Assembly (NCBI RefSeq): GCF_041346925.1
Contig: NZ_CP166840.1
Location: forward strand, 2,044,501 to 2,108,500
Reading direction: 5' to 3'
Origin: Agaribacterium sp. ZY112
GTDB taxonomy: Bacteria > Pseudomonadota > Gammaproteobacteria > Pseudomonadales > Cellvibrionaceae
DNA: 64,000 nucleotides
Of this stretch, positions 1 through 64,000 are shown piece after piece. The number at the start of each line of letters is the position of its first letter. Position 1 is the first letter of the stretch. A model generated the notes under the pieces. The model made no database searches, was not told where the DNA came from, and saw only the letters and a list, made by a program, of their open reading frames with translations. A program made the translations under genes and the position numbers.

Positions 1-1
1 T

Positions 2-1348
2 GATTCAAGAGTATATGAGTTGCATGGCGACTCTTTAGAGTGCTTAACCAAGGAGCACCGTGTTCACGTTGATGAGGATAAACATTATCTTCAAAGAGCT
101 CTAGGCATGGGGCAGATACTCGACCTTGACTACCTACAGGTAGCCATAAAGGCCGGTAGTACCTTTGTGCTAGTTACAGACGGTATTTATGAGTTCTTAT
201 CCGATGATGATCTCGCAGCTATTTGTAACGAATACGGTGATGACCTCAATAGTGCTGCAGAGAGGATCGTTCAGCGCGCGTACGATAATGGCAGCGATGA
301 TAACTTGAGCTGCCTCATTGCGCGTGTGGAGGCGGTGCCCAACCCTGAAGTTGGTGAAATGTATCATTCTCTTTGTGAGCTTCCTTTCCCTGCTGTACTG
401 CAGGGCCGCGATGAGCTTGACGGCTTTACTGTGGCTAGAGCGTTATATCGAAGCCCGCGCAGTAATGTGTATCTTGCTCTTGATGGTAATTCGGGCAAGC
501 AAGTTGTTATCAAGGTCCCGTCTGTTGAGCAGCAAAATAATCAAGAGTTTCTCGAGCGATTTTTATTTGAAGAGTGGGTGGCACGAAGAATTAATAGTGC
601 GAATGTACTTAAGCCATGTGAAGTTGATAGGCCAAAGACGCATTTTTATATAGCGACAGAGTACATAGAGGGACAAACCCTGACGCAATGGATGATTGAC
701 AACCCTCGGCCAAGCTTGGAGCAAGTGAGGGAAATTGTTGAGCAGATAGCTAAGGGGCTTCGAGCCTTTCATCGCTTGGAAATGCTTCACCAAGATTTAC
801 GGCCAGATAACATAATGATCGATTACGGTGGTACAGTAAAAATAATCGACTTCGGCTCAACTTGGGTGGCGGGGTTGGAGGATAGGTCATCATCCATTAC
901 CCGCTCGGATATATTGGGGACGGCTCAATATACGGCGCCAGAGTACTTCATCGGGGAGTTTGGAACCTCTCTTTCTGATCAGTTTTCGCTTGCTGTGATT
1001 GCTTATCAGATGCTCTCCGGCAGATTACCTTACGGTGCAGATGTCGCTAAAACCCGTACCCGAGCAGCTCAGCGTAGGCTTGTTTATAGAAGTGTGCTTG
1101 ATGATGAGCGCGAGACGCCAGCGTGGGTGGACTTTACCTTAAGGAAGGCGTTAAACCCTAACCCCGAAAAGCGTTATGAGGTTATTAGCGAGTTTATTCG
1201 CGACCTGCGCCACCCAAATAAGGTGTTTCTTAGTCAGGAGCGAGCGCCGCTTATTGAGCGAAACCCCGTGCTGTTTTGGCAGGGGGTGTCGGCTTTGTTG
1301 TTTTTACTTGTTCTATATTTGCAGTTTGGCGCTGATCTTGAGTTTTAG
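2..1348 (+). CDS. Bifunctional PP2C-type phosphatase / Ser-Thr protein kinase, 5' end missing
   Basis: The reading frame is open to the left edge, so the N-terminus lies outside the window. The first roughly 100 residues match the end of a PP2C phosphatase domain (TDGIYEFLSDDDL, then the GSDDNL metal-site motif). A kinase domain follows, with the VVIK lysine, a catalytic loop HQDLRPDN (Gln where Arg is usual), the IIDFGS Mg-binding motif and TAPE. The glycine-rich loop is poor. One membrane span ends the protein (about residues 420-436 counted from the TTG at 20), so the enzyme domains are probably cytoplasmic and membrane-tethered. In pseudomonads this fusion family sits beside nitrate-assimilation genes; that neighbourhood would lie upstream and cannot be seen. 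The stop overlaps the convergent next gene by 4 bp. Confidence 0.88.
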   Translation, partial: DSRVYELHGDSLECLTKEHRVHVDEDKHYLQRALGMGQILDLDYLQVAIKAGSTFVLVTDGIYEFLSDDDLAAICNEYGDDLNSAAERIVQRAYDNGSDDNLSCLIARVEAVPNPEVGEMYHSLCELPFPAVLQGRDELDGFTVARALYRSPRSNVYLALDGNSGKQVVIKVPSVEQQNNQEFLERFLFEEWVARRINSANVLKPCEVDRPKTHFYIATEYIEGQTLTQWMIDNPRPSLEQVREIVEQIAKGLRAFHRLEMLHQDLRPDNIMIDYGGTVKIIDFGSTWVAGLEDRSSSITRSDILGTAQYTAPEYFIGEFGTSLSDQFSLAVIAYQMLSGRLPYGADVAKTRTRAAQRRLVYRSVLDDERETPAWVDFTLRKALNPNPEKRYEVISEFIRDLRHPNKVFLSQERAPLIERNPVLFWQGVSALLFLLVLYLQFGADLEF

Positions 1349-2181
1349 TCGGCAATCGCGCCTTTGGCAATGCCTTCGTACGCCTTGACCTTGTAGCTGC
1401 TGTTTTTATCCGCTAGTTGTAATTGCTGTTGTAAGTGGCTAGCAATTAATTCAACGGTCGATTCGGTATCCATTAAATAGCATTGCGATTTTGGTAGGGA
1501 TAGGCGAAATGGGCCGTGCTGGGCTTGATACTGAAATAAATAGTTTTCGGCAATAAGTGGGTCTTGGCTGCAGTCTTCTTGGGTGCCAATGTAAATGTCT
1601 TTCCAGCGTCTAGCCCAAGCTTGCATTAGATCTGTGGCGGGCTCGCCATTGCGCCAGATTTCTATCTTGGAGCGGTGGCCGTGTGCAATGCGCTGGCAGT
1701 TTCCTAAATGTTTTTTTAGACCGTGGCTGTAGTGATAAAAGGGCCCATTTATTTGTTCTACTTCGAAGCGTAGCTGCAGTTTGATTACCGAGCTTGGGAA
1801 CATGGGTTTTAGCTCTGCTAAGCACCACTGAGCTACATATTCTGGATTAATAGCCGGAACGGGCAATAAAGCATGTGCGCTTGCTGGGGCTTTCGTGAGT
1901 AGTCGGCCTCGTTTGTAGTTCCACTCAAAGCTTTGTAGCTCGCCGTCAATAAGTTTGCCGAGGGCGCTGCTATTAGTTGGTACAAGCAATTTGTGATCGA
2001 GGGTATTATCGAGCCAGTTTCTGATGAGCTTTTTTACCGTGCCAAAGTCGCACACCATGCCTTGTGCATCAAGTTCGCCTTCAAGCTCTATGCTGGCAAG
2101 CCAAGTTTCTCCAACAAGGCCTCGCTGGGCGTCTAGAAAGCTGAAGTCGAGGTTGGTTAATTGATCTACAAAAAGGCGCAT
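1345..2181 (-). CDS. Two-domain 6-pyruvoyltetrahydropterin synthase / QueD-like protein
   Basis: The 278-residue protein is about twice the usual QueD length and reads as two tandem T-fold domains. The first half keeps the substrate-site pattern VCDFG (43-47), LDHKLL (61-66) and an NPEYVAQW helix, but where QueD has HGH it reads VGE. The second half has the zinc/cysteine pattern: H153 in YSHG, C162, and H167/H169 in AHGHR, but no LDH motif. The two halves may therefore complement each other's active sites. QueD proteins act in queuosine or pterin synthesis; the actual reaction here is unknown. It is convergent with the kinase gene and is followed upstream by a divergent NIF3-like gene. Family assignment is by motif only. 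Confidence 0.75.
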   Translation of the reverse strand: MRLFVDQLTNLDFSFLDAQRGLVGETWLASIELEGELDAQGMVCDFGTVKKLIRNWLDNTLDHKLLVPTNSSALGKLIDGELQSFEWNYKRGRLLTKAPASAHALLPVPAINPEYVAQWCLAELKPMFPSSVIKLQLRFEVEQINGPFYHYSHGLKKHLGNCQRIAHGHRSKIEIWRNGEPATDLMQAWARRWKDIYIGTQEDCSQDPLIAENYLFQYQAQHGPFRLSLPKSQCYLMDTESTVELIASHLQQQLQLADKNSSYKVKAYEGIAKGAIAD

Positions 2182-2252
2182 AGTGGCTTAATGGGTACCG
2201 ATTGAATAAGGGGTTCTATAGTAACTCATGAGGCAAGTTTTTAGGTGTTTAG

Positions 2253-2564
2253 ATGTATAAGTTAGTGGTATTTATTCCGGAGCAGCAATTGGAATCTGTA
2301 AAGCAGGCGATGTTTGATGCCGGTGCAGGCAAGCTAGGCAATTACGCTGAGTGTTGTTGGCAGACTAAGGGGCTTGGCCAGTTTCGGCCGTTACCAGGTA
2401 GCCAGCCTCATCTTGGGGAGTTACATGCCCTGCATCAAGTTGACGAGTGGCGTGTTGAGTTGCTTTGTGAGGAGCAAAAGATACAGTCTGTGGTTGATGC
2501 TTTAAAGCGGGCTCATCCGTATGAAGAGCCCGCTTATGATGTTTGTCGCCTTGAACGATATTAG
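2253..2564 (+). CDS. YqfO/NIF3-like small protein (COG3323 type)
   Basis: This 103-residue protein begins YKLVVFIPEQQLESVKQAMF and ends with the hallmark HPYEEPAYDV. That pattern is typical of the CutA-like ferredoxin-fold domain that also occurs inserted in NIF3/YqfO proteins. The stand-alone form is common in gammaproteobacteria and has no firm function, though metal or small-ligand binding is often suggested. The ATG at 2253 is preceded by an AGGT that could serve as ribosome binding site. It is transcribed alone, between two minus-strand genes. Confidence 0.82.
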   Translation: MYKLVVFIPEQQLESVKQAMFDAGAGKLGNYAECCWQTKGLGQFRPLPGSQPHLGELHALHQVDEWRVELLCEEQKIQSVVDALKRAHPYEEPAYDVCRLERY

Positions 2565-2574
2565 GTTTAGGGCT

Positions 2575-2901
2575 TTAAGCTAGGCTGCGTTGGCGATTAA
2601 AACTTAATACAGTGGCCGCCGGTTCGCTTTCTATCGTGCTTGTACCCTCTAAAGCTTGTTGTAGCCCTTGAAGGCTTTCCATCATCATGCGTGAAATTTC
2701 GATGCAGGCGCCCATAGGGTTATTATGGGTTTGACGTTTGGCATCCACTTGGAACTGCAGGCCTCTCAGGCGGCGCTGATACTCTGCCGGGGCGTTGTTG
2801 ATCAGTTCCTCAATATGTTGTTGTCTGATCTGCTCAAGCGCTTCTGGGTCATTTTGCGCAAGTTTTGCCAATTCTTGATGGCTGGGTAATTTAGACTTCA
2901 T
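2575..2901 (-). CDS. DUF3135 domain protein
   Basis: This is a small, soluble, mostly helical protein of 108 residues. Its N-terminal pattern LPSHQELAKLAQNDPEALEQ is characteristic of DUF3135, a family of unknown function found in gammaproteobacteria. I chose the ATG at 2901 over an in-frame TTG at 2916 because GGAG lies 9 nt before the ATG. It stands alone, convergent with the NIF3-like gene 10 bp away. No catalytic motif or membrane segment is visible. Confidence 0.75.
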   Translation of the reverse strand: MKSKLPSHQELAKLAQNDPEALEQIRQQHIEELINNAPAEYQRRLRGLQFQVDAKRQTHNNPMGACIEISRMMMESLQGLQQALEGTSTIESEPAATVLSFNRQRSLA

Positions 2902-3187
2902 GGTGTTCTGCTCCAACTAAATAGCGCCAGCCCTCTGGCGTTAGTAGCTTATCTCCTATATTTGGTATTGCTTATGAAGAAAAGTTTTAGCGTTTGTTTG
3001 AATCTATGCTACCCAAGCCAAAAGCTTGTGTGTAGCACTATAGTTATACGATGTGGGAATAAGCTTGCTTATCAAAAGCTTGCGTAAGGTATTCATGGTG
3101 AATTCGAGGCGTAGTTACGTTTTGCTGTTTTCTCTGCCAGTAAGAAGCAGGCTCTTTATGGTGGGGCAAGGGGGTAAGTGGGCATAA

Positions 3188-3748
3188 ATGAATATAAATA
3201 TAAGGCGTGAGCAAGCTGATGCGGCTGTTCTGTTAGTGCTTGCGCATATAGATTCTTGTGAGTGCATTTTGCTAACCCAGCGCGCTCAGCATTTGCGAGA
3301 GCATGCAGGTGAGGTCGCGTTTCCTGGTGGAAAGCGGGATTGCAGCGACAGTAGTTTGTATCGCACCGCTTTGCGTGAAAGTGAGGAGGAGGTTGGGCTT
3401 GCAGAGCACCAGTTGCGCTATCGTTCAGAACTGAGTATGCAAGCGACAAGAGCCGGAGCTTGTGTTGTGCCTTTTGTGGTTGAGTTGGTGGGGGAGCCCA
3501 ATTTGCAGTTGAATGCCGATGAAATTGCCTCTTCTTTTTGGGCGCCTTTATCTTTATTTGTCGAAGATAGGCGTAGTCATACCGATATTTTTAAGCTTGC
3601 TGGGCAGGAGTATTGGGCGCCGGCTTATTTGTGTCAGGGCTACACCGTTTGGGGGTTTACTGCGCGAGTACTGGTTGATTTTGTGAATACTTACTACGGC
3701 GGGCAGGTACGCCGTCAGCACCATGCGGTGGAGCGGCGTCACTTTTAG
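3188..3748 (+). CDS. nudL: Nudix hydrolase, CoA pyrophosphatase NudL type
   Basis: The 186-residue protein contains the Nudix box in the NudL form: AGEVAFPGGK, then an Asp-rich spacer and ALRESEEEVGL, which supplies the metal-binding glutamates. The preceding LLTQRAQHLREHAGEV segment is the signature of the CoA pyrophosphatase subgroup. These enzymes cleave CoA and related nucleotides to 4'-phosphopantetheine and 3',5'-ADP. Length fits the family. It is convergent with the CorB-like gene. The 270 bp upstream shows no clear promoter or other element to me. Confidence 0.88.
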   Translation: MNINIRREQADAAVLLVLAHIDSCECILLTQRAQHLREHAGEVAFPGGKRDCSDSSLYRTALRESEEEVGLAEHQLRYRSELSMQATRAGACVVPFVVELVGEPNLQLNADEIASSFWAPLSLFVEDRRSHTDIFKLAGQEYWAPAYLCQGYTVWGFTARVLVDFVNTYYGGQVRRQHHAVERRHF

Positions 3749-3772
3749 TTTGTATTTAAGCTTATCCCGTTT

Positions 3773-5074
3773 CTAGCTGGCGGGGTTTTGTGTGCTTGGG
3801 CTTTTTTCATAAACGAGGGCTTTTTCAATACGTGTGTCACTCAGTTCGTCAATTTGAAAGCGGTAATTACCAATCTCAAAACTTACGATGGCTTCGGGAA
3901 TGTTCTCTAAAAATTCAGTGATTAAGCCGTTGAGTGTTTTGGGGCCGTTGGTCGGTAGCTTCCAGCCAAGCTCTCGATTGATGTCTCGCAGCAGTTCCGA
4001 GGCGTCTATACGGAACCAACCATTGCCAACTAGGCTTATAGGTTCTTCTTGCTCTTCTGCAGCATCGGTAACAAAGTCACCAACAATCTCTTCAAGTAGA
4101 TCAGACAGCGTGACAAGTCCTTGCAAATCGCCATATTCGTCAACGACTAGGGCTATACGGGCTTTATTTTTTTGGAAGTTAAGTAGCTGGCGTGATAGTG
4201 GCGTTGACTCTGGAATAAAGTAGGGTTTTGTTAGGTGCTTGAGTATGGCGCGGGTACTGAGCTCTTCACGGCCATCACGTAAAACGCGGCTGATATTGCG
4301 TAGGTGAAGGACACCGATGACATCGTTAATGTCGCCTTTGTAGACCGGAAGTATGGTGTATTCGCTGTCTTGAATTAGGGCTAGGGTCTCTTCTATAGGG
4401 GCTTCTAAATCTATGCCTAGGATTTCGTTGCGTGGAACCAGAATGTCATCAACGCTTGATTTCTCAAGATCCAGTACATTGAGTAGCATGCCTTGGTGAT
4501 GGTCATTAAGCAGTTCGCCGGCCTCATCCACCACGGTGCGCAGCTCTTCAGGGTGGAGGTGGTCTGCCAAGCTGTTATTGCTTGGATCCATGCCAAAGAG
4601 TCTTGAGATGGCGTTAGATATAGCGTTAACCAACAGCACAAATGGGTGCAAAATAGTTAGTAGTGGGCGCAGAATAAAGCTTGCGGGGAAGGCTATTTTT
4701 TCTGGGTAAACCGCTGCAATTGTCTTGGGGGTAACCTCTGCAAAAATCAAAATAGTTAAGGTTAGGGCCATTGGCATGATTACTAGGTTGCCAACCTCCC
4801 AGTCACCAAAAAACTTTTTAGCGATAGCTCCGGCGACTATGGCGGCAAAGATGTTGACTAGATTGTTGCCGATAAGAATAACGCCAATAAGGCGGTCTGT
4901 TCGTTCAAGCAATTTACTGGCCCGAGTTGCACCGCTGTGTTTTTTATTAACAAGGTGGCGCAGGCGATAGCGGTTGAGCGAGACCATGCCCGTTTCGGAG
5001 CTGGAAAAAAATGCTGAACAAAGAATAAGGGCGATAAGAATAACGAACAGCAGTTCGTAAGAAAGGTTGTCCAA
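3773..5074 (-). CDS. corB: CorB/YfjD-type CNNM transporter with CBS and CorC domains
   Basis: Order of domains: an N-terminal membrane domain (DUF21/CNNM, about residues 1-190) with the SSSETGMVSLNR motif, a pair of CBS domains (about 205-335, including VPRNEILGID and VVDEYGDLQGLVT), and a C-terminal CorC/HlyC domain. CNNM proteins are linked to magnesium efflux or Mg homeostasis in the inner membrane. The start is TTG at 5074, supported by AGGA 7 nt upstream; no ATG is better placed. It follows ypjD in the same direction, as in E. coli, where the ypjD-yfjD pair lies next to ffh. Confidence 0.9.
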   Translation of the reverse strand: MDNLSYELLFVILIALILCSAFFSSSETGMVSLNRYRLRHLVNKKHSGATRASKLLERTDRLIGVILIGNNLVNIFAAIVAGAIAKKFFGDWEVGNLVIMPMALTLTILIFAEVTPKTIAAVYPEKIAFPASFILRPLLTILHPFVLLVNAISNAISRLFGMDPSNNSLADHLHPEELRTVVDEAGELLNDHHQGMLLNVLDLEKSSVDDILVPRNEILGIDLEAPIEETLALIQDSEYTILPVYKGDINDVIGVLHLRNISRVLRDGREELSTRAILKHLTKPYFIPESTPLSRQLLNFQKNKARIALVVDEYGDLQGLVTLSDLLEEIVGDFVTDAAEEQEEPISLVGNGWFRIDASELLRDINRELGWKLPTNGPKTLNGLITEFLENIPEAIVSFEIGNYRFQIDELSDTRIEKALVYEKSPSTQNPAS

Positions 5075-5160
5075 GAAGGCGTCCTACAAAAGAGATAGTC
5101 TTAATCTTCGCGTAAAGGGCGAGCTTGCGCAAGTTTGACAGGTGTTAACATGATGAAGTG

Positions 5161-5943
5161 CTAGTTAAGTAGCACTTCAATAACAAACTTACTGCCAAAA
5201 TAGGCCAGCATTAGCATGACAAAGCCTGCGATTAGCCAGCGGATTGCAATTTTTCCACGCCAACCGAGAAAGTGTCTGCCAAAGAGCAAGGTAGCGTAGA
5301 TAAACCAGCTAATGATCGAAAAGAGTGCTTTGTGGCTTAGCTGTTGCGCAAAGAGGTCGTCAAAAAATAAAGCCCCTGTTGCAATGCTTAAGCTCAGTAA
5401 GGCAAAACCGGCCCTGACCAAGTCAAACATCAAGCTTTCCATTGTCTGCAGTGGTGGGAAGACGCCCATAACGTTGCTGGCGTGATGGGCTTTTAGCTGA
5501 CTTTGCTGATAGCTTAAAAGCAGGGCTTGTAGGGTTGCGATCGTTAAGAGGCTGTATGCCACAATAGAGAGTAATATATGGCTGAGCAGGCCTAAACCTA
5601 GGTTTGCATCTAGGGGGGTGCCGGTATAAATAAAGGCTGCGGCTAAGGCTGAGCCACTACCCAGTGGTAGCAATAATACAAATATTTTACTCAGTGGTAG
5701 GCGAATAGAGCTCAGGGCAACCAATATGTTCATTAATACGCACAGTGCTGATGCGATTTGGAAAACGCCGAGCTGGACACCTAGTTCACTGTCTATTTCG
5801 CGCCAGGCTGCCACAAGATGAAAGGCTAAACCCAAAAACAAAAGGGCGTAGAAGGGGGCTCCTGGCTCGAGTTTACTGCGCATTTTTTGCAGTAAAAGTC
5901 CCCAGGCGGCTACGTAGCACGCAATGGTGAGAGCGGTCATCAT
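5161..5943 (-). CDS. ypjD: YpjD inner membrane protein, CcsA/HemX cytochrome c assembly family
   Basis: About 260 residues, almost entirely hydrophobic, with roughly eight membrane helices. The central segment GLLSHILLSIVAYSLLTIA is typical of the CcsA/HemX-like family to which E. coli YpjD belongs. The CcsA relation suggests haem handling, but the function of YpjD itself is not established. The reading frame stays open further upstream, but ATG-ATG at 5943/5940 preceded by AGGGA is the better start and leaves room for the ffh promoter. Its place divergent from ffh and upstream of corB is conserved. Confidence 0.87.
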   Translation of the reverse strand: MMTALTIACYVAAWGLLLQKMRSKLEPGAPFYALLFLGLAFHLVAAWREIDSELGVQLGVFQIASALCVLMNILVALSSIRLPLSKIFVLLLPLGSGSALAAAFIYTGTPLDANLGLGLLSHILLSIVAYSLLTIATLQALLLSYQQSQLKAHHASNVMGVFPPLQTMESLMFDLVRAGFALLSLSIATGALFFDDLFAQQLSHKALFSIISWFIYATLLFGRHFLGWRGKIAIRWLIAGFVMLMLAYFGSKFVIEVLLN

Positions 5944-6020
5944 GGCTTTTCCCTGTGTCTTTTGATCATATCTATGATGATTTTGCTTGCTTTGTTGAGC
6001 AAATCGCAAAGAGTAGGTGC

Positions 6021-6049
6021 TTCACTGTAGCTTGGCAAGCTTATATACT
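6021..6049 (+). promoter_or_regulatory. Putative sigma-70 promoter of ffh
   Basis: TTCACT (-35, 6021-6026), a 17-bp spacer, and TATACT (-10, 6044-6049) lie about 80 bp before the ffh start. The match is 4/6 and 5/6 with ideal spacing. It sits just upstream of the ypjD 5' end, on the opposite strand. Confidence 0.5.
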
Positions 6050-6128
6050 GCGCGCCTTTGTTTGTGTGTCGCAAGTTCTATACTGCGAGCATCGACACCA
6101 ACCGGCTTTTAATAGGCAGTTATTGCTC

Positions 6129-7529
6129 ATGTTTGACAACTTATCGGATCGCCTTAATAAGGCACTGAAAAAAATCAGTGGCCAGGCTCGTATTACGCAC
6201 GACAACGTGCAAGAGACTCTGCGTGAGGTGCGTAAAGCACTATTGGAGGCGGATGTTGCCTTGCCTGTGGTGAAAGAGTTTACCACGCACGTTCGCAAGC
6301 GTGCGGTAGGGCAGGAGGTTAGTCGCGCGCTAAACCCTGGTCAGCAGTTCTTAAAGGTTGTTGAGTCTGAGTTGGTCGCCCTAATGGGCGAGGCGAACGA
6401 AACCCTAAACCTTGCTCAGCAGCCGCCTGCGATTGTGATGATGGCCGGTTTGCAGGGGGCAGGTAAGACTACCACTGTAGCTAAGCTTGCTCGTTTCTTG
6501 AGAGAGAAGCAAAAGAAGAAAGTCATGGTGGTCAGTGCGGATGTCTATCGCCCTGCTGCAATCAAGCAACTTGAGACATTAGCCGCTGAAGTTGAGGTTG
6601 AGTTTTTTCCATCGGATGCGAGCCAGAAGCCGGTTGATATTGCTAATGCCGCTTTGATTCAGGCGAAAAAAGTGGGTGCCGACGTGCTCTTGGTGGATAC
6701 CGCAGGTCGTTTGCATATTGATGACGAGCTGATGAAAGAGATTCAAGACTTGCATAAAGCCTTGAATCCTATTGAAACCCTGTTTGTTATCGATGCGATG
6801 ATTGGTCAGGACGCGGTGAACACGGCTAAGGCCTTTAACGAAGCCTTGCCTTTGACTGGGGTTGTGCTAACTAAGATTGATGGTGATGCCCGTGGTGGTG
6901 CAGCTCTAAGTGTTCGTCATGTAACAGGTAAACCCATTAAGTTCTTGGGCTCTGGTGAAAAAACCGAGGCGCTTGAGCCTTTCCATCCTGACCGTATAGC
7001 GTCTCGTATCTTAGGTATGGGTGATGTACTGACTCTGATTGAAGAGGCAGAGCAGAAGATCGATAAGGTAAAGGCCGAGAAGCTTGTTAAGAAGGTTCAA
7101 AAAGGTCAGAAGTTCGACCTGGAAGATCTGCGAGATCAATTTCAGCAGATGGCCAATATGGGCGGCATGGGTGCCATGCTAGAAAAACTTCCCGGTATGG
7201 GCAATATGGCGCAAATGGCTGAACAGGCGAATGTTGGCAGCCAATTTAAGCAAATGGAAGCCATTATCAACAGTATGACGCCTGCTGAGCGTCGCAATCC
7301 AGATATCCTAACAGGGTCCCGTAAGCGTCGTATTACAGCGGGTTCTGGTACTCAGATTCAAGATTTAAACCGTTTGCTCAAGCAGCATAAGCAAATGGCT
7401 AAGATGATGAAAAAAATGAAAGGCGGCGGCATGGCTAAGATGATGCGTGGCCTAGGCGGTATGATGGGCGGTGGCGGCGGAATGCCTCCCGGTGGAATGC
7501 CTCCTATGGGGGGAGGTTTTCCTCAGTAA
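6129..7529 (+). CDS. ffh: Signal recognition particle protein Ffh (SRP54)
   Basis: Ffh is the GTPase of the signal recognition particle; with 4.5S RNA it brings nascent inner-membrane proteins to FtsY and SecYEG. The 466-residue product has the N domain (MFDNLSDRLNKALK), the G domain with P-loop GLQGAGKTTT, DTAGR and TKIDGDARGG, and a methionine-rich M domain ending in a Gly/Met/Pro tail. The frame is open upstream to 5955, but ATG 6129 gives the conserved N-terminus and follows a plausible promoter. The 4.5S RNA gene is not in the window. rpsP follows after 165 bp, as in many gammaproteobacteria. Confidence 0.98.
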   Translation: MFDNLSDRLNKALKKISGQARITHDNVQETLREVRKALLEADVALPVVKEFTTHVRKRAVGQEVSRALNPGQQFLKVVESELVALMGEANETLNLAQQPPAIVMMAGLQGAGKTTTVAKLARFLREKQKKKVMVVSADVYRPAAIKQLETLAAEVEVEFFPSDASQKPVDIANAALIQAKKVGADVLLVDTAGRLHIDDELMKEIQDLHKALNPIETLFVIDAMIGQDAVNTAKAFNEALPLTGVVLTKIDGDARGGAALSVRHVTGKPIKFLGSGEKTEALEPFHPDRIASRILGMGDVLTLIEEAEQKIDKVKAEKLVKKVQKGQKFDLEDLRDQFQQMANMGGMGAMLEKLPGMGNMAQMAEQANVGSQFKQMEAIINSMTPAERRNPDILTGSRKRRITAGSGTQIQDLNRLLKQHKQMAKMMKKMKGGGMAKMMRGLGGMMGGGGGMPPGGMPPMGGGFPQ

Positions 7530-7575
7530 TTGTTAGCCGCTTGAACGCTTTGTTCAGAAAAAAAGCAAATGGGCC

Positions 7576-7604
7576 TATACAGGCACATAGCTTTACATTA
7601 GAAT
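7576..7604 (+). promoter_or_regulatory. Putative promoter of the rpsP-rimM-trmD-rplS operon
   Basis: TATACA (-35, 7576-7581), a 17-bp spacer and TAGAAT (-10, 7599-7604) lie in the ffh-rpsP gap. The leader downstream contains a GTCC-GCCC-GGAC hairpin at about 7625-7637. The match is moderate and is supported by its position before a ribosomal operon. Confidence 0.45.
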
Positions 7605-7694
7605 ACGCCGCCTTTCGCAGGGTGGTCCGCCCGGACTAAGGGTCTGGGCTGTAAATAAAAAAGACTACTGAAGTTAAATCAGGAATTTGTATAA

Positions 7695-7946
7695 ATGGTT
7701 ACCATTAGATTGGCCCTTGGCGGTTCAAAGAAACGTCCTTTCTATCACGTTAACGTAACTGATAGCCGTAAAGCTCGTAACGGTCGCTATATTGAGCGTC
7801 TAGGTTTCTTCAACCCGGTTGCCCGTGGTCAAGAAGAGCGTCTACGTTTAAATGACGAGCGTATTGCATACTGGGTAGGCCAGGGTGCACAAGTCTCTGA
7901 TCGCGTTAAAAAGTTGATCAAAGACGCAGCTCAAGCTGCTGCTTAA
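7695..7946 (+). CDS. rpsP: 30S ribosomal protein S16
   Basis: This is a primary assembly protein of the 30S body. The 83 residues start [18 protein letters not shown], the conserved S16 N-terminus, followed by [19 protein letters not shown]. Length is as expected. It is the first gene of the conserved rpsP-rimM-trmD-rplS operon, with rimM starting 10 bp downstream, so ribosome assembly and tRNA modification are co-expressed. Confidence 0.98.
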
Positions 7947-7956
7947 GTTTATTTGA

Positions 7957-8499
7957 GTGGGTGAGGCAAAACTCTCTAGCTGCGTTGGGCGCATTAGTGG
8001 CGTTCATGGCATTAAAGGCTGGGTCAAGGTTAGCTCATTCACTGAACCGCCTGAGAATCTGTTTGATTACAGTCCTTGGCGGATAAAAAGCAAAGGACAG
8101 TGGCGAACGCTTGAGGTTGAGCGCGCTCAGCCCCACAAAGGTGGATGGATAGTCCGCTTGGTTGGTGTTGACGATAGAACTGCTGCCGAAGCTTTTAAGC
8201 TTCATGACATATTTGTAGAGCAAGACCAGTTCGCTGACTTAGATGACGGCGAGTTTTACTGGCATGAATTGATCGGTCTGCGCGTACTAAGCGAGCAGGA
8301 AGATAGTGAACAATTGCTTGATTTTGGTGTCGTGAAAGAGCTGCTTGAAACAGGTGCGAATGATGTACTTGTTATACAGGCAGACGCTCAAAGTATTGAT
8401 GATACTGAACGTTTGGTGCCTTATGTGCCTGATGTTTTTGTAAAAGAAATCGATCTCGAAGCTCGTCGTATTATTGTGCGATGGGGGCGGGATGACTGA
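7957..8499 (+). CDS. rimM: Ribosome maturation factor RimM
   Basis: RimM assists late assembly of the 30S head and binds S19. The 180-residue product has the N-terminal barrel ([16 protein letters not shown]) and the C-terminal PRC-barrel, with [11 protein letters not shown] near the junction and [10 protein letters not shown] near the end. The only sensible start in frame is GTG at 7957, 10 bp after rpsP; a TTG three bases earlier is in another frame and soon stops. Translational coupling to rpsP is likely. The 3' end overlaps the trmD start by 8 bp. Confidence 0.96.
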
Positions 8500-9280
8500 G
8501 GAAGAGAGTCTAGCTCAGCCTGTTTTAGTTAAACCAACTAAAGTTGCTGTTCTAAGTCTGTTTCCTGAAATGTTCGAAGCGCTCAGTGCTTGGGGCATAA
8601 GCAGTCGAGCAATAAGCGATGGTTTGTTGCATTTGAACTGTATCAATCCACGTGATTTCACGACGGATAAGCATCAGACTGTGGATGACCGCCCTTACGG
8701 TGGAGGTCCTGGTATGTTGATGCGCGTTGACCCGCTTGTTAAAGCGGTAGAGGCATCACTCGAGTGGCTTGTTTGCTCTAGGGATGAAGCCCACATCATT
8801 TATATGAGCCCTCAGGGGCAAAAATTTGATGCTAAAGGTGCTGACCAGTTGACGAAACGAACAAATCTTATAGTGATCTGTGGTCGCTATGAGGGAGTCG
8901 ATGAGCGCTTTATTGAAGAGTTTGTCGATGAGGAGTGGTCCATAGGTGACTATGTGCTCAGTGGTGGAGAGCTTCCAGCAATGGTTGTATTAGATGCCCT
9001 GATCCGTAAATTACCTGGCGCTTTGGGTGATATACAAAGTGCAGAGCAAGACTCGTTTGAGGATGGCTTGCTCGATTGTCCTCACTATACTCGGCCTGAA
9101 GTATTTCGTGGGCGAGAGGTTCCGGCGGTATTGCTGTCTGGTAACCATAAGCGAATTCGCCAGTGGCGATTGCAGCAAAGTTTGGGGCGTACGTTATTGC
9201 GTCGGCCTGATTTGCTCGATGCGCTTGAGCTTAGCCAAGAACAAAAGGCTTTGCTTGATGCGTTTAAAAATGAAATTTGA
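8492..9280 (+). CDS. trmD: tRNA (guanine37-N1)-methyltransferase TrmD
   Basis: TrmD methylates G37 next to the anticodon and prevents +1 slippage; it is a homodimeric SPOUT enzyme using S-adenosylmethionine. Seen here: the [11 protein letters not shown]-terminus, [16 protein letters not shown], and the trefoil-knot cofactor loop [10 protein letters not shown] through [12 protein letters not shown] place the start at ATG 8492, preceded by a purine-rich GGGGGCGGG, instead of a TTG at 8474 in the same frame. This gives 262 residues and an 8-bp overlap with rimM, consistent with coupling. Confidence 0.97.
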
Positions 9281-9334
9281 TATTTAATTGCTAGCGCTAA
9301 AACACAGTGCTAAACCCTAAACTAGGAGCTAGTC

Positions 9335-9691
9335 ATGAGTTCTAAGAACTTGATTATCCAAGAGCTGGAAAAGGAACAGTTAAAAGCTGACGTGCCTTCA
9401 TTCAGCACTGGTGACACTGTTGTTGTGCAGGTCAAAGTAAAAGAAGGTAACCGCGAGCGTCTTCAGGCGTTTGAAGGTTTTGTATTGGCCAAGAAAAATC
9501 GTGGTCTTAACTCTTCATTCACTGTTCGTAAGATTTCTAACGGCGTTGGTGTTGAGCGTACTTTCCAGACTCACAGTAAGCAAATTGAGAGCATTACTGT
9601 TAAGCGTCGTGGTGATGTTCGCCAAGCGAAAATCTACTACATGCGTGAACTTACTGGTAAGGCTGCTCGTATTAAAGAGAAGCTTAACTAA
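9335..9691 (+). CDS. rplS: 50S ribosomal protein L19
   Basis: L19 sits at the 30S-50S interface and forms part of an intersubunit bridge. The 118-residue product has the family patterns [20 protein letters not shown] and [17 protein letters not shown] 9335 has AGGAG 8 nt upstream. It ends the operon and is followed at once by a strong intrinsic terminator. In pseudomonads xerD comes next; here it does not. Confidence 0.98.
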
Positions 9692-9707
9692 GTTTAAGTT
9701 GACTGCG

Positions 9708-9737
9708 AAAAAAGCGCTCTTTATGAGCGCTTTTTTT
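9708..9737 (+). terminator. Intrinsic terminator after rplS
   Basis: GCGCTC at 9714-9719 pairs with GAGCGC at 9725-9730 around a 5-nt loop, extended by a run of six A pairing with the following seven T. It is a textbook Rho-independent terminator 16 bp after the rplS stop and closes the rpsP operon. Confidence 0.9.
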
Positions 9738-9843
9738 ATGTCTGCAAAATGGGAGTAAGAGTCTTTCTCCGTTTTTATGTTGCAGTGCAGCCTCCGTATT
9801 TATGGTAGGTTTTTTGTACCTAAAACCTCCGTAAGGATGTGCT

Positions 9844-10158
9844 ATGGCTGCGCGACAAAGTAATTGTTGGGGGCTGTGTCTGAGGCTTAAGTTCGTCGGA
9901 ACTTTGTTTACAGATTGTGGGTCCAATCAGGCTGAGCAAATGAATGGCTTGTGTAATCAGTAAGAGCTCTGTCCTTATCTGTATTTTACCGTGGGCTTTA
10001 TAGGTTGGGGTTTTGCTGTCTTAATTGCCTCATACTTTGCGCCATTGTTTATGTGCCTTCAGTAGGCTGTGGTGTTGGTGCCGCTAGCACTGTTAATGCT
10101 ATTGGGGCATAGTTCTCTGTTCATAGCACACTTATGCCTGTGTCGCGGGAGCGTTTAA
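9844..10158 (+). pseudogene. Possible remnant of a small membrane-protein gene (weak)
   Basis: From ATG 9844 a single frame crosses in-frame stops at 9961 and about 10063, yet shows two consecutive hydrophobic segments, FTVGFIGWGFAVLIASYFAP and AVVLVPLALLMLLG. I do not recognise a family. The hydrophobic pattern could arise by chance in a T/G-rich sequence. It does not resemble xerD, the gene usually found at this site. Confidence 0.18.
9898..9926 (+). promoter_or_regulatory. Sigma-E-type promoter motif upstream of dsbC
   Basis: GGAACTT (9898-9904), a 17-bp spacer and TCCAA (9922-9926) match the sigma-E/AlgU form GAACTT-N16/17-TCnnA. The nearest downstream gene is dsbC, about 310 bp away; dsbC is reported as a sigma-E target in E. 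coli. The long leader is a reason for caution: the motif could also serve a small RNA or small ORF. Confidence 0.45.
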
Positions 10159-10237
10159 AGCAGTTGCATGAAGAGCATCACCTTAGGTGGGCATGCTTTG
10201 GTATACACTGCGCCAAGTTTATATAAAGAGATAAATT

Positions 10238-10993
10238 ATGTTGTTTAAGTCATTAGTTAAAACAGCTTGTGCTGTAGCTCTATTAAGTACGAGTGCTGTA
10301 AGTGTTTTTGCTGAGCAGCAAAAGCCAAGTCTAAAAGAAATTGAGAAGCAGGTGTCTAGCAAGTTGAGAGAGTTTAGGCCTGATATCCCGGTTCAGGGTG
10401 TGAGTGCGACAGAGGTGCCTGGCTTATATGAAGTAAACTTGGCTGGTGGCAGTTCTCTATATACGACGGCCGATGGATCTTATCTTATAGACGGTACTAT
10501 CTATGAGTTGGATGGCGCTGCGCTGGTTAATATTCGTGAGAAAAAGCTTAAACCTGAGCGCGCGGCGGCTATAGCTACGATTTCAGAAGGTGAAATGATC
10601 AGCTTTAATTCGAAGCAGAAGGGCGCTAAAGACATTTATGTGTTTACAGATGTGGACTGTGGTTATTGTCGCAAGCTTCACCAAGAAGTGCCTCGCTTAA
10701 ATGAGTTGGGTGTTAATGTGCATTATTTGGCGTACCCGCGCAGCGGTATTGGGCAGGCTTCTTATAACAAGATGCAAGCGGCTTGGTGTGCTAAAGATCC
10801 TCAGCAAGCAATGAATGAGCTGAAAAACCAGCGCTCTGTGGCGATGCTTACTTGTGATAGTGATGCGGTGGCTAGCCAGTTCGCCCTTGGTAATAAGTTG
10901 GGTGTAAGTGGTACTCCAGCAATTATATTAAGCGATGGTACATTGCTACCCGGCTATCAGCCTGCTGAACAGTTGGCGAAGTTAGCCAAGTAG
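10238..10993 (+). CDS. dsbC: Thiol:disulfide interchange protein DsbC
   Basis: This periplasmic disulfide isomerase corrects wrong disulfides and is kept reduced by DsbD. The 251-residue precursor has a signal peptide (about 1-25, ending SVFA-EQ), an N-terminal dimerisation domain and a thioredoxin domain with the CGYC active site at 141-144 and the cis-Pro loop GVSGTPA. Two further cysteines (WCAKD, LTCDSD) match the structural pair of DsbC. It lies between rplS and hom as in pseudomonads, but without xerD. A sigma-E-like promoter lies upstream, which fits an envelope-folding role. Confidence 0.95.
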   Translation: MLFKSLVKTACAVALLSTSAVSVFAEQQKPSLKEIEKQVSSKLREFRPDIPVQGVSATEVPGLYEVNLAGGSSLYTTADGSYLIDGTIYELDGAALVNIREKKLKPERAAAIATISEGEMISFNSKQKGAKDIYVFTDVDCGYCRKLHQEVPRLNELGVNVHYLAYPRSGIGQASYNKMQAAWCAKDPQQAMNELKNQRSVAMLTCDSDAVASQFALGNKLGVSGTPAIILSDGTLLPGYQPAEQLAKLAK

Positions 10994-11037
10994 GCCTTTA
11001 AGGCCCCAGTCTATATGGCGTATGGACCCTTCGTGGA

Positions 11038-11066
11038 TTGACACGAGGCGACCTGCTGAGTAAGGT
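11038..11066 (+). promoter_or_regulatory. Possible promoter of hom-thrC
   Basis: A perfect TTGACA (11038-11043) is followed after 17 bp by a poor -10, TAAGGT (11061-11066). It lies in the dsbC-hom gap, about 80 bp before the hom start. I see no threonine-rich leader peptide and no attenuator. Confidence 0.3.
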
Positions 11067-11143
11067 GAGCGCCTTCTATTCTGCCCGTGTTGGCCTTGTT
11101 TTTAGGTCTTTGCGGGCGCTTTGTAATTGTCGAGGAATTTCCT

Positions 11144-12457
11144 TTGAAACGCATCAATATCGGTATTTGCGGCCTAGGTACTGTCGGTGGCGGTACTTTT
11201 AACGTACTTAAAGACAACAGCACTGAAATTAACGCTCGCGCTCGCTGTGAAATAGCTATTACTCATGTCGGTGCTCGTCGTGACAACCCAGAGTGTAACT
11301 TGTCTGAGACAACAGTAAGCCGCGATATTTTCTCTGTTGTTGAAGATAAAGATATTGATGTTGTTGTTGAGTTAATTGGTGGCACAACTGTCGCTAAAGA
11401 TCTTGTGCTTAAGGCTGTTCAAAACGGTAAACACGTTGTGACAGCTAATAAAGCACTTATTGCTGAATTTGGTAATGAATTGTTTGCCGAAGCTGCACGT
11501 CACAATGTGAGCATCAGCTATGAAGCTGCTGTTGCTGGTGGTATTCCTATTATCAGCGCTTTACGTGATGGTTTGTCAGCCAACAAAATTGAATGGTTAG
11601 CCGGCATCATTAATGGAACGGGTAATTTCATTCTGACTGAAATGCGTGACAAAGGTCGAGACTTCGCCGATGTATTGGCTGAGGCGCAAGAGCTTGGTTA
11701 TGCTGAAGCCGATCCTACTTTTGATGTTGAAGGTATTGATGCGGCCCACAAGCTGGTGATTTTGGCTTCTTTGGCTTATGGCATGCCATTGCAGTATGAC
11801 AAAGTTTTCTGTGAAGGAATCAGTAAGATTGAACCTGCTGATGTTGAGTACGCCAATGAATTGGGCTATCGCATTAAGCACCTTGGCATTGCAAAATATG
11901 TTGAAGGAAAAGGTATTGAGTTGCGTGTACATCCAACTCTTATTCCTGAAAGTCGTTTAATTGCTAATGTCGACGGAGTAATGAACTCGGTCTTAGTTAA
12001 AGGCAATGCAGTTGGCCCAACCTTATTTTATGGTGCCGGTGCCGGTGCTTTACCAACGGCTTCGGCGGTGGTTTCTGATGTGGTTCGTGTTGCTCGCCAG
12101 CTTGCATCTGGTGCTGGCATTGAAGGTATGACTCCCTCTCTTGGTTTTGATGATACTGCACTTAAAGATTTTGAAATCCTGCCTATTGAAGAGGCGGAGA
12201 CGGCATTTTATTTACGCCTGCCCGTGGTTGATGAGCCGGGTGCTCTTTCGAAAATTGCTCAAATATTGAGTGATGCGGGTATTAGTATTGAAGCCTTAAT
12301 TCAAAAAGAACCTGCAGAAGGTGAGAACTCTGTGCCGGTGATCATGTTAACTAGCCGAGTTCAAGAGAAGAATATGATTGCTGCCGCAGCTGAAATAGAA
12401 AACTTGTCGACGGTTGCAGGTCCATTAACTCGAATCCGTGTTGAGTCGCTGAAGTAA
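11144..12457 (+). CDS. hom: Homoserine dehydrogenase
   Basis: This enzyme reduces aspartate-4-semialdehyde to homoserine, feeding threonine and methionine synthesis. The 437 residues contain the Rossmann motif GICGLGTVGGGTF, a substrate-binding core with AGIINGTGNFILTEM, and a C-terminal ACT domain (about 350-425) of the type that gives threonine feedback control. The start is TTG at 11144, with GAGGAA 6 nt upstream, giving the conserved N-terminus; the frame extends further upstream but without a better site. thrC follows after 19 bp, so the two are one unit. Confidence 0.96.
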   Translation: MKRINIGICGLGTVGGGTFNVLKDNSTEINARARCEIAITHVGARRDNPECNLSETTVSRDIFSVVEDKDIDVVVELIGGTTVAKDLVLKAVQNGKHVVTANKALIAEFGNELFAEAARHNVSISYEAAVAGGIPIISALRDGLSANKIEWLAGIINGTGNFILTEMRDKGRDFADVLAEAQELGYAEADPTFDVEGIDAAHKLVILASLAYGMPLQYDKVFCEGISKIEPADVEYANELGYRIKHLGIAKYVEGKGIELRVHPTLIPESRLIANVDGVMNSVLVKGNAVGPTLFYGAGAGALPTASAVVSDVVRVARQLASGAGIEGMTPSLGFDDTALKDFEILPIEEAETAFYLRLPVVDEPGALSKIAQILSDAGISIEALIQKEPAEGENSVPVIMLTSRVQEKNMIAAAAEIENLSTVAGPLTRIRVESLK

Positions 12458-12476
12458 GATAGGCGAAGGTAGAAAA

Positions 12477-13874
12477 ATGAAATACGTAAGTACTCGCGGC
12501 CAAGCTCCCGCACTTGAATTTGAAGATGTTGTTCTTACCGGTTTAGCCAGTGATGGCGGTTTATATGTGCCGGAAACAATTCCTGAGTTTAGCCAAGAAG
12601 AGATTGCTTCTTGGGCCGGCCTTAGTTATCAAGAGCTTGCATTAAAAGTAATGAGCTCGTTTGTGGCAGGCTCTATTCCAGAAGCCGATTTAAAAGATTT
12701 AATTGATCGTTCATATTCGACTTTCCGACATCAGGCTATTGTGCCTATGGTGCAGACTGGGCATAACGAGTGGATTCTTGAATTGTTCCAAGGTCCTACC
12801 TTGGCATTTAAAGATGTGGCTTTACAGTTCTTAGGTAATTTACTTGATTACGTGCTTAAAAAGCGCGATCAGAAAGTTGTCATTATGGGGGCTACTTCTG
12901 GTGATACCGGCTCTGCTGCCATTGAAGGTTGTCGCCACTGTGACAATGTGGATATCTTTATTTTACATCCATATCAGCGTGTGTCGGATGTACAGCGTCG
13001 CCAGATGACCACCGTTATTGAAAATAACGTACATAACATTGCCATGAAAGGTAATTTTGATGATTGTCAGAACTTGGTAAAAGCCAGCTTTGCAGATCAA
13101 AGTTTCCTGCCTGAAGGCCGTCAGCTTGCTGCAGTTAATTCTATTAACTGGGCTCGAATTATGGCGCAAATTGTCTATTACTTTTATGCTGGCTTGTCAG
13201 TTGGTTCTCCTGCACGCAAGGTTAGCTTTTCTGTGCCGACAGGTAATTTTGGTGATATTTTTGCCGGTTATATCGCTAAGCGTATGGGCTTGCCTGTTGA
13301 TCAGTTGGTAATAGCGACTAATAGCAACGATATTTTACACCGCTGCATTAGTAATAATGACCACAGTAAAAAAGCGCTTGAGCACACCTTAAGTCCAAGT
13401 ATGGACATTATGATGTCGAGTAATTTTGAGCGTATGCTGTTTGAACTTTATGATCGTGATGGGGCAAAGATTGCTGAGCTGATGGAAGACTTTAAGTCTG
13501 GTTCAATGACTCTAGGTGAGGCCCAGTTAAGTAAGGCTCGTGAATTGTTTAGCTCTTATCGCTTAGGTGATGATGAGATGATTGATGTTATTCGCGATGT
13601 TTTTGAGAACTGTGAGTACCTAGTTGATCCGCATACGGCCATTGGTGTTGAGGCTGCACGTAAAACACGTCGCAATAACGATGTGCCTATGATTTGTTTG
13701 GCAACGGCTCACCCTGCTAAATTCCCAGAGGCGGTGAAAAAAGCTGGTCAAAAAGAAGATCCAGCCTTGCCTCACCATATGAGTGATTTGTTTGATCGAG
13801 AAGAGAAGTGTGAAATTCTTGATCACGACGCCCAAGTGGTGCGCGACTTTGTTGCAAGTAATTGTCGAGCTTAA
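12477..13874 (+). CDS. thrC: Threonine synthase
   Basis: This PLP enzyme turns O-phosphohomoserine into threonine, the last pathway step. The 465-residue product begins KYVSTRGQAPALEFEDV and has the PLP lysine in PTLAFKDVALQ and the phosphate-binding SGDTGSAA loop; its length is typical of the long proteobacterial form. It is preceded by AAGGT and is co-transcribed with hom. Homoserine kinase (thrB) is not in the window. An intrinsic terminator follows. Confidence 0.97.
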   Translation: MKYVSTRGQAPALEFEDVVLTGLASDGGLYVPETIPEFSQEEIASWAGLSYQELALKVMSSFVAGSIPEADLKDLIDRSYSTFRHQAIVPMVQTGHNEWILELFQGPTLAFKDVALQFLGNLLDYVLKKRDQKVVIMGATSGDTGSAAIEGCRHCDNVDIFILHPYQRVSDVQRRQMTTVIENNVHNIAMKGNFDDCQNLVKASFADQSFLPEGRQLAAVNSINWARIMAQIVYYFYAGLSVGSPARKVSFSVPTGNFGDIFAGYIAKRMGLPVDQLVIATNSNDILHRCISNNDHSKKALEHTLSPSMDIMMSSNFERMLFELYDRDGAKIAELMEDFKSGSMTLGEAQLSKARELFSSYRLGDDEMIDVIRDVFENCEYLVDPHTAIGVEAARKTRRNNDVPMICLATAHPAKFPEAVKKAGQKEDPALPHHMSDLFDREEKCEILDHDAQVVRDFVASNCRA

Positions 13875-13897
13875 GTAGCCTCGGGTATATTGTTAAG

Positions 13898-13922
13898 ACG
13901 GGCCAAGAGGCCCGTTTTTTTT
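13898..13922 (+). terminator. Intrinsic terminator after thrC
   Basis: ACGGGCC (13898-13904) and GGCCCGT (13909-13915) form a 7-bp GC-rich stem with an AAGA loop, followed by T8. It ends the hom-thrC unit 24 bp after the thrC stop. Confidence 0.92.
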
Positions 13923-13986
13923 GCCTTATGCTTTAGTTCTATGTGGCTTTTTCTCTTCTTATCTCAAACAGACTTTATGTGTCTTT

Positions 13987-15726
13987 ATGGCTAATAAAAT
14001 AATTCGTACGCGATCTGACTTTTTGTCGCTTATTCCCGAGTCGCAGCGCTCTAATGCGCAAAGTTTAATAGCGGCCCTTCTGCATGCAAGAGGTGAGAAT
14101 GGTGAGGAGCTTGATTACTCTTTAAAAAAGTTAAGCTCTCCTTTACTAATGAAAGGCATGAGTGAAGCCGTTGCTTTACTTGAGGCCGCATTTAAGCAGG
14201 GGCAGCGGATTTTAGTTGTTGGCGATTTTGATGCCGACGGTGCAACAAGTATTGCAGTTGCTTTGCGAAGTTTGCGCGCCTTGGGCGCTGCACATGTGAA
14301 CTTTATTGTGCCTAATCGTTTTGAATATGGTTATGGGCTTACACCTGAAATAGTTGCGCTTGCAGAGCAAGAAAAACCGGATCTTTTAATTACGGTTGAT
14401 AACGGCATTGCCAGTATCGATGGTGTCGCAGTCGCAAGACAGGCTGGTATAAAGGTGCTTATTACGGATCACCACTTACCTGGTGAGCAAGTTCCGGAGG
14501 CGGATGCGATTGTGAATCCGAATCAGCGTGGTTGTGAATTTCCAAGTAAAAATCTTGCCGGTGTTGGCGTAATTTTTTATGTCATGCTGGCGCTCAGGGC
14601 GAGGCTTAGAGAAATAAATTGGTTCAATGAGCAGGGGCTGCTTGAGCCGAATCTAGCTCAATTTTTAGATTTGGTCGCATTGGGCACGGTCGCGGATGTT
14701 GTGCCGCTTGATTACAACAATCGTATTTTGGTGGCTCAAGGTATTGAGAGAATTCGTGCAGGTTTGTGTTGCCCAGGCATTGTAGCTTTATTAAAAGTTG
14801 CTTCGCGCAGTCCTGAAAAACTGAGTGCTTCAGATTTTGGCTTTGCTATAGGGCCTCGTTTGAATGCTGCAGGGCGTTTAGATGACATGAGCGTGGGTAT
14901 TGCTTGTTTATTAAGTGATGATTGGCCTGAGTGCTTAAACATAGCGACGGAGCTTGATGCTTTAAATCGTGAGCGCAGGGCAATTGAGGCGAGTATGCAG
15001 TTGGATGCTATTCGTGATTTGCAGGCATTGGCGGAGGATGGGCAAGGTCGTAATGCCGTATGTTTGTGTCGTGATGATTGGCATCAGGGTGTTGTGGGTA
15101 TTGTTGCGTCGAGAATTAAAGACCGCCTGCATCGGCCTGTTATTGCTTTTGCCGATACAGGCGATGGTGAGCTTAAGGGGTCTGGTAGAAGTATTGCGGG
15201 AGTGCATTTGCGTGATGTGCTCGACCGAGTTGCGACGAGTACTCCGGGGCTACTGAGTAAGTTTGGTGGACACGCGATGGCTGCAGGGCTTAGCCTACCG
15301 GCTGCAAGGTTTGATGAGTTTTCAGTTGCCTTTGATGTTGCTGTTGCTCAGATCTTAACTGATGAGTTAAAAGAGCCGGTAATTTGGAGTGATGGGGCGT
15401 TGCAGTCTGAGCAGTTAAGTTTGTTGCACGCTGAGGCTATTCGTGACTCAGGGCCTTGGGGGCAGGCATTTCCAGAGCCTGTTTTTGACGGGGTTTTTAA
15501 ACTGGTTGAGCAGCGTATTGTTGGCGCGAAGCATTTGAAAATGATGTTAACACCAGAGGAGTCGAGTTCATTGTTACTTGACGCCATTGCCTTTAACGTA
15601 GACTTAGAGCTTTGGCCTAATCAAGAGCAGATCTTGGTTCGCTTGGCCTACAAGCTTGATGTTAACGAGTTTAGGGGGCGCCGATCGGTGCAGTTGATCG
15701 TTGACCACTTGCAGTTGCATGAGTGA
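13987..15726 (+). CDS. recJ: Single-stranded-DNA-specific exonuclease RecJ
   Basis: This 5'-3' ssDNA exonuclease acts in RecF-pathway recombination and mismatch repair. The 579 residues carry the DHH phosphoesterase motifs VGDFDADGATS, VDNGIAS, ITDHHLPG and GTVADVVPL, then the DHHA1 domain with the GGHAMAAGL motif and a C-terminal OB-fold. I take ATG 13987 (MANKIIRTRS) as start; a longer frame begins inside the thrC terminator and is unlikely. No strong ribosome binding site is seen. It precedes prfB-lysS at a distance, as in pseudomonads. Confidence 0.95.
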   Translation: MANKIIRTRSDFLSLIPESQRSNAQSLIAALLHARGENGEELDYSLKKLSSPLLMKGMSEAVALLEAAFKQGQRILVVGDFDADGATSIAVALRSLRALGAAHVNFIVPNRFEYGYGLTPEIVALAEQEKPDLLITVDNGIASIDGVAVARQAGIKVLITDHHLPGEQVPEADAIVNPNQRGCEFPSKNLAGVGVIFYVMLALRARLREINWFNEQGLLEPNLAQFLDLVALGTVADVVPLDYNNRILVAQGIERIRAGLCCPGIVALLKVASRSPEKLSASDFGFAIGPRLNAAGRLDDMSVGIACLLSDDWPECLNIATELDALNRERRAIEASMQLDAIRDLQALAEDGQGRNAVCLCRDDWHQGVVGIVASRIKDRLHRPVIAFADTGDGELKGSGRSIAGVHLRDVLDRVATSTPGLLSKFGGHAMAAGLSLPAARFDEFSVAFDVAVAQILTDELKEPVIWSDGALQSEQLSLLHAEAIRDSGPWGQAFPEPVFDGVFKLVEQRIVGAKHLKMMLTPEESSSLLLDAIAFNVDLELWPNQEQILVRLAYKLDVNEFRGRRSVQLIVDHLQLHE

Positions 15727-15745
15727 TCAACGCGTGTATGCGATC

Positions 15746-15973
15746 TTAAACCCAGCCAAGTACTTTTCGGCGACGCTCTATATATAAGTATTCCACTTCG
15801 CCGCTGGCAGGGTGCTTGCTGTGGCGAAAGTGATGGTGGTCGCTTGTTGATCCCATATATTCCCAAGTTGCTCCCATAAATGAGCACTGGGCATCACCTA
15901 GGTTCATTGGGTTGTCCGCGAGCTCCGCCCACATATCGAACCATTCATCGTGATCAGCGTGTAAATATTCCAT
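15746..15973 (-). CDS. Small conserved-looking hypothetical protein
   Basis: A 75-residue soluble protein, rich in His, Asp, Glu and Trp (HADHDEWFDMWAEL, STSDHHHFRHSKHP). I do not recognise a characterised family. The histidine/acidic content could bind metal, but nothing proves this. It is convergent with recJ (19 bp apart) and faces away from the response regulator. Codon use resembles the neighbours and the start ATG is clear, so I think it is a real gene. Confidence 0.6.
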   Translation of the reverse strand: MEYLHADHDEWFDMWAELADNPMNLGDAQCSFMGATWEYMGSTSDHHHFRHSKHPASGEVEYLYIERRRKVLGWV

Positions 15974-16059
15974 TATTTTTGGCCGAGTGTTATTGCTATC
16001 ATTTGTTTAGTTTAGTTTTCTTAAGTGGTTTGTCAACAACTTCCTGTAAGTCTTTGTAA

Positions 16060-16842
16060 TTAATAGGTATTTCTTATTTGGTTGCATCGGTTGCTACTTA
16101 GTTGAATAAGTTTGAGCAATTGCTCTTTAAGTTCATATCGTTGCTGGGTGCTCAGTGGATCAAGCCCTTTGACTATTAAGCTTAATGGTTCGGAAGCTAG
16201 CCGAATTTGTGAGCGCCCAAGCGCACTGCTTATTTGCTCTTGGCTTAAAAGGGCATCATCTAGTGCGCTTAGTTGACCACTAGAGTTAAAAGTACAGTAT
16301 TCCTTGCCTTCAAGTCTGAGAGCGCAGTCATAGTTTTGGCTCTGAATGGCGTTAAATACAGCTTGTGCGCAGTCTGTTTCGGTTTGGCTGTGCAGTAGTT
16401 GCTCGAAAGCTTCGGCCATAACATTGCCTGGTTGGTTGTGGAAGGATGCTTTTGCATCGTTAGAGGCTAGCTGTTGCTTAATGGCGTTTTGAATTTTTGC
16501 TAATAGTAGTTCGAGTTTGCAGGGCTTACTTATATAGTCGTTGGCGCCCGCTTTATAGGCCTCTAATTCATCTTCGGGTTGATTTAGGCAGCTGAAAAAT
16601 ACGATGGGCGTGCTCTGGAATGCCTCGACGTTACGGATGTCTCGGCATAGTTCAAAACCGTTTTTCCCGGGAAGGTCAACGTCTAAGAGGATAAGCTGAG
16701 GCTTTATTTGCTGAAGTAGATTCATGCCTTCGGCCCCTGACATGGCCTTTTCAACTATGTAGTGAGGGCTTAGTACCTTTTCAATCAGTTTTTGATTGCT
16801 GGGACTGTCATCGATGCTTAGCACCGTAGCAACTGCGTCCAT
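16060..16842 (-). CDS. Response regulator with an uncharacterised C-terminal domain
   Basis: The N-terminal receiver domain (about 1-125) is complete: acidic pair D11/D12, phosphorylation site D54 in LLDVDLPGKNG, S84, and K106 in ISKPC. The C-terminal half (about 140-260) is not a DNA-binding, HD-GYP, GGDEF or methylesterase domain that I recognise. It has a segment similar in style to GAF-like output modules (CALRLEGKEYCTF) and a helical end. No partner kinase gene is adjacent. It is divergent from prfB. It could act by protein-protein contact; the target is unknown. Confidence 0.82.
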   Translation of the reverse strand: MDAVATVLSIDDSPSNQKLIEKVLSPHYIVEKAMSGAEGMNLLQQIKPQLILLDVDLPGKNGFELCRDIRNVEAFQSTPIVFFSCLNQPEDELEAYKAGANDYISKPCKLELLLAKIQNAIKQQLASNDAKASFHNQPGNVMAEAFEQLLHSQTETDCAQAVFNAIQSQNYDCALRLEGKEYCTFNSSGQLSALDDALLSQEQISSALGRSQIRLASEPLSLIVKGLDPLSTQQRYELKEQLLKLIQLSSNRCNQIRNTY

Positions 16843-16962
16843 GGTTATACTCGTTAGCTTCCTTGATGTATTAAGCCTAGTTCTGGCAGTTCAGGCTGTA
16901 CAGTTTGGCAGCATATTTTGGCGTAAGTATTCACGTCTATAGTGTTGCTTGCGGTGCTCATG

Positions 16963-16968
16963 TAAAAT
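16963..16968 (+). promoter_or_regulatory. Possible -10 element of prfB
   Basis: TAAAAT lies 32 bp before the prfB start. No good -35 is found at the right spacing, so only the -10 is called. Confidence 0.25.
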
Positions 16969-17000
16969 GCGCGCATTCGTTAGTACTAGCAGTAATATCA

Positions 17001-18096
17001 ATGGAAATTAACCCGCTTTTAAATCACTTAACTGACCTCCAACAACGCACAGACACGCTTCGGGGGTATCTTTGACTACGCTCTAAAGCAAGAGCGTTTA
17101 GCTGAGGTTGAGCTTGAACTGGCAGAGCCTGATGTTTGGAATGAACCTGAGCGAGCTCAGGCCTTAGGTAAAGAGCGAAGTGCCCTCGAGGTCGTCGTGA
17201 AAACCATTGACGATCTTGATCAGGGTGTGGCTGACTGCCGTGATTTGCTTGAAATGGCCGTAGAAGAGGCGGATGAAGATGCTGTTGCTGAGGTTGAGGC
17301 TGAAACCCAGGCTTTAGAGCAGCACTTGGCTAAGCTCGAGTTTCGTCGCATGTTCAGTGGCGAGATGGATGCTAACAATGCTTATCTAGATATACAGTCC
17401 GGTTCGGGCGGCACTGAGGCTCAAGACTGGGCTGAGATGGTATTGCGTATGTATTTACGCTGGGGTGAAGACAAGGGCTTTAAAACCACATTAGAAGAGG
17501 CCTCTGCCGGTGATGTAGCAGGCATTAAAAGTGCAACAATTCGCTTTGAGGGTGAATATGCCTTTGGTTGGTTACGCACAGAAACTGGTGTGCACCGGCT
17601 CGTGCGTAAGTCGCCTTTTGACTCTGGCAATCGTCGCCATACCTCGTTTTGTTCCGTTTTTGCCTCTCCTGAAATTGACGATGATATTGAAATCGATATT
17701 AGTAAGGCGGATGTACGAGAAGATACTTACCGTGCAAGCGGCGCCGGTGGTCAGCACGTTAACAAAACAGACTCTGCAGTACGCTTGACGCACTTGGAGT
17801 CTGGCATTGTTGTTCAGTGTCAGAGTGAGCGCTCTCAGCATGCTAACCGTGATCGTGCCTGGAAAATGTTACGGGCACGTGTTTATGAGCAGGAAATGTT
17901 AAAGCGCAGTGCTGAAAAACAAGCGATGGAAGATTCAAAAGCGGATATCGGCTGGGGTAGCCAGATCCGTTCTTATGTATTGGATGATCAGAGAATTAAA
18001 GATTTACGTACCAATGTACAAACGAGTAATTGCCAAGCGGTGCTCGATGGAAAGTTGGACGAGTTTATTGAGGCAAGTTTAAAAGCGGGCTTGTAA
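17001..18096 (+). CDS. prfB: Peptide chain release factor 2 (programmed +1 frameshift)
   Basis: RF2 reads UAA and UGA and triggers peptide release. Translation starts at ATG 17001, runs 24 codons to CTT-TGA (17070-17075), then shifts +1 to GAC at 17074 and continues to 18096, for 364 residues in total, equal to the normal RF2 length. Motifs: SPF codon-recognition tripeptide in RKSPFDSG and the GGQ loop in [10 protein letters not shown]. The in-frame UGA makes RF2 control its own synthesis. The second segment alone looks like a shorter gene with no proper N-terminus. lysS follows closely, as in E. coli. Confidence 0.97.
17061..17076 (+). other. Programmed +1 frameshift site of prfB
   Basis: The sequence CGGGGGTATCTTTGAC contains the internal Shine-Dalgarno-like GGGGG, the slippery CTT and the in-frame TGA-C, in the same spacing as the classical RF2 autoregulatory site. 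Low RF2 slows termination and favours the shift. Confidence 0.95.
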
Positions 18097-18163
18097 GTAG
18101 CGTCTATAGATGCGGCGGCTAAATGCCGAATTAATTGAATTGTTGAAGCGGAAATTATCTAAA

Positions 18164-19663
18164 ATGAGCGAACAAATTGTTGCGCAAGATGAAAATAAAT
18201 TAATTGTTGAGCGCCGTGAAAAGCTAGGTGTCATACGCGAAACTGCCAAAGAAAATGGCGGCACTGCCTTCCCAAATGATTTTCGCCCAGAAAATAAAGC
18301 GCAGGATTTGCAAGATAACTACGGTAAAGCCGAAAAAGCTGAGCTAGAAGAGGCTAATAATCTCGTTAGTGTTGCCGGACGTGTTATTCGTAATCGTGGC
18401 GCATTTATAGAGCTGCAAGATGCCAGCGGACGTATTCAGTTGTACGTGACTAAGCCTGCTCGTCCGTTTGCTAAGTCTTTAGATTTGGGGGACATTATTG
18501 GCGTTAAAGGTGCACTGCATAAAAGCGGTAAAGGTGATCTTTATGTCAATTTAGAAGAGTATGTCCTGCTGACTAAGGCTTTGCGTCCTCTGCCCGACAA
18601 GCATCATGGCTTGAGCGATCAAGAAACACGTTATCGTCAGCGCTATGTTGATTTAATTGCAAACCCTGAAGTGCGTGCAACGTTTGTGCTGCGCAGTAAA
18701 ATAGTGCAGTTTATTCGTGAGTATTTAAATGGTCGTGACTTTCTAGAAGTTGAAACCCCGATGTTACAGGCTATTCCTGGTGGGGCGACTGCCCGTCCAT
18801 TTGTTACTCATCATAATGCGCTTGATATTGATATGTACTTGCGTATCGCTCCTGAGTTGTATTTAAAACGTTTGGTTGTGGGTGGCTTTGATCGTGTTTA
18901 TGAGATCAATCGTAACTTCCGAAATGAAGGTTTATCGACTCGTCATAATCCTGAGTTCACAATGCTTGAGTTCTATCAGGCCTATGCCGATTACAATGAT
19001 TTAATGGATTTGACCGAGGATATGCTGCGCAAGCTTGCTGAAAATGTGCTTGGCAATACGACGGTTGTAGCGACTAAAGCTGAAGGTGAAACAGTTGAGT
19101 ATGACTTTAATAAGCCATTTCAGCGTTTAAGTGTGTTCGACTCTATTTTACATTTCAATCCGAATTTAAGTGCGTCCGATATCGATAACATTGAATCGGC
19201 TCGCTCTGTTGCTGCGAATTTAGGTATTCCTTTAAAAGATATTTACGGCTTGGGTAAGATTCAAATTGAAATATTTGAAAAAACCGTAGAGCATCGTTTA
19301 GAGCAGCCGACGTTTATTACTAAATACCCAACCGAAGTTTCGCCTCTTGCTCGTCGTAGTGATGAAAATCCATTTGTTACTGATCGCTTTGAGTTTTTTG
19401 TTGGAGGTCGTGAAATTGCTAATGGCTTTTCTGAACTTAATGATGCGGAAGATCAAGCTGAACGCTTTCAGGCTCAGGTGGCTGAAAAAGATGCCGGCGA
19501 TGACGAGGCAATGCACTACGATGCGGATTATGTTCGTGCACTTGAATATGGTATGCCTCCTACTGCTGGTCAAGGTATTGGTATTGACCGCCTAGTGATG
19601 ATGTTGACAGATAGCCCATCGATCCGCGATGTGCTTTTGTTTCCGGCAATGCGTCCGGAATAA
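18164..19663 (+). CDS. lysS: Lysyl-tRNA synthetase, class II
   Basis: This enzyme charges tRNA-Lys. The 499 residues show an N-terminal OB-fold anticodon-binding domain (about 60-170, [12 protein letters not shown]) and the class II core: motif 2 in [15 protein letters not shown] and motif 3 in [13 protein letters not shown] 18164 (MSEQIVAQ) is chosen over an in-frame ATG at 18110 because it gives the usual length. It follows prfB by 67 bp and overlaps the ung start by one base (TAATG). Confidence 0.97.
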
Positions 19664-20349
19664 TGACGAATCGACCTGTAAAGCTTGAGCAAAGTTGGTT
19701 AAACGAAATAGGGCAAGAGTTCGATTTGCCCTATATGCAAGCTTTGCGTCAGTTTTTACAGCAGGAGAAAGCAAAAGGGAAAAACATTTACCCCTCCGGT
19801 AGTGATATTTTTAACGCTTTAAATAGTACGCCTTTTGATAGAGTGAAGCTGGTTATTCTTGGTCAGGATCCTTATCACGGGCCGGGGCAGGCACATGGCC
19901 TTTCTTTTTCTGTCCCCCGTGGTATTGCTACACCACCTTCCTTGCAGAACATCTTTAAAGAGCAGCAGCGTAGTTTAAATTTGGCTATTCCTAGTCATGG
20001 TTGTTTGCAGAGCTGGGCTGATCAAGGGGTCTTGTTGTTAAATGCAACCCTAACGGTTGAGCGGGCAAATGCAGGTTCGCACCAGCGTAAAGGTTGGGAG
20101 CAGTTTACAGATGCAGTTGTCGCTGCCTTAAACGCTAAGCGTAATAATGTAGTTTATTTACTCTGGGGGGCTTACGCGCAGAAGAAGGGGCGGGTGATTG
20201 ATGCCGCTCGTAACTTGGTGCTTAAGTCACCACACCCCTCACCGCTATCGGCTCATCGAGGTTTTATTGGTAATGACCATTTTGTTGTTGCAAATAATTA
20301 TTTGCAGGAAAAAGGTTTGAGCCCAATAAATTGGGCTCTGCCAGAATAA
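19663..20349 (+). CDS. ung: Uracil-DNA glycosylase, family 1
   Basis: It removes uracil from DNA to start base-excision repair. The 228 residues carry the catalytic [18 protein letters not shown] motif (water-activating Asp) and the DNA-intercalation loop [11 protein letters not shown]. The start ATG shares its A with the lysS stop, so it is translationally coupled to lysS. It is convergent with the HDOD gene 26 bp on. Confidence 0.97.
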
Positions 20350-20375
20350 TCGATGTGGCTTTGGCCATTTTAAGT

Positions 20376-21209
20376 TTAAGAGAATAGCTGCATAGCGGCT
20401 TCCATTTCTTCGCTTAAATCTTCAGCTTCCGTATCTTCGATATCGTAGTCTAGGCCCAGACGTGAAAAAGCTTTGACGCTGGAGTAGTCAATGCTGGCTA
20501 CTCGGCTACTGCCGGCCCAAAGTTGCAACATGGCAACGGTGACAATGTCGGCGTAGTCGGGGCTGCTTTTTTCTTTTTCAAAATCTAAATGATCAATTGG
20601 CACCATGCGTAATTCTTGAGGAAATTCCCAAGAGCTTAGAATTTTTACTCCAATGATGGGGTGAATGGCATTAATCACCATATCTAGATTAATACTGTCG
20701 CGTAATAGTGCAGGGTTTTCTTCTGCGTAAGAGAGTATCGGCAATATACCTATTTGGAAAACAAGGCCTGCAAGTGTGGCTTGGTCGGGCCTTAATTTGG
20801 TGTAGTGCTTACATAGAACATGGCAGATGCCAGCAATTTCACTGGATGAGGCCCAAACATCTCGCATTCTTTTATCAATATGGTCGGAGGTTGCTTGGAA
20901 CATTTGCTCCATCGCTAGACCCGTTGCAAGATTGGCCGTGCTTTCCATGCCTAAACGAGAAAGCGCCATGTTCAGATCTTCAATTTCACGTGGGGCTCGA
21001 AATAGTGGGCTGTTAGCGACTTTAATAATGCGAGCTGTGAGCGCAGCATCGTGGCCTATCACTTTACCTAGGTCCATGATCGATGCGTTACTGTCTTCAG
21101 ATACTTCACGCACCTTAAGTGCCATTTCTGGCATGGTGGGCAGAACGAGTTTGTCGCTATCGATCAGCTCTATAATTTCCTGCGCAACCTTGTCTGCGAG
21201 TGCGTTCAT
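20376..21209 (-). CDS. HDOD domain signalling protein
   Basis: The 277-residue protein consists mainly of an HDOD domain (about 15-215): LPTMPEMALKVREV, then the DAALTARIIKVANSPLF motif typical of this HD-superfamily branch that lacks the metal-binding HD residues. HDOD proteins serve in signalling, often with c-di-GMP or chemotaxis systems, and are not thought to be hydrolases. The C-terminal 50 residues are acidic. ATG 21209 has GGGAGA upstream. Its partner is not evident from the neighbours. Confidence 0.85.
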   Translation of the reverse strand: MNALADKVAQEIIELIDSDKLVLPTMPEMALKVREVSEDSNASIMDLGKVIGHDAALTARIIKVANSPLFRAPREIEDLNMALSRLGMESTANLATGLAMEQMFQATSDHIDKRMRDVWASSSEIAGICHVLCKHYTKLRPDQATLAGLVFQIGILPILSYAEENPALLRDSINLDMVINAIHPIIGVKILSSWEFPQELRMVPIDHLDFEKEKSSPDYADIVTVAMLQLWAGSSRVASIDYSSVKAFSRLGLDYDIEDTEAEDLSEEMEAAMQLFS

Positions 21210-21271
21210 TTAAGTCTCCCTGAGTGGTTATTATTGGCAAACAGCAGGGAGCCTTCGCTCACTTGCTTAGC

Positions 21272-22168
21272 TTAAGGTATAGCATAGGGCAGCTGATGCC
21301 ATTGGACTTTTTGCAGGCCTTTGTCACATGATTCTATGCTGATGTCATTGCTTTCATAGCTGCTGTCATTGCATAAACAGAGCAGCCAAGTGCGCTCTTT
21401 AGTTGTATATGATTGAACGCTAGCTCCGACTTTTTTTCTGTCCTTATCTATTAGCGCGGCTTTATTTTGCAGTTTGCTTGGGGCGCAGCTTGCAAGGCGT
21501 AGATGTTTTTTAAGTTGGCCACGGTAGTGAAGGCGGGCAATCACTTCTTGTCCGGTGTAGCAGCCTTTCTTAAAGTTAACGGCGCCGATTAGATCGTAGT
21601 TCAGCTCTTGGGGCAGGAATTCTTCACTTTGGCCTTCTCTCAGCTCTGCTAAACCTTCTTGCAGTAATACAAGGGGCCAAAATTCGGTATCTTCCGTTTG
21701 AGCTTGTAGCTTATTTACCAGTTGTTGCTCAGCGCTCTTGTCAATCCAGAGTTCAGCGCATTCTTCGTTGAGCATATGCCAGCACTCGCTCGTAAGTTCT
21801 AGCTCGCGCTCTAGTCGTTCTTGAAGCTGCTCACCTTTAAAGGCGATGCAGTTCAGTTCAGTTTCCACGCTGAGTGTGACTTTTGAAAAAAGCATGTATT
21901 TTTTTAGCGCGGCAATGGCAATATCACTGATCTCGCGATGAACTCGTATCAGGTAGTCATTGTTTATGCGCTTGATATAAAAACTGCTAATCATGCGACC
22001 TTTGACATTGCAGTGCGCTGCAAAGCTGCCTTGTTCACTGAGTTTTACTACGTCTGCGCTAAGTTGGCCCTGTAAGAAGCTCGCGGCATCGGGGCCGCTA
22101 AAACGCACAATTTGGTACTGTGGCAGTGGGCTGTAGGTAAGAGAGGGCTGTTTTTGCTGACTTTGCAT
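21272..22168 (-). CDS. ygfZ: Folate-binding protein YgfZ (iron-sulfur cluster maintenance)
   Basis: YgfZ is a tetrahydrofolate-dependent, GcvT-like protein needed for the activity of some Fe-S enzymes. The 298-residue sequence has the diagnostic motif KGCYTGQEVIAR (the Cys is essential in E. coli) and an N-terminal FSGPDAASFLQGQLSADV. It is divergent from sdhE across about 100 bp, the same pairing found in E. coli and pseudomonads; both genes serve respiratory Fe-S/flavin enzymes. Confidence 0.93.
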   Translation of the reverse strand: MQSQQKQPSLTYSPLPQYQIVRFSGPDAASFLQGQLSADVVKLSEQGSFAAHCNVKGRMISSFYIKRINNDYLIRVHREISDIAIAALKKYMLFSKVTLSVETELNCIAFKGEQLQERLERELELTSECWHMLNEECAELWIDKSAEQQLVNKLQAQTEDTEFWPLVLLQEGLAELREGQSEEFLPQELNYDLIGAVNFKKGCYTGQEVIARLHYRGQLKKHLRLASCAPSKLQNKAALIDKDRKKVGASVQSYTTKERTWLLCLCNDSSYESNDISIESCDKGLQKVQWHQLPYAIP

Positions 22169-22233
22169 AAGAGTTCTTTGCTTGGCGTGGTGCTATAGCT
22201 TACTGAGGGCTAGGGAAACTGCCAAGCCTTGGC

Positions 22234-22239
22234 TATAAT
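22234..22239 (+). promoter_or_regulatory. Consensus -10 upstream of sdhE
   Basis: A perfect TATAAT lies 27 bp before the sdhE ATG. The -35 region at the expected distance (TAGGGA) is poor, so it may depend on an activator or be incidental. Confidence 0.35.
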
Positions 22240-22266
22240 CCCGCCTCCTTGAAAAGAGTTACGATT

Positions 22267-22521
22267 ATGGATCTTCACCGCTTACGCTGGGCCAGCCGTA
22301 GAGGTATGTTGGAGCTGGACTTGGTTCTACTGCCCTTTGTTGAAAATGTTTATAGCACTTTAGATGAGGCCGAACAGCTGCGCTTTGACAATCTTTTAGA
22401 GTGCGAAGATACAGAGTTGTTTGCTTGGTTTCTTGGTAAAGATGTGCCTGAAGATGCAGATCATAAGCGTATCGTTGATATTATCTTAAGTCACACTGGT
22501 ATAAGGGGAGAGACCACTTAA
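22267..22521 (+). CDS. sdhE: FAD assembly factor SdhE
   Basis: SdhE (YgfY) promotes covalent flavinylation of succinate dehydrogenase. The 84-residue product has the RWASRRGMLELDLVL motif containing the conserved RGxxE, and the YSTLDEAEQLRF helix. ATG 22267 is preferred to an upstream in-frame TTG because AAGAG lies 8 nt before it. The stop lies inside a hairpin (GGGGAGA with TCTCCCC, about 22505-22528) that lacks a T-run, so termination there is uncertain. Confidence 0.93.
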   Translation: MDLHRLRWASRRGMLELDLVLLPFVENVYSTLDEAEQLRFDNLLECEDTELFAWFLGKDVPEDADHKRIVDIILSHTGIRGETT

Positions 22522-22566
22522 TCTCCCCCTTCATGTTTGTCGTCTTAGAAGTAGGTTAAGATCTTA

Positions 22567-24171
22567 TTAGTCTATAGCTACAATTTGGCGCTGACCGGAG
22601 AAGTTGCTCGGCATTAAAATCGTGTCTTGAGCAATAGCGGAGGCGCTGGGGTAGTCGAGTGAATAGTGCAGGCCTCGGCTTTCTTTTCGCTGGCTTGCAG
22701 AACGAATAATTAATTCGGCTACCACGGCTAAGTTACGCAGCTCAATCAGGTCATTGCTGACTTTGTAGTGGCTGTAGTATTCCTCAATTTCTTTTTGCAG
22801 TAGTTTAATTCGGTGAGTTGCACGCTCAAGTCGTTTGTGAGTACGTACTATGCCTACATAGTCCCACATAAAACGGCGTAGCTCATCCCAGTTGTGTGAG
22901 ATAACCACGTCTTCATCTGAATCTGTCACCTGGCTATCATCCCAGGGCGCGGCTTCTTGCGGCTCGGGAAGCTCATCAATGCAGCTGGTGATATCCAGTG
23001 CGGCAGAATGTGCATAGACAATGCATTCAAGCAGGGAGTTGCTGGCCATACGATTGGCCCCGTGCAAGCCTGTAAATGAGCACTCACCAATCGCGTAAAG
23101 GCCGTCTAGGTCGGTGCGGCCTTGGTCATCAACCATGATTCCGCCGCAGGTGTAGTGTGCCGCAGGTACGACAGGGATGCCTTCGTTGGCGATATCAATA
23201 CCAAATTGAGCACAGCGCTTCATGGCTGTTGGAAAGTGCTGCTCAAGAAACTCACGAGGTTTGTGGCTGATATCTAGGTAAACGCAGTCGCTTCCAAGAC
23301 GCTTCATCTCGTGGTCGATGGCTCGAGCGACAACATCGCGAGGAGCCAGCTCGGCAAGCTCATGGAAGTTATGCATAAAACGACTGCCATCTGGCAGGCG
23401 TAACTTTGCACCTTCGCCGCGCAAAGCTTCTGTAACAAGGTAGGATTTGGCTTTGGGGTGGTAAAGGCAGGTAGGGTGGAACTGATTAAATTCCATATTG
23501 GCTACTCGACACCCTGCTCGCCAAGCCATTGCGATGCCATCACCGCTGGCGCCGTCGGGATTGGAGGTATAAAGGTAAACTTTGCTGGCTCCACCGGTTG
23601 CAAGCACGACGGTCTTAGCGCTAAAGCGCTCTACACAATCTTTTTCTCTGTTAAAGACATAGGCGCCACTACAGCGGTAGCGTTGTGTGTCAGCGCTTGC
23701 TTCTTTGCAAAGATCGAGTGCGACATGGTTAGCAAAGATACTTATGTTCTCTGCTGCCAAAGCGGCGCTACCTAAAGAGCGGTGTACGGCTTTACCTGTG
23801 GCGTCAGCGCTGTGGATAATACGGCGGTGACTGTGCCCACCTTCTCTAGTTAGGTGGTAGCCTTGTTCTTCTTTGGTAAAATCAACACCGAGGTCGATAA
23901 GCCACTCAATAGCGGCTTTACTATTTTTGACTGTAAACTCAACGGCGTCACGGTGGCAAAGCCCGCCGCCTGCAGCCAGAGTATCTTCAACATGAGCTTC
24001 GATACTGTCTTGATCATCAAGTACGGCGGCAATACCGCCTTGAGCGTACCAAGTGGAGCCTTCTTTGATCTCGCCCTTACTTAGAACCGCAATAGAAAGG
24101 TGTTTGGGCAAGCTGAGCGCTAAACTTAAGCCTGCGGCACCACTGCCAATAACAAGTACATCAAAGTTCAA
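22567..24171 (-). CDS. nadB: L-aspartate oxidase
   Basis: This is the first step of NAD synthesis: FAD-dependent oxidation of aspartate to iminoaspartate. The 534 residues show the FAD-binding [15 protein letters not shown] at the N-terminus, the flavin/substrate region [13 protein letters not shown], and the catalytic-domain motifs of the succinate dehydrogenase/fumarate reductase flavoprotein family ([16 protein letters not shown]). The start is TTG 24171 with AAGGAA 6 nt upstream; an earlier in-frame TTG at 24198 lacks such a site. It is divergent from rpoE, a placement shared by E. coli and Pseudomonas. Confidence 0.95.
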
Positions 24172-24205
24172 GACGGTTTCCTTGGTATAGAAGAACAAAG
24201 TCGCG

Positions 24206-24211
24206 ATTATA
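24206..24211 (-). promoter_or_regulatory. Consensus -10 of nadB
   Basis: TATAAT on the minus strand, 34 bp before the chosen TTG start. No convincing -35 is seen at 16-18 bp. Confidence 0.35.
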
Positions 24212-24251
24212 GCCTGTCACGTAAGCCTTTGCTCCTATGGCCGCTATATTT

Positions 24252-24278
24252 GAACTTTGTAGCCTGTTTGGCGTCAAA
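24252..24278 (+). promoter_or_regulatory. Sigma-E autoregulatory promoter of rpoE
   Basis: GAACTT (24252-24257), a 16-bp spacer and TCAAA (24274-24278) fit the sigma-E/AlgU consensus. It lies about 110 bp before the sigma factor's own start, as expected for the well-known rpoE/algU autoregulation. Confidence 0.72.
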
Positions 24279-24387
24279 AATTGCATGATAATAAATGGGT
24301 CTTAAGTCCTATTGTGTTTCACGCATTCCTTTCGTGTCTCACAACTGGCACAATGCGGCCTTTTACTCTCTGGGCATGGAGCGGTCA

Positions 24388-24972
24388 ATGACAGCGCAAG
24401 CTGTACAAGCATCTGATAAAGACCTCGTCGCCAAAGTTCAACAGGGCGATAAGCGAGCCTTTGACTTATTGGTACTTAAATATCAGCACAAAGTTTTGAG
24501 TATTGTGGGACGTTATGTTTCCGATGCATCGGAAGCGCATGACGTCGCGCAAGAAGCGTTTATTAAAGCCTATCGTGCGATTGGAAATTTTCGTGGGGAT
24601 AGCGCCTTTTATACTTGGATCTATCGTATTGCGATTAACACAGCAAAAAATTACTTGGTTAGTCGTGGGCGCCGCCCCCCTGCAAGTGATGTTGACGCTG
24701 GCGAGGCTGAGGCGTATTCGGGGGGCGATGTCTTACATGATAACGCCTCTCCAGAGCAACAAATCGCTAGGGATCAGCTTGAGCAGGCTGTGTTTACGGC
24801 AATTAAAGCGCTGCCAGAGGAATTGAGAGCAGCGGTGAGTTTACGTGAGCTTGATGGCTTGAGTTACGAAGAAATTGCAGACGTAATGAGCTGTCCTGTT
24901 GGTACCGTTCGTTCACGTATCTTCAGGGCTCGAGATGCTATAGAAAAACATATTGCTGAATATGTGAATTAA
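24388..24972 (+). CDS. rpoE: RNA polymerase sigma-E factor (RpoE/AlgU)
   Basis: This extracytoplasmic-function sigma factor governs envelope stress. The 194 residues are very close in pattern to AlgU: region 2 with QQGDKRAFDLLVLKYQHKV, DVAQEAFIKAYRA and FYTWIYRIAINTAKN, and region 4 with LDGLSYEEIADVM and PVGTVRSRIFRARDAI. ATG 24388 has GGAG 6 nt upstream; the longer frame from 24295 would read through the 5' leader. It is followed by its anti-sigma gene after 164 bp and preceded by its own sigma-E-type promoter. Confidence 0.96.
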   Translation: MTAQAVQASDKDLVAKVQQGDKRAFDLLVLKYQHKVLSIVGRYVSDASEAHDVAQEAFIKAYRAIGNFRGDSAFYTWIYRIAINTAKNYLVSRGRRPPASDVDAGEAEAYSGGDVLHDNASPEQQIARDQLEQAVFTAIKALPEELRAAVSLRELDGLSYEEIADVMSCPVGTVRSRIFRARDAIEKHIAEYVN

Positions 24973-25136
24973 ATGTGAATTTTAGGGAACTCTAGGAAAA
25001 ATTCTTAGTCTGACCCTTTAAGAGATAACTGGCTTGATTAAATACGCCAGGTCGTTAACCGAAGCCCCTGTTGCTGCAACGTCTGCAGAGAATGTGGCTG
25101 TAAGCGAATTAGCTTGTAGAGTATATAGGTCTATGT

Positions 25137-25796
25137 ATGAGCGATACACACAATAGCCCCCATGAATCTGTCAGGGAGTCCCTCTCGGCCTTGCTGGATG
25201 ATGAACACAGTGAATTAGACTTGCGTCGTATATTAAAAGGCGCAGAGGTCGATGATGAGGTTGTCAATACATGGCAGCGCTACGGTGTGATCCGTCAAAC
25301 TCTACAAAAACAGGAGTGCTTTACTGAGCGCTCGTTGTTAGATGGTGTACGAGATGCCATTAAACATGATGAGGCCCCGGTTGTTGTCGCTCCACAATCG
25401 CGTTGGCAGCAATGGGCTGGTAAAGTTGCAGTTGCTGCATGTGTTACTTTTGCATTTTTATTTGGTAGTAACTATTGGCAAGGTAGTGAGCAGGAAGCTT
25501 CTGCCGCTTTGGCTTCCGGTGCGGTGAATTCCAATGGTGCGGCTGTGCCTAGTGGTTTTGAATTACCTCCTCTACAAGCTCGTACAGTAAGCGCTGGCGC
25601 AGACACCACATCGTATGGTTCACCTGCTTATGGTTCGCCTGCCTACGGGGCTGTATCTTATGGCTCTGAATTACCTGCGGATCACATCCAAATTCAAACT
25701 CGCGCAGCGCTTCATGAATACCTAATGCAAAACCCGGAGCTTCGCGCTCAGTTACATCGTATGCTGCAGCAGTCTCAAGCTGAGGCTCAGCGCTAA
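25137..25796 (+). CDS. rseA: Anti-sigma-E factor RseA (MucA)
   Basis: It holds RpoE at the inner membrane until DegS/AlgW and RseP cut it. The 219 residues have an N-terminal sigma-binding domain (ESLSALLDDEHSELDLRRIL, then WQRYGVIRQTL), one membrane span at about 95-112, and a periplasmic tail. The tail carries a low-complexity stretch at 159-178 with repeated YGSPA units, then an ordered C-terminal helix rich in Gln. rseC starts 8 bp downstream; no rseB lies between. The regulated proteolysis partner RseP is encoded at 57.4 kb in this window. Confidence 0.9.
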   Translation: MSDTHNSPHESVRESLSALLDDEHSELDLRRILKGAEVDDEVVNTWQRYGVIRQTLQKQECFTERSLLDGVRDAIKHDEAPVVVAPQSRWQQWAGKVAVAACVTFAFLFGSNYWQGSEQEASAALASGAVNSNGAAVPSGFELPPLQARTVSAGADTTSYGSPAYGSPAYGAVSYGSELPADHIQIQTRAALHEYLMQNPELRAQLHRMLQQSQAEAQR

Positions 25797-25804
25797 GGGC
25801 TATT

Positions 25805-26236
25805 GTGCTAACCGAAAATGGCCGTGTGCTGGCGGTCGAAGATGATGGTTTATGGGTTGAGACACTGCAACAGAGTGCTTGCGCCCAATGCTCGGCTCGC
25901 AGTGGTTGTGGGCAGAAGCTTCTGGGTGAAGCGTTAATGCCCAATATGACCTCGGTCAAGGCGTATTTTTCTGAGCCGCCGACACGTATTTTCCGTGTCG
26001 GAGAACAGGTAGATATAGGTATTGCTGAGCATGCTTTATTAACGGCAACCTTGTTGGCTTACCTTGTTCCCTTGCTTGCGCTGCTTTTCGGGGCCGGTGT
26101 GTTTCAGTTTGTTTTTGCTTCTGAGTGGCTGAGTCTTGTTGGTGCTTTGTTTGGCTTAGCCGTTGGTGGATTACTGGTTCGGGCCCATGCGCGCCGCAAT
26201 AGATCCAACCCTCTTTTTCATCCGGTTGTGCTTTAG
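25805..26236 (+). CDS. rseC: RseC/MucC inner membrane protein
   Basis: This small membrane protein is of the SoxR-reducing/RseC family. It has 143 residues with the N-terminal cysteine cluster ACAQCSARSGCG (CxxC-x5-C) and two membrane helices (about 78-96 and 102-122). In E. coli RseC is a minor positive modulator of sigma-E and takes part in SoxR reduction. The start is GTG 25805 with AAGGG 5 nt upstream, overlapping the end of rseA's stop region, so expression is coupled to the anti-sigma gene. Confidence 0.9.
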   Translation: MLTENGRVLAVEDDGLWVETLQQSACAQCSARSGCGQKLLGEALMPNMTSVKAYFSEPPTRIFRVGEQVDIGIAEHALLTATLLAYLVPLLALLFGAGVFQFVFASEWLSLVGALFGLAVGGLLVRAHARRNRSNPLFHPVVL

Positions 26237-26359
26237 TCTCAGTTGTCTGCAGCTTCGATAGCTTGCCCCCCTTAAATCATGTAGACTTCGCGGCATTCAG
26301 GCGCACCATGTGGTGTCAGCTATATCCTTATTTTTGCCCAATTCAAGTAGAACTTAGTA

Positions 26360-28159
26360 GTGTCAGATCTCAGTCATATACGTAACTTTTCCATCATTGC
26401 CCACATCGATCACGGTAAGTCGACACTTGCTGATCGTTTCATTCAATACTGTGGTGGTTTAACTGCGCGCGAGATGGAAGCTCAAGTGCTCGACTCTATG
26501 GATATTGAGCGTGAACGTGGTATTACCATTAAGGCTCAGAGCGTCACGCTTGAGTATAAAGCTCGTGATGGCAAGGCCTATCAGCTGAACTTTATTGATA
26601 CCCCAGGGCATGTTGATTTTAGTTATGAGGTAAGCCGCTCACTGGCTGCTTGTGAAGGTGCTTTGCTTGTTGTCGATGCTGCACAGGGCGTTGAGGCGCA
26701 ATCGGTGGCGAATTGTTATACTGCTATTGAGCAAGACCTTGAGGTCATTCCTGTACTTAACAAGATCGATTTACCACAGGCTGAACCTGAGCGTGTGAGC
26801 CAAGAGATCGAAGAAATCATTGGCATTGATGCCATGGATGCCGTGACTTGTAGTGCCAAAACGGGTTTAGGTATCGAGGATGTTCTAGAGCGTCTCGTTG
26901 CTGAAATCCCTTCACCTGAAGGTGATTATGACGCCCCTATGCAAGCATTAATTATCGATTCTTGGTTTGATAATTACTTAGGTGTTGTGTCATTAGTGCG
27001 TGTTACTCAGGGCGAGTTGAAAAAGGGCGAGAAAATCGTATCTAAGTCCATTGGCAAGGCTCATGTCGTTGATATTGTTGGTGTTTTTACGCCAAAGCGT
27101 GAAGATACTGGAGTCTTGCGAGCAGGTGAGGTTGGTTTTGTTGTTGCCGGTATTAAAGATATTCACGGCGCGCCTGTCGGTGATACTTTGGTGCATGCTG
27201 CTAACCCTGATGTAGAAGCGCTGCCTGGTTTTCAGAAAGTTAAACCTCAAGTTTATGCGGGGCTCTTCCCGGTCAGTTCGGATGACTACGAAGGTTTTCG
27301 TGATGCTTTGCAAAAACTCACCCTAAACGATGCCTCTTTATTTTATGAGCCTGAAAGTTCGGATGCCTTAGGCTTTGGTTTTCGTTGTGGTTTCCTTGGC
27401 ATGTTGCACATGGAGATCATCCAAGAGCGCTTGGAGCGAGAGTATGATCTCGATCTTATTACTACTGCGCCAACGGTTGTTTTCCAAGTGCTAACCAATG
27501 ATGGTGAAGAGGTTTATGTTGATAACCCTTCTAAACTACCTGAGCTTGGTTCTATCCAAGAAATGCGTGAGCCGGTTGCCGATGTTAATATTCTGGTTCC
27601 TCAAGACTATCTTGGCTCAGTAATTACTTTGTGTGTTGAGCGCCGTGGTGTGCAAGTCGATATGCAGTATATTGGTGGTCAGGTTGCCGTTCATTATGAG
27701 TTGCCAATGAACGAAGTGGTGATGGACTTTTTTGATAGGCTCAAATCGGTGAGTCGTGGTTTTGCCTCTCTCGATTACAGCTTTGCTCGATTCCAAGCTG
27801 CCAAGCTGGTGCGTCTTGATATCTTGATTAACTCTGAACGAGTTGATGCTCTGGCCGTTATTGTTCACCGTGATAACGCTCACTATAAAGGTCGCGCCCT
27901 AGTTGAAAAAATGAAAGAACTTATTCCTAGGCAGATGTTTGATGTAGCAATTCAAGCCGCTATTGGTGGCCAAATTGTAGCTCGTTCAACAGTAAAAGCC
28001 CTGCGTAAGAACGTAACCGCCAAGTGTTATGGTGGCGACGTAAGCCGTAAGAAAAAGCTGCTAGAGAAGCAAAAAGCAGGTAAAAAACGTATGAAGCAAG
28101 TAGGCAAGGTAGAAATACCACAAGATGCTTTTCTTGCTGTGCTTAAAACAGATAGCTAA
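26360..28159 (+). CDS. lepA: Elongation factor 4 (LepA)
   Basis: This translational GTPase acts on stalled or incompletely initiated ribosomes. The 599 residues include the G1 motif [13 protein letters not shown], the G2 [23 protein letters not shown]-like domains and the LepA-specific C-terminal domain ([20 protein letters not shown]). The start is GTG 26360. It begins the conserved lepA-lepB block after rseC with a 123-bp gap and is followed by lepB after 14 bp. Confidence 0.98.
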
Positions 28160-28173
28160 AGGCACCTTAATAT

Positions 28174-29037
28174 ATGGACATCAATCTGCCTCTGATTTTA
28201 TTTCTTGCAACCTTTGCTTCAGGTATTGGTTGTTTGGTCGATTTTTTTCTTTTTCGCAAGCCGCGTTTGCAAGCCTTAGCTGATGTCGAGGCGCAATTTA
28301 GTGCCTTGACCAAAGCCGAAAAGAAAGACGGTCAAGCCTATACCACAGCTGTAGAAGCTGCTTCTAAAGATCCTCTGCTTATTGAGTACAGTAAGTCATT
28401 TTTCCCTGTCTTAGCTCTTGTATTTGTGGTGCGCTCATTCTTATTTGAGCCTTTTCAAATTCCATCTGAGTCTATGTTACCCGTACTTGAAGTGGGTGAC
28501 TTTATTGTTGTTAACAAGTACAGCTATGGTATTCGTTTACCTGTCATTCGCACTAAAGTGATTGATATCAATGACCCTAAGCGCGGTGACGTAATGGTGT
28601 TTTTACACCCAGGTGATAAGCGCTATTTTATTAAGCGTGTTATAGGCTTACCTGGCGATCATATTCGTTATACAAATAATCGTTTGTTTATTAATGGTGA
28701 GCTTGTGCCAGAAACCTTGCTTCGAGAAGAGTACAGTAAGCCTGGTGAATGGTGCTTTAACGCTCGAGCTACTAATTTGATCTATCAAGAGCAAATTGGA
28801 GATAAGAGCTTTGAGGCTCGTAAGTGCAGTATACCGGGCAGCTTGAGTCGAGAGGGTAGTTGGACGGTGCCTGCTGGCCAGTATTTTATGATGGGAGACA
28901 ACCGCGATAATTCACGTGATAGCCGTGAGTGGTTGTATGTATCTGAAGATCTAATCGTAGGTAAAGCTGTTGCTAAGTGGATGCACTGGGATAGTTTCTT
29001 TAGCTTGCCAAGCTTTGGTCGAGCGGGTGCTATCTAA
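28174..29037 (+). CDS. lepB: Signal peptidase I
   Basis: It cleaves signal peptides of exported proteins at the outer face of the inner membrane. The 287 residues have two N-terminal membrane helices (about 5-27 and 76-90), the catalytic serine S100 in IPSESM, the general-base lysine in FIKRVIGLPGD, and the box GDNRDNSRDSR. A cysteine pair lies in the catalytic domain insert (WCFNA, RKCSI). It is in an operon with lepA upstream and a DUF4845 gene and rnc downstream. Confidence 0.97.
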   Translation: MDINLPLILFLATFASGIGCLVDFFLFRKPRLQALADVEAQFSALTKAEKKDGQAYTTAVEAASKDPLLIEYSKSFFPVLALVFVVRSFLFEPFQIPSESMLPVLEVGDFIVVNKYSYGIRLPVIRTKVIDINDPKRGDVMVFLHPGDKRYFIKRVIGLPGDHIRYTNNRLFINGELVPETLLREEYSKPGEWCFNARATNLIYQEQIGDKSFEARKCSIPGSLSREGSWTVPAGQYFMMGDNRDNSRDSREWLYVSEDLIVGKAVAKWMHWDSFFSLPSFGRAGAI

Positions 29038-29125
29038 GGCTGATCCACACTTTAGTTGCTTCGCTATACTCTTAGTCAAAGTAGGCTTGTATAGCTGGCC
29101 TGCAAGTTAGTGTGAAGGAGAGAAT

Positions 29126-29551
29126 ATGTTTATTTATCAACGTGGTATGAGCACGTCAGGGCTTATTTTAGTTGTCGCTTTGGTCGGCTTTTTCTTAACC
29201 TTGGTTTTCAAAATGGGGCCAGCCTACCTTGATAATATGGGCGTGCGTTCGGCCATGAACTCGATGTTAAGTAATAACCCTAATATTCATGAAATGAGTA
29301 AGGATAAAATCCGTGCGCAATTAGCCTCATTTTTTAGCATTAACGGTGTCAGAGATCACAGCCCTAAAGATATGGAAATTGTACGCAGTAAGGACAAGAC
29401 CTTAGTGAATCATATCTATGAAACTAGGGTGCCCATTTTTTTAAATATTGATGTGGTGATGAGTTTTAAAAACCAAATCGATTCATCTAATCCTCAAGCA
29501 TGTTGTGAATACTTAATTGATGAAGAAGGCAACCCCCTTAAGCAAGACTGA
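29126..29551 (+). CDS. DUF4845 membrane-anchored protein
   Basis: This 141-residue protein has one N-terminal membrane segment (about 10-30, SGLILVVALVGFFLTLVF) and a small extracytoplasmic or cytoplasmic domain with KDIRAQLASFFSING-like content. It matches DUF4845, which in pseudomonads and relatives lies between lepB and rnc. Function is unknown. The pilin-like N-terminus (a short leader then a hydrophobic helix) recalls type IV pilin-like proteins, but no clear prepilin cleavage motif is present. The last 32 bp overlap the rnc start. Confidence 0.83.
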   Translation: MFIYQRGMSTSGLILVVALVGFFLTLVFKMGPAYLDNMGVRSAMNSMLSNNPNIHEMSKDKIRAQLASFFSINGVRDHSPKDMEIVRSKDKTLVNHIYETRVPIFLNIDVVMSFKNQIDSSNPQACCEYLIDEEGNPLKQD

Positions 29552-30230
29552 TATTTATCTGCTCGAGAAGCGCCTAGCTTACGAGTTCAAAGATAAGCGC
29601 TTGCTAGAGCTTGCGCTTTCCCACCGCAGTGTTGGCCCTAAAAATAATGAGCGCCTTGAGTTTCTAGGTGATTCTTTATTAAATCTCACCATCGCCGAAG
29701 CGCTCTTTCATCAGTTCCCCGATGCCAAAGAGGGGGATTTAAGCCGGCTTCGCGCTCACCTTGTTAAGGGGGAAACCCTTGCCGAAATTGCTAGAGAAAA
29801 GCAGTTAGGTGATGTTGTGTTATTAGGCACTGGCGAGATGAAAAGTGGCGGCTTTCGGCGCGACTCTATTCTTGCAGATACGGTTGAAGCACTTATCGGG
29901 GCCATTTACTTGGACCAAGATATGTTCTGTTGCCAGAACAAGGTGCTTGAGTGGTATGAAAGCCGTCTAGCGGGGCTTGATCTTAAAAAAGCAGGAAAAG
30001 ATCCTAAAACTTGTTTGCAGGAACTTATGCAAGAAAAGTCATTGGCCTTGCCCGCTTACCGAGTGCTTAACGAAAGCGGAGAGAACCATGCTCGTATGTA
30101 TGAAGTTGAGTGCCGTTTAGTGAATGTTGAGCAGGTGTTTTGCGCTATTGCCAGTAGTAAGCGCCAAGCAGAAAAAAAAGCAGCCGAATTAGCACTGCAA
30201 TACTTTGATGAGGAAGTGAGTGGAAACTAA
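29520..30230 (+). CDS. rnc: Ribonuclease III
   Basis: This double-strand-specific endonuclease processes rRNA and regulates mRNAs. The 236 residues have the catalytic signature [12 protein letters not shown], a second acidic site in [13 protein letters not shown], and a C-terminal dsRNA-binding domain ([10 protein letters not shown] through KKAAELAL). ATG 29520 lies within the end of the DUF4845 gene, suggesting translational coupling; the TTG just before it (29517) is a less likely start. It overlaps era by 11 bp. Confidence 0.96.
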
Positions 30231-31116
30231 ATTAAGAGCCGGCTACGTCTCGATTGTAGGGCGTCCGAATGTTGGTAAGTCGACCTTACTAAATCATTTA
30301 CTAGAACAAAAGATCAGTATCACGTCTAAAAAACGCCAGACAACAAGACATAATATTGTTGGTATTCGTAGCGATGATGATAGTCAGCTCATTTTTGTTG
30401 ATACGCCAGGCATGCACCAAGGGCAAGATAGCGCCATTAATCGCTATATGAATAGAACAGCAGGTTCGGCCCTGGTTGATGTTGATGTTATTGTTTTTGT
30501 TGTTGATAAAGATACTTTTACCGCTGAGGATGAAGCTGTAGCAAAACAGCTACAAAATACTCCTATTCCACTGATATTGGCAATTAATAAGATTGATCAG
30601 CTTAGTGATAGTGCCAAACTTTTGCCCCATGTGCAGAGGCTCAATGAATTGCTTCCCAAGGCGGAAATCATGCCTATTTCTGCTTTGCGTGATGAAAATT
30701 TATCAGCCTTGTTAGATGTACTGAAATCATTTGTTCCCGAGTCAGAAGAATTAATTTATCCAGAAGATCAGGTTACTGATCGCAGTTTGCGTTTCTTAGC
30801 CGCTGAAATTGTACGAGAAAAAGTCATTCGTTTAACCGGCGCGGAACTGCCTTATCAAAGCACGGTTGAAATTGAGCAATTTGAAGAAAAAAGTGGTTTG
30901 GTAACCATTAGTGCTGTGATACTTGTTGAGCGTGAAGGTCAGAAGCGCATTGTTATTGGTGAAAAAGGCAGTCGTATTAAGCAGGTGGGTATTGATGCTC
31001 GCAGAGACATTGAAAACCTTATTGACTGCCAAGTTATGCTGAATATTTGGGTGAAAGTTAAAACGGGTTGGTCTGATGATGATCGCGCACTTAGAAGTCT
31101 AGGTTTTGACGATTAA
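30220..31116 (+). CDS. era: GTPase Era
   Basis: This essential GTPase in 30S assembly binds 16S rRNA through a KH domain. The 298 residues show G1 GRPNVGKST, the switch region [10 protein letters not shown]3 DTPGMH, G4 NKIDQL, and the KH domain with [13 protein letters not shown]. It starts at GTG 30220, with AGGAAG upstream, inside the end of rnc. The rnc-era-recO order is conserved across gammaproteobacteria. Confidence 0.98.
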
Positions 31117-31118
31117 GC

Positions 31119-31826
31119 ATGGCTGGGGCAAATCTTCAGCGTGCTTATGTTCTGCACCTAAAGCCTTATACCGATAGCAAAAAGCTTGTACGACTCTTTT
31201 CATACGATGAAGGCTGCCTTGACGCTGTTGCTAGGCCTAGTAAGCGTTGGCCTGCTTTAGAGCCTTTTATTCCCTTTTTATGTCATGTGAGTGGAAAAAC
31301 TCAGGGTCTTAAAAATTTACGAGCGGCCGAGATTCAAGATTCGACACCTAGGCTGCAGGGCCATGCTCTGTTTTGCGCCTTGTACCTTAATGAATTGCTC
31401 GCTAGAGCCTTACCTGTCGGCCAAGCTGTGCAATCAATATTCGAAGCCTATGAAGAAACAATAAAAAAATTAGAAGGCTCTCATGCTGATGCAGCACTGC
31501 TGCAGGTTTTACTTCGGCGTTTTGAGTTCAGCCTATTAAGGGAGCTGGGTTTCGCTGTAGAGCTACTGAGTTGCGCTAATGGCAGCAAAGTCATTAATAG
31601 CTGTACAGCGTTTTATACTTTTCGGCTTGGCTTCGGCTTTATACCTTGCGCTTTACATGAGCAAAACAGTACCAACCCTACGCTATTCCATGGCGAGGTC
31701 TTACATGCCATTGCCGAGCAGCAATGGAGTTCACGTAGCCTATCAGCGGCAAAGCGTTTAAGTCGCTTAGCCCTGCCAATGCTAATCGGCTCGGAACCGC
31801 TAAAAGCTCGTGAGTTATTTGTTTAA
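31119..31826 (+). CDS. recO: DNA repair protein RecO
   Basis: It loads RecA onto SSB-coated DNA with RecR. The 235 residues have an N-terminal OB-fold (QRAYVLHLKPYTDSKKLVRLFS) and a helical C-terminal domain. It lacks the tidy CxxC zinc motif found in some phyla, as usual in this class. The start lies 2 bp after era. pdxJ, which often follows, is absent here; the next gene is on the other strand. Confidence 0.92.
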   Translation: MAGANLQRAYVLHLKPYTDSKKLVRLFSYDEGCLDAVARPSKRWPALEPFIPFLCHVSGKTQGLKNLRAAEIQDSTPRLQGHALFCALYLNELLARALPVGQAVQSIFEAYEETIKKLEGSHADAALLQVLLRRFEFSLLRELGFAVELLSCANGSKVINSCTAFYTFRLGFGFIPCALHEQNSTNPTLFHGEVLHAIAEQQWSSRSLSAAKRLSRLALPMLIGSEPLKARELFV

Positions 31827-31890
31827 CTGAGTACGTAGTGGCACCTGTTTTTACTGGCTTTGCTTTATAGCTGTTGCTGAATAATTTTGT

Positions 31891-34692
31891 TTATTCCAGT
31901 GAAAAAAGCACTTCCAAATCATGTTCAGACGACCAGCTAACAAGCTCCTTCATTTTTTGGTACATCTTTTTTAGGTCGTTTGCATCACACAGTTCAGTTT
32001 GTTTTAGCTGGGTATCAACACATTTAACGGCGGCTTTAAGTTCGGGTACACCACAATAACAACAGGCACCATGCAGTCTGTGTACTAGTTCGTAAAGCTC
32101 ATCGTAGCGGCCTTCTCTGGAGGCTTTTTCCATAAGAGGCTGCTCTTGTTGGATGCTTTCTATGAGCATCTTAATCATGTCAAAAGCCAGTTGGGCGTCA
32201 TTTTTAGTTAGCTCTAAGCTCTCACCAATGTTGACGGGGCTGCTTGTTGTTTTGTCTATAGTGGCGACAGTTTTTTTATTTTGAGTACTATGTTTAGTCG
32301 TCTTAGGTTTTTCATTGATGCGTTTGTTTTTATTACTAATGACCCAGCGATCGATCACAAGGCCTATGGATTTCTCTGTTAGTGGTTTGCTAATGAAGTC
32401 GTCCATGCCTGCTAGTAACAACTTGCTGCGCTCTTCTCTTATATCGTGAGCGGTTAGTGCAACAATCGGAGTTCGTCGATCGCTGTTTTCATCGCGACGG
32501 ATACGCATGGTGGTTTCAAAGCCATCTAAGTCGGGTAGCTGGATATCCATAAATACTAAGTCATAACACTGGGATAAACAGCGATCGATGGCGCTTTTCC
32601 CATCTACAGCTACTTCAACTTCTGCGTTAAAGCTTTCTAAGAGTGCACATGCAACTTTTGTATTCGCAGGCGTATCATCGACGACTAAGATCTTCATCTG
32701 GTTTGCAGACGCCGTTTTACTAAAGCCTTTTTCATTGTTGGTACTTACGATGCCGAGTTGGTCTAATAAACCTCGGCGAAGGCGAGCGGTTTGCAGTGGA
32801 TGTTGAGCGATAAAGGCGTCACAGTCACCTAGAATTTTTTGTACGTTTTCGTGTTGTCCCATTGGTGACATGACAACGGTTGGTATTTCTAATTCATCTC
32901 TTAAGTTCTTTACCGTTTGAGCAAGTAAAATTTTATCTAAGGCTCTTAAGGATGTTTGTGCTTCTATCACGGCCAGAGGGATGTAGCGCGCGTGCTTGAG
33001 GGCTTCATCACGCAAGCGTTTTGCTTGTGTGAGGATATCGGCAAATACGTTTGCTCGTCGATTATTAATACCTAGTTCGGTAAGCCTAGATGTAAGTTCT
33101 TTGTAGGCTCGATCTCCAGTGGTAAATACCAAGGCATGAACTTGATAACCAGGCGCTGCTATTTTATTGGGGCTTACTGCGGTACCATCGAGTTTTAAAC
33201 TGAGGGCAAAGCGGAAGCCGCTATGCTCTGCTTGCTCATTAATATGGATCTTCCCTTGCATGTGTTCCGCGATACCTTTTGCAATAGAGAGACCTATACG
33301 TGCACCAGAATAAAATCGAGGGTCATGACTACTCGCGCTAGGGCTGGTGCTCCATCGGCTTAACTCTTCAGGCAATTCACCATCGGTATTAACGTAGATA
33401 TTGATGTCTATTTTAGACGCGTGTTGCTTTTGCAGCTCTGCAACAATTTCTACATAACTTGCGTGTTCAAATTTAATTGCATTACTAACTAAATTAGATA
33501 GCACTTGCTGAATACGCAAGGGGTCACTCAGCACATTAGTGGGAATACGTTGATCAATGTGGCTATAGAGTTTTATCTCTCGCTCTAAGGAGAATGGTGC
33601 TTGTAGTTGCAGGGTCTCTTCAATATTGTGGCGTAGATCAACTACTTTACTTTCAACCTGAAGTTTTCCGCTTTCAAGTCGCGAGAAATCATGAATATCA
33701 CTGACAATCGTCAGCATGCCTTTGGTGCTTTCGTCGATGGTATTTATATAATCTTTTTGTTCCGGAGTAAGCGCCGTCTTTTGTAGTAGCTCTGAAAATC
33801 CTAGTATGCCACTTAGTGGTGTACGTAAATCTTGGCTGGTTTTCTTTAGGAATTCGGATTTGAGCCGATTCATTTCAACCGCATTTTTTCTAGCGATATC
33901 TAAATCAATATTTTGTACTTCAACCGTTTCGAGAGTCTCTCTTAGCTCTGCGCCAGCGTTTTCAACGCTTTTGCGCAGTTCCATTTCTTTTTCAATTTGG
34001 ATTGTGATATTGGCATTAAGTTGGTGTAAAAGTGGGGCAAATATGCCGCTATTGGACAGAGCTAACGGTGATATTTCTCGGCTTCTGTTTTTCTGAAATA
34101 ACTCATCCGACAGACGGGTGAGAGGAGAAAAAATATCTCTATTTAATTTTCTCCAAAATAGGATGGAAAACAAGATAACACCAAGGCCAATTAAGCTGGT
34201 GGCAAAAAGGTATTGTAGGTTTAGCAGTGATAACGACGTTTTGTCTATCGTGGTGATAAGCCATGTGTTTTGGCCCTTCATTAGGTACCAAGGTCTACTT
34301 AGGTGTAGTTGCTCATCATGTTGCCATGAGCTTTCTGTTCGATAGCGAAGACCAATGTCTTTGCCGTGGATTGGGAGTCCGCGCTCAAAAAGTTTTTTCC
34401 CCCGTGCATCAACCAAGGTTAATGATAGGAAATCATCAATGGTTAATAAGGTATGCGCTTTTTGTTCTAGGTTGGCAATTAGCTCGGCATCATTTTTGGG
34501 CGCTTGCTGGGTGGGGCTCAGCAATAGGTCATTAAGCTGTACGCTGCGCGCTAACATGGTGTCTAAGCGTTGCTGGTGGAGTAAGAAGAACAGGCTGGCA
34601 ATACCAAAGCTAATAACCAATACCATGCCGATGGCGGTACTGCTTAACTGCCATAAGGGCTGGTCTAGGGTGGCCTCGCGGGTTTGGGCCAT
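31891..34692 (-). CDS. gacS: GacS/BarA-type hybrid sensor with degenerate kinase core
   Basis: The 933-residue protein has the BarA/GacS layout: two membrane helices (about 17-38 and 160-180) around a periplasmic domain, a linker and coiled coil (230-275), a HisKA-like region (about 275-345), an ATPase-like domain (to about 500), a degenerate central module, a receiver (667-780) and a C-terminal Hpt (about 830-925). The receiver is complete (D672/D673, D716, T747, K769) and the Hpt has H871 in HRLHGACCYCG. However, the HisKA phosphoacceptor is Gln287 (FLKKTSQDLRTPL; codon CAA at 33832-33834). N404 of the N-box remains, but the DxGxG box reads NTDGEL and the G2 box SGARIGL. It is thus probably a pseudokinase that passes on phosphate from another kinase. 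It sits beside cysM-relA-mazG, the pseudomonad gacS site. Confidence 0.85.
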   Translation of the reverse strand: MAQTREATLDQPLWQLSSTAIGMVLVISFGIASLFFLLHQQRLDTMLARSVQLNDLLLSPTQQAPKNDAELIANLEQKAHTLLTIDDFLSLTLVDARGKKLFERGLPIHGKDIGLRYRTESSWQHDEQLHLSRPWYLMKGQNTWLITTIDKTSLSLLNLQYLFATSLIGLGVILFSILFWRKLNRDIFSPLTRLSDELFQKNRSREISPLALSNSGIFAPLLHQLNANITIQIEKEMELRKSVENAGAELRETLETVEVQNIDLDIARKNAVEMNRLKSEFLKKTSQDLRTPLSGILGFSELLQKTALTPEQKDYINTIDESTKGMLTIVSDIHDFSRLESGKLQVESKVVDLRHNIEETLQLQAPFSLEREIKLYSHIDQRIPTNVLSDPLRIQQVLSNLVSNAIKFEHASYVEIVAELQKQHASKIDINIYVNTDGELPEELSRWSTSPSASSHDPRFYSGARIGLSIAKGIAEHMQGKIHINEQAEHSGFRFALSLKLDGTAVSPNKIAAPGYQVHALVFTTGDRAYKELTSRLTELGINNRRANVFADILTQAKRLRDEALKHARYIPLAVIEAQTSLRALDKILLAQTVKNLRDELEIPTVVMSPMGQHENVQKILGDCDAFIAQHPLQTARLRRGLLDQLGIVSTNNEKGFSKTASANQMKILVVDDTPANTKVACALLESFNAEVEVAVDGKSAIDRCLSQCYDLVFMDIQLPDLDGFETTMRIRRDENSDRRTPIVALTAHDIREERSKLLLAGMDDFISKPLTEKSIGLVIDRWVISNKNKRINEKPKTTKHSTQNKKTVATIDKTTSSPVNIGESLELTKNDAQLAFDMIKMLIESIQQEQPLMEKASREGRYDELYELVHRLHGACCYCGVPELKAAVKCVDTQLKQTELCDANDLKKMYQKMKELVSWSSEHDLEVLFSLE

Positions 34693-34827
34693 AACTATTA
34701 CTCCGAAATCTCACTGCAAAGCGCTAATTTAGCGCGCTTTTACTGCTTGAGCCAGTTTTAGACCTATAGAGCTGGCTTGAGCTTGGGCCTAAGGCTAAAA
34801 TACTCGACTTTAATTAGAGGTTTGGCC

Positions 34828-35721
34828 GTGTCTAGCTCTTTTGTAAGCATTGAAGACTGTGTTGGTAATACGCCCTTAGTGCGTTTACAGCGCTTGCCGG
34901 GTACGGAAAACAATGATGTGCTCTTGAAGCTTGAGGGGAATAACCCCGCAGGTTCAGTTAAAGACCGGCCTGCAATGTCGATGATTGCACGCGCTGAGTC
35001 TCGTGGTGATATTACACCCGGTGATAGTTTGATTGAGGCCACCAGTGGCAATACCGGTATTGCGTTAGCGATGGCTGCAGCGGTTAAAGGCTATGCGATG
35101 ACGCTTATCATGCCTGACAATGCTACCGAGGAGCGAAAAGCTTCGATGAAAGCCTATGGTGCTGAACTTATCCTTGTTAGTAAAGAAGAGGGTATGGAAG
35201 GGGCCCGAGACCTAGCTTTGCAAATGCAAGCTGAAGGTAAAGGTCGAGTATTGAACCAATTTGGCAATAGTGACAACCCTCTTGCTCATTATGAAGGGAC
35301 AGGGCCTGAAATTTGGCAGCAAAGTGAAGGTCGCATCACTCATTTTGTTAGCTCTATGGGGACAACAGGCACTATTGTCGGTTGTTCACGTTATTTAAAA
35401 GAGCAAAACCCAAATATACGCATTATTGGCTTACAGCCTGATGAGGGAGCAAGTATTCCGGGTATTCGGCGCTGGCCAGAAGCCTATATGCCAGACATCT
35501 TCAGTGATGAACATATCGATGAGGTCAGTCTTGTCAGTCAGCACCTAGCAGAGCAAACAATGCGTGATCTGGCTCGTAAAGAAGGTATCTTTTGTGGTGT
35601 GAGTTCTGGGGCCGCGGTTGCTACTGCCTTGAGTGTTGCTCAGCAAGTTTCGAATGCGGTGATTGTCGCTATTGTATGTGACCGAGGTGATCGCTACCTT
35701 TCGTCTGGGCTTTTTAATTGA
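34828..35721 (+). CDS. cysM: Cysteine synthase B
   Basis: This PLP enzyme makes cysteine from O-acetylserine and sulfide (or thiosulfate, giving S-sulfocysteine). The 297 residues carry the PLP lysine in NPAGSVKDRPA, the EATSGNTGIALA phosphate loop and FCGVSSGAAVAT. The start is GTG 34828, with AGAGG 7 nt upstream, giving the conserved IEDCVGNTPLVRL near the N-terminus; the in-frame ATG at 34777 adds an unlikely leader. It is divergent from gacS. In pseudomonads rlmD sits between cysM and relA; here relA follows directly. Confidence 0.94.
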   Translation: MSSSFVSIEDCVGNTPLVRLQRLPGTENNDVLLKLEGNNPAGSVKDRPAMSMIARAESRGDITPGDSLIEATSGNTGIALAMAAAVKGYAMTLIMPDNATEERKASMKAYGAELILVSKEEGMEGARDLALQMQAEGKGRVLNQFGNSDNPLAHYEGTGPEIWQQSEGRITHFVSSMGTTGTIVGCSRYLKEQNPNIRIIGLQPDEGASIPGIRRWPEAYMPDIFSDEHIDEVSLVSQHLAEQTMRDLARKEGIFCGVSSGAAVATALSVAQQVSNAVIVAIVCDRGDRYLSSGLFN

Positions 35722-35762
35722 TACTAAGCCTCGCCCTATAAAGGACAGGGAATAATAAAAAT

Positions 35763-38006
35763 ATGGTTAAAGTAAAACAAAATAGCCTTCAGTCTGCTGA
35801 CGACATTGATATTCATAGTTGGGTGCAAGAGCAGCTTGTGATTGCCGGTTCCGTGCAGCCGGAAAAAGATGCGCCATTACTTGTTAAAGCCTGTGAGTTT
35901 GCCAAAGCCTGTGAGGTCAACGAGGGTGACCCTGAAACCAGTTGGGGAGAAGGCAACACCTCCTTTTTAGCCGGTTTACACATGGCTGAGTTATTGGCCG
36001 ATATGCACCTTGATGGTGAAGCCATGGTGGCTTCCATTCTCTATCGAAGTGTGCGTGAGGCAAAAGTTGATGAGCAACTGGTCTTAGAGCAGTTTGGTGA
36101 AGGCGTTATTACCCTGATTAATGGCGTGCGCCGAATGGCTGCGATCACGGGCTTATCTAGCCATTCTCAAGACCAGGTCTTTGGCCGTGATAGAGATGAG
36201 CAGGCAGATAAGCTTAGAAAATTGTTAGTCGCTATTGTTGATGATGTTCGTATCGCTTTAATCAAGTTAGTTGAGCGAACCTGTGCCATGCGCTCGGTTA
36301 AGAATGCTGATGCTGAGCGCCGGAAAAAAGTTGCGCGAGAAGTCAGTGATATTTATGCGCCTTTAGCTCACCGCTTAGGTATTGGACAGATAAAGTGGGA
36401 GTTAGAAGACCTTGCTTTTCGTTACTTGCAGCCTTTTGATTATAAATACATCGCTAAACTGCTCGACGAAAAGCGCTTAGATCGCGAAGGCTATATCGAG
36501 CGTGTGGTCGAGCTTATAAGAAGTAAGTTGGCTGAAGACGGCATTGAAGCTGATGTCTCGGGTAGGCCAAAGCACATTTATAGCATTTGGCGAAAAATGA
36601 AGCGCAAGAATGTCAGCTTTGCTGAGATTTATGACATTCGCGCTGTTCGAGTGTTGGTGAATACGGAGCGTGATTGTTACGGTGCTCTAGGTATCGTGCA
36701 TGCCTTATGGAGGCATATCCCTCATGAGATGGACGACTACATTGCCAACACTAAAGACAACGGATATCGCTCCTTGCACACGGCTGTACACGGCCCAGAA
36801 AACCGAGTTCTAGAGATTCAAATCCGCACCCATACTATGCACGATGAGGCGGAATACGGGGTTTGCTCTCATTGGCGCTATAAAAAGACCGACGACGAAG
36901 ACAGTGAAGCAGGCTATGAGCAAAAGATAGCGTGGTTGCGCCAAGTTATTGAATGGCAAGAGAGCGATATTGGCGTTGCTTGGGAAGATCAGTTGCCCAA
37001 AGGCATTGAACAAGACCGAATTTATGTTTTTACTCCTGAGGGGCATGTGATTGATTTACCTCCCAGGGCGACGGCGGTCGACTTTGCATTTCGCATTCAT
37101 ACCGATGTGGGTTTACGCTGTCGTGGAGCCAAAGTAAATGGCCGTATAGTACCGCTTAATCACAGCTTAAATACGGCTGACCAAGTTGAAATCCTAACGG
37201 CAAATCGTGAAAACCCAAGCCGAGATTGGCTCAATAGCCATCTAGGTTATATCACCACATCAAAGGCTAGAAACCGTTTACAGCATTGGTTTAAGCAGCA
37301 AGACCGCGATCAGAATATTGCTGATGGCCGCTCCTTGTTAGATCATGAATTTAAGCGTTTAGCGCTAGAAAATTTTGATTTTGATGCGCTTGCTAAATCT
37401 CTCAACTTAAAAGGCTTAGATGATTTATACGCGGCTGTAGGCGTGGCTGATCTTGGTGTTGAGAAAGTGATTGATGCGGCGCATCGCATGCTCAATCGAG
37501 ATAAGCAGCAAGAGCCTGTTGTCAGCATTGTTGGTAAGGCGAGTGACACTAACAGTGGTGCCGATATCTATATCGACGGTGTGGGTAATTTACTGTCTTA
37601 TATTGCTCAGTGTTGTAAACCTGTGCCGGGAGAGCGTATTTCAGGTTATATCACCTTGGGCCGTGGTGTTTCTATTCATCGGCAAGACTGCTCAAATTTA
37701 TTACGCCACTTACAAGAAGAGCCCGAAAGAGTCATTGCTGTGGATTGGGCTGAAGCGCCTAAAGAAACTTATTCGGCTCTTATTGAAATAGAGGCCTTTG
37801 ACCGTCATGGTTTGTTGCGAGACATTACTACTTTACTCGATAGAGAACGCATTAATGTCAGTGCGATGCAGACTTTTTCAAATAAGAAAAAGCATACCGT
37901 GGATATGATTCTTACTATTGAGGTGAGTGATTTACAGGGCTTGTCTCGTATCTTGGCTAAAGTCAGCCAGCTACCCAATGTTTGGTCTGTACGGCGAAAG
38001 GATTAG
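35763..38006 (+). CDS. relA: GTP pyrophosphokinase RelA
   Basis: This is the ribosome-associated (p)ppGpp synthetase of the stringent response. The 747 residues have an N-terminal pseudo-hydrolase domain in which the metal-binding HD pair of SpoT is absent (ILYRSVREAKV), a synthetase domain with the EMDD signature of monofunctional RelA (about residue 322) and YRSLHTAV, a TGS domain (DRIYVFTPEGHVIDLP), a Cys-containing zinc-finger-like segment (AQCCKPVPGERI) and a C-terminal ACT domain. ATG 35763 is preceded by a purine-rich stretch. mazG begins directly after its stop. Confidence 0.97.
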   Translation: MVKVKQNSLQSADDIDIHSWVQEQLVIAGSVQPEKDAPLLVKACEFAKACEVNEGDPETSWGEGNTSFLAGLHMAELLADMHLDGEAMVASILYRSVREAKVDEQLVLEQFGEGVITLINGVRRMAAITGLSSHSQDQVFGRDRDEQADKLRKLLVAIVDDVRIALIKLVERTCAMRSVKNADAERRKKVAREVSDIYAPLAHRLGIGQIKWELEDLAFRYLQPFDYKYIAKLLDEKRLDREGYIERVVELIRSKLAEDGIEADVSGRPKHIYSIWRKMKRKNVSFAEIYDIRAVRVLVNTERDCYGALGIVHALWRHIPHEMDDYIANTKDNGYRSLHTAVHGPENRVLEIQIRTHTMHDEAEYGVCSHWRYKKTDDEDSEAGYEQKIAWLRQVIEWQESDIGVAWEDQLPKGIEQDRIYVFTPEGHVIDLPPRATAVDFAFRIHTDVGLRCRGAKVNGRIVPLNHSLNTADQVEILTANRENPSRDWLNSHLGYITTSKARNRLQHWFKQQDRDQNIADGRSLLDHEFKRLALENFDFDALAKSLNLKGLDDLYAAVGVADLGVEKVIDAAHRMLNRDKQQEPVVSIVGKASDTNSGADIYIDGVGNLLSYIAQCCKPVPGERISGYITLGRGVSIHRQDCSNLLRHLQEEPERVIAVDWAEAPKETYSALIEIEAFDRHGLLRDITTLLDRERINVSAMQTFSNKKKHTVDMILTIEVSDLQGLSRILAKVSQLPNVWSVRRKD

Positions 38007-38007
38007 C

Positions 38008-38823
38008 GTGAGTTACGATATTAATGACCTTGTCTACTTGATGCAGCGTCTGCGTAAGCCACAGACCGGTTGCCCTTGGGATTTAGAGCAGGATTTTCGT
38101 TCTATAACAGCAAGTACCTTAGAAGAGGCCTACGAGGTCGTTGATGCGATCGAGCGTGACGATATTGCCCATTTAAAAGAAGAGCTTGGCGACCTTTTAT
38201 TTCAAGTGATTTTTTATAGCCAGCTTGCTAGCGAACAAAAGCATTTTAACTTTAATGCCGTTGTTGATGTACTCACGCAGAAATTGATTCGCCGTCACCC
38301 GCATGTATTTCCCAATGGCACCTTAAGCAGTGAGCGCCGCCCAGGTGATGATAAAGAAGCAAAGATCATTAGCGAACGTTGGGATCAAATTAAAGAGCAA
38401 GAGCGTGCGCAAAAAGGCCAGCAAGCACTGCTAGATGACGTGCCTAAAGCTTTACCGTCATTACCTCGTGCACAAAAACTGCAAAAGCGTGTTGCCAAAG
38501 CAGGCATGGATTTTCGCACGGAGCAAGCCGCGTTAAAGAATATTTACGTAGAGTTGCAAGAGTTGGAGTCTGAATTAGCTGGCGCTCGAGAGCCTGAAGC
38601 TATTCAAGATGAGCTTGGTGATGTGTTGTTTAGTGTCGTCAATCTTGCTCGTAAACTTGATTTAAATGCAGAACAGAGCTTACGTGTTTCGAACCATAAA
38701 TTTGAAGCTCGGATTAAAGCCATGGAAGAGCTGATGCTGATATCGGGGCAGTCTTTTTCATCGTGCAGCGATGATGAACTTGACGCCTTGTGGCAGCACG
38801 CCAAGTCACACAAGGCCGTTTAA
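38008..38823 (+). CDS. mazG: Nucleoside triphosphate pyrophosphohydrolase MazG
   Basis: It hydrolyses NTPs and dNTPs to monophosphates; in E. coli it lowers ppGpp effects and cleans the nucleotide pool. The 271 residues contain two MazG repeats: GCPWDLEQDFRSI with EEAYEVVDAI and EELGDLLFQV, then ELQELESEL with DELGDVLFSVVNLAR. The start is GTG 38008 with AAAGGA 5 nt upstream, one base after the relA stop, so the pair is coupled. The end overlaps the next convergent gene by 4 bp. Confidence 0.95.
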   Translation: MSYDINDLVYLMQRLRKPQTGCPWDLEQDFRSITASTLEEAYEVVDAIERDDIAHLKEELGDLLFQVIFYSQLASEQKHFNFNAVVDVLTQKLIRRHPHVFPNGTLSSERRPGDDKEAKIISERWDQIKEQERAQKGQQALLDDVPKALPSLPRAQKLQKRVAKAGMDFRTEQAALKNIYVELQELESELAGAREPEAIQDELGDVLFSVVNLARKLDLNAEQSLRVSNHKFEARIKAMEELMLISGQSFSSCSDDELDALWQHAKSHKAV

Positions 38824-39146
38824 TTATTGGCGGCTTGTTGTAGGTGTTTTTGGGTTAGAGCATGAAATGCAGGCGTTGGACCGGTGTCTTTATAGATCGG
38901 GTCGCCAAGCTCATCTAACATTGCCACTTCTTTACCTGCGACATAGGGGAAGCTTCCCTCGAGTTCAGATAAGGCTGCTGAAAGGAGCTCACTAATAAGC
39001 TGGTCTTTATTGCGGCGTGGATACATCTCCATAAGCGCCGATACTTTTGCTGCGTCTTCTATTGTTAAATTAACGGTATAGCTTTCTTCGGTGAACTGTC
39101 CTTTTGCGCTATTTTGCCACAAGTTCACAAGATCTTTAATGTTCAT
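38820..39146 (-). CDS. Small conserved hypothetical protein
   Basis: This 108-residue soluble protein has the segments YTVNLTIEDAAKVSALMEMY and PRRNKDQLISELLSAALSELE, a short strand followed by two helices like a ribbon-helix-helix fold. I do not know a tested function. The C-terminus (GPTPAFHALTQKH) looks conserved in style. It stands alone next to mazG on the opposite strand. DNA binding is only a guess. Confidence 0.6.
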   Translation of the reverse strand: MNIKDLVNLWQNSAKGQFTEESYTVNLTIEDAAKVSALMEMYPRRNKDQLISELLSAALSELEGSFPYVAGKEVAMLDELGDPIYKDTGPTPAFHALTQKHLQQAANN

Positions 39147-39242
39147 AACGGCTCCCTTTTATCTCACCAGTTACATAACTATAGATCAGCAATCTTCAAC
39201 AAGGTTCCGAACTTAATGTGCTGGCAAATTAGGGCGGTGAAT

Positions 39243-39536
39243 TTAACGGCGAAAAAACCGTAAGAGGCGGCTTATTAATAAGTGCAAGTAAGCACGCATA
39301 GCGATAATAAAACCTAAGCCAGCTAAGAGAAGACCGAGCAGGGCGACAAGTTCTTGATACAGAGGGTTTTGTACATAGGTGTTGGCCATGTAAATACAGA
39401 TCATGCCAACGGAAAAATAAATAAAACCGTCACGCCAACTTTTGAAAATAGCTATTTGAGGTGCTGTATAGTGCTTGATCAGCAACTGTTTAAGACGCTG
39501 AATACCTGTTGAGCTGTTGTTGTCAGCTCTATTCAT
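39243..39536 (-). CDS. Small membrane protein of unknown function
   Basis: The 97-residue protein has two membrane helices (about 37-54 and 60-82) and basic ends (SRLLRFFRR), so both ends are probably cytoplasmic. I do not recognise a family. It overlaps the moaE stop by 8 bp in the same direction, so it is likely the last gene of the dapE-moaCDE unit. Function not predicted. Confidence 0.6.
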   Translation of the reverse strand: MNRADNNSSTGIQRLKQLLIKHYTAPQIAIFKSWRDGFIYFSVGMICIYMANTYVQNPLYQELVALLGLLLAGLGFIIAMRAYLHLLISRLLRFFRR

Positions 39537-39972
39537 CGCTCATCCAGCGAGTGGCACGTTGGGCATCAGAGTCACGCGCTTCTACCCACTGCCCACCTTC
39601 TTTTTTCCAGAATGGCGCTTCTGTTTTTAATAAGTCGATTAAAAACTCACACGCAGCAAAGGCATCGGCGCGATGTTTACTGCTGACGCCAATAAAGACA
39701 ATTTGTTCGTCAACGGCAAGTGGGCCTACACGGTGGATGATACGGCTATCGAGTAGTTCCCAGCGTTTATGCGCTTGAGCTTCAATTCTCTCGAGTACCT
39801 TCTCGGTCATGCCGGGGTAGTGCTGTAACTCAAAAAGCTCACTTTTTCCGTTGGCGCTGCGAAAGTCACGGACTAAGCCGCAAAACATAGTCACAGCGCC
39901 AGTCACATTACTTTGTTGCAGCTTTTGATATTCGCTTTGAAGGTTAAAGTCTTCGCGTTGAACTTGAATCAT
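39529..39972 (-). CDS. moaE: Molybdopterin synthase catalytic subunit MoaE
   Basis: With MoaD it converts cyclic pyranopterin monophosphate to molybdopterin. The 147 residues have GAVTMFCGLVRDF, the ELQHYPGMTEKVLE segment, the catalytic pocket with KHRADAF, and the lysine motif KTEAPFWKKE. It lies directly downstream of moaD and moaC, 9 bp from moaD. Confidence 0.96.
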   Translation of the reverse strand: MIQVQREDFNLQSEYQKLQQSNVTGAVTMFCGLVRDFRSANGKSELFELQHYPGMTEKVLERIEAQAHKRWELLDSRIIHRVGPLAVDEQIVFIGVSSKHRADAFAACEFLIDLLKTEAPFWKKEGGQWVEARDSDAQRATRWMSDE

Positions 39973-39981
39973 AGGGTCTTT

Positions 39982-40236
39982 TTAGCCGCCAGTAACAGGT
40001 GGAAAAAAGGCGACTTCTGCGCCGCTATATATGCTTTGCTCTGTTTGGGCAATGCTTTGATCGACGGCGCAGCGTGTGCCTTTGTCGTTAAGCAGCTCTT
40101 GCCAGATATCACCACGCTCACTTAATAGAGCAACCAGCTCGCTCACATTGAGGCTGTCCGTATCTAAGCTTAACTTTTCTTCGCCTGTACCAAATTTTTC
40201 AGCAAGTTTGGCAAAGTACAAAATAGTGATATTCAT
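39982..40236 (-). CDS. moaD: Molybdopterin synthase sulfur carrier subunit MoaD
   Basis: This ubiquitin-like carrier of 84 residues has the N-terminal strand ITILYFAKLAEKFG and the C-terminal Gly-Gly (FFPPVTGG) that becomes a thiocarboxylate. It sits between moaC and moaE in one operon. The activating enzyme MoeB is not in the window. Confidence 0.95.
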   Translation of the reverse strand: MNITILYFAKLAEKFGTGEEKLSLDTDSLNVSELVALLSERGDIWQELLNDKGTRCAVDQSIAQTEQSIYSGAEVAFFPPVTGG

Positions 40237-40262
40237 ACGTGTCCTTGGGGGTGAAGGCTTGG

Positions 40263-41878
<1,616 letters not shown>

Positions 41879-42005
41879 TTATTACTTTTGATTAAGGTGA
41901 GCTGTGATATTAACGCAGCTCAGGGCTAAGTATGGAGTGGGAGAGAGTCTCCCTCCCACTTCATGTTGGCAGTTTCACACATTGCTGAGTTGTGCCGATG
42001 TCAGC

Positions 42006-43031
42006 TTAGTTATTACTATGAAGCTCATCGTTCAGAGCAATTGCGCTCTTATTGCTTAGACATTCAACGGTGCCGGTCATCGAGTTACGACGGAACAGTA
42101 AGTCATGCTTGCCGGCCAGATCACGGCCTTTAACGTGCTCAACGACATTGCGCTGATCGTCGAGCAGAGCAATCTTAGTTCCGGCAGTCACATAGAGGCC
42201 GCTTTCTACGATACAGCGGTCGCCGAGAGGAATACCGATGCCTGCGTTGGCACCGATAAGGCTCTCTTCGCCAACAGAAATAACAATGTTGCCGCCGCCG
42301 CTTAAGGTGCCCATGGTTGAACAGCCACCGCCTAGGTCGGAGCCTTTACCAACAACAACCCCTGCCGAAATACGGCCTTCGACCATAGAGGTGCCTAAGG
42401 TACCGGCGTTGAAGTTAACAAAACCTTCATGCATAACCGTGGTGCCTTCACCAATGTGTGCACCAAGGCGAATACGTGAGGTGTCGGCCAAACGCGTACC
42501 CGTTGGTACAACGTAGTCGGTCATTTTCGGGAATTTATCAACGCAGTCGACACTTAAAGTACGGCCTTCGATACGTGCTTGTAGCTGGCGAGTAGGTAGT
42601 TCATCAATCGCGATGGCACCTTCGTTGGTCCACGCTACGTTAGGCAATAGACCAAACATACCGTCGAGCTTGGTGCCGTGAGGCAGGACAAGACGGTGGC
42701 TTAATAGCTGAAGCTTCAAATACACTTCTGCTACAGAACTTGGTGCTGCGTCACTTTCAAGTGCACACACAACAAGCGGGCGAGTGCTGCTAGCCATGCT
42801 TTCTAATTGGCTTGCCAAGGCGCTTTCACCTGCACTATTTAAGGCTGTGGCCAAAGCTTGAGCCTTAGCTGTGTCAATCGCGATAGCTTGGTTGCCGTCT
42901 TTATAGGCCAGTTCACTGGTAAGGACCTCAACTATGGTCGCTGAAGGAGTAAGTAAAGGCTGAGCATAGAAAACTTCAAGCCATTCGCCTTGACTATTGT
43001 GGGTGCCGACACCAAAACCGAGTGCGTACAT
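42006..43031 (-). CDS. dapD: Tetrahydrodipicolinate N-succinyltransferase DapD, long form
   Basis: It succinylates tetrahydrodipicolinate in the lysine/peptidoglycan path. The 341 residues are of the longer, actinobacterial/pseudomonad type: an N-terminal domain, then a left-handed beta-helix with hexapeptide-like repeats (SRIRLGAHIGEGTTVM, NFNAGTLGTSMVEGRIS) and the SDLGGGCSTMGTLSGGG loop. GAGGAA precedes the ATG. It is in the dapC-yffB-dapD-dapE gene neighbourhood. Confidence 0.95.
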   Translation of the reverse strand: MYALGFGVGTHNSQGEWLEVFYAQPLLTPSATIVEVLTSELAYKDGNQAIAIDTAKAQALATALNSAGESALASQLESMASSTRPLVVCALESDAAPSSVAEVYLKLQLLSHRLVLPHGTKLDGMFGLLPNVAWTNEGAIAIDELPTRQLQARIEGRTLSVDCVDKFPKMTDYVVPTGTRLADTSRIRLGAHIGEGTTVMHEGFVNFNAGTLGTSMVEGRISAGVVVGKGSDLGGGCSTMGTLSGGGNIVISVGEESLIGANAGIGIPLGDRCIVESGLYVTAGTKIALLDDQRNVVEHVKGRDLAGKHDLLFRRNSMTGTVECLSNKSAIALNDELHSNN

Positions 43032-43042
43032 AGAAATTCCTC

Positions 43043-43387
43043 TTAGCTAAAAATTGTGTTGTAAGTGTCGGCTTTAAAGCCGACATGCAAACCCGCTGTA
43101 CTAGATAGCACAGGGCGCTTAATTAGGGTGGGGTGCGTTTCTAATAAATGCGCAGCCTTATCGCTCATAGCAGCTAGCTTTTCTTGTTCGCTAAGTTGCT
43201 TCCAGGTTGTGCTGCGTTTATTAACTAAGGTACTTGGGCCCAAGGCCTCTAACCAAACCTGAATGTCGTTTTGGCTGATGCCGTCTTTGCGCAGGTCGTG
43301 AAAGCGGTATTCAATGCCTTGCTGCTCTAACCAGTTTCGTGCTTTTTTGACTGTGTCGCAATTAGGGATGCCGTAAAGCGTATTCAT
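43043..43387 (-). CDS. yffB: ArsC/Spx-family reductase, YffB type
   Basis: This small thioredoxin-fold protein of 114 residues begins with YGIPNCDTVKKARNWL, in which the single redox-type Cys follows the first strand, then the RKDGIS segment and LIKRPVL, the conserved cis-Pro site. YffB resembles glutathione-dependent arsenate reductases, but its true substrate is not known. The frame stays open upstream into the solute-binding gene, but ATG 43387 gives the conserved N-terminus. It lies between dapD and the SBP gene, as part of the dap cluster. Confidence 0.88.
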   Translation of the reverse strand: MNTLYGIPNCDTVKKARNWLEQQGIEYRFHDLRKDGISQNDIQVWLEALGPSTLVNKRSTTWKQLSEQEKLAAMSDKAAHLLETHPTLIKRPVLSSTAGLHVGFKADTYNTIFS

Positions 43388-43424
43388 AGAGAGGCCCGTG
43401 TAAAAAGGCCGCAAGCATAGCAAA

Positions 43425-44750
43425 TTACTGTGCTTCGTGCAGCGGGGGCAGTTCTCCAGGCAGGCCATAATAAGGTTGTTGCTGCTTAAACTTGTCGAAG
43501 CCCGCTTGCATTGCCTGTTGGCATTTTTCGATGTTTCTATGATCGAGGAAGTCTCGTAGGGCATCGGCGATGATTAAAGCGAGCTCGGGATGGCTTTCCC
43601 GACTGAAAAATTGCATGCTGCCCGAGTTCTCTAACATCACAATGGCTTCGCTTTGTAGGGGGTTGTTGAGTTCTAGGCGAGCATAGCGGTTTGCAGGCAA
43701 GCGCGAGGAGGGTTCGTTTAGGTGCAGTTGAAAATCGATTTCAGCTAAGTACTGCAGAAGCTCTGCTAGCTCGGAGTCAAGCGTGGCGTAACTTGGTACA
43801 ACAAAGGAGTCGATAGGTGCAATGCTGTAAGTCGGCTGCGTACTTTCTATAGTTGGAAAGGCACTAATGCGGAAGTCGTATTTTAATGCCGGAGTTAGAT
43901 TGCCGACAACGTAACCGCCGGCTAGGATCATTGCTGCACGTCGGTGGTAGAGAAAAGGTAGGGTACTGCTGACTTTGTAGTTACGGTGCTCCTTTAAATT
44001 GAAGCAGCCTGCGTTAATGAGTTCGAGCCAGCGTTGTAGTATTTTTTTTGTTTCGGGCCCCTGCCAGCTAGCCTGACCGCTGAGTAATTGTTTGTGGAAA
44101 TCGGCACCGTTAATACGCAAATCTAAGTAATCGAACCAGGCCAATAAGGGCCAGCTGGATTTATTGCCCATGGCGATAAGGTGGCGCCCTTGTTGCTGCA
44201 TTCTCTTGCAGTTGTCGATCAGATTTTGCCAGCTATCAATGGGCTTTAGTTGGAACTGCTCGAAGCTTGAAGCCCGATAATAGAAGGCCCAGCTGTAATA
44301 CGATACAGGCACCGCATAAGGTTTGTCTTGATAGCTCACCGCAGAAACATGAGCGTGATCGAATAGTTTATGAAGTTGATATTGTTGCCATACTGCGCTG
44401 AGGTCCTTGAGCTGATCGCGTGCAGCTAGCCGCTCAATATGCTTGCCACTGTACCAATAAATGACATCAGGCCCTTGCTTTTGGTTTATCCATTTATGCA
44501 CTTTGTTACTGATATCCCCTCGATAGTATCGGGCTATCGCTTGGCTGTGGGGCTGCTTTTGGTTAAAGCGCTCGATAAGGGATGAGAACAGCGCTCTTTC
44601 TGAGTTATAGCTAAGCTGGATGGCTATTTGGATCTTGCGTACGGGTTTTTCAATATCCTTATTAGTCGCTGCGTAGGAGTGACAGCAAGCAAAAAAACAC
44701 GCTATTAAAACGAGTGTAAAATAAGGTAATGGTGGGTGGGGTTGAGCCAT
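43425..44750 (-). CDS. Orphan extracellular solute-binding protein
   Basis: The 441-residue precursor has an N-terminal hydrophobic signal (about 10-28) ending HSYAA, and the body of a family 1 ABC substrate-binding protein: an early beta strand (IQIAIQLSYNSERALFSSLI), DVIYWYSGKHIERL, and YAVPVSYYSWAFYYR. Such proteins bind sugars or related ligands in the periplasm. No permease or ATPase gene is nearby, so it may serve a remote transporter or act as a sensor subunit. ATG 44750 is preferred to a TTG at 44768. The ligand cannot be read from the sequence. Confidence 0.72.
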   Translation of the reverse strand: MAQPHPPLPYFTLVLIACFFACCHSYAATNKDIEKPVRKIQIAIQLSYNSERALFSSLIERFNQKQPHSQAIARYYRGDISNKVHKWINQKQGPDVIYWYSGKHIERLAARDQLKDLSAVWQQYQLHKLFDHAHVSAVSYQDKPYAVPVSYYSWAFYYRASSFEQFQLKPIDSWQNLIDNCKRMQQQGRHLIAMGNKSSWPLLAWFDYLDLRINGADFHKQLLSGQASWQGPETKKILQRWLELINAGCFNLKEHRNYKVSSTLPFLYHRRAAMILAGGYVVGNLTPALKYDFRISAFPTIESTQPTYSIAPIDSFVVPSYATLDSELAELLQYLAEIDFQLHLNEPSSRLPANRYARLELNNPLQSEAIVMLENSGSMQFFSRESHPELALIIADALRDFLDHRNIEKCQQAMQAGFDKFKQQQPYYGLPGELPPLHEAQ

Positions 44751-44824
44751 AAAGCACGCAATGTTCAAGAGCTTGTTATTAGTCTAGCTGCTCTTAAGTA
44801 GCTTGCTTAACCGCATGTAGAAAC

Positions 44825-44850
44825 AAAAAAGCCACCCGTAGGTGGCTTTT
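44825..44850 (-). terminator. Intrinsic terminator of the SDR gene
   Basis: GGTGGC and GCCACC pair across a 4-base loop (44831-44846); on the minus strand six T follow (44830-44825). It lies 21 bp after the SDR stop. The plus strand also has T4 after the stem, so it may work in both directions. Confidence 0.85.
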
Positions 44851-44870
44851 AGGCTTATCAACAGTAACGT

Positions 44871-45674
44871 TTATTCAACGTTGGTGTTTTCACCTTCAAC
44901 GTAACCGAAGTTAGCAATGATGCCACCATCGACATAAAGTACTTGGCCGTTAACGAAGTCTGCAGCTTTAGAGGCTAAGAACAATGCCGCTTTACCTACA
45001 TCTTCTGGCTCGCCCCAGCGGTTAGCAGGAGTACGAGTCATAACAAGGTTGTTGAACGGATGGCCGTTTACGCGGATAGGTGCAGTTTGTGCAGTCGCGA
45101 TATAACCAGGGCCAATACCATTCACTTGCAAGCCGTATTTAGCCCACTCACAACACATGTTTTGAGTAAGAAGCTTTAGACCACCTTTAGCAGATGCGTA
45201 AGCACTTACATTTTGACGACCGTAAACGCTCATCATTGAACACATATTGATGATCTTGCCCTGACGGCGCTCGATCATGCTTGGTGCAACACGCTTGGCA
45301 ACGATAAAAGGTGCAACCAAGTCGATATCAATAACTTCACGGAACTCTTCCGTAGGCATATCTAAAATAGGTACGCGCTTGATGATACCGGCATTGTTTA
45401 CAAGGATATCAATTGGGCCAACTTCTTTTTCGATTTGAGAGATGCCCGCATCCACTTCTTCTTCTTTGGCAACGTTAAACGTTAGGGTGTAAACGTCGAT
45501 GCCTTCTTTAGCGTACTCTTCTTTAGAGGCTTCAAGTTTGTCTTCAAAGATGTCGTTGATAACAACTTTAGCGCCAGCTTTACCAAGAAGCATACCGCAA
45601 GCCATACCGATACCGTGAGTACCACCAGTCACAAGGGCAACTTTGCCCTTGAGGTCAAAAAGTTCGTCAATCAT
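44871..45674 (-). CDS. Short-chain dehydrogenase, gluconate 5-dehydrogenase-like
   Basis: The 267-residue oxidoreductase has the nucleotide-binding TGGTHGIGMA, NNAG, and the catalytic Ser-Tyr-Lys in SMMSVYG and SAYASAKGG. The overall pattern (MIDELFDLKGKVALVTG, DGGIIANFGYVEGEN) is that of the gluconate 5-dehydrogenase/2-keto-3-deoxy-sugar acid reductase subgroup, so an uronate or aldonate substrate is likely, but this is inference. It is a monocistronic gene with its own terminator and an operator-like palindrome upstream. Confidence 0.83.
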   Translation of the reverse strand: MIDELFDLKGKVALVTGGTHGIGMACGMLLGKAGAKVVINDIFEDKLEASKEEYAKEGIDVYTLTFNVAKEEEVDAGISQIEKEVGPIDILVNNAGIIKRVPILDMPTEEFREVIDIDLVAPFIVAKRVAPSMIERRQGKIINMCSMMSVYGRQNVSAYASAKGGLKLLTQNMCCEWAKYGLQVNGIGPGYIATAQTAPIRVNGHPFNNLVMTRTPANRWGEPEDVGKAALFLASKAADFVNGQVLYVDGGIIANFGYVEGENTNVE

Positions 45675-45749
45675 AAGTGCCTATTCCATCTTTTTAAGTG
45701 AGAGAAGCTGAGTATTGCTTTGAGCTCAACTGTCCTTAGCGAAGTTACC

Positions 45750-45767
45750 TTAGCAGATATATGCTAA
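45750..45767. promoter_or_regulatory. Operator-like palindrome upstream of the SDR gene
   Basis: TTAGCA-GATATA-TGCTAA is a perfect 6-6-6 inverted repeat about 76 bp before the SDR start. CCTTAGC also occurs as a direct repeat 14 bp apart (45734 and 45748). This spacing suits a dimeric repressor of the LacI or GntR kind. No regulator gene is nearby. Confidence 0.35.
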
Positions 45768-45968
45768 AAACATGTTAAAAAAAGTGAGCTAGTCAGTGCT
45801 TCAGTCTTCACACATAGAATATCGAAACTCGACCTCGGATGCTGTTCAAACTGGCGCTAGCTTGATACGGATCAACGGAGCCTAGACGCTAATTCCAAGA
45901 AGGGAAATTAACGCCGCTGAAACTGTAAGTTTTAAACCTAGAGTGGCTGTTTGAGTTGTTATTTGGCG

Positions 45969-46640
45969 CTAGGGTTTTAGTGTTTTTTTAGGTTTTTTTC
46001 TATTTGGGTAACAGGTGTGACATATTTCACAGATGGTGCCGTTACAGCCACGTGCGGAGCAATATTCACGGCCGTAGAAAATAATCTGCAGATGTAATTT
46101 GTTCCACTTGTCTTTGGGGAAGAGTCTTTTAAGGTCTTTTTCGGTTTGTGCAACGCTTTTGCCATTACTTAAGCCCCAGCGCTGTGCTAGACGGTGAATA
46201 TGGGTATCGATAGGAAAATTGGGTTCGCCAAAAGCTTGCGCCATCACCACGCCAGCGGTTTTATGGCCGACACCGGGCAACTCTTCCAAGGCTTCCATCG
46301 AGGCTGGTACCTCGCCGTTGTATTTCTCGACAAGTATTTCAGATAGCCCTTTAATCGCTTTACTTTTTTGTGGGCTTAAGCCACAGGGGCGGATAATTTC
46401 ACGAATACGCTCTAGGTCCTGCATAGCCATATCGTGAGCGTTGTCTGCCAGCTGCCACAATAGCGGTGTGATCTGATTAACGCGCTCATCGGTGCACTGG
46501 GCAGAAAGTAATACCGCCACAAGCAGAGTGTAAGTATCCTTATGGTCGAGTGGTACGGGTGTTTCTGGATATAACTGCTCAAGTTTGTCGAGTATAAAAG
46601 CGACACGCTCGGCCTTTAAAAGATTGCGCTGCTCTGTCAT
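45969..46640 (-). CDS. nth: Endonuclease III with a non-standard cysteine cluster
   Basis: This DNA glycosylase/AP lyase acts on oxidised pyrimidines. The 223 residues carry the helix-hairpin-helix LPGVGHKTAG with catalytic K127 and the catalytic Asp D145 in FPIDTHIHR. The C-terminus has five cysteines (C194, C199, C204, C207, C210), spaced x4-x4-x2-x2, unlike the usual C-x6-C-x2-C-x5-C that holds the 4Fe-4S cluster. ATG 46640 shares a base with the dapC stop. Its form may reflect transfer from another phylum; the divergent cluster is noted in the findings. Confidence 0.88.
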   Translation of the reverse strand: MTEQRNLLKAERVAFILDKLEQLYPETPVPLDHKDTYTLLVAVLLSAQCTDERVNQITPLLWQLADNAHDMAMQDLERIREIIRPCGLSPQKSKAIKGLSEILVEKYNGEVPASMEALEELPGVGHKTAGVVMAQAFGEPNFPIDTHIHRLAQRWGLSNGKSVAQTEKDLKRLFPKDKWNKLHLQIIFYGREYCSARGCNGTICEICHTCYPNRKKPKKTLKP

Positions 46641-47833
46641 TACAGGCCTTGTACAAAATGTTTGATGCGCTCTGCACCTTCTATGCACTCTTCTAGCGTT
46701 GCAACCAAAGCCATTCGTACACGCTGTGAGCCTGGGTTTTGTCCGTTTGCATGTCGGCCTAAATAAGAGCCAGGTAAAACCGTGAGGTTTTGTTGGGCAA
46801 ATAGCTCTTTAGCAAACACTTGCTCATCGATCGGTGTACGCGGCCAGAGGTAGAAACTGGCTTCGGGTAATTGAAAATCGAGTACGCCATTTAGAATGCT
46901 GCCCACTGCATCAAATTTTTGGCGATAGAGCTGGCGATTTGCTTTAACGTGCTCTTCGTCTTGCCAAGCGACCACACTTGCAAGTTGTGTTTGCACAGGC
47001 ATCGCACAGCCGTGGTAGGTTCTATAAAGTAAGAACTTTGAAATTAGCTCGGCATCACCTGCGATAAAACCAGAACGTAAACCGGGAAGGTTGGAGCGCT
47101 TGCTTAAGCTATGAAAAACCATGCAGCGATTAAAGTCGTGCCGACCTAGTTCGCTACAAGCTTGTAGTAGTCCTGTGGGGGCCTTGTCTTCATCAAAATA
47201 AAGTTCGGAATAGCATTCGTCACTGGCGATAATAAAGTCGTATTCATCCGCCAGTGCGATCAGCTTTTGAAGTTGCTCGCTGCTGAGTACGGCGCCTGTT
47301 GGATTTCCTGGGCTGCACAAAAATAATAGTTGGCAGTTTTGCCACTGCTCTTCACTGACTTGTTCAAAGTCGGGGATAAAATCGTTTTCTTTTAAGCAAT
47401 TTAAAAAGACAGGCTCGGCTCCTGCTAAAAATGCGGCACCCTCATAGATCTGGTAAAAAGGGTTTGGCATCAATACTTTTGCATTGGCTTTACTGCCATC
47501 AATGCAGGCTTGAGTAAAAGCAAAAATGGCTTCACGTGTACCATTGACAGGAAGCACCTGTCGCTCGCTATCCATGCCTTGTAAATGGAAGCGCTGGCTG
47601 GCCCAAGAGCTTATGCTTGATCGAAGTTCTGCAAGTCCTTTAGTGGCAGCGTAGTTACTAACTCGGCCCAGCTCATTCGCCAATGTATCTAAAACAAACT
47701 GCGGCGGTTGGTGTTTGGGTTCGCCAATACTTAAGGCAATGTGTTCACCCTGTTGCGTTGGTGTAATGCCTGCCTTTAATTGATTTAGCTTTTCAAAAGG
47801 GTAGGGCTGGAGTAGATCTAAATTTGGATTCAT
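46640..47833 (-). CDS. dapC: Succinyldiaminopimelate transaminase DapC
   Basis: This PLP aminotransferase of class I/II acts in the succinylase path to diaminopimelate. The 397 residues have NYAATKGLAELR, the SPGNPTGAVLS motif, the YSELYFDE region and the PLP lysine in SLSKRSNLPGLRSGF. It starts 1 bp after the glnD stop. It is part of the map-glnD-dapC run, followed here by nth. Confidence 0.93.
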   Translation of the reverse strand: MNPNLDLLQPYPFEKLNQLKAGITPTQQGEHIALSIGEPKHQPPQFVLDTLANELGRVSNYAATKGLAELRSSISSWASQRFHLQGMDSERQVLPVNGTREAIFAFTQACIDGSKANAKVLMPNPFYQIYEGAAFLAGAEPVFLNCLKENDFIPDFEQVSEEQWQNCQLLFLCSPGNPTGAVLSSEQLQKLIALADEYDFIIASDECYSELYFDEDKAPTGLLQACSELGRHDFNRCMVFHSLSKRSNLPGLRSGFIAGDAELISKFLLYRTYHGCAMPVQTQLASVVAWQDEEHVKANRQLYRQKFDAVGSILNGVLDFQLPEASFYLWPRTPIDEQVFAKELFAQQNLTVLPGSYLGRHANGQNPGSQRVRMALVATLEECIEGAERIKHFVQGL

Positions 47834-47834
47834 C

Positions 47835-50531
47835 TTAATGGGCTTGTTCTTTTTTGATTTGGCGATCTAGGCGGCGGCAGATTTTATCTTGCAGTTCTTC
47901 ACAAAGAGCAACATCACTTAGCGGATTACCGGCTACATCGGTAATAAAAAAGATATCCTCAACTCGTTCGCCTAAAGTAGAGATGCGAGCGTTGTGAACG
48001 ATGATTTCTTCCTCCATAAAGGCTTGTGCAATTGTGGCCAAGAAACCTGGACGGTCGGGGCTGATGACTTCAAGCACGGTGTAGCCGCTGACAATATCAT
48101 TGCTTAAACTCGTGCGAGTCGGTGTTGGAAATTGTTTAAGCGCGCGTGGTGTTCTACGTTTAACAATGTCGGAATATTCACCAACTAAGGCTAATTCCTC
48201 TTGCAAGGCGTCGTGAATTTTTTTGCTTAGTTCTGGGTCATCACCAAGAGGGTCAAAGTTTTCATTTAATACGTAAAAAGTATCAAGGGTATAGCCATTG
48301 GCACTTTGGTAAATTTTGGCATCTTGAATATTTAAACCAAGTTGTGCAAGGCAGGTTGTCGCGGCAATAAAGACATGGCGAGCGTCTTTAGCCCAAATAA
48401 AAATTTGAGTTGCGCCTGCAAGTTGACCGTTGGTTGTTTCGCTCACCAAAATAAGTGGTTTTGGACTGTTGTGTGTGCTCCATGCTTCAGTTTGGTTGGC
48501 GATATCAATATGGCTTTCGCGAATAAAATATTCGTCGCCCATGTCTCGCCATAGCTCGTGAGCTTGTGCACGACTAATGTCTTTATCTGCGAGGCGTGCA
48601 AGCGCTAGGTTTTGAGTCTCCTCAATAATCTCTTGTTTGTCGACGGTGTTTTCTAAACCTCGTCTCAGTGCACGCTTAGTCTCTAGATAGAGCTGCCGCA
48701 TCAAGCTTGCTCGCCAGTTGTTCCAGACCTCAGGGTTGGTTGCGCACATATCGGCAACAGTTAATACATAGAGGAAGTCAAGCCGGCGCTGGTCGCCAAC
48801 TAAGAGTGCAAAGTCTCGAATAACATCGGGGTCGCTGATGTCCTTTTTCTGTGAGATATGACTCATCAATAGATGTTTTTCTACCAGCCAAGCAACTAAG
48901 CGAGTTTCTTTACCTGAAAGCCCATGCTCTTGGCAGAATTCAGTGGCATCAACCGCACCTAGCTCGCTGTGGTCACCGCCACGGCCTTTGGCAATATCAT
49001 GAAATAAGCCGGTAATATAAAGAAGCTCTGGTCGTGCAATATGACGCATAATATGTGCGGCAATAGGAAAAAGTTTTTCCTCTTCTTTTTGGGTAAAGCG
49101 TCGAATATTTCTAATAAGTAATAAGGTGTGTGCATCAACGGTGTAGCGATGAAATAAGTCGTGCTGCATTTGCCCTGTGATTTTTCCAAAGGCAGGTAAA
49201 TAGCGCCCGAGAACACCGTAGCGCTTCATTCTTCCGAGCTGGGTAACAAGACCATAATCTATTGAAAATATTGCTAAAAACATTGCGCGATTAGCGGCGT
49301 CTTTTCGGAAGGCGTCGTCAATTAAAATGCGCTTCTCTCGAATCAATCGGATAGTTGATCCACGAATACCGCTAATGGAAGGGTCTTTACCCATTAATAC
49401 AAATATTTCTAATAAAGCACTTGGGTTTTGGTCAAACACTTGTGGCTGCACAACTTCGATATAGTTGTCGTGTAGCTGAAAGCGCTCATTGATTGCTATG
49501 ATCTCGTGTTTTCCATCTCGATCATTAATTTTCTCATCGAGATAGGCAAGTAGCACATCGTTGAGCTCGCGAAGAGAAATCACCACGCGATAATATTTAT
49601 GCATAAAGCGTTCAACAGCTAGGTTGCTGTCACTATCTTTATAGCCAAATAATGCGGCGAGTTCGCGCTGATATTCAAACAGCAGGCGTTCTTCGGCGCG
49701 GCCGCTGACCATGTGCAGACCAAAGCGAACCGCCCACAGAAACTCTTCTGCACCACGCAGCATGGCAAATTCACGTTCGGTGAAAAAATCTTGGCCTTCC
49801 AGTTGCCGTAAAGTACGAACACCGAAGTAGCGTTTAGCAACCCACTTGATCATTTGTAGGTCACGCAAACCGCCTGGGGCATTTTTAATGTTGGGCTCTA
49901 GGTTGCACTCGGTGTTGTTATGTTTTTGATGGCGCTGAATCTGCTCGTCCCATTTTGCGGCAAAAAACTCCTTCATCGGCCACATATGTTTTGGGCCTGT
50001 GGCTTCTTGCAGTTTGAGGCAGAGAGAGCTATTGCCCGCTAAAGGGCGGGATTCTTGTAAGTTTGTGGCTACGGTAATGTCTTCACGAGCGATCGTTAGG
50101 CACTCACTTAAGGTGCGCACGCTAGAGCCTATTTCTAGGCCTATGTCCCAGAGCATGGTAACGAATGCTTGCAGTTGTTCGTTGTATTTATCGCCCACGT
50201 TGTTATCAAATAGGATAAGAAGGTCTATATCACTGTGGGGGTGTAGTTCGCCGCGGCCGTAACCACCTACGGCGATTAAGCAGGCATCGTTATCCCAGTC
50301 TTGGCTGAGCCATGCATAGTGCAGAATGATGTCAATAAAAGTGGCGCGCTCTTCAATCAGGATGCGTATGCTGTCACCTTCTTTAAAGCGCATATCAAAG
50401 TGAGCGTTCATACCGCAAATAGCATCTTTAAAGGTTTTGATTAACGCTTGCTCTTTGAGGTTTTGGCGAAAAAGTTTTTGATTAAAACTTAACGGCTGGC
50501 ATGTGTATTCTGGGATCTGATCCACATGCAT
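47835..50531 (-). CDS. glnD: Bifunctional PII uridylyltransferase / uridylyl-removing enzyme GlnD
   Basis: This is the nitrogen sensor: it uridylylates PII proteins at low glutamine and reverses this at high glutamine. The 898 residues have the nucleotidyltransferase motif VGGYGRGELHPHSDIDLLI with D101/D103, an HD hydrolase domain (GLFHDIAKGRGGDHSELGA, about residue 510), and two C-terminal ACT domains that sense glutamine. It overlaps the map stop by one base (TAATG). The P-II gene is not in the window. Confidence 0.97.
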   Translation of the reverse strand: MHVDQIPEYTCQPLSFNQKLFRQNLKEQALIKTFKDAICGMNAHFDMRFKEGDSIRILIEERATFIDIILHYAWLSQDWDNDACLIAVGGYGRGELHPHSDIDLLILFDNNVGDKYNEQLQAFVTMLWDIGLEIGSSVRTLSECLTIAREDITVATNLQESRPLAGNSSLCLKLQEATGPKHMWPMKEFFAAKWDEQIQRHQKHNNTECNLEPNIKNAPGGLRDLQMIKWVAKRYFGVRTLRQLEGQDFFTEREFAMLRGAEEFLWAVRFGLHMVSGRAEERLLFEYQRELAALFGYKDSDSNLAVERFMHKYYRVVISLRELNDVLLAYLDEKINDRDGKHEIIAINERFQLHDNYIEVVQPQVFDQNPSALLEIFVLMGKDPSISGIRGSTIRLIREKRILIDDAFRKDAANRAMFLAIFSIDYGLVTQLGRMKRYGVLGRYLPAFGKITGQMQHDLFHRYTVDAHTLLLIRNIRRFTQKEEEKLFPIAAHIMRHIARPELLYITGLFHDIAKGRGGDHSELGAVDATEFCQEHGLSGKETRLVAWLVEKHLLMSHISQKKDISDPDVIRDFALLVGDQRRLDFLYVLTVADMCATNPEVWNNWRASLMRQLYLETKRALRRGLENTVDKQEIIEETQNLALARLADKDISRAQAHELWRDMGDEYFIRESHIDIANQTEAWSTHNSPKPLILVSETTNGQLAGATQIFIWAKDARHVFIAATTCLAQLGLNIQDAKIYQSANGYTLDTFYVLNENFDPLGDDPELSKKIHDALQEELALVGEYSDIVKRRTPRALKQFPTPTRTSLSNDIVSGYTVLEVISPDRPGFLATIAQAFMEEEIIVHNARISTLGERVEDIFFITDVAGNPLSDVALCEELQDKICRRLDRQIKKEQAH

Positions 50532-51301
50532 TAGAAGTTTTCCTCTTTGCGGGCAGTAAGCACTTCGACTCCGTCTTTTGTTACCGCGAGGGTGTGTTCG
50601 AACTGGGCAGAAAGACGGCCATCTTTAGTTTCAACTGTCCACTGGTCGCCTTTAAGCTTGGTGTGACGCTTGCCTGCATTAACCATAGGCTCGATGGTAA
50701 AGCACATGCCTTCTTTAAGCTCTAGGCCTGTCCCTTTACGCCCATAATGCAATACTTGAGGGTCTTCATGGAATCCTTTACCAATGCCGTGGCCACAGTA
50801 CTCACGTACGATGCTGTAGTGATTGGCTTCAGCGTGGCTTTGTGTGGCGTGGCCGATGTCGCCGAGTGTGGCTCCTGGTTTAACTAGAGCAATGGCCTTG
50901 TACATGGCTTCTTGGGTGACTTTGCAAAGGCGAGCCGCATGGGGCGCGACTTTGCCGACGTAAAACATTTTACTGGTGTCACCGTGGTAGCCTTTATAGA
51001 TTACGGTGATATCAATATTAATGATGTCGCCGTCTTTAAGCGTCTTCTTTTCAGATGGAATGCCGTGACACACCACCTGATTGACCGAAGTACAGATAGA
51101 CTTAGGAAAGCCTTTGTAGTTAAGCGGTGCGGGAATCGCATTAAGGGTATTAACGATATAGTTATGACAAATGCGGTCTAGCTCCGCAGTTGTGACGCCA
51201 GGCTTTACGTGTTCTTCAATCATTTCCAGCACTTCGGCGGCCATACGGCCGGCAATACGCATGTGCTCTATCTCTTCTGGGGTCTTGATAATGACAGCCA
51301 T
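50531..51301 (-). CDS. map: Methionine aminopeptidase, type I
   Basis: It removes the initiator methionine. The 256 residues carry the metal-binding His/Asp/Glu set: CHGIPS, DIINIDITVIYKGYHGDTSKMF, HGIGKGFHEDPQV and FTIEPMVN. ATG 51301, preceded by AGAGAG, gives the normal N-terminus; a longer frame upstream is not needed. It is divergent from rpsB, with a lipid A-type acyltransferase gene between them. Confidence 0.97.
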   Translation of the reverse strand: MAVIIKTPEEIEHMRIAGRMAAEVLEMIEEHVKPGVTTAELDRICHNYIVNTLNAIPAPLNYKGFPKSICTSVNQVVCHGIPSEKKTLKDGDIINIDITVIYKGYHGDTSKMFYVGKVAPHAARLCKVTQEAMYKAIALVKPGATLGDIGHATQSHAEANHYSIVREYCGHGIGKGFHEDPQVLHYGRKGTGLELKEGMCFTIEPMVNAGKRHTKLKGDQWTVETKDGRLSAQFEHTLAVTKDGVEVLTARKEENF

Positions 51302-51523
51302 GAATCTCTCTTTGTGCTCAGTTATGCATCTTGGCCGCGTAGGTAGATTGTGCAGCCCTATAAATGTCGCCATTCTAAACCATAAGTAAGCATTTGCCGA
51401 TGCGAAGGCGTACACCTTGCTTTCATATCGTATTCTTGCCGCCTTGTTGTTACTTGGGCTCATTGACTGGCATGGGGCTTTGCCTAAAAATGGCAGGCTT
51501 GTTCTAAGCAGATAAGCACTCTC

Positions 51524-52441
51524 ATGTTTCTATTTAATAAGCGTTGTTGGCACCCTAAGTATTGGGCTTTGGCTATTTTATTGGCTTTTTTCTGGTTGCT
51601 GGCGCGCTTGCCTAATTCGACAGTTTTTCCTATGGGGCGTGCAGTAGGGCGCTTGATTTATCTTTTGAGTAAGAAAACGCGTCGAACTACTGAGGTTAAT
51701 TTGCGCTTGGTTCAGCCGGGTAAAGATGATGCTTATTATAAAGCGGCCGTAAAAGAGTGTTGTCTTGAGCTGGGTATTTCCTTTATGGAAACCTTCTTCT
51801 TTTGGTTTAACGACCCTGCAAAGTTTGTAGAGGGGCGTTATCGTTTGGATGGAGAGGAGCACTGGCAGGCGGCGCTCGCTCAGGATAAGGGTATTATTGT
51901 TTTGCTTATCCATATGGGCGCCATTGATATGACCGGTATATTTCTCCAGTATTTTGGTACCGAGGGGCGTGAAGTTGTTGCCACTTATCGTGATTCAGAC
52001 CCCGTGGTCAATGCCTTTTTGGAGGGGCGCCGCCATCGTTTGTGCACCCGTCTACTGTCGTCGACTGATCAGCGTGGTGTTATGCGTGCGCTTAGAAATA
52101 AAGGCATGGTTTGGTATCCAGCGGATATCGAGGTGAGTAATAGCGCCTCTTTGTTTGCGCCTATTATGGGGGTCCCCGCCAGTACCCCAGCGATTCTTCC
52201 GCGCTTAGCTTCTTCGGGCAAGGCGCTGGTATTGCCTTTTACCATATATCGAGATGGCTCCACCTATCGCGGTCGAGTTTTTCCTGCGTTTGAGAATTAC
52301 CCCAGTGGTGACTTGCAGGCGGATACTAATAAGGTGAATGAGGCGATCGGCGATATGATTGAGCCCCAGCTCCTTCGTTACTGGTGGGTGATTAAGCGCT
52401 TTAAGCATATGCCTGATGGTGGGCGCCGCGATTATAGTTAG
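51524..52441 (+). CDS. LpxL/HtrB-type lysophospholipid acyltransferase
   Basis: The 305-residue inner-membrane enzyme begins with one hydrophobic helix (about 12-32). Motifs: catalytic H-x4-D in LIHMGAIDMTG, YRDSDPVVNAFLEG, and FAPIMGVPASTPAILPRLA. The family adds a secondary acyl chain to lipid A. The usual E-ending motif HLGNWE is replaced by HMGAID, so I cannot tell LpxL, LpxM or LpxP. It has its own gap of 222 bp from map and may be single. Confidence 0.82.
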   Translation: MFLFNKRCWHPKYWALAILLAFFWLLARLPNSTVFPMGRAVGRLIYLLSKKTRRTTEVNLRLVQPGKDDAYYKAAVKECCLELGISFMETFFFWFNDPAKFVEGRYRLDGEEHWQAALAQDKGIIVLLIHMGAIDMTGIFLQYFGTEGREVVATYRDSDPVVNAFLEGRRHRLCTRLLSSTDQRGVMRALRNKGMVWYPADIEVSNSASLFAPIMGVPASTPAILPRLASSGKALVLPFTIYRDGSTYRGRVFPAFENYPSGDLQADTNKVNEAIGDMIEPQLLRYWWVIKRFKHMPDGGRRDYS

Positions 52442-52469
52442 GTGGATGGCAATGACTTTGGCTTGAGTT

Positions 52470-52498
52470 TTGGTTTTTTGGGTTTTTTGTGGTATAAA
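52470..52498 (+). promoter_or_regulatory. Putative promoter of rpsB
   Basis: TTGGTT (-35, 52470-52475), a 17-bp spacer and TATAAA (-10, 52493-52498), followed by a GC-rich start region typical of growth-rate-controlled ribosomal promoters (GCGCGCC, 52499-52505). Confidence 0.45.
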
Positions 52499-52622
52499 GC
52501 GCGCCCCGAATGTTTCGGGCTAAATCACACGCCTATCTGTATCTGAATCTGGGTGCCCCATGTGGGTTGGGTTCTAGGGCTAGGCGGACGTAATAACCCT
52601 AATGTATTAAAAGGTAAATCCT
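52499..52622 (+). promoter_or_regulatory. Putative rpsB leader with S2 autoregulation
   Basis: About 120 nt of untranslated leader before rpsB. It has a hairpin CCCGAA-TGT-TTCGGG (52505-52519) and a second pairing of GCCTA (about 52531) with TAGGC (about 52580) around a GGGTGCCCC region. Gammaproteobacterial rpsB leaders fold and bind S2 to repress rpsB-tsf. Whether this leader has the conserved S2 motif has not been tested. Confidence 0.4.
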
Positions 52623-53354
52623 ATGCCACAAGTAAGCATGCGCGATATGCTATCTGCAGGTGTCCACTTTGGTCACCAAACTCGTTACTGGAATCCTAAG
52701 ATGGGTCAATTCATCTTTGGTGCGCGTAACAAGATTCATATTATTAACCTAGAGCACACTGTGCCTAAGTTTAATGAAGCCCTAGACGTTGTTAAGCAAA
52801 TGGCTTCTCAGAAAAAACAAATTCTTTTTGTTGGTACCAAGCGTTCAGCTGGTAAGAGCATCAAAGAGCAGGCCGAGCGTGCAGGCCAGCCTTTTGTAAG
52901 CCACCGTTGGTTGGGTGGTATGTTGACTAACTACAAAACCATCCGTGCTTCTATCCGTCGTTACCGTGAGCTAAGTGTTCAGGCTACAGACGGTACTTTT
53001 GAAAAGCTAACTAAGAAAGAAGCGTTAATGCGCACTCGTATGATGGCTAAGCTAGAGCTATCTATCGGTGGTATTAAAGATATGGGCGGTTTGCCTGATG
53101 CGTTGTTTGTAGTTGATGTTGATCATGAGCGCATTGCTATTCAGGAAGCTAACAAGCTAGGTATACCAGTGATTGGTGTTGTTGATACTAACAGCAACCC
53201 TGAAGGTATTGACTACGTTATCCCTGGTAACGATGATGCGATTCGTGCGATCAAGCTTTACACTGCAGCGATGGCTGATGCTTGTCTTGAAGGTAAGGCT
53301 GCAACTGCAGAAGTGCCTAATAAAGATGAGTTTGTTGAGCAAGCTGGCGAATAA
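52623..53354 (+). CDS. rpsB: 30S ribosomal protein S2
   Basis: S2 binds late at the 30S head-body hinge and with S1. The 243 residues begin with [23 protein letters not shown], include the [10 protein letters not shown] motif, and are close to the usual length. AAAGG precedes the ATG. It is first in the rpsB-tsf unit; a hairpin lies between the two genes. Confidence 0.98.
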
Positions 53355-53373
53355 GCACTTGTCATAATTTTTT

Positions 53374-53406
53374 AAGCCGCCGTTACTACAGTAGCGGCGG
53401 CTTTTC
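53374..53406 (+). terminator. Intercistronic hairpin/attenuator between rpsB and tsf
   Basis: GCCGCCG and CGGCGGC with further pairing make an 11-bp stem (53376-53401) and TTTT follows. Position 20 bp after rpsB fits the known partial terminator that lowers tsf relative to rpsB. Confidence 0.75.
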
Positions 53407-53440
53407 CTATTTTATTACCCTTTGAATAGAGGACAGACGA

Positions 53441-54313
53441 ATGGCAGTTTCTGCGGCGTTGGTAAAAGAATTACGTGAGCGTACCGGCTTAGGTATGCTT
53501 GAGTGTAAAAAGGCTCTTAAAGAGACCGATGGTGATGTTGATCTTGCGATTGAAAATCTACGCAAGGCTTCTGGTCTAAAGGCAGCTAAAAAAGCAGGTC
53601 GTACTGCGGCGGACGGTGTTGTTGCCGCTAAAGTCGCTGAAGATGGCAGTTTTGGCGTTGTTGTTGAGGTTAACAGTGAGACCGACTTCGCTGCTCGTGA
53701 TGAGGGTTTCTTAGCTTTTGTTAGCACGGTTGTTGAAAAGGCTTTTGCTGAGAAGTCAGCTTCTGTAGAAGCGTTGGTTGATGAGTCTCTTGAGGCTGCA
53801 CGTCAGGCGCTAGTGCAGAAAATTGGTGAGAATATTGGTATTCGTCGTGTTCAGTTGGTTGAGGCTACTGAAGGTGTTGTGGCTGAATATGTTCACTCGA
53901 ATAACCGTATCGCTGTATTGGTTGAGTTGAAAGGCGGTGAAACTGCTGTTGCTAAAGATGTTGCCATGCACGTTGCTGCTAGCAATCCTCAGGTTATTCG
54001 TCCTGAAGATATGCCAGCTGACATGCTTAAGAAAGAAGAAGATGTGATCAAGGCGCAGCCGGATATGGAAGGCAAGCCTGCTGAGATTGTTGAGAAAATG
54101 ATGGGTGGCCGTATCAAGAAATTCTTGAAAGAGAATTCTTTGGTTGAGCAGCCGTTTGTTAAAAACCCTGATCAAACCGTTGGTCAGTTGGTTAAAGCTG
54201 CTGGTGCTGACATTGCTTCTGTTGCTCGCTTTGAAGTGGGTGAAGGCATTGAGGTTGAAGAGGCTGATTTTGCAGCTGAAGTTGCAGCTCAGGTCGCTGC
54301 TTCCAAGGCGTAA
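53441..54313 (+). CDS. tsf: Elongation factor Ts
   Basis: It recycles EF-Tu-GDP to EF-Tu-GTP. The 290 residues have the N-terminal UBA-like domain ([19 protein letters not shown]) and the core with [18 protein letters not shown] that contacts EF-Tu. AGAGGA precedes the ATG. It ends with a strong terminator before pyrH. Confidence 0.98.
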
Positions 54314-54364
54314 TAGCTCTTTGATTAAAGCTTAATCAGTCTGTCTTTTCAGGCTGTATTTCTT

Positions 54365-54394
54365 AAAAAGGCGGAATATCTATTCCGCCTTTTT
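54365..54394 (+). terminator. Intrinsic terminator after tsf
   Basis: AAAAAGGCGGAATA (54365-54378) pairs with TATTCCGCC plus T5 (54381-54394). It is 52 bp after the tsf stop. Confidence 0.93.
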
Positions 54395-54437
54395 GCTGTT
54401 AGAATTCCCCAAATTTTCTGCGCACAGGACAATCAAT

Positions 54438-55178
54438 ATGGCCTCAACCCGTGACCGTAAATATAAACGAATTCTACTGAAGCTTAGTGGCGAACAGTTA
54501 ATGGGGGAGCAGGGTTTTGGTATCGACCCTGCGGTGCTAGATAAAATGGCCTTAGAAATTGGTCAGTTAGTTGGTATTGGTGTGCAGGTCGGCTTAGTGA
54601 TTGGCGGCGGTAACTTGTTTCGTGGCGCAGCTTTAAGTGACGCGGGCTTAGATCGAGTAACTGGCGATCACATGGGCATGCTTGCAACAGTGATGAATGC
54701 CTTGGCTATGCGCGATGCGCTTGAGCGTTCAAATATCAGCTCTAATGTCATGAGCGCAATTCCTATGTCGGGTGTGGTTGAGCACTACGATCGTCGTAAA
54801 GCCATTCGCCAGCTTGAAAATGGTGAGGTGGTTATTTTCTCTGCAGGAACCGGTAACCCCTTCTTTACTACTGACTCTGCCGCGTGTTTGCGTGGTATTG
54901 AAGTCGAGGCCGAATTGGTATTAAAGGCCACTAAAGTTGATGGTGTTTATACTGCTGACCCAATGAAAGATCCAAACGCTACTCGCTATGACACGTTGAG
55001 TTACGACACGGTGCTAGCTGAGAAATTAGGCGTAATGGATTTAACTGCTATTTGCTTGTGTCAAGATCATCAAATGCCAGTACGCGTATTCCAAATGGAT
55101 AAAGCTGGGGCTTTATTGCGTATTGTTGTTGGTGAAGATGAAGGCACCTTGATCAAAGAGGAGAGTGTAAATGATTAA
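54438..55178 (+). CDS. pyrH: Uridylate kinase
   Basis: It phosphorylates UMP to UDP and is GTP-activated, UTP-inhibited. The 246 residues have [26 protein letters not shown], and [13 protein letters not shown] in the amino acid kinase fold. ATG 54438 has AGGA 8 nt before it; the frame runs upstream into the tsf terminator. It overlaps frr by 8 bp. Confidence 0.97.
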
Positions 55179-55728
55179 TGAGATTAAAGAAGAAGCTCAA
55201 ACCCGCATGACTAAAAGTATTGAGGCTTTAGGTGTGGCATTTAATAAAATTCGTACTGGCCGCGCTCATCCAAGCATTCTTGATGGTGTAAAAGTGAGCT
55301 ATTACGGCTCGGAAAGCCCGCTGTCTCAAGTGGCTAATGTAAGCGTGCTTGATGCTCGTACTTTGAGCATTTCTGCTTGGGATAAAAGCATGGTGCCTGA
55401 AATAGAAAAGGCCATCATGAAAAGCGATTTGGGCTTGAACCCTGCAACTACAGGTGAACTAATTCGTGTGCCTATGCCGGCATTGACGGAAGAGACGCGT
55501 AAAGATTTTATTAAGCACGCGCGTTCTGAAGCGGAGACGGCTCGTGTAGCTATCCGTAATATTCGTCGTGATGCTCTAGGTCAGGTGAAAGACCTGCTCA
55601 AAGAGAAAGAAATTTCTGAAGATGAAGATCGCCGCGCTGCTGACGATATTCAAAAGATTACCGATAAAAACATTAAACAAGTTGACGCTGATTTAAGTGT
55701 TAAAGAAAAAGATTTGATGGAAATATAA
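55171..55728 (+). CDS. frr: Ribosome recycling factor
   Basis: With EF-G it splits post-termination ribosomes. The 185 residues have the long helical bundle typical of RRF ([40 protein letters not shown]) and the hinge-domain segment [11 protein letters not shown]. Its start lies inside the pyrH end. Length is normal. Confidence 0.98.
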
Positions 55729-55742
55729 GTCGGAGTCGAAAC

Positions 55743-56477
55743 GTGAGTGCAAAACAGCTACGCCATATTGCCATCATTATGGATGGTAATAACCGTTGGG
55801 CTCGAAGAGAAGGGCGCAGTGGTATTGCCGGCCATAAGGTCGGAGTTGAGCGTATCCGCGATGTGCTTTCGGCTTGTCGTGCACAAGGGGTTGAGGTTTT
55901 AACCCTGTTTGCATTTAGCTCTGAGAATTGGCGTCGTCCTCCTAAAGAGGTTGAAGCCTTGATGAGCTTGTTTTATAGCTACTTAAAAAAAGAAGCTAAG
56001 CAGTTAAAAAAAGAAGGGGTGCGCTTAAAGGTAATTGGTAATCGTGCTCGCTTTTCCCCTAAGTTACTTAAGGCAATCAACGATGCTGAAAGCATCGCTT
56101 CAGAAGGCGATGCAACTTTGTGCATTGCTGCTGATTATGGTGGTCGTTGGGATATTGCTAATGCCGCGAAAGAGCTTGCTATAAAAGTACGTGATGAGAA
56201 GCTTGATCCGGAGTTGATCGATGAGGACTTGCTTGGCCACTCTGTAACAACAGAGGGGCTGCCTGAGCTCGATTTATTGATTCGTACAGGAGGTGAGACG
56301 CGCATTTCGAACTTCCTGTTGTGGCAAGCGGCTTACGCTGAATTATTTTTTAGCCCTGTGTTGTGGCCTGAGTTTGGTGAAGAGGCCTTAAAGCAAGCAG
56401 TTGATTGTTTTTATGGTCGAGAGCGCCGCTTCGGTAAAACATCCGAACAGCTTGCGCAAGAGGCATCAGGTGCTTAA
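55743..56477 (+). CDS. uppS: Undecaprenyl diphosphate synthase
   Basis: It makes the C55 lipid carrier for peptidoglycan and other glycans. The 244 residues contain the cis-prenyltransferase signature IAIIMDGNNRWARREG, FAFSSENWRRP, and LLIRTGGETRISNFLLWQ. The start is GTG 55743 with GGAG upstream. It overlaps cdsA by 8 bp. Confidence 0.97.
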   Translation: MSAKQLRHIAIIMDGNNRWARREGRSGIAGHKVGVERIRDVLSACRAQGVEVLTLFAFSSENWRRPPKEVEALMSLFYSYLKKEAKQLKKEGVRLKVIGNRARFSPKLLKAINDAESIASEGDATLCIAADYGGRWDIANAAKELAIKVRDEKLDPELIDEDLLGHSVTTEGLPELDLLIRTGGETRISNFLLWQAAYAELFFSPVLWPEFGEEALKQAVDCFYGRERRFGKTSEQLAQEASGA

Positions 56478-57285
56478 ACAGCGTGTTATTACTGCCTCGG
56501 TGTTAATGCTGGGCTTTTTGTCGTTACTCTTTTTGAGTCCTTGGTTTGTATTTGTTGCGGTGATTGCAGGCGTGTTTGCTATAGGGGCTTGGGAATGGGC
56601 TAATTTAAGCGGGCTTATTTCTACTTGGGCTCGCTTGGCTTACACATTATTCATTGCCGCACTGGCCGTCGCGTTTTTCTATTTTTCGTCTTTTGCTGCA
56701 GAGACCGCTTTAACGGCTAAGGCCACTATTGTTGCCTGCACTTGGTGGGCGGTGGCTTTGCTGTGGGTGCAGTCTTATCCCGCTAGCAGCGTGTTATGGC
56801 GGCCTAAGTGGGTGCGCCTATTTATGGGTGGTTTGGTATTGCTTCCCGCTCTTTTTTCAGTGGCATGGCTTCGCCAGCAGGCGAATGGTATTGAATTAAT
56901 TCTTTTTGCATTGCTTTTGGTGGCAGCGGCTGACAGCGGCGCTTATTTTAGTGGTCGAGCTTTTGGTAAAGGTAAGTTGGCCCCAGCGGTGAGTCCTGGT
57001 AAAACATGGGCCGGAGTATGGGGAGGCTTGTTGCTTTCTTTATTGGTGGGCTTGGCTTATGGGTACTTTGTTTTGGCTCTGAGTCTGCCTTTCCTCTTAG
57101 TGTTGATTCCTCCTGTCGCGCTTGTATCGGTGCTTGGGGATTTGCTGGAAAGTATGCTTAAGCGCGAGCGAGGCATTAAAGACAGCGGCTCCATTTTGCC
57201 TGGGCATGGCGGCGTGCTCGATCGCTTGGATGGTGTTGTTGCTGCTATTCCTTTACTTGTTCTTGTGCTCGCTCACGCGAGTTGA
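56470..57285 (+). CDS. cdsA: Phosphatidate cytidylyltransferase
   Basis: It makes CDP-diacylglycerol, the precursor of all phospholipids, in the inner membrane. The 271 residues have about eight hydrophobic segments and the C-terminal signature SPGKTWAGVWGG, LGDLLESMLKR, and KDSGSILPGHGGVLDRLD. GTG 56470 lies just inside uppS. The next gene is rseP; dxr, normally between, is absent. Confidence 0.96.
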   Translation: MLKQRVITASVLMLGFLSLLFLSPWFVFVAVIAGVFAIGAWEWANLSGLISTWARLAYTLFIAALAVAFFYFSSFAAETALTAKATIVACTWWAVALLWVQSYPASSVLWRPKWVRLFMGGLVLLPALFSVAWLRQQANGIELILFALLLVAAADSGAYFSGRAFGKGKLAPAVSPGKTWAGVWGGLLLSLLVGLAYGYFVLALSLPFLLVLIPPVALVSVLGDLLESMLKRERGIKDSGSILPGHGGVLDRLDGVVAAIPLLVLVLAHAS

Positions 57286-57314
57286 TTTATCAATAAATGT
57301 ACAATTGATCATCC

Positions 57315-57343
57315 GGAACTTATATCAGGTGGCTGTGGTCAGA
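57315..57343 (+). promoter_or_regulatory. Sigma-E-type promoter of rseP-bamA-skp-lpxD-fabZ-lpxA
   Basis: GGAACTT (57315-57321), a 17-bp spacer and TCAGA (57339-57343) fit the sigma-E form. It lies about 65 bp before the rseP GTG. E. coli has a sigma-E promoter for the same gene run. A hairpin GCCAGA-N6-TCTGGC (57363-57380) lies between it and rseP. Confidence 0.65.
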
Positions 57344-57406
57344 TTGTGATGCTAATAAAAACGCCAGACCGTGTTCTGGCATCGCTCTTAAGCTGAGGAA
57401 AGCTGG

Positions 57407-58762
57407 GTGCCTTTTTTAACAACAGTTTTATGGTTTTTGCTAGCTATCAGCATCTTGGTGGCAGTTCATGAGTTCGGGCACTTTTTTGTTGCACGACGCT
57501 GTGGCGTCAGGGTATTGCGCTTTTCTATTGGCTTTGGGCCAAGGTTGTTAAGCTTTCGTGATAAGCAGGGGACCGAATTTGCTCTAAGTGCCATTCCTTT
57601 GGGTGGCTATGTGAAAATGCTTGATGAGCGCGAGGCGCCTGTCGAAGAGCACGAGCTGGCTTACAGCTATAGCCGTAAAAGCGTTGGCCAGCGTATTGCT
57701 ATTGCTGCTGCAGGCCCCGCAGCTAATATTCTTCTGGCGTTTGTTCTTTACTGGGCCATCTTGCTAAATGGAACCTTGGTTTATAGTCCTGTTATTGGTG
57801 ACGTTGAGCTGGGCTCTCCGGCTGAGCTTGCTGGTTTAGGAGAGGGGCAAGAAATTATTGCTGTCGATGGTGAGCCTACACCAGGGCGCAGAGATGTACG
57901 CCTAGCTTTGCTTAAGCGCTTAGGTGAAACCGGCGATATTGTTATTAGTACGCGTTACGAAGACGGCGGCTTAACCTATGAAAGCCCTGTGCGTATTTCA
58001 AATTGGTTAAGTGCCGTTGAGGACCCTAAGCCCTTAGAGTCTCTTGGGCTGAGTTTCTTTTACCCCGCTTTAGGGCAGACCGTTGGGCAGCTTGTTGAGG
58101 GTGGAGCAGCACAAGCGGCTGGTTTTCAGGTTGGGGATGCCTTGGTTGCTGCCAATGGTGAGCCAATTAAAGACTGGTATCATTGGGTGGATCTTATTCA
58201 GGCTCACCCAGGAAAGGAACTATTGGTGGCGGTCGAGCGTGCTGGGCAGCTGCGTGAGTTAAGTCTGATTCCAAACATGAAAACAGCCGATGATGGCAAG
58301 GTCTATGGTTATGCGGGGGTTGGTGTTGAACTTCCTCGTATGCCTGAGCATATGCGCAAGCTTGTTCAATATAGTCCTTTGCAAGCCTTAGTAGGCGCCG
58401 GCGGAGAAACATGGGAAGCAATTAGCTTTGTTTTTGTTTCCTTAAAGAAGCTGCTCGTTGCTGAAATCTCGATAAAAAACTTGAGCGGCCCCATAGGCAT
58501 TGCTAAAGTGGCCGCCGACCAAGCGCAGTATGGCTTCTGGGCCTTTATGTCGTTCTTGGCTCATGTCAGTGTTGTATTGGCTGTACTGAATATTCTCCCC
58601 ATCCCAGTCTTGGATGGCGGTCACATTCTTTATTGCATTGCCGAATGGGTTAAGGGGCGTCCGCTGTCAGAGCGGGCGCAAATGTGGGGATTTAAAGCCG
58701 GAATGGCTGCACTAATGTGTCTTATGGTTGTTGCTTTTTATAATGACCTAATGCGCCTTTAG
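57407..58762 (+). CDS. rseP: Site-2 intramembrane protease RseP
   Basis: It cuts RseA after DegS/AlgW and so releases sigma-E; it also clears signal peptides. The 451 residues have the zinc motif HEFGH in the first membrane helix, two PDZ domains (about 110-285), and the C-terminal zinc-ligand motif ILPIPVLDGGH. The GTG at 57407 has GAGGAA 6 nt upstream. The upstream sigma-E-type promoter makes a feedback loop with rpoE-rseA likely. Confidence 0.96.
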   Translation: MPFLTTVLWFLLAISILVAVHEFGHFFVARRCGVRVLRFSIGFGPRLLSFRDKQGTEFALSAIPLGGYVKMLDEREAPVEEHELAYSYSRKSVGQRIAIAAAGPAANILLAFVLYWAILLNGTLVYSPVIGDVELGSPAELAGLGEGQEIIAVDGEPTPGRRDVRLALLKRLGETGDIVISTRYEDGGLTYESPVRISNWLSAVEDPKPLESLGLSFFYPALGQTVGQLVEGGAAQAAGFQVGDALVAANGEPIKDWYHWVDLIQAHPGKELLVAVERAGQLRELSLIPNMKTADDGKVYGYAGVGVELPRMPEHMRKLVQYSPLQALVGAGGETWEAISFVFVSLKKLLVAEISIKNLSGPIGIAKVAADQAQYGFWAFMSFLAHVSVVLAVLNILPIPVLDGGHILYCIAEWVKGRPLSERAQMWGFKAGMAALMCLMVVAFYNDLMRL

Positions 58763-58796
58763 GCCCTGAACTAAGAACAAGAATTGGTTTTACTTT

Positions 58797-61421
58797 GTGT
58801 TAACACGCGTTTTATTTAGCCTACTGCCTTTATTGTTAAGCGCAAATTTGTGGGCAACAAGCTTTACTGTTTCTGATATCCGTTTAGAGGGGTTACAGCG
58901 AGTGTCGGCAAGCCCTGTGTTTGCGGCATTAACGGTGCGTGTCGGCGACACTATCGATAGCCAGGGTGTGCGCGATAACATTCAAGACCTCTTTGCGACC
59001 GGCTTTTTCTCGAATGTGCAAATGGCGCGTGAAGGCAATGTCCTTATTGTTATTCTTCAAGAAAGGCCAGCAATTAAGTCGATTGAGATTGACGGCAATA
59101 AAGCCATGAAGACGGAGCAATTAGAGGAGGTTCTTTCCGATAATGACATCTCTGAAGGCGAAATCTTACAGCGTCAGAAGTTGCAGGGTATTGCACGAGA
59201 GTTAGAGCGAAGCTACATTGCTCAAGCTCGTTATGGTGCCTCGGTAGAGGCCAAAGTGATTGAGCTGCCTAATAACATGGTTGATATCGAAGTACTTATC
59301 GATGAGGGTAAGTCAGCTAAGATTCGTCATATCAACTTTGTTGGTAATGAAATTTTTAGTGATAAAGAGCTTATTAACCTGTTTGAACTGACAACAGCTA
59401 AGTGGACCACTATTTTCTCCAGCAATGATCAGTACGCTAAAGAGAAGTTAACCGGTGATATCGAACGCCTAGAGTCTTTTTATCTCGATCAGGGTTATCT
59501 TGATTTTTCTGTTGTTTCTACCCAAGTAAGCATCAGTCCTAACCGTCGTGATGTATATATCACCATGAACCTAAATGAAGGTGATATTTATACGGTTTCT
59601 AAAGTAGATGTAGGTGGTGACCCCGTGCTGCCAGAATCAAGTGTGCGCCGTTTGATTCTTCTGCGTGAGGGAGATACCTATAGTCAGGCTAAGTTAGATG
59701 CGACGTCTCAGTACATTACTACCTTATTAGGCAATGCCGGTTATACCAATGCTGAAGTCGAAGGTTTGACAGAAAAAAATGAAGAAGAAAAAACGGTTGA
59801 ACTCACCTTTTTTGTAGACCCGAGTAAGCGAGTGTATGTGCGTCGTATTGGTTTTAGCGGCAATACTAAAACCTCTGACGAAGTTATTCGCCGCGAAATG
59901 CGCCAAATGGAAAGCTCTTCAGCTTCAAACGCTCGTATTGAACAGGGCAAGGTGAGATTAGAACGTTTAGGTTATTTTAAACAGGTCAATGTTGATACCC
60001 GTGATGTTCCAGGCAGCGATGACCTTATTGATGTTGATTACGTTGTCGAGGAGCAGCCTTCCGGTTCTATTAGCGCTAGTGTCGGTTATGCCCAATACAG
60101 TGGTATTAATTTAGGTGTGAGCGTTTCTCAAAACAACTGGCTAGGTACTGGTAAGCAGGTTAGTTTTGGAGTTAATAAAAACTCGTATACTACGTCTTAT
60201 AATTTGGGTTATACCGATCCTTATTATACCCCCGACGGTGTAAGTCGTGGATTTAACGCGTTTTATAATACGCGTGATACGGAAAACTTTGCGATTGCTA
60301 ATTACAGTGTCGACACTTTTGGTTTAGGTGTGCGCTTTGGTTATCCTATATCGGAGATTTCTCGCCTTAATTTCGGTTTGACCTTTGAGCATCAAACCTT
60401 GACGACTGGTGCTTATACCCCGCAAGAGATTCGCCGTAGCCCTTATCTGCATGACTTTGCTCAGCTTAATTATGTTAATCGCAGCGACCTTTTTAACTCT
60501 CCATCGGGTGAATATGCCCTACCTACTTTTGCCATTGAAGACTCTATGTTATATGACGGCGAAGAGGGTTTTATCGATAAATATGGCCATGCCTTTAATA
60601 CCGGTAAGTTTAACTTGGGTTGGAGTCGCTTTACCTTGAATCGCGGTATATTGGCAACGCGCGGTAGCTCGCAGAACTTGCGTATAGATATTACGGCTCC
60701 TGGTTCAGACATGCAGTATTACAAGGTTTTTTATGATGCTCAGGCCTTTAAACCGATTACTAAAGATTTTGTACTTCGTTTTAAAACCTCTTTAGGTTAT
60801 GGCGATGGCTATGGCAGCATGGATGAGTTGCCATTCTTTGAAAATTTCTATTCCGGTGGTTTTGGTTCGGTACGTGGTTTTGAAAAATCGACCTTGGGGC
60901 CTCGAGGCACTTTTTCTCGAGAGTACGAGACCGCTTCATCTGGTTGGCAGGATTTAAATGGTAATGGCGTGTTTGACAGTGGAGAGGGGCTAGGCTCTGC
61001 GTATATCCTTTGTGACGATGCAACGCCCACCATCGTTGGTGGTGTTTTTAGCACGTGTGAAAGTGGTAAGTTAACACACCGCTCGGAAGGCACGTCTGCA
61101 ACACGAGATAATGCAATTGGCGGTAATGTACAGATGGAGTTTAGTACTGAGCTCATCTTGCCTATTCCTTTTGTTGAAGATAGCCGCTCTATGCAGCTGT
61201 CGGCTTTTGTTGATGCCGGTAACTCTTTTTCAACGTACTGCCGTGATACTCAAGCAAACTGTTTTACTCCTAGTCTTAATCACTTGAGTTCGTCTTATGG
61301 TATTGGCTTTACATGGATTTCGGGCATGGGCCCAATGACCTTTAGCTATGCCTTACCAATTAACCAGAGTCAATTTGATAGAACTGAAGAGTTTCAGTTC
61401 ACCTTTGGTGCTGGTTTCTAA
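58797..61421 (+). CDS. bamA: Outer membrane protein assembly factor BamA, with an extended L6 loop
   Basis: BamA is the core of the BAM complex that inserts beta-barrel proteins. The 874 residues (E. coli about 810) have a signal peptide (about 1-20), five POTRA domains (about 22-425) and a 16-strand barrel ending AGF with a terminal Phe. The conserved VRGF of loop L6 is at 692-695. Just after it, residues 715-760 form an insertion with DLNGNGVFDSGE (719-730), an EF-hand-like loop with acidic/Asn ligands at 1, 3, 5, 9 and 12, plus a likely disulfide (two Cys about 16 residues apart). GTG start at 58797, no strong ribosome site. It is in one run with rseP and skp. Confidence 0.95.
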   Translation: MLTRVLFSLLPLLLSANLWATSFTVSDIRLEGLQRVSASPVFAALTVRVGDTIDSQGVRDNIQDLFATGFFSNVQMAREGNVLIVILQERPAIKSIEIDGNKAMKTEQLEEVLSDNDISEGEILQRQKLQGIARELERSYIAQARYGASVEAKVIELPNNMVDIEVLIDEGKSAKIRHINFVGNEIFSDKELINLFELTTAKWTTIFSSNDQYAKEKLTGDIERLESFYLDQGYLDFSVVSTQVSISPNRRDVYITMNLNEGDIYTVSKVDVGGDPVLPESSVRRLILLREGDTYSQAKLDATSQYITTLLGNAGYTNAEVEGLTEKNEEEKTVELTFFVDPSKRVYVRRIGFSGNTKTSDEVIRREMRQMESSSASNARIEQGKVRLERLGYFKQVNVDTRDVPGSDDLIDVDYVVEEQPSGSISASVGYAQYSGINLGVSVSQNNWLGTGKQVSFGVNKNSYTTSYNLGYTDPYYTPDGVSRGFNAFYNTRDTENFAIANYSVDTFGLGVRFGYPISEISRLNFGLTFEHQTLTTGAYTPQEIRRSPYLHDFAQLNYVNRSDLFNSPSGEYALPTFAIEDSMLYDGEEGFIDKYGHAFNTGKFNLGWSRFTLNRGILATRGSSQNLRIDITAPGSDMQYYKVFYDAQAFKPITKDFVLRFKTSLGYGDGYGSMDELPFFENFYSGGFGSVRGFEKSTLGPRGTFSREYETASSGWQDLNGNGVFDSGEGLGSAYILCDDATPTIVGGVFSTCESGKLTHRSEGTSATRDNAIGGNVQMEFSTELILPIPFVEDSRSMQLSAFVDAGNSFSTYCRDTQANCFTPSLNHLSSSYGIGFTWISGMGPMTFSYALPINQSQFDRTEEFQFTFGAGF

Positions 61422-61448
61422 TAACAACATGGATCTAGAGATATTCTT

Positions 61449-61964
61449 ATGAAATTTATTAAACCGTTTAGTGTTTTTCTTTTATTGATTGTTGCTCCGT
61501 TAAGCTTTGCAGGTAAAGTTGTGGTGTTTGATCCGCAGCAGGCTATTATGCAAACCGATAGTGCTAAGCAAGCAATGCAAGCGCTACAACAAAAGCCTGA
61601 ATATGCAAAGTTAATTGCAGAAGCCGAGGGTTTAAAAGCTGACCTTGAAGCATTGGCCGAAGAAGTTGAGAAAAAAGGCCTTACTTGGAGCGATGAGCAA
61701 AAGGCGGAACATCGCAAGCAGATTGAGTTTGTTCAAGCTGATTTTCAATTAGTCGTTCAGCGTATTCAAAAAGAAAACGATGACTTACTGAAAGGCTTGT
61801 TACAAGGTGGTCAGCAGCAATTACCAGCTATTTTAGAAGCTCTAGTTAAAGCCGAAGATATCGATATCATCTTGCGTAAAGACACCACGATTGTATCTAT
61901 GCCTGCTGCGGATATTACTGGCAAAGTGATTGCGGAGCTTAATAAGCAGCAAGCGAAAAAATAA
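61449..61964 (+). CDS. skp: Periplasmic chaperone Skp/OmpH
   Basis: Skp holds unfolded outer membrane proteins on their way to BamA. The 171-residue precursor has a signal peptide (about 1-22, ending SFA-GK), then VVVFDPQQAIMQT and a long charged coiled coil (about 50-115) that makes the tentacles. It follows bamA by 27 bp. Confidence 0.93.
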   Translation: MKFIKPFSVFLLLIVAPLSFAGKVVVFDPQQAIMQTDSAKQAMQALQQKPEYAKLIAEAEGLKADLEALAEEVEKKGLTWSDEQKAEHRKQIEFVQADFQLVVQRIQKENDDLLKGLLQGGQQQLPAILEALVKAEDIDIILRKDTTIVSMPAADITGKVIAELNKQQAKK

Positions 61965-61975
61965 GGCGAAGTGCA

Positions 61976-63001
61976 ATGGCGAAAAGCTATCGACTTGCTG
62001 AACTAGCAGACTTACTTGATGCTCGTTTAGATGGTGATGCCAACTGTTTAATCAGTGGCTTGGCCAATCTAGATCGCGCTCAAGAAAATCAAATTTCCTT
62101 TTTATCTTCTGCTAAATATGCGGCAAGCTTAAGTGAGTGCTTAGCATCGGCAGTGGTATTAAAACCTTCAGAGGCTGATGCTTTTACTGGCAATAAGCTG
62201 CTTAGTGAAGAGCCCTACCTTTGTTATGCCAAATTAAGTCGGCTGTTTGAAACACGGCGTAAACGCCAAGTCGGAATCCACCCCAGTGCGGTTATCGAAG
62301 AGGGTGTAACGCTTGGTGCTAATGTCGCCATTGGTCCTCACTGTCATGTCGGGGCTGGTGCCGTTATTGGTGATGATGTTGAGCTGTACGCGGGTGTCAG
62401 TGTTGGCGATGAAGCAAAAGTTGGTGCACGGTCAATCTTGTTTTCCAATGTCGTGATTTACCATCAAGTTGAGTTGGGCTGTGATGTGATTATTCATGCC
62501 AACGCAACTATTGGCGCAGATGGTTTTGGTTTTGCTCCGAGTGCAGATGGTTGGCAAAAAATTCATCAAATTGGCCGTGTTCTGATTGGTGATCGCGTCG
62601 AGGTTGGTGCCAATACGACGATAGATCGCGGAGCCATTGAGGATACCGTGATTGCCGATGGCGTCATTATTGATGATCAGGTGCATGTTGCTCACAACGT
62701 CAGTGTTGGTGAGGGGAGTGCCATTGCTGGCTGCACTGGTATTGCCGGTAGTACCGATATAGGCAAACAGTGCCAAATTGCAGGTGGTGTAGGTATTAAT
62801 GGGCATATTAGTATTGCTGATGGCACTTATTTCCATGGTGGCACCGTTGTCACAAAGGGCAATAAAGTAGCTGGTCAATTTGCTTCGGCTTCGCCACTTT
62901 TGGACATACCACAGTGGCGAAAAGCTTCTGTGCGTTACAAACAATTAGATGAGCTGTTTAACCGTGTTAAGCAGCTAGAAAAACAATTAAATGAAAAATA
63001 G
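61976..63001 (+). CDS. lpxD: UDP-3-O-(3-hydroxyacyl)glucosamine N-acyltransferase
   Basis: It performs the third step of lipid A synthesis. The 341 residues have an N-terminal uridine-binding domain, a left-handed beta-helix of hexapeptide repeats (GVTLGANVAIGPHCHVGAGA, then GADGFGFAPSADGW), the catalytic His in VHVAHNVSVGEG and a C-terminal helix. The stop lies next to a perfect palindrome before fabZ. Confidence 0.97.
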   Translation: MAKSYRLAELADLLDARLDGDANCLISGLANLDRAQENQISFLSSAKYAASLSECLASAVVLKPSEADAFTGNKLLSEEPYLCYAKLSRLFETRRKRQVGIHPSAVIEEGVTLGANVAIGPHCHVGAGAVIGDDVELYAGVSVGDEAKVGARSILFSNVVIYHQVELGCDVIIHANATIGADGFGFAPSADGWQKIHQIGRVLIGDRVEVGANTTIDRGAIEDTVIADGVIIDDQVHVAHNVSVGEGSAIAGCTGIAGSTDIGKQCQIAGGVGINGHISIADGTYFHGGTVVTKGNKVAGQFASASPLLDIPQWRKASVRYKQLDELFNRVKQLEKQLNEK

Positions 63002-63019
63002 ACCCAGCTTAAGCTGGGT
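63002..63019. repeat. Perfect 18-bp palindrome between lpxD and fabZ
   Basis: ACCCAGCTTAAGCTGGGT folds into a hairpin with up to 8 bp directly after the lpxD stop. Only TTTG follows, so full termination is unlikely; it may tune fabZ expression or mark an RNA processing site. Confidence 0.55.
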
Positions 63020-63042
63020 TTGAATGTTTGGGGACTAATCCG

Positions 63043-63483
63043 ATGATGGATATACTGGAAATTCGTAAATACTTACCTCACCGCTACCCGCTGTTATTAA
63101 TTGATCGTGTGGTGGAGTTGGAAGAGGGGGAGCGAATTCTCGCCTACAAAAATATTTCTATTAACGAAGAAGTTTTTCAGGGCCACTTCCCGCACTTTCC
63201 GGTATTCCCTGGTGTAATGCTTGTGGAAGCAATGGCACAGGCCTGTGGTGTTTTAGGTTTTAAGACCATGAATAAAACTCCAGACGATGGTTCTGTCTAC
63301 TTATTTGCAGGTATTGATAACGTTCGCTTTAAGCGTCAGGTTGTGCCTGGTGATCAAGTCTATATTGAGGCCAAGATTGTTTCGGAAAAACGTGGTATCT
63401 GGAAGTTTGAGTGTAAAGCAACAGTTGAAGGGCAACTGGTAACTGCTGCTAATATCATGTGTGCAGACCGTAAAGTATCCTAA
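63043..63483 (+). CDS. fabZ: 3-hydroxyacyl-ACP dehydratase FabZ
   Basis: It dehydrates 3-hydroxyacyl-ACP in fatty acid elongation and competes with lpxD and lpxA for the same substrates. The 146 residues have the hotdog fold with catalytic His in [11 protein letters not shown] and Glu in [13 protein letters not shown] 63043 ([16 protein letters not shown]) has GGGGA 8 nt before it; an in-frame TTG at 63028 is less likely. It shares a base with the lpxA start (TAATG). Confidence 0.97.
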
Positions 63484-64000
63484 TGACACAAGCCCTTATC
63501 CACCCATCCGCGATTATTGATAAAGATGCAGAGCTTGCGAGTGATGTCTCTGTTGGCCCTTGGAGCTATATAGGTCCAGGCGTACAGATTGATGCGGGAA
63601 CAACGGTGGAGTCTCATGTGGTCATTAAAGGGCCTACCACTATTGGTGAAGATAACCGTATTTATCAGTTTTCTTCTGTGGGGGAAGATACTCCCGATCT
63701 TAAATATAAAGGTGAAGATACTCGCCTGATTATTGGTGATCGAAATATTATTCGAGAAGGTGTGACCTTACACAGGGGCACGATTCAGGATAAAGCCGAG
63801 ACTCGTGTTGGTAATGACAACCTGCTAATGGCCTATGTTCACGTCGGGCATGATAGCGTCATAGGCAATCATTGTATTTTGGTTAACAACACCGCTTTAG
63901 CCGGCCATGTTCATATTGATGACTGGGCTATTCTGGGTGGTTTTACACTTGTTCATCAATACTGTTCGATTGGTGCCCATGCTTTTACAGGAATGGGCAC
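63483..64000 (+). CDS. lpxA: UDP-N-acetylglucosamine O-acyltransferase LpxA, cut by the window edge
   Basis: This is the first step of lipid A synthesis. The frame is open to the right edge (172 residues). Seen: IHPSAIIDKDAELASDVSVG, hexapeptide repeats of a left-handed beta-helix, and the catalytic-His segment AYVHVGHDSVIGNH. It starts at ATG 63483 overlapping the fabZ stop by one base. The C-terminal helical domain and lpxB lie outside the window. Confidence 0.96.
   Translation, partial: MTQALIHPSAIIDKDAELASDVSVGPWSYIGPGVQIDAGTTVESHVVIKGPTTIGEDNRIYQFSSVGEDTPDLKYKGEDTRLIIGDRNIIREGVTLHRGTIQDKAETRVGNDNLLMAYVHVGHDSVIGNHCILVNNTALAGHVHIDDWAILGGFTLVHQYCSIGAHAFTGMG

Follow-up and report, generated by a model that had tools for sequence, protein, structure and literature searches.

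A GacS/BarA orthologue lacking its phosphoacceptor histidine in Agaribacterium and its probable role as a relay for other kinases

GacS/GacA is a global switch of the gamma-proteobacteria, and the locus described here touches on whether GacS is a sensor modulated by other kinases or an Hpt hub that carries a kinase. The window, a stretch of 64,000 nucleotides from Agaribacterium sp. ZY112 (contig NZ_CP166840.1, positions 2,044,501 to 2,108,500), encodes a hybrid histidine kinase of the GacS type, free of internal stops over 933 amino acids, in which the residue that should accept phosphate from ATP is a glutamine (Table 1). How could such a protein still serve GacA?

The gacS locus and its degenerate kinase

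Judged by its place at the cysM locus, its domain order and the presence in the genome of a GacA with Asp54, the protein is GacS by descent. A first, sequence-only reading had placed it in the gacS neighbourhood, and this was confirmed: cysM adjoins gacS in 118 of 120 fetched loci, the remaining two being cut short, relA and mazG lie beyond cysM, and recO stands on the other side in many relatives, not all (neighbouring genes were named by inspecting their sequences). No second, intact GacS copy was seen in the genome, where the best other whole-protein match was 29% identical. The related-locus search returned 11 distant hybrid kinases.

As in Pseudomonas aeruginosa GacS and Escherichia coli BarA, the gene lies at cysM and its product has two hydrophobic segments and the HisKA-HATPase-REC-Hpt order, here TM-sensor-TM-HisKA-HATPase_c-REC-Hpt in full; no HAMP domain was recognized by Pfam in the 933-residue protein. 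Pfam scores exceed the cut-offs despite the lost motifs (HisKA 71 bits, HATPase_c 52 bits), and the NCBIfam BarA model NF008318 gives 478 bits against a cut-off of 890, a mark that the motif-complete orthologue of genome G034 likewise falls short of at 695. The predicted fold resembles that of P. aeruginosa GacS (7z8n, 37% identity), with DivL and RetS folds also among the structural matches. We take residues 246-272 to be the signalling helix (S helix), and the region between the CA and receiver domains is presumably the 'ND' of the GacS literature. The name ND is also used for GacS in a figure legend (PMC12189002).

Unlike those two proteins, the window protein has no phosphoacceptor histidine and its G1 and G2 boxes are degenerate. 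The glutamine claimed for it was borne out, the codon reading CAA at 33834-33832; Gln287, within FLKKTSQDLRTPL, is present in all four genomes of the genus; the window protein is 48-62% identical to its three counterparts there. Its occurrence in four separate genomes argues against chance and rules out a sequencing or assembly error. Fixation holds for the genus, and across the 136 aligned orthologues the position is His in 123, Gln in four, Arg in one, Glu in one and without a residue in seven. The claim that the ATP-binding boxes are lost needs qualification: aligned to D-x-G-x-G, G1 (T-D-G-E-L) lacks the Asp and the last Gly and G2 is also degenerate, but the N box is intact, and the ATP site, though degenerate, is not erased. 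In all four genomes Thr or Cys stands in place of the G1 Asp, and the box has lost its last Gly. The N box, including its Asn and Lys, is intact across the genus and G2 in G001 (SGAGMGL) is nearly canonical, so the proteins may still bind nucleotide. The DHp domain keeps an E/DxxT motif as D288 and T291. Alignment also confirmed that the receiver residues and the Hpt phosphoacceptor His871 (codon 32080-32082) are intact, as had been read from the sequence.

Table 1. Features of the gacS locus, in window coordinates
Feature	Position	Strand	Basis or remark
gacS/barA orthologue, degenerate hybrid histidine kinase	31891..34692	-	933 aa; translation, Pfam, cysM synteny
Phosphoacceptor-His position, Gln287 (CAA)	33832..33834	-	codon read and orthologue alignment
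Presumed signalling helix, aa 246-272	33877..33957	-	mean identity 83% within genus
DHp dimerization domain, aa 270-345	33658..33885	-	strongly conserved
His334, second DHp helix	33691..33693	-	genus-fixed, replaces Leu
N box NLVSNAIKF, aa 400-408	33469..33495	-	intact; sequence and alignment
Degenerate G1 box TDGEL, aa 436-440	33373..33387	-	sequence and alignment
Degenerate G2 box SGARIGL, aa 462-468	33289..33309	-	canonical form GGTGLGL
Receiver-like region between CA and REC, aa 515-655	32728..33150	-	predicted alternating strands and helices
Receiver domain, aa 664-790	32323..32703	-	Pfam; D672, D673, D716, T747, K769 intact
Hpt domain, aa 838-931	31900..32181	-	Pfam and alignment
cysM	34777..35721	+	syntenic neighbour; used for orthology and tree
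recO	31119..31826	+	opposite-side neighbour here and in many relatives

gacS forms across the family

Proteins were called motif-complete when they had the histidine and their N, G1 and G2 boxes each matched a regular expression; the definition itself thus guarantees agreement at these residues, and the term is silent on activity (that of G019, so classed, lacks the Glu after the His). The 130 family proteins examined at the gacS locus comprise 63 motif-complete ones, 54 in which the histidine remains and the ATP boxes are degenerate, six without the histidine, six that lack the whole kinase and consist of REC and Hpt only, and one that is split; 12 of 29 genera have only degenerate or deleted forms. 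The G1 Asp is retained in 45 of the 54 proteins with degenerate ATP boxes; by their sequences the 45 g4 proteins look less eroded, and some may still bind ATP. At least seven changes of gacS state are needed on a quick and weakly resolved tree of the family, built from CysM and partial RelA for 82 rows picked from 136 after thinning g2 and g4 and leaving out G091 and G162, which lacked both genes. Support is weak for 28 of the 79 inner branches of this tree, and G039 and G052, two of the six outgroup rows, were placed inside the family. Truncation was checked order-wide from frame lengths only, at E <= 1e-35. To judge from these comparisons, the genus has lost the parts for self-phosphorylation, a loss that recurs in several related genera.

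The kinase-deleted forms are themselves graded. Those of G005, G036 and G059 have two hydrophobic segments, REC and Hpt, that of G030 is a soluble REC-Hpt protein, and those of G060 and G018 are soluble with a dead REC and an Hpt. The Hpt histidine is present in every one of the 136 aligned proteins and D716 in 134. GacA was found in all 50 tested genomes with a gacS match, degenerate and deleted forms included, and of ten tested genomes without a match six lack GacA and four have it (G080, G142, G102, G113); the association is significant by Fisher's test (p = 4e-6), which ignores kinship, the six genomes without either gene coming from three genera. Asp54 was present in all 35 GacA sequences read.

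Given relatives reduced to REC and Hpt, an outside source of phosphate is the simplest reading for the window protein, and we propose that GacS has probably been turned repeatedly into a phosphotransfer protein that other hybrid kinases supply. With the usual DHp histidine gone and the ATP site degenerate, its own kinase step would have been retired, and the 933-residue protein would most likely be a membrane-bound phosphotransfer protein. At least one other hybrid kinase would phosphorylate REC Asp716, Hpt His871 or both, His871 would in turn phosphorylate GacA on Asp54, and GacA would then act on the Csr/Rsm system. Three points here are inferred: that the protein does not autophosphorylate, which way the phosphate travels, and that there is a donor and which kinase it is. 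The sequence-only reading had likewise posited a pseudokinase that keeps its phosphorelay output and takes its phosphate from another kinase. A conserved pseudokinase with that output is supported by the genus-wide fixation of Q287, the constrained DHp domain, the universal Hpt histidine in the set and the retention of GacA.

Evolution seems to have repeated the experiment, the kinase going while the Hpt and GacA stay, and the survey gives a series of intermediates from a sensor kinase to a bare phosphotransfer protein. If the proposal is true, misreading by automatic annotation may affect many genomes (of the 130 family proteins examined, 60 are full-length but degenerate), and these species would be natural systems for finding the outside kinases that feed GacA.

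Constraint on the DHp domain and competing readings

The strong conservation of the S helix and DHp domain is unexplained by a relay-only role. These are the best-conserved parts within the genus (83% and 85% identity), and DHp dN is 0.06-0.15 at saturated synonymous sites in four of six genus pairs, strong purifying selection that speaks against decay. A tentative extension of the relay proposal, which we hold to be possible, has two parts. The GacS kinase of the family would have been retired on many separate occasions, in graded steps (ATP boxes, histidine, whole kinase, membrane part, receiver) that spared the Hpt histidine and GacA, and in this genus the dead DHp would have been rebuilt around Gln287, Lys283/284 and His334 as a dedicated non-catalytic partner within a heteromeric kinase, binding an active hybrid kinase and channelling its signal into GacA.

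In histidine kinases the E/DxxT motif is associated with phosphatase activity, and the protein might serve as a phosphatase or drain only, the D288-x-x-T291 stretch of DHp acting on phospho-REC and phosphate being removed through H871 and D716, while GacA would get its phosphate from another source such as acetyl phosphate. This is unlikely: the motif is retained in 59 of the 60 full-length degenerate kinases, the DHp domain is strongly constrained and REC is intact in the genus, yet the Hpt and GacA persist in the kinase-deleted lineages, which lack a DHp altogether and in two cases also a functional REC.

Another explanation, quite unlikely in our view, is that the protein is the inactive member of a heteromeric kinase. 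Its S helix and DHp would dimerize with an active hybrid kinase whose phosphoryl group passes to the GacS REC and Hpt, while the periplasmic sensor of GacS itself gates the complex. The conservation of both segments although the histidine has gone would fit, as would the two retained hydrophobic segments and the presence of the solved RetS-GacS DHp co-complex (7n0e) among the best structural matches. Eight departures are fixed in the genus; seven lie on the two DHp helices, near the former histidine on our reading of the helix register by eye. However, the kinase-deleted relatives do without DHp, and DHp and S helix are conserved to an equal degree in motif-complete genera; moreover, departures in single-species rows can be as many, with ten in the motif-complete G015, so that their count partly reflects branch length.

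It is very unlikely that the protein is an unconventional but active kinase, still using ATP and accepting phosphate on another residue such as His334. That residue is fixed in all four genomes of the genus, the equivalent position being Leu in 68 of 69 motif-complete relatives, and the N box Asn and Lys are intact, but the G1 substitutions described above count against ATP use, as does a CA dN of 0.35-0.55 in four genus pairs versus 0.07-0.24 in six motif-complete pairs, the pairs being unmatched for divergence. RcsD, which also has no canonical histidine, is reported to autophosphorylate in vitro (PMC3762810), so sequence alone cannot decide kinase activity. Plain decay of an unneeded gene is extremely improbable and was rejected on the DHp dN under saturated synonymous divergence, in agreement with the initial claim that this is not simple decay: the CA domain does evolve faster than in the majority of the motif-complete pairs used for comparison, with the very diverged g32 pair about as low in CA identity (51%), but the frame is open in all four genomes with the Hpt histidine and most REC residues retained.

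Donors, precedents and the GacA output

Candidate donors for the proposed relay may lie among the 36 HisKA matches in the genome; five (L276-L280) of 11 HisKA proteins examined combine HisKA, HATPase and REC with no Hpt by Pfam. In the LadS-GacS-GacA relay of P. aeruginosa, H1 and D1 are in LadS, H2 in GacS and D2 in GacA (PMC4866733), and the Agaribacterium genome has both the GacS Hpt with its histidine and GacA. When the H1 histidine of P. aeruginosa GacS is changed to Gln, rsmY and rsmZ expression is lowered, and deleting ladS still reduces output to the same extent as losing the H2 histidine; LadS thus signals through H2, the GacS Hpt relaying from another hybrid kinase even in that mutant (PMC4866733). 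There are differences, in that P. aeruginosa GacS is itself an active kinase whereas the change here is natural and fixed. LadS was rejected as the donor since its sensor domain, 7TMR-DISM (PF07695), had no match in G000, the genome studied, or in G003; nor was it matched in G005 and G036, two of the six kinase-deleted genomes, although it occurs in G001 and G002 (the domain alone was scored). A kinase-dead GacS chimera restored wild-type phenotypes in a second study, whose authors infer that its receiver gains phosphate from another hybrid kinase, a donor with no phenotype of its own (PMC8175716). The lower rsmY and rsmZ expression and the donor without phenotype indicate that a dead GacS is not equal to a live one there. 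By analogy, the window protein is best read as a natural counterpart of the laboratory-made kinase-dead GacS that still relays in Pseudomonas.

RcsD of the enterobacteria is not known to carry a receiver domain and is encoded beside rcsB, unlike the window protein, which has a REC, a recO-gacS-cysM locus and a different partner. The two are alike in joining a membrane sensor-like part and a kinase-like domain without its histidine to an Hpt supplying a response regulator (PMC3762810, PMC12189002). RcsD is a convergent analogue, not a relative. To our knowledge, neither DivL nor RetS carries the Hpt of a GacA-type pathway. We take the protein of PMC4211667 to be DivL. The likeness to both is to proteins built like kinases whose role is to act on other kinases or to sense phosphorylation (PMC4211667, PMC12189002).

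A search for the downstream partners located gacA, with Asp54, at G000:C1:3153284-3153904, beside genes that on inspection look like uvrC and pgsA; in E. coli, too, the partner GacA/UvrY adjoins a uvrC-like gene. The companion search for rsm RNAs found none in G000. Rfam gave no match in the window at gathering scores; five of the six loci with a perfect GacA box (L267 left out) likewise gave none up to E = 1. G000 has 15 GacA-box sites with at most one mismatch, the one perfect box lying inside a long frame that resembles pntA by inspection. A GGA-motif scan of 14 of these sites, leaving out that at 2391350 inside hybrid kinase L276, was richest at L289, with seven GGA inside a coding-looking frame. 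In G030 a GGA-rich stretch after a perfect box folded no better than shuffles, and a perfect box just upstream of hisB was found in none of the other 29 genomes. CsrA was present in 31 of 32 genomes. The GacA matches of G015 and G033 run through a stop codon and lie in open frames of 216 and 223 amino acids.

The gacS/barA orthologue and its kinase core

The codon, read directly, confirmed that Gln287 replaces the HisKA phosphoacceptor His, and Gln287 and loss of the G1 Asp were found in 4/4 genomes of the genus, so that the substitution is fixed across this clade. The sequence-only reading had further described the ATP boxes as non-canonical; alignment of orthologues upheld this for the G1 box (Asp to Thr, last Gly to Leu) and the G2 box (SGARIGL), but the N box is intact. 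Hpt His871 and the receiver residues are all kept, as had been claimed, and HisKA, HATPase_c, REC and Hpt each score over the Pfam cut-off. In a structure predicted from 33 input sequences (mean pLDDT 80.5) the strand/helix order of an ATP (CA) domain is retained, with pLDDT below 50 at residues 450-461, directly ahead of the degenerate G2 box, and at 246-261, within the signalling helix. Among the top structural matches of this model are 7z8n (P. aeruginosa GacS) and 7n0e (the RetS-GacS DHp complex). The neighbourhood is that of gacS, as first read: recO lies on one side and cysM-relA-mazG on the other (names by inspection), and cysM is present at 118 of 120 fetched loci of relatives, the remaining two being cut off by the end of a contig or region; in many relatives, not all, recO is found on the opposite side.

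Features of the gacS/barA orthologue
Feature	Position	Strand	Remark
gacS/barA orthologue	31891-34692	(-)	ORF, 933 aa, stop-free
Gln287 codon CAA	33834-33832	(-)	HisKA phosphoacceptor position
His334	33691-33693		second DHp helix

Within the genus, mean identity is 83% for the S helix and 85% for the DHp, compared with 49% for CA, 57% for REC and 48% for Hpt. Motif-complete genera g2, g5, g14, g23 and g29 have DHp at 86-93% and CA at 62-89%; two more motif-complete pairs come out lower (g26, DHp 79 and CA 72; g32, DHp 70 and CA 51), so low CA identity by itself is not unique to this genus. For four of the six genus pairs DHp dN was 0.06-0.15 at saturated synonymous sites (pS 0.84-0.93), which, with the open frame, agrees with the earlier view that this is not simple decay, and CA dN in those four was 0.35-0.55; six motif-complete pairs, of unmatched divergence, gave 0.07-0.24. 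Judged from these identities and substitution rates, a DHp deprived of its usual phosphorylation is still under selection, as tight as in motif-complete kinases, whereas the ATP domain looks relaxed. Counting positions where another residue is shared by 95% or more of the motif-complete kinases, eight changes are fixed in the genus (E263D, A283K, N284K, H287Q, E288D, L326M, I330V and L334H), compared with 0-2 in ten motif-complete genera and 1-2 in the other degenerate genera (g4, g11, g18), all with two or more members. Branch length may account for part of the eight, since single-species rows reach equal or higher counts (10 departures in motif-complete G015; 18 and 23 in degenerate G032 and G023). 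The change at His334 replaces a near-invariant Leu in 4/4 genomes of the genus.

Kinase states across the family

A REC-Hpt query (E <= 1e-25) matched in 131 of 144 family genomes, of which 130 (G164 was left out) were surveyed together with 6 from other families of the order. Proteins were counted as 'motif-complete' when the His was present and regular expressions matched their N, G1 and G2 boxes. Of the 130 family proteins 63 qualified; 54 keep the His with at least one ATP box degenerate (45 of them in genus g4), six have lost the His (four to Gln, Glu in G032, Arg in G023), six have the kinase deleted and one, a split frame in G064, was left unclassed. All six out-of-family proteins were motif-complete. 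Among 29 genera, 17 contain motif-complete forms only (G064, in g2, apart) and 12 only degenerate or deleted forms. Hpt His, receiver Lys and Asp673 are retained in 136/136 proteins and Asp716 in 134/136. Of the 60 degenerate proteins of full length, 59 retain E/DxxT. In G064 gacS is broken into frames of 476 and 516 aa that overlap, through either a sequencing error or a real frameshift. The degenerate GacS of G009 and G033 are 799-805 aa, ~130 aa under the usual length, with CA and REC nearly contiguous; a receiver-like region between them seems to have been lost along with the ATP boxes.

In the six kinase-deleted genomes a frame of 299-419 aa encodes REC and Hpt only, lying between recO and cysM in G059, G060, G018 and G030 and adjoining cysM in G005 and G036. 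Two neighbouring hydrophobic segments precede REC-Hpt in G005, G036 and G059, and none occurs in G060, G018 and G030. The receivers of G060 and G018 score under the Pfam cut-off; these soluble proteins (299-303 aa) have lost the receiver Asp and retain the Hpt His. In a 194-genome sample of the order (E <= 1e-35), no short frame was seen outside the family, all 68 other-family matches being at least 899 aa, a comparison of the frame lengths of putative orthologues.

On a quick tree of CysM and partial RelA (82 rows), directionless parsimony gave at least seven changes between motif-complete and degenerate forms, or nine with four states, and nine all-degenerate groups were distinguished by eye (g4+g24, g18, g3+g16, G023, G030, G032, g11, g7+g31 and g1). 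The natural reading of these sequences is that the kinase was lost repeatedly, because the proteins of the outgroup carry complete motifs and catalytic residues, once lost, are unlikely to be regained. The tree is weak, with 28 of 79 inner branches open and two outgroup rows within the family, and its count of changes is approximate.

A probable relay without the kinase, and its output

Judging from two Pseudomonas studies, in which kinase loss was made by hand rather than natural as here, GacS without its kinase can relay in living cells. In P. aeruginosa, changing the GacS H1 His to Gln lowered output, but the output that remained still needed LadS as well as the H2 His of GacS; for LadS signalling the H2 domain was enough by itself (PMC4866733). 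In P. brassicacearum, a kinase-dead GacS with a foreign receiver gave back wild-type phenotypes, though not once the kinase native to that receiver had been removed, and a chimera lacking the receiver Asp failed to do so; the authors infer phosphotransfer to the foreign receiver, whose own kinase had no phenotype (PMC8175716). Relatives with REC and Hpt only show that a relay form persists stably in nature. Direct loading of Hpt, bypassing the receiver, would fit the dead-REC forms of G060 and G018. Strong conservation of both S helix and DHp suggests an extra role for them in this genus, either heterodimerisation or phosphatase action. Unlike this protein, Teredinibacter GacS is in the ordinary state, with H302, D720 and H878 (PMC2699552). 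Among the titles and abstract openings listed from openly licensed PMC papers, none reported natural GacS kinase loss. A phosphotransfer protein that is kinase-like without the His is already known in RcsD, which is reported to autophosphorylate nonetheless (PMC3762810).

The genome itself (4.28 Mb, single contig) has 36 HisKA and 14 Hpt matches. Among 11 HisKA proteins examined besides GacS, five (L276-L280) combine HisKA, HATPase_c and REC without Hpt and are candidate phosphate donors only; by identity over DHp and CA, L277 comes nearest to a motif-complete GacS (47%), followed by L276 (45%) and L278 (43%), the N-terminal ends of L277 and L280 lying outside the fetched stretch. The 7TMR-DISM sensor domain was found in other genomes (G001, G002), with no match in this one or G003.

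The sequence-only reading had proposed looking for gacA and rsm RNAs in the genome. A GacA is present in this genome, adjoining uvrC-like and pgsA-like genes as does E. coli uvrY, and Asp54, the phosphoacceptor, is found in 35/35 family GacA proteins read. With a UvrY query (E <= 1e-35) GacA was detected in 54 of 60 genomes, including all 50 with a gacS match, sampled degenerate and deleted lineages among them. Of the ten without a gacS match, four have GacA and six lack it (G012, G147 and G150 in g10; G024 and G058 in g22; G011 in g9), apparent whole-pathway losses, some of the assemblies being incomplete. No rsm-type RNA was found in this genome, which is weak evidence since rsm RNAs diverge fast. 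GacA-box palindromes with at most one mismatch numbered 15 here (1 in the reversed control), 6 in G001 (2) and 7 in G003 (0), with no GGA-rich RNA-like stretch downstream of the scanned sites. At L266:1100-1518(-) of G030, a genome where GacS consists of just REC and Hpt, hisB is separated from a divergent gene by an interval that contains a perfect GacA-box-like palindrome and, after it, ~340 nt with 10 GGA (~5 expected), by its composition a possible rsm-type RNA; it folds no better than shuffled sequence, and a perfect box directly upstream of hisB is absent in 29 other genomes. CsrA was found in 31 of 32 genomes, G011 having no match, and G006 has nine CsrA-family matches, eight of which score below the first.
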